Positions 1-22,175 of a stretch of DNA of 22,175 nucleotides are shown piece after piece. This DNA is from a virus. Under the pieces are notes generated by a model. The model did no database searches. It saw only the letters and a program-made list of their open reading frames with translations, and had not been told where the DNA came from. The position numbers and the translations under genes were made by a program. The stretch covers positions 1 to 22,175 of the IMG/VR virus record IMGVR_UViG_3300042882_001342, one strand, 5' to 3'. Position 1 is the first letter of the stretch, and every line of letters starts with the position of its first letter.

Positions 1-23
1 TTATTCTCAGGAGATTAAAACAG

Positions 24-209
24 ATGGACGCTCAATTATTCGCAAAAACCCAGTCAATATGCAAAGAGCCGTTTCAAACCTTGATAAAACAACTACAAGA
101 GCAAGGGCTAATAAGTTCTGATAGCTGTAACTCCGACTTTCTTTACGAAAAACTACTAGAATCCGTTGATGTAATGGTTGATGAACACTTGAAATCGAGC
201 GAGGGGTAA
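24..209 (+). CDS. small hypothetical protein (61 aa)
   Basis: I do not recognise this protein. It is 61 aa, mostly helical in appearance, with no membrane segment or signal peptide. The ATG is preceded by a good Shine-Dalgarno sequence (CAGGAG, about 8-13), which supports the start. Its stop codon touches the GTG start of the next gene at 210, so the two are almost certainly translated from one mRNA and may be coupled. It contains two cysteines (residues 13 and 36) without a metal-site pattern. A gene is more likely than chance because of the ribosome binding site and tight coupling, but no function can be given. Confidence 0.6.
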   Translation: MDAQLFAKTQSICKEPFQTLIKQLQEQGLISSDSCNSDFLYEKLLESVDVMVDEHLKSSEG

Positions 210-950
210 GTGAAGTACGCAAAATCAATGTATAGGGGAGGGTTTATTGTTGACGTAATCGGTTGCGATTATAAATCCTCAAAATTACTGGGATTAGTAT
301 GTCCTTTTTGTTCCCAAGCGGTATTTGTAAGAAAACAAACACAAGTCACAGTACAAGGCAAAACCCACTACAGACGATCATTATTTGCTCATTACCCATC
401 ACAAGGGACTGAATGTGAGATTAAATCCAAAACGGTAGAGGGTCGAAAAATACTAGAATCAATAAGGAGTGAGTCTAGAAACCAAAGGCTTTCTATCTAC
501 TGTGAAAGATTATCATCATTCTTGTTGTCCCGATACAATGAAAAAATCTTGAACGACTCTAAAAAACTGTGTGGAGATCCTTGGATTTACCAAAGATCAA
601 AAGAGTGTCACCGATCGCTAAAAGACGAATTAACATTCTACAAGGAATTAACAGAGGGAATAATAAAAACCATTCCCAATATTAATCCAAACCTAATTGA
701 TATCCTCAACAAAGAAATATCATTAGAGATACTATCATTTCTTGCTTCTGACTCTGGATTCTTTGTAATAAAAGAAATAATTCTAGGAGCTATCAATTCA
801 ATAGGTTGTGAGATTATTTCAAAATCACCCTACAAATTGACTGGTGATAAATTAGCCCAAAGAGTCAAAAGCCAAAAAACAGAGTTTTTTGTTGATTGGA
901 TAATCGGACGGATTGCACTAAATGAATGGACTTTGCTTTTTGAATCCTAA
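210..950 (+). CDS. CoiA-like zinc-finger protein (246 aa)
   Basis: The N-terminal part carries C31-P-F-C34, then F59-A-H61-Y and C69. This order (CPxC, then an FAH box followed by a Cys) is typical of the N-terminal region of CoiA-family competence and phage proteins, where it probably binds zinc. After about residue 75 the protein is helical and charged, and I cannot see the PD-(D/E)xK nuclease core of full CoiA with certainty, so nuclease activity is not claimed. It uses a GTG start that directly follows the TAA of the 61-aa gene. It could be a DNA-processing protein or only share the metal-binding module. Confidence 0.6.
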   Translation: MKYAKSMYRGGFIVDVIGCDYKSSKLLGLVCPFCSQAVFVRKQTQVTVQGKTHYRRSLFAHYPSQGTECEIKSKTVEGRKILESIRSESRNQRLSIYCERLSSFLLSRYNEKILNDSKKLCGDPWIYQRSKECHRSLKDELTFYKELTEGIIKTIPNINPNLIDILNKEISLEILSFLASDSGFFVIKEIILGAINSIGCEIISKSPYKLTGDKLAQRVKSQKTEFFVDWIIGRIALNEWTLLFES

Positions 951-958
951 AAATCAAA

Positions 959-995
959 TAGCGATCGCCCATCTACCAAGAAAACGCGATCGCTA
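959..995. repeat. hairpin made of two HIP1 sites
   Basis: TAGCGATCGC (959-968) and GCGATCGCTA (986-995) form a perfect 10-bp inverted repeat around a 17-nt loop in the gap between the 246-aa and 125-aa genes. Each arm holds one HIP1 octamer. There is no T-run, so an intrinsic terminator is not evident; the hairpin may stabilise the end of the upstream mRNA. Confidence 0.6.
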
Positions 996-1024
996 CTATT
1001 AAACCAAAAGAGAGGTCTTTAACT

Positions 1025-1402
1025 ATGATATGCCAAAAATGCCCATTTTTCCAAAAGTCCGATATTTCTACTCAGTTCGGTGTGTGTGATGACGTTGAAT
1101 TTACCCCAGTACGCCGTAATTGGGAGTTTACCGCTATCTGTGAATCCAAGCTCAAAGGGTTTAAATTCGTCAAATCTCCTATGAGTTCTGCCTTAGAGCG
1201 TGGTGACTGGGAAATAAGTGTCCCTCTCTTGGGCGATCGCTACGTTGTCACCAATCGAGAATTAAGGATCGGTGTAGAGTTCAATCTACTCTCAGAAGCA
1301 ATTAACTATTGTGACAAGCACGATGAACGGGAAAGACTGGAAAATCCTGTATGGCAACCGTTAAAACAGGGTGAATTAGCCTATGTTGGGAGTGAATTTT
1401 AA
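1025..1402 (+). CDS. four-cysteine hypothetical protein (125 aa)
   Basis: I do not recognise the family. The N-terminus has C3-x2-C6, then C21 and C39, a spacing that could form a small zinc or iron-sulphur site; the remainder is a mixed alpha/beta sequence with no membrane segment. The ATG is preceded by a purine-rich stretch (AGAGAGG, around 1010-1016). The gene stands alone between a HIP1 hairpin and the KOW/SH3-like gene at 1447. The metal site is an inference from spacing only. Confidence 0.6.
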   Translation: MICQKCPFFQKSDISTQFGVCDDVEFTPVRRNWEFTAICESKLKGFKFVKSPMSSALERGDWEISVPLLGDRYVVTNRELRIGVEFNLLSEAINYCDKHDERERLENPVWQPLKQGELAYVGSEF

Positions 1403-1446
1403 TTTAATTTGCGCTAAAATAATTAAAACATTCATAAGAGGGTAAA

Positions 1447-1770
1447 ATGAGTTTTGAGAGTTACAAAGTAGGTCAAAAAATAGGAGTGATGAGTAATGGC
1501 TACGACTCGGATGGAGCCACAAAAATAGGAGAAATAGTTGACGAAACCCCTACGCTTTGGATAGTCAAATGGGGGGACAAAATCGGACAACAAAAAAGAT
1601 TCAATAAAAAGACTGGTTACAACTCTCCTAAAAGCGAACATTATCGCGACAACCTGTATTTATGCTCTAAGCAAGAGGCTATTGATACTCTCAGAGATTA
1701 CCGACAAAGAATAGCAAGTAATTGGATCATAGTGGCCCCGTTCCCGATCCTTGTACAGATAGGGTTCTAA
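1447..1770 (+). CDS. small SH3/KOW-like protein, probably C-terminally altered
   Basis: This 107-aa protein has a beta-rich N-terminal half (residues 7-50, with G-x-I-G-E-I-V and W-I-V-K-W-G) that reads like a small SH3 or KOW-type fold. A lysine-rich part follows. The start is supported by AGAGGG upstream of the ATG. After about residue 90 the sequence changes character to a short hydrophobic tail. That point coincides with the end of an antisense stretch that itself looks protein-like (1711-1965). I infer that the original C-terminus was replaced by a rearrangement. Function unknown. Confidence 0.5.
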   Translation: MSFESYKVGQKIGVMSNGYDSDGATKIGEIVDETPTLWIVKWGDKIGQQKRFNKKTGYNSPKSEHYRDNLYLCSKQEAIDTLRDYRQRIASNWIIVAPFPILVQIGF

Positions 1771-1965
1771 GGTTTTTTGGCTTAAATATCGACCCAGCCT
1801 GGCCCCACCAGGACGATATGTATTTTCAGTGTCAGATGGAGTTCCACAAACTCGGAAAAGATTGTTTTTAGTTGCTAAACTTGGTCTTTTTGTCCGACCC
1901 TTATTTTTAATTCCAAAAGTAGATACCAAGGGGTTCGGGAATGCTGTACCTCCGTTGATGTTCAA
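1711..1965 (-). pseudogene. possible remnant of a phage (P63C-type?) protein
   Basis: The minus strand is open here with protein-like content, while no plus-strand gene covers 1771-1988. It has a basic patch (NKGRTKRPS), a G-T-P-S-D-T-x-N segment and R-P-G-G-x-R-L-x-x-Y-L-S-Q-K-T-L-x-P-Y, ending in G-H-Y-D-P-I-x-C-Y. From memory this resembles the region that precedes the P63C domain in phage proteins, but I could not check it. There is no ATG (only a TTG at 1965), no ribosome binding site, and the frame runs on into sequence antisense to the neighbouring gene. I read it as a gene fragment brought in by rearrangement. Confidence 0.3.
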
Positions 1966-1975
1966 ACAAATTGTA

Positions 1976-1991
1976 AGGAGTGTTTTAAATG
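1976..1991 (+). promoter_or_regulatory. ribosome-binding leader, duplicated 276 bp downstream
   Basis: AGGAGTGTTTTAAATG occurs identically at 1976-1991 and at 2252-2267, in each case ending in the start codon of a gene. In the second copy the TAA is the stop codon of the preceding gene; in the first it follows no open gene. The shared block points to a duplicated stop/ribosome-binding/start cassette. Confidence 0.6.
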
Positions 1992-2264
1992 CTTAATCTA
2001 CTTGACGATATTAAATACAATCTCAACAACTTTTATTGGGATACAAAATACTTTCTTGACTTTGCTTATAAATGGTTTTTTGTCCCGATGACGGAAGGCG
2101 ATTGGTATTGGTATTGGGGATTGTATGACGATTGGAAAAAGAATGTAGATCCTGAATGGGATTATTTAGACATTGAAGATCGCGTGGAAGAATTTAATTC
2201 TTTCTGGTTTCACAAAATAGATGACTTTATTCGCAATATTAAATTATTACTAGGAGTGTTTTAA
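1989..2264 (+). CDS. aromatic-rich acidic hypothetical protein (91 aa)
   Basis: This 91-aa protein has eight Trp and eight Tyr plus many Phe and Asp/Glu residues, including a W-Y-W-Y-W run near residues 39-43. There is no clear transmembrane helix because charged residues interrupt the aromatic stretches. The start is fixed by AGGAG seven bases upstream. The stop TAA abuts the ATG of the next gene at 2265, so the pair is co-translated. I do not recognise the family; the composition might suit a small binding or inhibitor protein, but this is a guess. Confidence 0.6.
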   Translation: MLNLLDDIKYNLNNFYWDTKYFLDFAYKWFFVPMTEGDWYWYWGLYDDWKKNVDPEWDYLDIEDRVEEFNSFWFHKIDDFIRNIKLLLGVF

Positions 2265-2543
2265 ATGGAAACTAATCAAGTCGATCCCTATGATGAAAAT
2301 CGCGCTATGGAAGAAATGGTAATCTTTATATGGAATGCCTTAGAAATCTTTACAAGAATCGAAGACGATCCATATTGCGAAAAGCTATTAAAAGAAGGTA
2401 ATAGTGATTGCCTTCCAAACGCCCGACTAGCCGCGCAAAAAATGAGAGAGCACTTTAATTGTGGCGATTATAGTAATATTCACCCTCAACTTGTTTCTAT
2501 CTGGGAAACCGAAGACTTTAAACGATTACTAGATTTTATTTAG
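2265..2543 (+). CDS. acidic hypothetical protein (92 aa)
   Basis: A 92-aa acidic, probably all-helical protein with no recognised motif. Its ATG directly follows the stop of the 91-aa gene, and the ribosome binding site AGGAG lies inside the end of that gene, so translation is likely coupled. It contains three cysteines (in Y-C-E, D-C-L and N-C-G) with no metal-site spacing. It is the last small gene before the tail operon, 32 bp upstream of the tail tip protein, and could be either an accessory protein or a tail assembly partner. Confidence 0.6.
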   Translation: METNQVDPYDENRAMEEMVIFIWNALEIFTRIEDDPYCEKLLKEGNSDCLPNARLAAQKMREHFNCGDYSNIHPQLVSIWETEDFKRLLDFI

Positions 2544-2575
2544 TTAATATCTATTAAAGAGCTTTTGAAATAGAT

Positions 2576-5434
2576 ATGGCACAGGCGGCGATAGGGTTAG
2601 GAATATCTACAGGTTTAAGCTTGCTAGGAAATAGCCTTAAGCCTGTTTCTCGTAGTTACAACGAGGTAAATAAATCAGATAGCCTTATCCTACCAAAATC
2701 AGGATCGGGCTTTACTCTATCGCGTATCTATGGCAAGAAAAAAATAGAATCTTGTTTTATTTTTTGGGCAGTCGATAAAATTGATCGCCCTACTACCTCT
2801 ATACAAACTTCTGGGAGCAAAAAAGGAGGCAATCAATCATCAGTAACTACCACCACTCATAATTATTTTTATACCTTTGCGGTTGCAGTTTGTGATGGAT
2901 CGGACAATGGGGTTTCGGAAATCAAACAAATTTATTTTAATGGAAAGATTTGGTATAACGCAGAGGGAGAATTAGAAGGAACCGCACAAAATAATGACTT
3001 CATTCTGTCTCAACATTTAGAAATTTATTTAGGGACTGATACTCAAGGAAAAAGCCCTACTATTGAATCCTATGAAGGGAGTCGCAGGACACCGCCGCTA
3101 AAGCATACTTGTTATTTAGTTTTTAAAGAAATTCCTGAATCGGTAGTCGAAACATGGCCTCCGACGATATCCGTCACAGTACAAGGATCGAAAGATAATT
3201 TATACACCACAATTAATGATGTTTGCGAATCGGCTGGGTTAACAGAGTCGGTTCATTTTCACGCTGGTACGGTAGGGAATTTTGCGGTCACGGGAGCCGA
3301 ATTTAAACAGGACGGGGGGACGTATTCTGATTTTTTGGATGAACTATTACAGCGTCATTTTGTAATGGTTAGAATCGCAAATAATGGCAGTTATGGAGAC
3401 TATAATGGAGCAATTCAATTCCTAAGACAAAATGATGAGGGCTTAACTACTCACACCCTAACGGCTGATGATTTAAGGGCTAGAGAAGTCGGATCGGGGG
3501 AAGACATAGAACCCTATAAAGAAATTTTTGAAGACGCTTTAAAATTACCGTCCGAAGTATCAGTTACCGCAGTTGATCCTAACAATAAATTTAAAGCCAT
3601 TTCGAGGTCTGTAATTAAACATGGCTTAACCCATAGAAACGTTCTAAACATCAACACCAACCTTGCAATGACGGAGGGAATGTGTGATGAACTAGCCTAT
3701 AAAAAACTCAAGCAAGCGTGGATTGAAAGGCGAGAATATGAAGAAATAACGTTGCTTCCTCACTGGTTAGACGCTGGTATGATTGCAGGGGACAAACTGG
3801 TTTTACCTTTGGAATCAGGCGATAATGTAACACTACAAATAACAGAGATTAATATCGGTGCTAACTTTCTTTTAAATATTAAAGCTAAAGCATTTGAAGA
3901 AGATTTATTTACTCAAGTTCCCACTAGAGAATTTAGTGATATCGTAACGGCTTCAGCTACGATTCAACTACCACAAACCAACTTAGTTAGTTTTACGTCA
4001 TTAACTAATGCCGATGGAACTGTTGAGTATGAAAAAGATGTTGACTATTCAATTAATTTAGAAACGGGCGTAATTACCCCTATAGGAGGTGCTATTACAT
4101 CGGGAAGTAGTTTAGTCGCAAACTATCAATCGGGTGTAGATACGACTACTGTAATCACGAATGATCCTACTTTAGAAACTCCAAACTATCCTGATCCTGA
4201 ATTGGTTCTTTTAGATATTTATAAGCCTAAATCAACGGATAGAGAAGGGCTATATATTGCAATTAAAAGCGGTGGAGATTTTACGGATACAGGTATTTTT
4301 GCAAGAGAATCAGGTGGGACTTTTCAGCAAATTTCAGTTGTCTCAAACCTATCAACTGTTGGAACCATTTCAAATTTATTGCCCTTGGTGACGGGGGAAG
4401 ATTTAACCAGTACATTAACGATTGTTTTGGCTAATGGGACTATCGATCCATTAAGTGATACTGATTACGGAAATAATGTTGAGGTATTGTTAATTGGAAA
4501 TGAGCAAGTCTGTATTAAAAACAAAACCTTGACGGCTCCTAATACTTGGTCTTGTACTACGATCAAACGGGGTTTAAATGGGACTGTAGCCGCTAGTCAT
4601 GCGATGGGGACTAGAGTAATAATGCTCAAGGGCAATAATGATTTACCTTTGATTGAATTACCATCAACTCAAATAGGTAAAACACTGGAATTTAAAGCGG
4701 TTGTAGTTGGCAAAACAATCAATCAAGTTGCGACACAATATTCAATCAATTTTACTGGGAATGCTTGGGAATGTTTACCAGTTTCAAGTGTTACAGCAAC
4801 CAAGGATCAGGCTGGCAACATTTATATTGATTGGACAGGAAATAATAGAGGGACTGGGTTGGTATTGCCAGAAAATTATGAAATAGATATTATTGATTCA
4901 GAAGTAGTTAGAACGCTAGAGGCTTCTGTTAGTAATTGTGTTTATTCTTACACGGATCAAATAACGGACTTTGGTAGTATTCAATCTACAATAGAGGTTA
5001 TTATTTATCAGGTTTCTAGTGAAGTCGGTAGAGGCATTCCCTATACTATTTCACTTACTCCTAGCCTAGTTTCTATTGTTCCAACCATTACAGGGTTTAG
5101 TCCAACTCAAGGGGGTTTGGGTGCGTCCATTTCGATTTTCGGAACTGGTTTTACTGGAGCGAGTAATGTTGGTATTAATGGTATTGATACCGATAGTTTG
5201 GTTGTTGTTAATGATGGGCTTATTACGGGTACTATCGCCACAGGAACGACCACAGGAAAAGTTACTGTTACCAATGCGAGTGGAACGGGTGAAAGTTTAA
5301 CTGATTTTGTAATAATTACAAGCTTTGTTGATTGGGGTGATATTGGGGGTGATATTGAGGATCAAACGGATTTAAAAACGGAATTAGACAATATAAGAAA
5401 TGACGCGATCGCCTACGCTTTAATTTTTGGATAA
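2576..5434 (+). CDS. phage tail tip / baseplate hub protein with TIG domain (952 aa)
   Basis: This is a tail-tip protein of the kind found in long-tailed phages and gene transfer agents (GTA gp15 / Phage-tail_3 related). The N-terminal third has Y-T-F-A-V-A-V-C-D-G, G-V-S-E-I-K-Q-I-Y-F-N-G-K-I-W and a P-x-T-I-S-V-T-V segment, all usual in these hub proteins. A second hub region follows (about 300-450). Residues 462-518 form a beta module beginning T-I-Q-L-P that is shared with the DUF2460 protein at 7223. Residues 835-912 are an IPT/TIG immunoglobulin-like domain (F-x-P-x-x-G-G-x-G). The C-terminus (920-940) has W-G-D-I-G-G-D-I-x-D-Q-T-D-L, a linker common in tail fibres. It probably contacts the host surface and starts DNA delivery. 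Confidence 0.85.
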   Translation: MAQAAIGLGISTGLSLLGNSLKPVSRSYNEVNKSDSLILPKSGSGFTLSRIYGKKKIESCFIFWAVDKIDRPTTSIQTSGSKKGGNQSSVTTTTHNYFYTFAVAVCDGSDNGVSEIKQIYFNGKIWYNAEGELEGTAQNNDFILSQHLEIYLGTDTQGKSPTIESYEGSRRTPPLKHTCYLVFKEIPESVVETWPPTISVTVQGSKDNLYTTINDVCESAGLTESVHFHAGTVGNFAVTGAEFKQDGGTYSDFLDELLQRHFVMVRIANNGSYGDYNGAIQFLRQNDEGLTTHTLTADDLRAREVGSGEDIEPYKEIFEDALKLPSEVSVTAVDPNNKFKAISRSVIKHGLTHRNVLNINTNLAMTEGMCDELAYKKLKQAWIERREYEEITLLPHWLDAGMIAGDKLVLPLESGDNVTLQITEINIGANFLLNIKAKAFEEDLFTQVPTREFSDIVTASATIQLPQTNLVSFTSLTNADGTVEYEKDVDYSINLETGVITPIGGAITSGSSLVANYQSGVDTTTVITNDPTLETPNYPDPELVLLDIYKPKSTDREGLYIAIKSGGDFTDTGIFARESGGTFQQISVVSNLSTVGTISNLLPLVTGEDLTSTLTIVLANGTIDPLSDTDYGNNVEVLLIGNEQVCIKNKTLTAPNTWSCTTIKRGLNGTVAASHAMGTRVIMLKGNNDLPLIELPSTQIGKTLEFKAVVVGKTINQVATQYSINFTGNAWECLPVSSVTATKDQAGNIYIDWTGNNRGTGLVLPENYEIDIIDSEVVRTLEASVSNCVYSYTDQITDFGSIQSTIEVIIYQVSSEVGRGIPYTISLTPSLVSIVPTITGFSPTQGGLGASISIFGTGFTGASNVGINGIDTDSLVVVNDGLITGTIATGTTTGKVTVTNASGTGESLTDFVIITSFVDWGDIGGDIEDQTDLKTELDNIRNDAIAYALIFG

Positions 5435-5435
5435 T

Positions 5436-6176
5436 ATGAAACAACTAATAACACCAACTTACACTTTTACTCCTGCGACTAAGACAATCGATTTTACAGG
5501 ATTTACTTTTGATGTAAAGCGATTAGTTGCGATTATAAACTTAGCAAATGACACCATTATCTATGGCACTGGTATTAGTGGGAAGGGTTACGATACATCA
5601 ACATCTAGTCAGATTGTTTTAGATTTTGACACAACTGCAATGTCAGGTAGTGATGTTTTGCAGTTCATTTATGATACGGAAGATATTGGCACAAGTTCTG
5701 ATACAGTTGCTTCCGATGACACAGGCTCTTTTTCTTTAATTGCATTATTTAAACGACTTTTAGGAAAACTACCATCTTTAGTTAATAATAGAATCCCAGT
5801 AACAGATACATTGAGTAGTGGAACGGGCGGATCAGAAGTTTACTGTCTAGTTTCAGTCGCTTCCACTAATATCAATGTCGTCAAAGCATCACCAGGAAAT
5901 CTTTACTCTATTACCGTAATTGGTATTACTGCCGACCTGAGATACTTAAAAATTTATAATAAAGCAACCAACCCAGTTATTGCATCAGATATTTTGCTAT
6001 TGAGACTAACTGTGCCTATTCCTTGTAGTGCAACAGGCGGCGGTGCGACAATTAATTTTACCAAACCTATTAATTTTTCTTCTGGTATTTCTATTGCAGT
6101 TACAGGAGCTATTGGGACTACTGATGCAACAGCGATCGCCGCGAATGATTGTGTTATAATTCTTGCTTATGGGTAA
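5436..6176 (+). CDS. phage tail fibre / structural protein (246 aa)
   Basis: The N-terminal 80 residues (Y-T-F-T-P-A-T-K-T-I-D-F-T-G-F, then I-I-Y-G and L-D-F-D-T-T-A-M-S-G-S-D-V-L-Q) match a small beta domain that starts many prophage tail or fibre proteins. A middle segment with F-K-R-L-L-G-K-L-P is also frequent in cyanobacterial phage tail proteins. The remainder is Thr/Ser/Gly-rich beta structure. A TTG nine bases upstream is in frame, but the ATG at 5436 is preferred: it follows the TAA of the tail hub gene by one base, as expected for coupled tail genes. Exact position in the tail is unknown. Confidence 0.75.
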   Translation: MKQLITPTYTFTPATKTIDFTGFTFDVKRLVAIINLANDTIIYGTGISGKGYDTSTSSQIVLDFDTTAMSGSDVLQFIYDTEDIGTSSDTVASDDTGSFSLIALFKRLLGKLPSLVNNRIPVTDTLSSGTGGSEVYCLVSVASTNINVVKASPGNLYSITVIGITADLRYLKIYNKATNPVIASDILLLRLTVPIPCSATGGGATINFTKPINFSSGISIAVTGAIGTTDATAIAANDCVIILAYG

Positions 6177-6181
6177 TAATT

Positions 6182-6394
6182 ATGAGCTTTTTATTACTAG
6201 GAGTGGGCGATAGCGGCACAAACCTTCCTTCTTTTCATAATATCACAATTTGTATTCAAGATATTTCTTTAACAAGACCACCCGCAAGTTCCACAACTAT
6301 CAAAATTTGTATTCAAGATATTTCTTTAACAAGACCGCCCATAAGTTCCACAACTATCAAAATTTGCGTTCAAGATATTTCCTTGACGAGGTAA
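6182..6394 (+). CDS. small repeat protein in the tail operon (70 aa)
   Basis: Starting at the ATG at 6182 (five bases after the previous stop), the protein is a 21-residue N-terminus followed by two and a half copies of a 19-residue unit (I-x-I-C-I-Q-D-I-S-L-T-R-P-P-x-S-S-T-T). Each copy has one Cys. An upstream in-frame ATG at 6149 would lie inside the previous gene and is less likely. The stop is one base before the ATG of the next tail gene. The repeat sequence is beta-prone and may form a small fibrous or decorating element. I do not recognise a family. Confidence 0.6.
   Translation: MSFLLLGVGDSGTNLPSFHNITICIQDISLTRPPASSTTIKICIQDISLTRPPISSTTIKICVQDISLTR
6242..6391 (+). repeat. 57-bp tandem repeat, 2.6 copies
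   Basis: Units at 6242-6298, 6299-6355 and 6356-6391 (partial). The first two differ at only a few bases; the third carries more changes, several silent (for example TTTCTTTAACAAG against TTTCCTTGACGAG). The unit length is a multiple of three, so copy-number change would keep the reading frame. Confidence 0.9.
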
Positions 6395-6395
6395 T

Positions 6396-7220
6396 ATGCC
6401 TTCTTTAATTAATACTATCGGCGACACTAAAACTCTTAACTATTCAACTGCTGTTGTAAGTGGTGAAAACCTACGGGCGACAATTTACGACTGGACTGAG
6501 TTGTTTACTGCTAAATGGGGTGTGGATAATACAATTTGGCTTGCTCCTGATGCTAACACTTTTCGGCTTAGATTTCCTGCTTCAGGCAATGGAATTGAAA
6601 CTAAAACAGGAGCCTTGACTAATGCCAATTTGAGCCGAATTGTTTGGGATAAAACAGCCGAGTCTGGAAGCGGAAGAAATATGCTTTACACAGGCAATTC
6701 AAGTGCGAATAGTCAGGCTCTTGGTTTGTATGGGACTCAAAGTGGAAGATCGTCGGGAAGTGACGAGGTAACTTTTGCCTGTGTAAACGACTTTGCTTTG
6801 TCGTGGGCTTCTTTTACAAATTCTTCGCTGACAACAGTTGCTTCGTGGGGATATGTCGGATGGTTACTCGAAACCGATTTATCCGCCACGACTTACCCAA
6901 GGGGGTTAGTAAGATTATCAAGTGTGCGTTCTAGTTTTTTGCGACCTACAACTGAAAACAGTACACTTACAACGAATTGGTACACGTCCGCAGATACAGT
7001 AACCTCCCCCGTTGCAATTTGTTCGGGGGGCAATTCTACCGATATTATAATGCGAGATTCTATAGCGGGAAATTATGGGTATGGCAAACTTTGTTTTATG
7101 GCTAGAGTACCAAATGAAAGAGCAATTGGCGATTTAACTAGAGATAGCGAAACAGGTTTATATTATCGCGTTATTGGCACATGGGGAACTGGAAAAATTG
7201 CTATGCTTCAATATGTATAA
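6396..7220 (+). CDS. probable tail/fibre protein, last gene of the tail operon (274 aa)
   Basis: A 274-aa Ser/Thr/Gly/Asn-rich beta protein with no signal peptide. Composition and position, immediately after three tail genes, suggest a fibre or receptor-binding protein. I see no enzyme motif. The ATG follows the previous stop by one base. The last residues include Y-Y-R-V-I-G-T-W-G-T-G-K-I, which suggest a compact beta fold. The stop lies two bases from the stop of the convergent DUF2460 gene and no terminator separates them, so the two transcripts must overlap at their 3' ends or end by other means. Confidence 0.55.
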   Translation: MPSLINTIGDTKTLNYSTAVVSGENLRATIYDWTELFTAKWGVDNTIWLAPDANTFRLRFPASGNGIETKTGALTNANLSRIVWDKTAESGSGRNMLYTGNSSANSQALGLYGTQSGRSSGSDEVTFACVNDFALSWASFTNSSLTTVASWGYVGWLLETDLSATTYPRGLVRLSSVRSSFLRPTTENSTLTTNWYTSADTVTSPVAICSGGNSTDIIMRDSIAGNYGYGKLCFMARVPNERAIGDLTRDSETGLYYRVIGTWGTGKIAMLQYV

Positions 7221-7222
7221 AA

Positions 7223-8794
7223 TTAAACCCTATACCTAATTTCTAGCCCCGTACTATCGGCGATCGCAGTACCAGCAATCGGTGTTACCTGACCATAAAT
7301 TAGACTTTGAGTGTAATGAGTCCCTAAAGTATAAACAAAGCCCGTTTCTTTATCTTTTACTTGCTCAATAGATGATAGATTTGTATTGGGTAATTGAATT
7401 GTTATAGGGTTGGCATCAGGGGCTAAAATAACTCGACTATAATCACCTCTTGAGTAAATCGACACAGGAAAAGTCTGATACCATGCCCTAAAAGGGTCTG
7501 TATCTGGGAAAATACCTCCTTCTACCTGTATGCCATTAATGATCGGGCCTGCCCAATAAGCTTGAAAAGCAGTATAAGTCCAAAACCCATCGACTGTAAA
7601 AGGAATATCATAAGGGCCTGAATATCCGTAAGTATCGGGATGGGGATTCGCGTTTATATTCGAGTCAAAAAATACCTTTAAAAATTGTGGCGCGTAGTAA
7701 TAAGATCTTTCCAGATTCTTTATCTTAATCTTGATACAATGACACAACGTATTTACTTTTGGAACCTCATGAACAATCGACTGCTTTAAGTCAATCCCTG
7801 CAAAGTCCCATCCAAAAGACCTATAAGAACATTTAAAAATATCACTATCAAACCGATAAGATTGACCATTATAATTAAAGGCACATTTCCGACCTTTGGC
7901 AACCATAAACAAGGTGTAGATCGCTTTTAATTCTTTATCTAATAATCCATTTTGTCCTAACTTACGGGTTGCTTTTCCTGTTGACTGAATAGCTCTTTTT
8001 TCTTTCTTACTCTGGGTTGTCTTGATGCGAGTAACGGTAAACGTTCCTTTAGTTATTTCTGGTAACGGATCGGGAATAAAATCATAATCTATGTCATCAA
8101 AATCACTGGCAACATAATTATTAAATTTATCATAACTGTCTTCAATTAATGCAAATTGCAGGACTTGATAAACGTCATTTGCAGAATGAAAGCTACTATC
8201 GTTTTCTACTACTTTATGATTTAATTGATCCTCATCCATGTCAAAGCGCATCGGCAAATCATATTCACAGCTAACCGTCAAAGTGCCACTAGGACTTGAT
8301 GAGAATGTGACGATACCAGTATTAATATTTACCGACCATCCAGACGTTAATTCAACCCCATTCGAGTAAACTTTAACCGTACCATTAACAGGCTTTTTAA
8401 TCGTCTTATAGGTGTTAGTTCCATTAACGTGATACCGCTTCATAATCTGGTAAGTTAACCCAGATTTTTGTACTAAAATCCCTTGCTGATAAACCGTAGT
8501 ATCGCTTGAATAATATTCAGGGGATTGCGTCAAGGTATAGTCTAATTCGTTTTTAAACCTAAACCCTTCATATTTTCCATTTCTGGCATCAAAAAAAGCC
8601 TTTAGGTAATTAAACTCATCAGCATTCAATAGCATTCCATCGGCATTGATAGAAGTTAAAGATTCCGTGATTTTACAAAGTCGTTGCTCCCTACCCGCCC
8701 CGTCTTCTAGTGCTAAGGTATCAAAAGCTGTATCGATCTGCCAGTTGGTCTTGAATAGGTTTAGCCGCGTTTCGGTAAATGGATTTAGGGTCAT
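7223..8794 (-). CDS. DUF2460-type phage tail protein (523 aa)
   Basis: The N-terminal region matches the DUF2460 / TIGR02217 family (RcGTA gp12-like tail proteins): N-P-F-T-E-T-R near the start, E-Q-R-L, F-F-D-A-R-N-G-K-Y-E-G-F-R-F around residues 66-80, then G-W-S-V-N-I-N-T-G-I-V-T-F and D-L-P-M-R-F-D-M-D by about residue 186. A second related region follows (about 240-345). The C-terminus (465-523) is a T-I-Q-L-P module that also occurs in the tail hub protein at 2576. It is therefore a tail-tip assembly or structural protein. It is unusual that it faces the tail operon; in gene transfer agents and related phages this gene lies upstream of the hub gene on the same strand. Confidence 0.8.
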   Translation of the reverse strand: MTLNPFTETRLNLFKTNWQIDTAFDTLALEDGAGREQRLCKITESLTSINADGMLLNADEFNYLKAFFDARNGKYEGFRFKNELDYTLTQSPEYYSSDTTVYQQGILVQKSGLTYQIMKRYHVNGTNTYKTIKKPVNGTVKVYSNGVELTSGWSVNINTGIVTFSSSPSGTLTVSCEYDLPMRFDMDEDQLNHKVVENDSSFHSANDVYQVLQFALIEDSYDKFNNYVASDFDDIDYDFIPDPLPEITKGTFTVTRIKTTQSKKEKRAIQSTGKATRKLGQNGLLDKELKAIYTLFMVAKGRKCAFNYNGQSYRFDSDIFKCSYRSFGWDFAGIDLKQSIVHEVPKVNTLCHCIKIKIKNLERSYYYAPQFLKVFFDSNINANPHPDTYGYSGPYDIPFTVDGFWTYTAFQAYWAGPIINGIQVEGGIFPDTDPFRAWYQTFPVSIYSRGDYSRVILAPDANPITIQLPNTNLSSIEQVKDKETGFVYTLGTHYTQSLIYGQVTPIAGTAIADSTGLEIRYRV

Positions 8795-8822
8795 ATTGGT
8801 GTTTTACTCAAATAATAACCTA

Positions 8823-8851
8823 TTGACATTTTAAAAATCTTAACATAATAT
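8823..8851 (+). promoter_or_regulatory. near-consensus sigma-70 promoter
   Basis: TTGACA (8823-8828), a 17-bp spacer and TAATAT (8846-8851), five of six matches in the -10 box. Transcription would start near 8858, about 30 bases before the ATG of the frameshifted gene at 8887. It is among the best promoters in the window. Confidence 0.75.
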
Positions 8852-8886
8852 CGAATTATCTTTAAAGTTTTTAAAACAAATTTGAT

Positions 8887-9589
8887 ATGGCTAGACAAAA
8901 GAGATCCGTTTCCGATGATTATGTTAATAAAGTGAAAGCAGTTGCTACAAAGGTTTTAGAAGATTGGGGAAAAAAGCCCGTCATCTTATGCTGAATGTAA
9001 AATTCAAAAGATAACTTTAGAACGATGGGCAAAAGCAGAACATTTTCCATCAACAAACTCAGAAGAAATCTTATTAAATTTTCTTAAGCTCACTCGAAAA
9101 CGATGGAATGAGTTTTTAGACGGGAAAATTGATTTTGATACTTTTTGGGCATTAAGAGGGAAAGAACTTGAGGATCGCGTGATTACATGGCAATCTGTCG
9201 TGAATGACGCAGGAACCTTGACCCATGATGAACGAATGCTGATTATTCAGGAACTCGCTAAAATAACAACCGATACCATTGAAAAGGTCGAATTGTTTTC
9301 ACTCACCAATCAACAGTTAAAACGTCTTAATACGCTCTTAATTCCTTCAAGAGGCAATCTAGGTGATGACGACTTAAAGGCGTTTGAAACCATTATTAAT
9401 AAAGGCGTTAGTCAGTCTTTAGTTGCCAGCATCCTCGATCAAAAAATCGTCGGGTTTCCCAAAAAAGAATTTGATATGCTGGCAACATTTTTATTAAAAC
9501 CCAGCAGATGGGTGGGTGATACCCTGCTAGGTGTAACAAATCAATTCCTAACTAATTTCGAGGATTTAATTGATGCACTAGGATCGTAA
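8887..9589 (+). pseudogene. frameshifted hypothetical gene
   Basis: From the ATG at 8887 the frame encodes 35 aa (basic N-terminus M-A-R-Q-K-R-S) and stops at 8992-8994. The frame one base ahead is open from 8960 to the stop at 9589 and has no ATG, GTG or TTG before 9179, although it is clearly coding (for example A-E-C-K-I-Q-K-I-T-L-E-R-W). Removing one base from the GGGGAAAAAAG run (8966-8976) would join both parts into a protein of about 233 aa. The cause may be a mutation, a sequencing error in the homopolymer or programmed +1/-2 frameshifting. I do not recognise the product; it looks helical, with a basic N-terminus. Confidence 0.6.
9179..9589 (+). CDS. C-terminal part of the frameshifted gene (136 aa if started at GTG)
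   Basis: The first usable start in this frame is GTG at 9179, but there is no ribosome binding site before it and the coding sequence continues upstream to about 8978. It is therefore most likely the downstream part of the gene that begins at 8887 and not an independent gene. It is a helical sequence with no recognised motif. Its last 49 bases overlap the end of the convergent gene at 9541. Confidence 0.4.
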   Translation: MITWQSVVNDAGTLTHDERMLIIQELAKITTDTIEKVELFSLTNQQLKRLNTLLIPSRGNLGDDDLKAFETIINKGVSQSLVASILDQKIVGFPKKEFDMLATFLLKPSRWVGDTLLGVTNQFLTNFEDLIDALGS

Positions 9590-9987
9590 ATACCGATTAC
9601 TGTTGTCACGATAATTTGAGGGTCTGTATCATAAATTTTGTTACAGACCTTTATTGTTTTTTCTTGGTCGTAAATTTCGATATTGCCATCAATATATAGC
9701 CTTGGCTTTTGAATTGAGGGGAAATCATAGTCTTTGCCTAATGCCTTTTTGGCTGATAGGTTAAGGTATTTTTGAGACGGATTAGTAAAGGGAGATGAGA
9801 CAATTGCGGGTTTCCTGTAATTATTAATTTCTTCACACAAAATATCAAACTGAATGTTGAACAAGGCTTTTTCTTTTTGAGTAGAACACAATCCAATTAA
9901 CTCTCTTGATTCGGATTTTGCTTTATAATGAAAAAGACCGTTCTTAGAAACTAAAGTCAACAGGAATCCGCAAAAAGTTTTATTCAC
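9541..9987 (-). CDS. hypothetical protein downstream of the replication gene (148 aa)
   Basis: I choose the GTG at 9987: AAAAGG lies seven bases upstream, whereas the longer TTG start at 9993 leaves only one base to the same ribosome binding site. The product is 148 aa, Lys/Ser-rich, mixed alpha/beta, with no clear family; it has four cysteines without metal-site spacing. It lies 57 bp after the stop of the replication protein on the same strand and may be expressed with it. Its 3' end overlaps the convergent gene ending at 9589 by 49 bp. Confidence 0.55.
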   Translation of the reverse strand: MNKTFCGFLLTLVSKNGLFHYKAKSESRELIGLCSTQKEKALFNIQFDILCEEINNYRKPAIVSSPFTNPSQKYLNLSAKKALGKDYDFPSIQKPRLYIDGNIEIYDQEKTIKVCNKIYDTDPQIIVTTVIGIYDPSASIKSSKLVRN

Positions 9988-10043
9988 GACCAAACCTTTT
10001 GAAACAACTATAATAATTTAACACAGAACAAATGTTTTAACAA

Positions 10044-13000
10044 CTAAGTCATCGATATTTCGGTGTTTTCACTTGTACCTAAGTTAAAAATACTAAAACA
10101 ACTTAGGAATGAAGACGCGATCGCATCCTTTTTGTTTACTGGTAAGTAAGAAATAGCCTTGGTGAATAGGTGGGAACCATAGGATTGGATAAATACCCCT
10201 ATCGAATTAGCTATCTCAGCATCAATATCGCTTTGAGGGGCATCGGACTTCGCAACCGAGTCTAGGTAAGGGATAGCGGTGTTCTGAATCTCGTAGAGTT
10301 GAGCCATTTCGGAATCTGTTAATCCATCATATTTTATTACCGACTCTTCTTTATATACTAGAGAAAGTAATAACTGCTTAAAGACCTCGAAACCCTTACC
10401 CTGTATATCTTTCGCGTTTTCAGTAACGTAGGCATTGATCCATTTTGATACAGCCCCTTGGGTTACTCCTAAAGCTTGCACAAAATCTTTCACACCCCCT
10501 TTGTCTAAGGCTTCCTTGCCTCTTTTGGCTAACCCTAGTCCGATCTGAAATACTTTGGCTTTGACCTGCTCGGACTTAGAACACAGATCGACGTTAATAT
10601 CTTTGCATTCGACTTGCTCAAATCGATAGCCTAGCAACTCTAGCCATGAGAGATCTCCGTCTCCACAAATCCAGTAATGCAACTGCTCATCCCCCCGTCT
10701 GTTAGCCCGTAGCCGCCCAATCTCTTGAATTACCTCCGTTCTTACCAAGTGTTTGTAGTAGTCGGTAAATGCGCGGTTAAAATGCCCTTTGGAGTATTTA
10801 AAATTACGATCGCCCGTCATGGTGATGTAATTTGAAACCGCCGATCCAATATGGGGGAAAGGAATACCGTAAGAAACGACTGATTTTTTTTTCTGAAATA
10901 AATTAGAGCCGCGCCCGTCAGCAAAGTGGGTTAGATTTTCCCCATCGGCAAAAGCCTTGTAGTCAATTTCGCCTAAGCAATCTTGCGTAATCCCATCGGT
11001 AGAGAGAATATATTCTCGCATGATTGTCTTTTTCTTCTCACTCGCTTCTTTGTCCCGTTGCTTATTGAAAACGCCAAAGCCGTTAGTAACTTGAGTGATC
11101 AATAAATTTTCAGGGGTTTCCGAGTATTTAGCAAATACCATCAATTGATTTTTTTCAATACCTAACTGCAAACATAACCAGTCAGGGTTTACCGTTGCTG
11201 ATTGCATGATGCTGGTTGCGGTATTTTTGATACCGTCGATCATTCGCTGATTCTTAAATTGGATAGCGATTTTGTTGTCACTGAATCTTAAGGATCCGTT
11301 TTCGCGTCCACTCCAGATACCCGCGATCCGTCCGATCCCTAGTGCATTGATTAATTCCGTCCGCTTTTTCTTGACTAAATCTCCCAGATCGGGACGGGAC
11401 AAAACTTCTATCCTTTCAATTCGCTTCAATAAATCATCAACATTATCGGGAACATCCCCCAACCCTGAGCAAACATCTTTCAACCCAAAAAGAATATCAT
11501 GATTTTCTAGTCCGTAAATCGGTAATTTTTTGCATCCTAGAACATTTTCGACTCCTTTAAAAAAGCTATCAAAATCGGCTCTTAGGGTAGGGTCGTGCTG
11601 ATTTGATGCGTTTAAGAAAGCGATATAGTCGTTACTCCCAAAATGAATCGTCTTTGCAAATTCGTAGTTTCCCGAATCAATTTCATCAAATACTCCTATC
11701 GTTTTCTTCGTGAATAAATTCTTAGAGATTAATTGGGGTGAGGTACTGGCATATTGCCAACTCATCGCCTCATGATATTGATTCAAGAATCCGTATCCAT
11801 CCCCCGATTCTGTTTTACATTTTTTAAAGTGAGGACACACTTTGCAGACTTTCTCAGGATCGCGACCACTGGCATAAATTTGATTTAGTTGAGCAGTCCA
11901 ATGGCAGTTAGATTGGGTTCTGAGTTCTGGGATTGTCTCATCGGTAGCCCGTACTCGAAACGGATTCCCTAAAGCGGTTTTCTTATCATAATCCAATTCA
12001 TAGCCATCGTGACGGGCTGGTAGGTCAGGAAAATTTTCTTCGATACCCTTGACCGTTGGGTTACGATGCCCAGGCATTGATAGTATTATCTTGTGAAATT
12101 CTGACTTAATTTCTTCCCCTTCCATTGGTTCAGGAATTTTAAAGCAATTGTTAATCTGAAGCTGTCCAGCAACATGAGATTTTCCCGATCCCGTACTCGA
12201 AACGTCTAGGGCATACTGCCATTCAGGATCGCGGCATACTCGCTCGTAAAATTCTTGATAAAGTTCATTCGATACAATCACTCTGCGACCCGCTAATTGT
12301 TCTTTGGTTGGGAGATCGCCGCCAGTGTAGTAATAGTTAATTGGCTTATTGAAAACAAAATCAGCATCTTGCATCATTTTGTTACTTTCTTCCATAATTG
12401 CCTTAGCGAATCCCGTTAGGAAGGTCATTAAGGATTTATTCTCTACGCATTCCTTGGCGACTTCTTTGATTTTGGGCATCGTGCCTTTAACGTACTGAGT
12501 TACTTTTTGTTGCCAAGATGGTTTATTAATTTTCGGGAACTTAAAACCGTACTCTTTCCCGTAATAAAAAACCGTCCCGATATTACAGGTTGATCGGGCT
12601 TTATCGTTGCTATTTGCAATTTTGTCGATGTACCAACCTATCTTGGGATTTGTGGGACTCCATCGTTCTAGCATGGCGATCGCAATATTTCTTGGGATAC
12701 CGCTATTCAGTACCCCAAATGCAACCCGAATCTGGAAATGGTATTGGTTAGCCCCTTTCATCGTCCGAGGTGGGATACGGTCTAAACAGCCTTGGATTAA
12801 GGTGATTTTTTGATCCTCATCTTGCTCAAAGTTTAAAAAGCTTGGTAGTTGAGCAAGCATCCTTCTCGCTTCTGCTTTTTCTTTTTCTTCTGCTTTCTTA
12901 ATTTCTAGCGACGCGATCGCATCATCTACATATTTTTGGGGTAAAGGAACTGCATTCTCATTTTTCCATCTCCACGCACTAGGATCATTATTCCCGTAAA

Positions 13001-13523
13001 ATCCACGCCCACCCTCAACCGCCGCAAGGTCTAACCCTGGGTAGTCGTCAACAAACCTAAATTTCATTTCTTCATAAATTTCTAGGGAGACGGGATTCTC
13101 GAAAACAATGATCGCCCGAAAACGAGGCCAGTCTGGTTTTGAACTACAGGTTTCACAGACATAGGCGGTATATTGTTGATGCAATGGAGAATTTAAGATA
13201 CTCCACTGGGTATTTTCAATTTTTTTTATCTTTTGATCTTCCTTTTTCCCTTTTTCGTTGACAACCTGAATAGTTTCGGTATTGTCAAAATCTAACGCGA
13301 CTCCATATATAAGGTCAATATTTTCCTTATTCCTTCTTCCATCCCCTTTATAGGTAGCCATAGAGTACGAGAAGCCCATAGACTCTGCTTCTATCAGGTC
13401 ATCTATCGATCCTTGGTACGGCTGAAAACCAGCAGTAAACTTCTCATGCTGAGTCGTTTTATTGATAACTAGCGAGTTTACCGAAAATTTAAACGATTCT
13501 AGGGATTGAGTAACTTCAATCAT
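10044..13523 (-). CDS. large primase-helicase replication protein (1159 aa)
   Basis: The N-terminal third looks like an archaeo-eukaryotic primase/replicase module: D78-F-D80 after a beta strand, then W-P-R-F-R-A-I-I-V-F (132-141) and D165 to G174. A PriCT-like helical segment follows (about 245-330). A helicase comes next: Walker A S-T-G-S-G-K-S (443-449), Walker B V-F-D-E-I-D (611-616), a G-R-G-S-N segment (869-873) and motif VI Q-E-I-G-R-L-R-A-N-R-R (932-942). Four cysteines (540, 560, 563, 569) between Walker A and B recall the iron-sulphur site of XPD/DinG helicases. A helix-turn-helix (about 1012-1029, L-G-V-T-Q-G-A-V-S-K-W) may bind the origin. Overall design recalls large cyanobacterial plasmid replicases (CyRepA-type). 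The ATG has AGGAG at 13534-13538. Confidence 0.75.
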   Translation of the reverse strand: MIEVTQSLESFKFSVNSLVINKTTQHEKFTAGFQPYQGSIDDLIEAESMGFSYSMATYKGDGRRNKENIDLIYGVALDFDNTETIQVVNEKGKKEDQKIKKIENTQWSILNSPLHQQYTAYVCETCSSKPDWPRFRAIIVFENPVSLEIYEEMKFRFVDDYPGLDLAAVEGGRGFYGNNDPSAWRWKNENAVPLPQKYVDDAIASLEIKKAEEKEKAEARRMLAQLPSFLNFEQDEDQKITLIQGCLDRIPPRTMKGANQYHFQIRVAFGVLNSGIPRNIAIAMLERWSPTNPKIGWYIDKIANSNDKARSTCNIGTVFYYGKEYGFKFPKINKPSWQQKVTQYVKGTMPKIKEVAKECVENKSLMTFLTGFAKAIMEESNKMMQDADFVFNKPINYYYTGGDLPTKEQLAGRRVIVSNELYQEFYERVCRDPEWQYALDVSSTGSGKSHVAGQLQINNCFKIPEPMEGEEIKSEFHKIILSMPGHRNPTVKGIEENFPDLPARHDGYELDYDKKTALGNPFRVRATDETIPELRTQSNCHWTAQLNQIYASGRDPEKVCKVCPHFKKCKTESGDGYGFLNQYHEAMSWQYASTSPQLISKNLFTKKTIGVFDEIDSGNYEFAKTIHFGSNDYIAFLNASNQHDPTLRADFDSFFKGVENVLGCKKLPIYGLENHDILFGLKDVCSGLGDVPDNVDDLLKRIERIEVLSRPDLGDLVKKKRTELINALGIGRIAGIWSGRENGSLRFSDNKIAIQFKNQRMIDGIKNTATSIMQSATVNPDWLCLQLGIEKNQLMVFAKYSETPENLLITQVTNGFGVFNKQRDKEASEKKKTIMREYILSTDGITQDCLGEIDYKAFADGENLTHFADGRGSNLFQKKKSVVSYGIPFPHIGSAVSNYITMTGDRNFKYSKGHFNRAFTDYYKHLVRTEVIQEIGRLRANRRGDEQLHYWICGDGDLSWLELLGYRFEQVECKDINVDLCSKSEQVKAKVFQIGLGLAKRGKEALDKGGVKDFVQALGVTQGAVSKWINAYVTENAKDIQGKGFEVFKQLLLSLVYKEESVIKYDGLTDSEMAQLYEIQNTAIPYLDSVAKSDAPQSDIDAEIANSIGVFIQSYGSHLFTKAISYLPVNKKDAIASSFLSCFSIFNLGTSENTEISMT

Positions 13524-13529
13524 ATATCT

Positions 13530-13787
13530 TACGCTCCTAAATACATTTTAACGATAAACACAACAAAACCCTCGCACCGTGTAGAGCAGGTGAAGAGCTG
13601 AAAGCTTTGATGGCCAAGACTTGCGGGTATTTGCATGATGTATTTAAGTATAGGTAAGTGATCAAATAATAACACACGTCTTATAAATGATCCAACAAAA
13701 AAAATCTCCCATTACAGGAGACTCATGAAACTTACTTATACCAAACCATCACGGACTTAAATAGAATTTATCATAAAAAGGAGCGTA
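13530..13787 (-). promoter_or_regulatory. SD region of the replication gene with upstream complementary copy
   Basis: The ribosome-binding region of the replication gene reads AGGAGCGTA on the minus strand (13538-13530). The plus strand carries AGGAGCGTA at 13779-13787, so minus-strand RNA made from there contains UACGCUCCU, a perfect 9-nt complement. A transcript covering 13779-13787 could therefore mask the ribosome binding site, in cis or in trans. Confidence 0.45.
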
Positions 13788-13839
13788 TAAGGCTTTGACG
13801 GGGTTCTATCATTGTGTGAGCAATTAAAGCATCAAAGCC
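13604..13839. repeat. competing inverted repeats in the replication-gene leader
   Basis: CATCAAAGCC at 13830-13839 can pair with GGCTTTGA at 13791-13798 (8 bp) or with GCTTTGATG at 13604-13612 (9 bp). The two pairings use the same bases and exclude each other. The first would be made within the RNA upstream of the terminator, the second only in RNA that reads through it. Confidence 0.5.
13697..13721 (-). terminator. intrinsic terminator in the leader of the replication gene
   Basis: Read on the minus strand: TCTCC (13721-13717), 7-nt loop, GGAGA (13709-13705), then eight T (13704-13697). The stem is short but the U-run is long. It lies about 175 bp upstream of the replication gene start, so it could act as an attenuator or end a small RNA. 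Confidence 0.65.
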
Positions 13840-13842
13840 ATA
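13697..13842 (-). ncRNA. candidate small RNA / attenuated leader RNA
   Basis: A minus-strand promoter-like sequence (13848-13877) and an intrinsic terminator (13697-13721) bound about 145 bp that contain no convincing ORF. The RNA would form a GGCUUUGA/UCAAAGCC stem (13839-13832 with 13798-13791) followed directly by UACGCUCCU, complementary to the ribosome binding site of the replication gene. It could be a trans-acting repressor of replication or the attenuated 5' end of the replication mRNA. The start near 13842 is an estimate. Confidence 0.4.
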
Positions 13843-13847
13843 TTGCC

Positions 13848-13877
13848 AAGATAACATATAAAACAAAAATATGTCAA
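13848..13877 (-). promoter_or_regulatory. sigma-70-like promoter toward the replication gene
   Basis: On the minus strand: perfect -35 TTGACA (13877-13872), then TTATCT after 17 bp (13854-13849) or TATCTT after 18 bp (13853-13848). The -10 box is only fair. It fires toward the terminator at 13697 and the replication gene. Confidence 0.5.
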
Positions 13878-13899
13878 GAAAAATGTTTTAATAATTTTA

Positions 13900-13928
13900 T
13901 TGACTTTTTAAAATAGATCATTTATGAT
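13900..13928 (+). promoter_or_regulatory. sigma-70-like promoter of the 13965-16990 gene cluster
   Basis: TTGACT (13900-13905), 17-bp spacer, TATGAT (13923-13928). It is divergent from the minus-strand promoter with 22 bp between the two -35 boxes, so both could be controlled by one protein. The -10 overlaps one arm of the 10-bp inverted repeat. Confidence 0.7.
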
Positions 13929-13964
13929 TAGGTCATACCTCAAAAAGCAAAGGAGATTTTACCC

Positions 13965-14204
13965 TTGACTACATTTTCCGAAGCGTTTAAAACCATTGAC
14001 AACTTGACCAGCTACCTACAGTCTCAAGGTATTAAAAACCAAGTTAAGGCTCTTGATACAGCCCGCACCCTTGTCGGCTTTTTGCTTGAGGGGAAAGAAT
14101 TACCCGCCAAGTCAGAACAGTCCGAACTACCCTTGGTCGCCCCCGCTTGCTCCGCGCCCGTATCGGAAGAAACGGAAGACGAAGAAACCGACGAAGACGA
14201 ATAA
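13965..14204 (+). CDS. small protein with acidic tail (79 aa)
   Basis: A 79-aa protein with a helical N-terminal half and a C-terminus of nearly continuous Glu/Asp/Thr (E-E-T-E-D-E-E-T-D-E-D-E). The start is TTG at 13965; AAGGAG about ten bases upstream and the promoter at 13900 support it. Acidic tails of this kind can mimic DNA or bind basic partners, but this is speculation. A strong hairpin follows the stop codon, so the gene may be transcribed mainly on its own and at higher level than the genes after it. Family not recognised. Confidence 0.65.
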   Translation: MTTFSEAFKTIDNLTSYLQSQGIKNQVKALDTARTLVGFLLEGKELPAKSEQSELPLVAPACSAPVSEETEDEETDEDE

Positions 14205-14207
14205 TCT

Positions 14208-14250
14208 TGAACAGAGGTAAAACAAAATGAAAACTTATTACCTCTGTTTA
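14208..14250 (+). terminator. strong hairpin after the acidic-tail gene
   Basis: AACAGAGGTAA (14210-14220) and TTACCTCTGTT (14238-14248) form an 11-bp perfect stem, extendable by two pairs, with a 17-nt loop. It begins four bases after the stop codon. No clean T-run follows, so it may be a weak terminator or an mRNA-stabilising hairpin that lowers expression of the genes downstream. Confidence 0.5.
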
Positions 14251-14328
14251 CTCCTCATTCACTTTTTACTTTTGACCAAAGTTTTGACACGTTTTTGCAA
14301 ACTTAAAACAAATTAACTAATTACGATT

Positions 14329-15480
14329 ATGGCTGAAATTGAATTCTATCTCAAAACCTTTGCTGACTTTACTGAGTTCCCCCAGTTAATCAAAGAAGAT
14401 GGAACCCCAGAAAAATATCATGAGTTTTCCATTGCTGAATTAGCTCACTACGAACTCCACTACGAACCACTTGTTTTTTTATTGCTTGCTGAATCCCTAG
14501 ATGCTGGCGTTGAGTTTTGGAGTACGGGACAAATCCCTGATTCCATCGATCAATCAAAAGTATTACTAAAACTTGCCTACGATGAAAATGGAATGCCAAA
14601 CGCATTGTATGGTCCAACGATTTGTCGAAACGGTGATCAACTTGTTTTGTCCTATCAAGATTTTGAGTTCCCAGTAACCAATTCCAAAAATAATTTAATC
14701 ATTGGAGGATTACAGGGAAACTTCGAGATTGAAAAAAATCAAGACGGGACTAAAAGATTCTTGAAAGTACGATTATTCGACTTAGGCAATGCAACTGGTA
14801 ACGAATATATTATTTCTTGTTTATTGGAAAATTGGGAGAATCCCCCGTCACTTTCAGAGTTAAATGGCAAGTTAAATAAAAACGAGTCCATCGTTGAATT
14901 ATTCAAGCCTTTAGCGGCTCCTATGACCCTAATGGATGAATTACCTAATGGAGATTATAAGGTAATCAAAATCGGGGAACCCAAAGAAGGTCAGTATGGC
15001 TTGAATGTTGTGATTAATTGTGAGGGAATGTCAACGTTTCTACAAAAAGGTCATCCCTCTTACATGAAAGCAACAAAGGGATACAATTGCCTATTTTGGA
15101 ACGAAGCCACTCAAACCTACGAAATAGATAACAACAAAGCCGATTACAACGTCATCAACAAACAAATAGCCGATGGTAAAGAATGGATTTTACGCATTGT
15201 TGACGGCGGACTCAAAAAGACTGGTATCAACAAAGGGAAACCCAAAAAGAATAGTCAGTTAATCTCATTGACTCAATCCTTTTCTGACAAGCCAAAAGAG
15301 CAACCGTTGATGCTTTCTGCAAGCGTTGAAAAGCCTATCGAAGTTGATTACCAGCCAGTATCGGTAGTTGATACAAACTCGCTACCTAACTTATTCTCTC
15401 CTGAAAAAGAGTTAGTAACGGCTGGCAAGTCTGGCAAAAAAACAAAAGATAAACCCCCTGAAATTGAGCCTCCATTCTAG
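14329..15480 (+). CDS. hypothetical protein, possibly ssDNA-binding-like (383 aa)
   Basis: I do not recognise a family by sequence. Residues 1-300 look like a mixed beta-rich protein, possibly with two similar halves (an N-terminal beta region with G-G-L-Q-G-N-F-E-I and a second with N-G-D-Y-K-V-I-K-I). The last 80 residues are low-complexity and end in P-P-E-I-E-P-P-F, an acidic-Pro-Phe tip like that of bacterial SSB proteins, which recruits replication partners. With the replication gene nearby, a single-strand DNA-binding or replication accessory role is possible but unproven. The ATG has no strong ribosome binding site. The next gene starts three bases after its stop. Confidence 0.6.
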   Translation: MAEIEFYLKTFADFTEFPQLIKEDGTPEKYHEFSIAELAHYELHYEPLVFLLLAESLDAGVEFWSTGQIPDSIDQSKVLLKLAYDENGMPNALYGPTICRNGDQLVLSYQDFEFPVTNSKNNLIIGGLQGNFEIEKNQDGTKRFLKVRLFDLGNATGNEYIISCLLENWENPPSLSELNGKLNKNESIVELFKPLAAPMTLMDELPNGDYKVIKIGEPKEGQYGLNVVINCEGMSTFLQKGHPSYMKATKGYNCLFWNEATQTYEIDNNKADYNVINKQIADGKEWILRIVDGGLKKTGINKGKPKKNSQLISLTQSFSDKPKEQPLMLSASVEKPIEVDYQPVSVVDTNSLPNLFSPEKELVTAGKSGKKTKDKPPEIEPPF

Positions 15481-15483
15481 CCT

Positions 15484-16362
15484 ATGCTATTTTTAATCAT
15501 GCCCACGAACCCAAAAAGTAAAGTCGATCAAAAGATTCTAATGGATCGGTTTTTAACTCTACGTTTACTAATGGAAGAGTCGGGCATGATTAAATTCAAT
15601 AATGGTGTAGAAATAAAGCCTTTTTTCTGTATGGCTAAAACAGATGTAATTAGCCAACTCGAAATTCTTTACCCTGACAAAAAAAGGTTAATTTACTTAG
15701 GGGAAAAAGCTAAGGATGAATTAGTAATGTCATTAAAAGGGATGGTAATAAAAAAAGCCGATTTTTACCACACAAAGGCAAACGCAACCAAAGATAAGTT
15801 AGAAGATTTTATTCAGGACGGGTGGAATGGAGCTTGCTACGCACTCTATAAATTTGATTCAAGTGAAGGCACTAAGTTTTCATCTTATGCAGACTTTTGG
15901 ATTAATGCCAGAATACTTCGAGGCTCTTATCAGGATTACCTAATTAAAGCCAATCTACAATATGAAGCATTAAAGCTAACTATCCCCCGTAGTTTCAGGC
16001 TTTTTGACCTACTCGCAATACCTACCGATCTGTTATGGATTTATCTTTCTAGAAAGACCGTTTATCCTAGTTACCCTTTTAGATTTCACTCCCAAGTTAA
16101 AAACATGGATGGGGATTTAGTTGATATTTTTGACACCGTTGAAACGGATGACAAAAAAACATTAGCCGATAAGGTTCTTGATATTTTATCCCCTAAAGAA
16201 ATTGAAGTATTAACTTCCGACGATCAATCAACAAAGAAAACACGAAAGAAACAACAATCAATAGGTATTCTAGAGTTGGCATTAATGCAAGGAATACCGT
16301 TAGATAGTTTTTACGACAAAAAACAACAAATCATCAACAAAGTAATGGAGCGTATTGAATAA
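15484..16362 (+). CDS. divergent sigma-70-like factor (292 aa)
   Basis: Residues 106-147 read as sigma-70 region 2: L-E-D-F-I-Q-D-G-W-N-G (compare D-L-I-Q-E-G-x-x-G), Y-K-F-D-S-S-E-G-T-K-F-S-S-Y-A (compare K-F-D-x-x-x-G-x-K-F-S-T-Y-A) and W-I-N-A-R-I in place of W-W-I-R-x-A-I. L-T-I-P-R-S (166-170) resembles region 3.0, and D-I-F-D-T-V-E-T-D-D (214-223) resembles the 3.2 linker. The C-terminus (about 228-292, L-D-I-L-S-P-K-E-I-E-V-L) fits region 4. It would direct RNA polymerase to phage promoters. An in-frame ATG at 15499 is an alternative start; neither has a clear ribosome binding site. The next gene follows by two bases. Confidence 0.7.
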   Translation: MLFLIMPTNPKSKVDQKILMDRFLTLRLLMEESGMIKFNNGVEIKPFFCMAKTDVISQLEILYPDKKRLIYLGEKAKDELVMSLKGMVIKKADFYHTKANATKDKLEDFIQDGWNGACYALYKFDSSEGTKFSSYADFWINARILRGSYQDYLIKANLQYEALKLTIPRSFRLFDLLAIPTDLLWIYLSRKTVYPSYPFRFHSQVKNMDGDLVDIFDTVETDDKKTLADKVLDILSPKEIEVLTSDDQSTKKTRKKQQSIGILELALMQGIPLDSFYDKKQQIINKVMERIE

Positions 16363-16364
16363 TA

Positions 16365-16571
16365 ATGGCTTCATTTACCCACACCATCGAAGATATTGCC
16401 AAAGCCGATGAATGCTCTGAGAAAACCGTCATAAGAAGGGTTGACGATGGCACTTACATCTATGGCAAGCATTATGTTGACAAAAGACCAAAAAACGCTA
16501 AAAACAGGAAACTAAGATTTAATCTAGAAGCCTGTCAAAAACTATTTTTAACCCCACCTGAAAAAAGGTAG
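16365..16571 (+). CDS. small helix-turn-helix protein, possible excisionase (68 aa)
   Basis: The N-terminus (I-E-D-I-A-K-A-D-E-C-S-E-K-T-V-I-R-R-V) is a MerR/excisionase-type winged helix-turn-helix, followed by a basic wing (K-R-P-K-N-A-K-N-R-K-L-R) and F-N-L-E-A-C. Size and charge fit Xis-type excisionases or a small repressor. It lies two bases after the sigma-like gene and one gene from the convergent integrase, whose attP contains three TGTCC sites spaced 10 bp that such a protein could bind. The functional assignment is inference; the DNA-binding fold is seen in the sequence. Confidence 0.65.
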   Translation: MASFTHTIEDIAKADECSEKTVIRRVDDGTYIYGKHYVDKRPKNAKNRKLRFNLEACQKLFLTPPEKR

Positions 16572-16582
16572 AGGATGAAATC

Positions 16583-16990
16583 ATGCAGGAAAACAAAGTG
16601 GGACTTACTCATCCCGATACTTTTAAAACATTATTTAAAATTGCTCAATTATTTTTCCGTCTTGTAGGTCGAGGAGTTGTATTTTTATCTCTAGACAATC
16701 TCACTGATAAGGATGGATATTCGATGAAAACCTTTATATCTTTTTTAAAGAGAGAAGTAAGATATCTCCCAATTGATTTAGAGAAATTGGATCATTTAAG
16801 TCAAGATGCTAAGGATTGTTTGAGCGATATTGATATTGTCAGTCTCTACAAAAAAGAAGCCGAGTCGTACAATCCTCGCACTGAATTTATTTTGATGTTG
16901 GGATGTCCTAATCTTTCAGAATTAAAGCGTGAAGAGTCGATTTCTTTATTTATTTGCAATCGGTTTGGTATTATCAAAAATCAGGCTTAA
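16583..16990 (+). CDS. hypothetical protein (135 aa)
   Basis: A 135-aa, helical protein with no recognised family. The ATG at 16583 has GAGG seven to ten bases upstream. It ends the plus-strand cluster and overlaps the 3' end of the integrase gene by 17 bp in the convergent direction. No terminator is visible at the convergence, so antisense transcription into the integrase gene is possible, and could lower integrase expression when the cluster is active. Confidence 0.55.
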   Translation: MQENKVGLTHPDTFKTLFKIAQLFFRLVGRGVVFLSLDNLTDKDGYSMKTFISFLKREVRYLPIDLEKLDHLSQDAKDCLSDIDIVSLYKKEAESYNPRTEFILMLGCPNLSELKREESISLFICNRFGIIKNQA

Positions 16991-18044
16991 CCCTATCAGG
17001 ATTATTCATAATCCGATCAAAAGCCCGTTGATGAACAGAATCATCTAACCACGCTGAATAAATAGTCACATGAACACTGTGGGAATGCCTCATCTGTTTA
17101 GCGGCTAACTGTGAATCCAAACCCAGTTCAATCGCCCGTCTAGCCCAACAATGACGCAGGGCATAGGGAGTAAAGGGAATTTTAGAACGGGAAAAAGCCT
17201 TTCCTATTCTCGATCCTTGCTCCCTATTGTTTTTTCCGTTGACGTTGGGAACCCTAATATTTTTTAAATCAAAATAATCTACCCACTCAGGATAAAGGGG
17301 CCAGACCTTTCCTTCTCCCGTCTTACCATCTAAAACGTGGCAGATACCACTACTGATTAATAATTCATGGTCAATCAAAAATACTTCGTGAGGTCTCAGC
17401 CCGAAAGTCGCCATGATCCCGTATGCCCACCGCCACGAATCATTCTTAAGTAAGTTTACGGATTCTTGAATCTCTCTATCCGTTGGGAGATTTCTTGGGT
17501 TAACCCGTTTCAATCCGTAATCCCCTTGTAATTTAGCGGTATCGATTTCTATCTCAAAAAACTTACCAAATGCCTTAAATGCCCTACAAATCAATTGCCT
17601 AGTGCGAGTATTCGGATCCGTAGCTTTGATGGTGGCAATCAGTAGCTCACTGGTTAAGCGTTCATCCCTGGGTAATTTTTTAAACAACTGAGCATAATTA
17701 CTGGAAAAAGTCGTTTCGGTTTTGGCTGACCGACCGCGCTCAGAAAAATAATCTTTCTCAAAAGCCGCGATCGCATCCCCCGCCGTCAACTGCTCAACGG
17801 GTTTTGCCCATGTAAAGCTTCCCTCAGACAATTGGACTCCCAACTTCCGAGCTTCCAACTCAGCCGCTTTAAATCCTGCGGGGTTGGCCCGAAAACCTAA
17901 ACTAATCCGTTGCTGGTAAGCCCGTTGTTTCCCACTACTTGGTTTTGGCGGTAACGTGGCAACCAGATAAAGGCGATCGCCCCTTTGTTCTACCGTAACC
18001 CCTATCCTACCGACTCTTAATCGATTATTGATTGCGTCTAACAC
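16974..18044 (-). CDS. int: tyrosine-family site-specific integrase (356 aa)
   Basis: The catalytic residues of tyrosine recombinases are all visible: R217 (in G-L-R-P-H-E), K241 (G-K-T-G-E-G-K), R297 (Y-A-L-R-H), H320 (M-R-H-S-H) and Y329 (V-T-I-Y-S-A-W). The histidine of the HxxR box is replaced by Tyr (Y294), which is frequent among integrases. Residues 11-80 resemble an arm-binding N-terminal domain and about 85-180 a core-binding domain. The only start is GTG at 18044, without a ribosome binding site. Arm site 1 of attP overlaps this start codon, so integrase binding could repress its own gene. It should insert the element into a tRNA-Arg(UCU) gene. Confidence 0.9.
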   Translation of the reverse strand: MLDAINNRLRVGRIGVTVEQRGDRLYLVATLPPKPSSGKQRAYQQRISLGFRANPAGFKAAELEARKLGVQLSEGSFTWAKPVEQLTAGDAIAAFEKDYFSERGRSAKTETTFSSNYAQLFKKLPRDERLTSELLIATIKATDPNTRTRQLICRAFKAFGKFFEIEIDTAKLQGDYGLKRVNPRNLPTDREIQESVNLLKNDSWRWAYGIMATFGLRPHEVFLIDHELLISSGICHVLDGKTGEGKVWPLYPEWVDYFDLKNIRVPNVNGKNNREQGSRIGKAFSRSKIPFTPYALRHCWARRAIELGLDSQLAAKQMRHSHSVHVTIYSAWLDDSVHQRAFDRIMNNPDRVKPDF

Positions 18045-18063
18045 TGGCTTAATTCTGGCTTAA
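18043..18063 (+). repeat. integrase arm-type sites 1 and 2
   Basis: ACTGGCTTAA (18043-18052) and TCTGGCTTAA (18054-18063), starts 11 bp apart, so on the same DNA face. Identical or near-identical decamers occur at 18109-18118 (inverted), 18259-18268 and 18270-18279. Confidence 0.7.
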
Positions 18064-18078
18064 AATATTGTCTAATTG

Positions 18079-18103
18079 TGTCCTGTTTTGTCCACTTCTG
18101 TCC
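18079..18103 (+). repeat. three TGTCC repeats spaced exactly 10 bp
   Basis: TGTCC at 18079-18083, 18089-18093 and 18099-18103. One turn of DNA separates each, as in binding sites for excisionases or bending proteins. They lie between arm sites 2 and 3 and upstream of the integrase gene. Confidence 0.65.
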
Positions 18104-18108
18104 AGTAA

Positions 18109-18118
18109 TTAAGCCAGT
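18109..18118 (-). repeat. integrase arm-type site 3 (inverted)
   Basis: TTAAGCCAGT on the plus strand, the exact reverse complement of site 1. It lies next to the terminator at 18119 and nearest to the core on the left side. Confidence 0.65.
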
Positions 18119-18145
18119 AAAAAACCTCTCAGAGTACCTGAAAGG
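18119..18145 (-). terminator. intrinsic terminator behind the tRNA half
   Basis: On the minus strand: CCTTTCAG (18145-18138), GTACT loop, CTGAGAGG (18132-18125), then six T. The stem has one G-T pair. It follows the tRNA 3' end by 14 bp. It can end the tRNA transcript after integration and shields the integrase gene from transcription coming from phoH. Confidence 0.8.
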
Positions 18146-18159
18146 CTTGTAATGCTTAC

Positions 18160-18210
18160 GGGTGCGGTAGGGATCGAACCTACGACCGTCCGCTTAGAAG
18201 GCGGTAGTCA
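18160..18210 (-). other. 3' half of a tRNA-Arg(UCU) gene (att core)
   Basis: Read on the minus strand, from TGACTACCGCC through an anticodon loop CTTCTAA (anticodon TCT), a T-arm GTAGG-TTCGATC-CCTAC and the acceptor strand CGCACCC. Upstream, where the D-arm and 5' acceptor strand should be, the sequence is unrelated, so this is not a complete tRNA. It is the identity segment that restores a host tRNA gene on integration. Confidence 0.85.
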
Positions 18211-18258
18211 TGAATTTGAAAGGTTTACTGTGTAACGGTTTCAAAGCTTCATTTTGAG

Positions 18259-18279
18259 ACTGGCTTAAAATTGGCTTAA
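18259..18279 (+). repeat. integrase arm-type sites 4 and 5
   Basis: ACTGGCTTAA (18259-18268) and ATTGGCTTAA (18270-18279), again with starts 11 bp apart, mirroring sites 1 and 2 on the other side of the core. Site 5 contains the stop codon of phoH. Confidence 0.7.
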
Positions 18280-19040
18280 CGTCCCAACCAGTGATTAAGA
18301 TTACCTTCCCACTGGGCATAGGTCGGATTCCTAAAATTCTTAGTCAATCGGACTACTCCAAAACCTTGACACGGATTCTGTTCAAAGATTTCAGCAAGGC
18401 TTGTCAGGGATTCTTTACCCTTGTTTTTCCGTTGATTGGTAGCACCCATGATCACTGCTTTACTAGTACCGTCAATCCGTTCTATTAGCATATTAATCCG
18501 AGTGGGGCTAGCCGCCTGAGCCTCGTCAAGTATCACTAGGGTATTGGCAAGCGATCGCCCTTCCATAAATTCAGGAATATCAATTTCAGCTTTTTTAAAC
18601 GTGAAAAGATTTACCGATTCGGATTCTGACATAAATTTCTTTAGATTGTCTAAAGCAGGTCTTTTGTAGGGATCTAATTTTTCGTCTTTATCGCCAGATA
18701 AAAATCCTAGTGAATTTTCATCCTCACAATCGACTAGGATTCTTAAATAAATAAGCTTTTGAATCTCTGAATTATCATCATTGATTAATTTAATCGCTTG
18801 ATTTAATCCTAATAGAGTTTTACCGCAACCAGCATCCCCAATAACAAGGGTAACTTGATTTTTATTAATTGATTCAACATACTTCTTTTGCTCATTAGAT
18901 TGAGGTCTGATGTCAACATTAGTTTGAATCTTTCGGTTTAATGGAATTAGGTTGTCATAAAAAAAGTCAGCACTATTATTTGCCGACTTTCTCTTTTTAT
19001 TATTACCTTTGACCTGCACTCTTTGGGATGAATAAGACAT
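18276..19040 (-). CDS. phoH: PhoH-family ATPase (254 aa)
   Basis: PhoH-type P-loop ATPase. From the ATG at 19040: Walker A G-D-A-G-C-G-K-T (68-75), L-G-F-L-S-G-D with D-P-Y-K-R-P (about 111-128), F-M-E-G-R-S-L-A-N-T (158-167) and Walker B V-I-L-D-E-A-Q (169-175), all in the family order. PhoH genes are widespread in marine and cyanobacterial phages; the biochemical role is poorly known. A TTG start 13 codons upstream is in frame but lies on the terminator at 19078-19100, so I prefer the ATG. The stop codon lies in an attP arm site. No promoter is visible in the 37 bp between terminator and start. Confidence 0.85.
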   Translation of the reverse strand: MSYSSQRVQVKGNNKKRKSANNSADFFYDNLIPLNRKIQTNVDIRPQSNEQKKYVESINKNQVTLVIGDAGCGKTLLGLNQAIKLINDDNSEIQKLIYLRILVDCEDENSLGFLSGDKDEKLDPYKRPALDNLKKFMSESESVNLFTFKKAEIDIPEFMEGRSLANTLVILDEAQAASPTRINMLIERIDGTSKAVIMGATNQRKNKGKESLTSLAEIFEQNPCQGFGVVRLTKNFRNPTYAQWEGNLNHWLGR

Positions 19041-19077
19041 AATGAAATCCAGTTGGGTACAGAAAATATTAACCGAC

Positions 19078-19100
19078 AAAAAACCGCCCTAAACGGACGG
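19078..19100 (-). terminator. intrinsic terminator after terL
   Basis: On the minus strand: CCGTCC (19100-19095), GTTTA loop, GGGCGG (19089-19084), six T. One G-T pair in a GC-rich stem. It separates terL from phoH. Confidence 0.85.
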
Positions 19101-19173
19101 CTCCATTTTAAGCTACTGTTGACCATAAAAACCTATCTGATTCTCCAGATAAATGTTTACATTAAATAATAAC

Positions 19174-20784
19174 CTAGCCATAAAAATTAATTACCCAAGA
19201 CGGATCGTAGCCTTCCACAAAACTAAGAACCAAGGCATCTAAATCGTCAGGGGATGATAAGCCGCGTTTCCTCATGTCCTCTTTACTTTCAATCAAAATT
19301 TTACCAGTAGTGGTGTATTTTGTAATTGGTTGGGACATTTGATTTATCAGGCTTCCATCATTAGGGATTGATAACAATTCATCTAAAGGATGTTTTTTAA
19401 TACCATGAATCACCTCATAGGTTTTCTTGGCACGTTCTCTGATCAAATACAATCCCTCTGCTCTGCAGTTTCTAAATTTCTCTTTACTGGTTTTCCCTTC
19501 CCCTTCCCATACCACGTCATCGGACGGTGTACCGTTACCATGAAAAGCCGTGACATTGTAGGGTCTGTTTTCAATATTCTCGAAAGGATGAGCGCATCCC
19601 TCACCCACCCCGTCCGAGTCAAAAGCAATTTTTTTCAACTCAAATTCTCGCATCAACTCATCAGACTTGAAAACGGTAGGAGTCGGTTTTAACCCCCGCC
19701 AACGGATTAACGGTTGAACCACACAACCGACCCGATGACAGAATACGGTCTGATCGCCCTTTTCGCTTACCGATACGTCTAAACCCGCCGCTTTGGTACT
19801 AGAGGCTTCAGCTAGTCCGTCAATGCGTAAATGGCTATTTACACACGCCATGACGTACTCAGGGGGGATAACCACGCCCTGAACGGAGCTTGTGAAGTCC
19901 ATATCATATTCTTGCGCCCAAATGAGATCGCCCACTTCCCTTCTTTTGGCAATCTCAAAGGGGTAAACGGCTCCTAATGGAGAATCCCAACCCCAACCCG
20001 TCCGTCCGTCTGGATGCTCCCATCTTCCCTTAATAGGGTGATCTTTCCAGTGATACCTGAACACGGGAAAGTCCCCCGATGTAACCTGTTCATAAAATTT
20101 ATGGGCCGTACCATAAACCGTTGATACAAAAAAGACATTATCAGCAACCGCACTAAGGGCTGAAATCTTTGCGTCTGGATGCTCACAGTGATTCCATTCA
20201 TCAATAATTACTTCTGTAGCGCGACCGCCACGACCAAAACTATCGCCTCCAATTCCTGCTATTTCAGACCCATTGATGGGATTCTTAATAAATCCTGTTT
20301 TGTTATTTTCACGACTATCCCATCCCTCTGGTTGCATCCATCTTGGCAGTCGATTTAAAAGCATCCTATATTTCTCCATAATGCTCTTAGAACTACCTTT
20401 TTCGTCAACGGTAGAGATTACATTAGCCCCTACCCATCCGACATAATAATCAGTAAAAAGCCATGAATGAACCTGATTAATGGCTCCTAATACCCAAGTT
20501 GCCCCAATGTCCCTAGATTTGGGGACACAAGCCCACCTGACTTGTCCCTCCACGCGATCGCGTTTCATGGCATCTACCCAGTTCAATAGTTCCCGTTGCC
20601 TTGGGTATAGGATGAACGGACTAAACGGGGGCGATTCTCTAGGGTTAAATGCTGTAACAAAATTATCACACCACCATAATTTATTGTTTTTGCAAATATT
20701 CAGAACTATTTGCCTAGCGTCTAAATCTTTTTCGCACAAATCGATAAGTATATTGCGGTCAATTAGGTTTTCTTTTATAGCCAT
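19174..20784 (-). CDS. terL: terminase large subunit (536 aa)
   Basis: DNA-packaging motor. ATPase half: Walker A-like K-S-R-D-I-G-A-T (89-96), Walker B V-I-I-D-E-W (192-197) and a coupling motif S-T-V-Y-G-T-A-H (221-228). Nuclease half (RNase H fold): G-L-D336-V-S, A-F-D389-S-D391 and P-D-D514-L-D, the expected acidic metal-binding residues. Length is usual for TerL. The ATG at 20784 directly follows the U-run of an intrinsic terminator and has no ribosome binding site, so expression may need read-through. The order terS candidate, KilA-N gene, terL is compatible with a packaging operon carrying an inserted regulator. Confidence 0.9.
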   Translation of the reverse strand: MAIKENLIDRNILIDLCEKDLDARQIVLNICKNNKLWWCDNFVTAFNPRESPPFSPFILYPRQRELLNWVDAMKRDRVEGQVRWACVPKSRDIGATWVLGAINQVHSWLFTDYYVGWVGANVISTVDEKGSSKSIMEKYRMLLNRLPRWMQPEGWDSRENNKTGFIKNPINGSEIAGIGGDSFGRGGRATEVIIDEWNHCEHPDAKISALSAVADNVFFVSTVYGTAHKFYEQVTSGDFPVFRYHWKDHPIKGRWEHPDGRTGWGWDSPLGAVYPFEIAKRREVGDLIWAQEYDMDFTSSVQGVVIPPEYVMACVNSHLRIDGLAEASSTKAAGLDVSVSEKGDQTVFCHRVGCVVQPLIRWRGLKPTPTVFKSDELMREFELKKIAFDSDGVGEGCAHPFENIENRPYNVTAFHGNGTPSDDVVWEGEGKTSKEKFRNCRAEGLYLIRERAKKTYEVIHGIKKHPLDELLSIPNDGSLINQMSQPITKYTTTGKILIESKEDMRKRGLSSPDDLDALVLSFVEGYDPSWVINFYG

Positions 20785-20812
20785 AAAAAAGGATAGATTA
20801 AGTCTCTATCCT
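20785..20812 (-). terminator. intrinsic terminator abutting the terL start codon
   Basis: On the minus strand: AGGATAGA (20812-20805), loop of 7, TCTATCCT (20797-20790), with the T-run ending at 20785, one base before the ATG of terL at 20784. It should stop transcription from the KilA-N gene and leaves no ribosome binding site for terL. Confidence 0.8.
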
Positions 20813-20848
20813 GATATTAACTATTCGTAAATTATTAAAACAAATTAA

Positions 20849-21601
20849 TTATTCACATACAAAAAGTTGGCGACCGTTAGGGTTCTGGATAGATTCTTTC
20901 AGGATTGCCAAATCATCCCTTGATAATTTAGGTGTATTGATTGCAGTTAACTGGTTCTCCCATTCTCCTGAGTTTTTACCATAGCCTTTTTGCTCAAGCC
21001 ATGCCCAACATTGGTTTGTATTTTTGAATCCCAGTACTTTGGCTATATAAGTTATGCCTACTCCGTCCGAGTATTCCCCCGTACTGCTATCAATCACGCG
21101 CTCTACAATCTCAGTTTCTTTAATGGTCTGATAGCCTAGAATCCTTTGTTGAATCGGTTCTGGACAGGTCAAACATATCGTATGGCGAAACTGGACTAGG
21201 GATAATTCAGTTTGTGTTTTTTGGCTCTCAAGACGTGCCAACTCGATCTTGAGTTTCATTTCTTCAATCGGATCGATAGATAAGGACGTTTGACCCGTTT
21301 CCATAAGATTGAAAATATGGGCATCACACCACACCGCAAAATCAGAACTAATCCAACGGGCTAAGTTGATGGACAGGCTAGGATGTCCCCATGTCCCACC
21401 GTTGATCCCTTCCTTGGTATCAACTACCCCCGTTTGGAGTGAGTTAGATAAAGACTCGATGTAATCCTTAGTCTTGTTAGCTTTCAGGAAATGGTCAAGT
21501 CGTTTCCCGTTAGCTTGGCACATCTGGGTAAGATTAATAAACCCGTCTTCACGCTTCTGAATAACTTGACCGTTGTAGTTAAAATTCCGTAAACTGTTCA
21601 T
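20849..21601 (-). CDS. KilA-N domain protein (250 aa)
   Basis: The N-terminal ~100 residues are a KilA-N DNA-binding domain: D-G-F-I-N-L-T-Q-M-C (19-28), N-G-K-R-L-D-H-F-L, then G-G-T-W-G-H-P-S-L and L-A-R-W-I-S-S-D-F-A-V-W-C (80-92). The central part has a charged helix (about 110-135), and the C-terminal part is a separate helical domain (T-Y-I-A-K-V-L-G-F-K-N-T), perhaps a second DNA-binding unit. Such proteins act as phage regulators or antirepressors. It uses ATG at 21601 with a weak AGG upstream. A terminator follows it, so it seems to be its own unit. Confidence 0.85.
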   Translation of the reverse strand: MNSLRNFNYNGQVIQKREDGFINLTQMCQANGKRLDHFLKANKTKDYIESLSNSLQTGVVDTKEGINGGTWGHPSLSINLARWISSDFAVWCDAHIFNLMETGQTSLSIDPIEEMKLKIELARLESQKTQTELSLVQFRHTICLTCPEPIQQRILGYQTIKETEIVERVIDSSTGEYSDGVGITYIAKVLGFKNTNQCWAWLEQKGYGKNSGEWENQLTAINTPKLSRDDLAILKESIQNPNGRQLFVCE

Positions 21602-21675
21602 AGTTGACCTAATCCTGACAAATGGTTGACTCGCCCCTTGAATGTTTACAGCATTGCAAGGGATTTTCTTTATCT

Positions 21676-21703
21676 ATTATAACTTGTTTTAAAAATAGTA
21701 AAA
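21676..21703 (-). promoter_or_regulatory. possible promoter of the KilA-N gene
   Basis: A perfect -10 TATAAT on the minus strand (21681-21676), about 75 bp upstream of the KilA-N start. The -35 (TTTTAC, 16-bp spacing) is weak, so an activator may be needed. It lies just past the stop of the upstream gene. Confidence 0.45.
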
Positions 21704-22175
21704 CTATTGACTTAATTTCTTAGTCAATTCTTGCATCAACTCATCCTGAGACATTTCAGAGTAATCCTTAGCCCCTTCTTTTTTCTGTTCAAACTCAGTC
21801 AATAATCTGACATTGATAGTGTCCATGCCTAATAATCCCTGTAAATTCTTGGTTATAGTGGTCATTTGGCTAACATAAGTCGCTTGTACCCTTAATAACC
21901 CTGTAATATCCTTCATACTCTCGCATTCGGTAATATACCCGTCTATTTCTGCTATCTTCTTATTGCACATCTCATATTGACTTCTATACTGCTCTAATAG
22001 CACAAAAAACTGAGTAGCACCGTCCCCCGCGTTGGGATTTATTGATTTGCTGTGTAAATTTAGATAACGGTATATTCTCCACAACTCACGCTTATCCAGC
22101 CCGATATGCTGGGCGATCGCGGTGTGACTCTTGCCCTCAACGTACAGTTTCCATATTTCACTACAGACTTCTAAG
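21704..22175 (-). CDS. candidate terminase small subunit (5' end outside window)
   Basis: The frame stays open to the window edge, so the gene is partial and begins beyond 22175; the TTG at 22084 is not needed as a start. The visible N-terminal part (I-W-K-L-Y-V-E-G-K-S-H-T-A-I-A-Q-H-I-G-L) is a helix-turn-helix, followed by long helices suited to oligomerisation (Q-Y-R-S-Q-Y-E-M-C-N-K-K-I-A) and a charged C-terminus. DNA-binding head plus coiled coil, upstream of terL on the same strand, is the usual architecture of TerS, which recognises the packaging site. Sequence identity to a known TerS was not established. Confidence 0.6.
   Translation of the reverse strand, partial: LEVCSEIWKLYVEGKSHTAIAQHIGLDKRELWRIYRYLNLHSKSINPNAGDGATQFFVLLEQYRSQYEMCNKKIAEIDGYITECESMKDITGLLRVQATYVSQMTTITKNLQGLLGMDTINVRLLTEFEQKKEGAKDYSEMSQDELMQELTKKLSQ

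Follow-up and report, generated by a model that had tools for sequence, protein, structure and literature searches.

A predicted same-strand RNA may control a plasmid-type replication gene in a phage through two pairing sites

Different sequences in two phages have rebuilt one RNA pairing at one place, upstream of a replication gene (rep). The pairing joins two hypervariable segments of the same strand, which we call M5 and M3. M5 lies near the end of a predicted short RNA and M3 forms the start of the predicted rep mRNA. The short RNA also contains a 9-nt complement of the rep ribosome-binding site (SD), and this complement was the basis of the original prediction, in which a same-strand RNA controls replication either by attenuation or as a trans-acting repressor. 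Judged from sequence, M5:M3, not the 9-nt element, is the strongest evidence for such control. The M5:M3 pairing, a promoter-like block after the terminator (P2) and a leader ORF were not part of that prediction. The relevant features of the window, by which we mean the whole stretch of 22,175 nucleotides analysed, are as follows.

13848..13877, minus strand: P1, predicted promoter of the short RNA (TTGACA, 18-nt spacer, TATCTT, with TG before the -10 element), from a consensus scan
13697..13841, minus strand: predicted short RNA of ~145 nt, from P1 to the terminator; its fold comprises H1, anti-SD, M5 and terminator
13791..13839, minus strand: H1 hairpin, from the fold of the short RNA, preceding the anti-SD
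13779..13787, minus strand: anti-SD UACGCUCCU, exact complement of AGGAGCGUA at 13538-13530 and core of a longer complement reaching to about 13760
13725..13754, minus strand: M5, hypervariable partner arm of M3, with 47% identity to the relative, directly before the terminator
13697..13724, minus strand: intrinsic terminator GAGTCTCCTGTAATGGGAGATTTTTTTTG, ending the short RNA
13666..13695, minus strand: P2, promoter-like block preceding the rep mRNA (extended -10 element TGTTATTAT, weak -35 element TTGGAT, 18-nt spacer)
13633..13665, minus strand: M3, hypervariable (31% identity with the relative), forming the start of the predicted rep mRNA and holding the leader-ORF AUG
13529..13636, minus strand: leader ORF of 35 codons, its stop (13531-13529) right after the rep SD
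13569..13597, minus strand: hairpin CUCUUCACC...GGUGCGAGGG in the rep leader, from fold and conservation
13530..13538, minus strand: rep ribosome-binding site AGGAGCGUA, shortly before the ATG and targeted by the anti-SD
10044..13523, minus strand: rep gene (1159 aa, ATG at 13523), relative of cyanobacterial plasmid PriCT-2 / CyRepX Reps

The window (virus record IMGVR_UViG_3300042882_001342, 22 kb) may be a fragment. Its sole relative in the searched collections is a 76.5-kb IMG/VR contig (3300042908_001001, L002) with a Rep protein 96% identical. Note that all comparisons of the leader rest on these two sequences. Scans with the protein, with alignments and with a neighbour gene returned no second relative closer than 30%. 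Among phages, DNA searches gave nothing but short AT-rich matches, and the leader had no match among plasmids. One common 17-18-mer, without the leader, was shared with L005, L007 and 23 genome contigs and judged to be chance; L005 and L007 additionally have no Rep gene. A loose hairpin pattern found 115 stretches and, among those compared, none was related. In the window, GCGATCGC occurs 14 times (0.1 expected), a cyanobacterial signature. A ParA-type gene was found neither in the window record nor in that of the relative. Positions 16974-18044 (minus strand) encode a tyrosine-recombinase-like protein. A 17-kb Microcystis plasmid carries one with 42% identity to it; an integrase family search gave no match in the related phage record.

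In the relative, P1 retains both hexamers, with an altered discriminator and spacer length (17). Identity of 98% resumes at the predicted +1 (13841) and runs through H1 and the anti-SD. Within H1, one loop base is changed and the remainder is identical. Since conservation begins at the predicted start of the RNA, function as an RNA is indicated. At the other end, the terminator is 68% identical; its stem is preserved by paired changes (T-A to C-G) and its T-run is retained. Both P1 and the terminator, as originally predicted, are present, and the stem said to precede the SD complement corresponds to H1, which in the fold (13839-13791) does so. The short RNA also contains a 13-codon ORF (about 13812-13770, minus strand; MIEPRQSLIRSFL, and MIDPRQSLIRSLL in the relative). 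This overlaps H1 and the anti-SD, and its translation would compete with pairing. Part of the conserved 5' block could, alternatively, encode a short peptide. Upstream of P1 lies an AT-rich divergent-promoter region (13879-13913), of which the relative has 88% identical copies in two other intergenic regions (L032 1501-1535 and L033 1501-1532). This is possibly a family of phage promoters or operators.

The 9-nt complement named in the original prediction is exact (13787-13779 with 13538-13530). Nine bases alone are weak evidence, because 3-4% of short-RNA sequences shuffled by dinucleotide have a Watson-Crick run of at least 9 nt to the SD region; the caution first attached to them, that chance was not excluded, was well placed. 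Imperfect pairing extends further, between 13790-13759 and the 13562-13530 region. Among about 14,525 windows from both strands, this longer element comes 5th (top 0.03%), and in the relative it comes first of 8,722 windows; such ranks are somewhat optimistic since the segment was picked after the pairing was seen. The original prediction had named covariation in related phages as a check, and unconserved complementarity in homologous leaders as grounds for doubt. In the sole relative, the anti-SD:SD complementarity is fully conserved; between the two sequences, this pairing shows no covariation. Note that, in the fold of the predicted P2 mRNA, the SD is largely paired even without the short RNA. 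Two other pairings were set aside. A 9-nt match between the H1 arm GCUUUGAUG and CAUCAAAGC in the rep leader was not relied on, being invariant and crossing the anti-SD pairing. The other, between M3 and the SD within the P2 mRNA, is specific to the window and not retained in the relative.

The bounds of M5 and M3 are the conservation boundaries between the two phages. Pairing of the window's own M5 and M3 yields -22.5 kcal/mol (p 0.004-0.009 against shuffles). The equivalent value for the relative is -24.2 kcal/mol (p 0-0.003). Conversely, cross-phage combinations yield -14.5 and -11.1 kcal/mol, about background (the shuffle mean is about -13.6). Compared with genome windows, 17 of 14,530 are as good in the window, and the relative's pairing ranks 11 of 8,726. 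The pairing in the window was first spotted in a fold, and the relative is the cleaner test. Binding energies for the whole RNAs follow the same pattern, with own values of -18.5 and -18.9 kcal/mol and cross values of -13.0 and -7.1 kcal/mol. Might these be chance complementarities, in a mosaic intergenic region swapped by recombination? There are two sequences only, the nine bases alone turn up by chance at the rate given above, and the middle segment could have been exchanged. However, each phage has the pairing independently, the terminator has paired changes and the boundaries are sharp. We consider such an origin most improbable.

P2 lies just behind the terminator and between the two diverged arms, and is 84% identical in the relative. 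We assigned it by our own reading; its score in the promoter scan fell short of the threshold. A phage protein encoded at 15484-16362 (plus strand) has similarity to sigma-70 region 2 (Pfam E 3e-6; PHROG sigma factor E 1e-11). Hence, phage promoters may differ from the consensus. In both phages, M3 begins at the predicted +1 of P2. From the end of M3 to the start of rep, the leader is 96% identical. The leader ORF is open in both phages (35 codons in the window, 38 in the relative) and is predicted to be coding; its frame is preserved despite a 9-nt length difference before the block common to both. Read in order, the mosaic (98%, M5 at 47%, terminator, P2 at 84%, M3 at 31%, then 96%) fits two transcripts.

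The sequence itself shows the two pairings, one conserved and one co-diverged, together with the terminator and an open leader ORF. From these we infer that replication is controlled by two RNAs of the same strand: the short P1 RNA would act in trans on the rep mRNA made from P2. We give this model about an even chance of being correct. Transcription from P1 would produce the ~145-nt RNA, ending at the terminator. P2, directly behind, would produce the rep mRNA, with M3 at its start and then the leader ORF and the rep SD. M5 of the short RNA, acting in trans, would pair with M3, covering the 5' end of the mRNA and the start codon of the leader ORF, and the anti-SD would pair with the rep SD. 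Both pairings would block Rep synthesis, and translation of the leader ORF is presumably coupled to that of rep. As phage copies increase so would the inhibitor, limiting replication, and an incoming phage whose pairing type matches would be shut off. By diverging together, M5 and M3 would set the specificity type, for either immunity or incompatibility.

Searches by tblastn with Rep matched 94 plasmids, 22 of them over at least 80% of the length, with identity of 24-27% at best. The match to a pSYSX protein spans residues 436-1027. We take this protein to be CyRepX1 or CyRepX2, equating it with the genes of the published pSYSX work cited below. Rep had no match in 50,697 phage records. By similarity, Rep is distantly related to Reps of cyanobacterial plasmids, including one on pSYSX, and its replication activity is predicted; the original label of replication gene was correct in kind. 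We examined the last 60 bases before the start codon in 18 cyanobacterial plasmid relatives, and in most a local hairpin pairs the SD with an anti-SD stretch. Hence, predicted masking of the Rep SD recurs across the rep family. Stem sequences of these hairpins differ between lineages (for example, UUCCUCC...GGAGGAA; L034-L037, L168-L181). A leader ORF ending at the SD is found in one of the 18, pSYSX.

Compared with shuffles, both full leaders fold much more strongly (z -3.4 for the window and -4.7 for the relative), and the minimum-energy structure of each contains both the anti-SD:SD and M5:M3 stems. Thus, identical pairings can form inside one read-through RNA, and the leader might work in cis only. 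P1 would then be the rep promoter. In the read-through RNA, the anti-SD would mask the SD, with M5:M3 as an inner stem, and the terminator and fold would be either a switch or constant dampers. SD masking in cis is, as noted, common among the plasmid relatives. However, three things are left unexplained: a 37-bp promoter-like block is conserved within the fold, between diverged segments; the M3 arm starts at the predicted start of P2; and the stem is the fastest-changing part of a leader otherwise 96-98% identical. Furthermore, the predicted folds showed no antiterminator, nor any other pairing that competes for the 5' arm of the terminator. On this basis classical attenuation, the other option of the original prediction, is not favoured either. 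We regard control in cis alone as the main rival, though rather unlikely. The two-RNA model is favoured because it accounts for conservation of the P2 block, for where M3 begins and for the rapid, matched divergence of the arms. The proposal of same-strand control is thus supported, by conserved complementarity and by M5:M3, with the trans repressor the favoured mechanism of the two first offered. The cis fold could operate alongside, keeping read-through from P1 silent.

Most of what is known of control by RNA, both of phage immunity and of plasmid copy number, comes from enterobacteria, and the RNAs concerned are mostly opposite-strand. C4 RNA is made from the strand of its target, upstream of that target. 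In phages P1 and P7, C4 pairs around a ribosome-binding site and blocks translation, and differences in pairing underlie P1/P7 heteroimmunity (PMC12197685). Here too, a phage RNA is complementary to the ribosome-binding site of a downstream gene on the same strand, and repression in trans is predicted. The target differs, being a plasmid-type Rep rather than an antirepressor operon. Furthermore, C4 is a processed 77-nt RNA, whereas the RNA described here is predicted to end at its own terminator and has a second pairing at the leader-ORF start. Rfam searches of the window (gathering score) and leader (E up to 10) gave nothing credible, and the C4 covariance model (RF01695) had no match in the window, the leader or either phage. 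The short RNA is not a member of the C4 family (RF01695).

The CI RNA of satellite phage P4 is derived from a leader, pairs with the same-strand leader and shuts off replication genes (PMC4825925). The predicted RNA shares this origin and type of target. However, CI acts by premature transcription termination, via seqA/seqC, whereas the pairing here covers the leader-ORF start and SD. In Gifsy-1, the terminated short RNA IsrK and a longer same-strand RNA interact in trans (PMC4825925). IsrK is an activator of its target, whereas we predict repression and propose a second promoter. The layout does suggest another scheme. With P1 as the single promoter and minority read-through, the terminated short RNA would act in trans on its own read-through mRNA, as IsrK does, and C4 of P1/P7 is similar in spirit. 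On such an mRNA, the segments present in cis would pair first, and conservation of P2 would be unexplained. We think this scheme improbable.

Leader-peptide coupling is known in plasmid R1 and the I-complex plasmids. One account (PMC10724649) describes how plasmid Inc/Cop RNAs (CopA of R1; RNAI of IncI/IncB/IncK) block rep translation and set incompatibility, how CopA inhibits rep via a leader peptide, and how a few changed bases create new incompatibility groups. Similarly, the leader ORF described here is predicted to be coding and has its stop by the rep ribosome-binding region, and the candidate specificity segments, M5 and M3, co-diverge between the two sequences. Inc/Cop RNAs are opposite-strand and fully complementary, whereas the predicted RNA is same-strand with patchy complementarity. 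Control RNAs also occur beside cyanobacterial Rep genes. These include asRNA1 of pSYSA, which encodes CyRepA1 (PMC9978351), and asRNAs with anti-SD stretches over the CyRepX1/2 starts of pSYSX (PMC10899382). Both differ in being opposite-strand and on plasmids, rather than same-strand and in a phage. A conventional plus-strand antisense RNA, as in pSYSA or as proposed for pSYSX, might therefore control rep, with the same-strand complementarity secondary. We found no plus-strand terminator over the leader or the start of rep, and the co-diverged M5:M3 pairing would be unexplained. Such an RNA seems very unlikely to be the main control.

Slightly short of an even chance, in our judgement, is the broader interpretation that a plasmid-type Rep is under a same-strand RNA acting in trans at two sites, the leader-ORF start and the SD, with fast-evolving matched arms as an immunity or incompatibility code. 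This would be plasmid copy control in C4 geometry. If true, a cyanobacterial phage with a plasmid-type Rep uses a same-strand copy or immunity RNA, and matched M5/M3 arms predict which phages exclude each other.

Within rep, the first codons (13480-13523) are 80% conserved, compared with 96% for the preceding leader. A 56-bp piece of the rep 3' end (10078-10133) recurs, 82% identical, elsewhere in the related phage, where it lies in a separate 138-aa open frame (L004 1552-1607).
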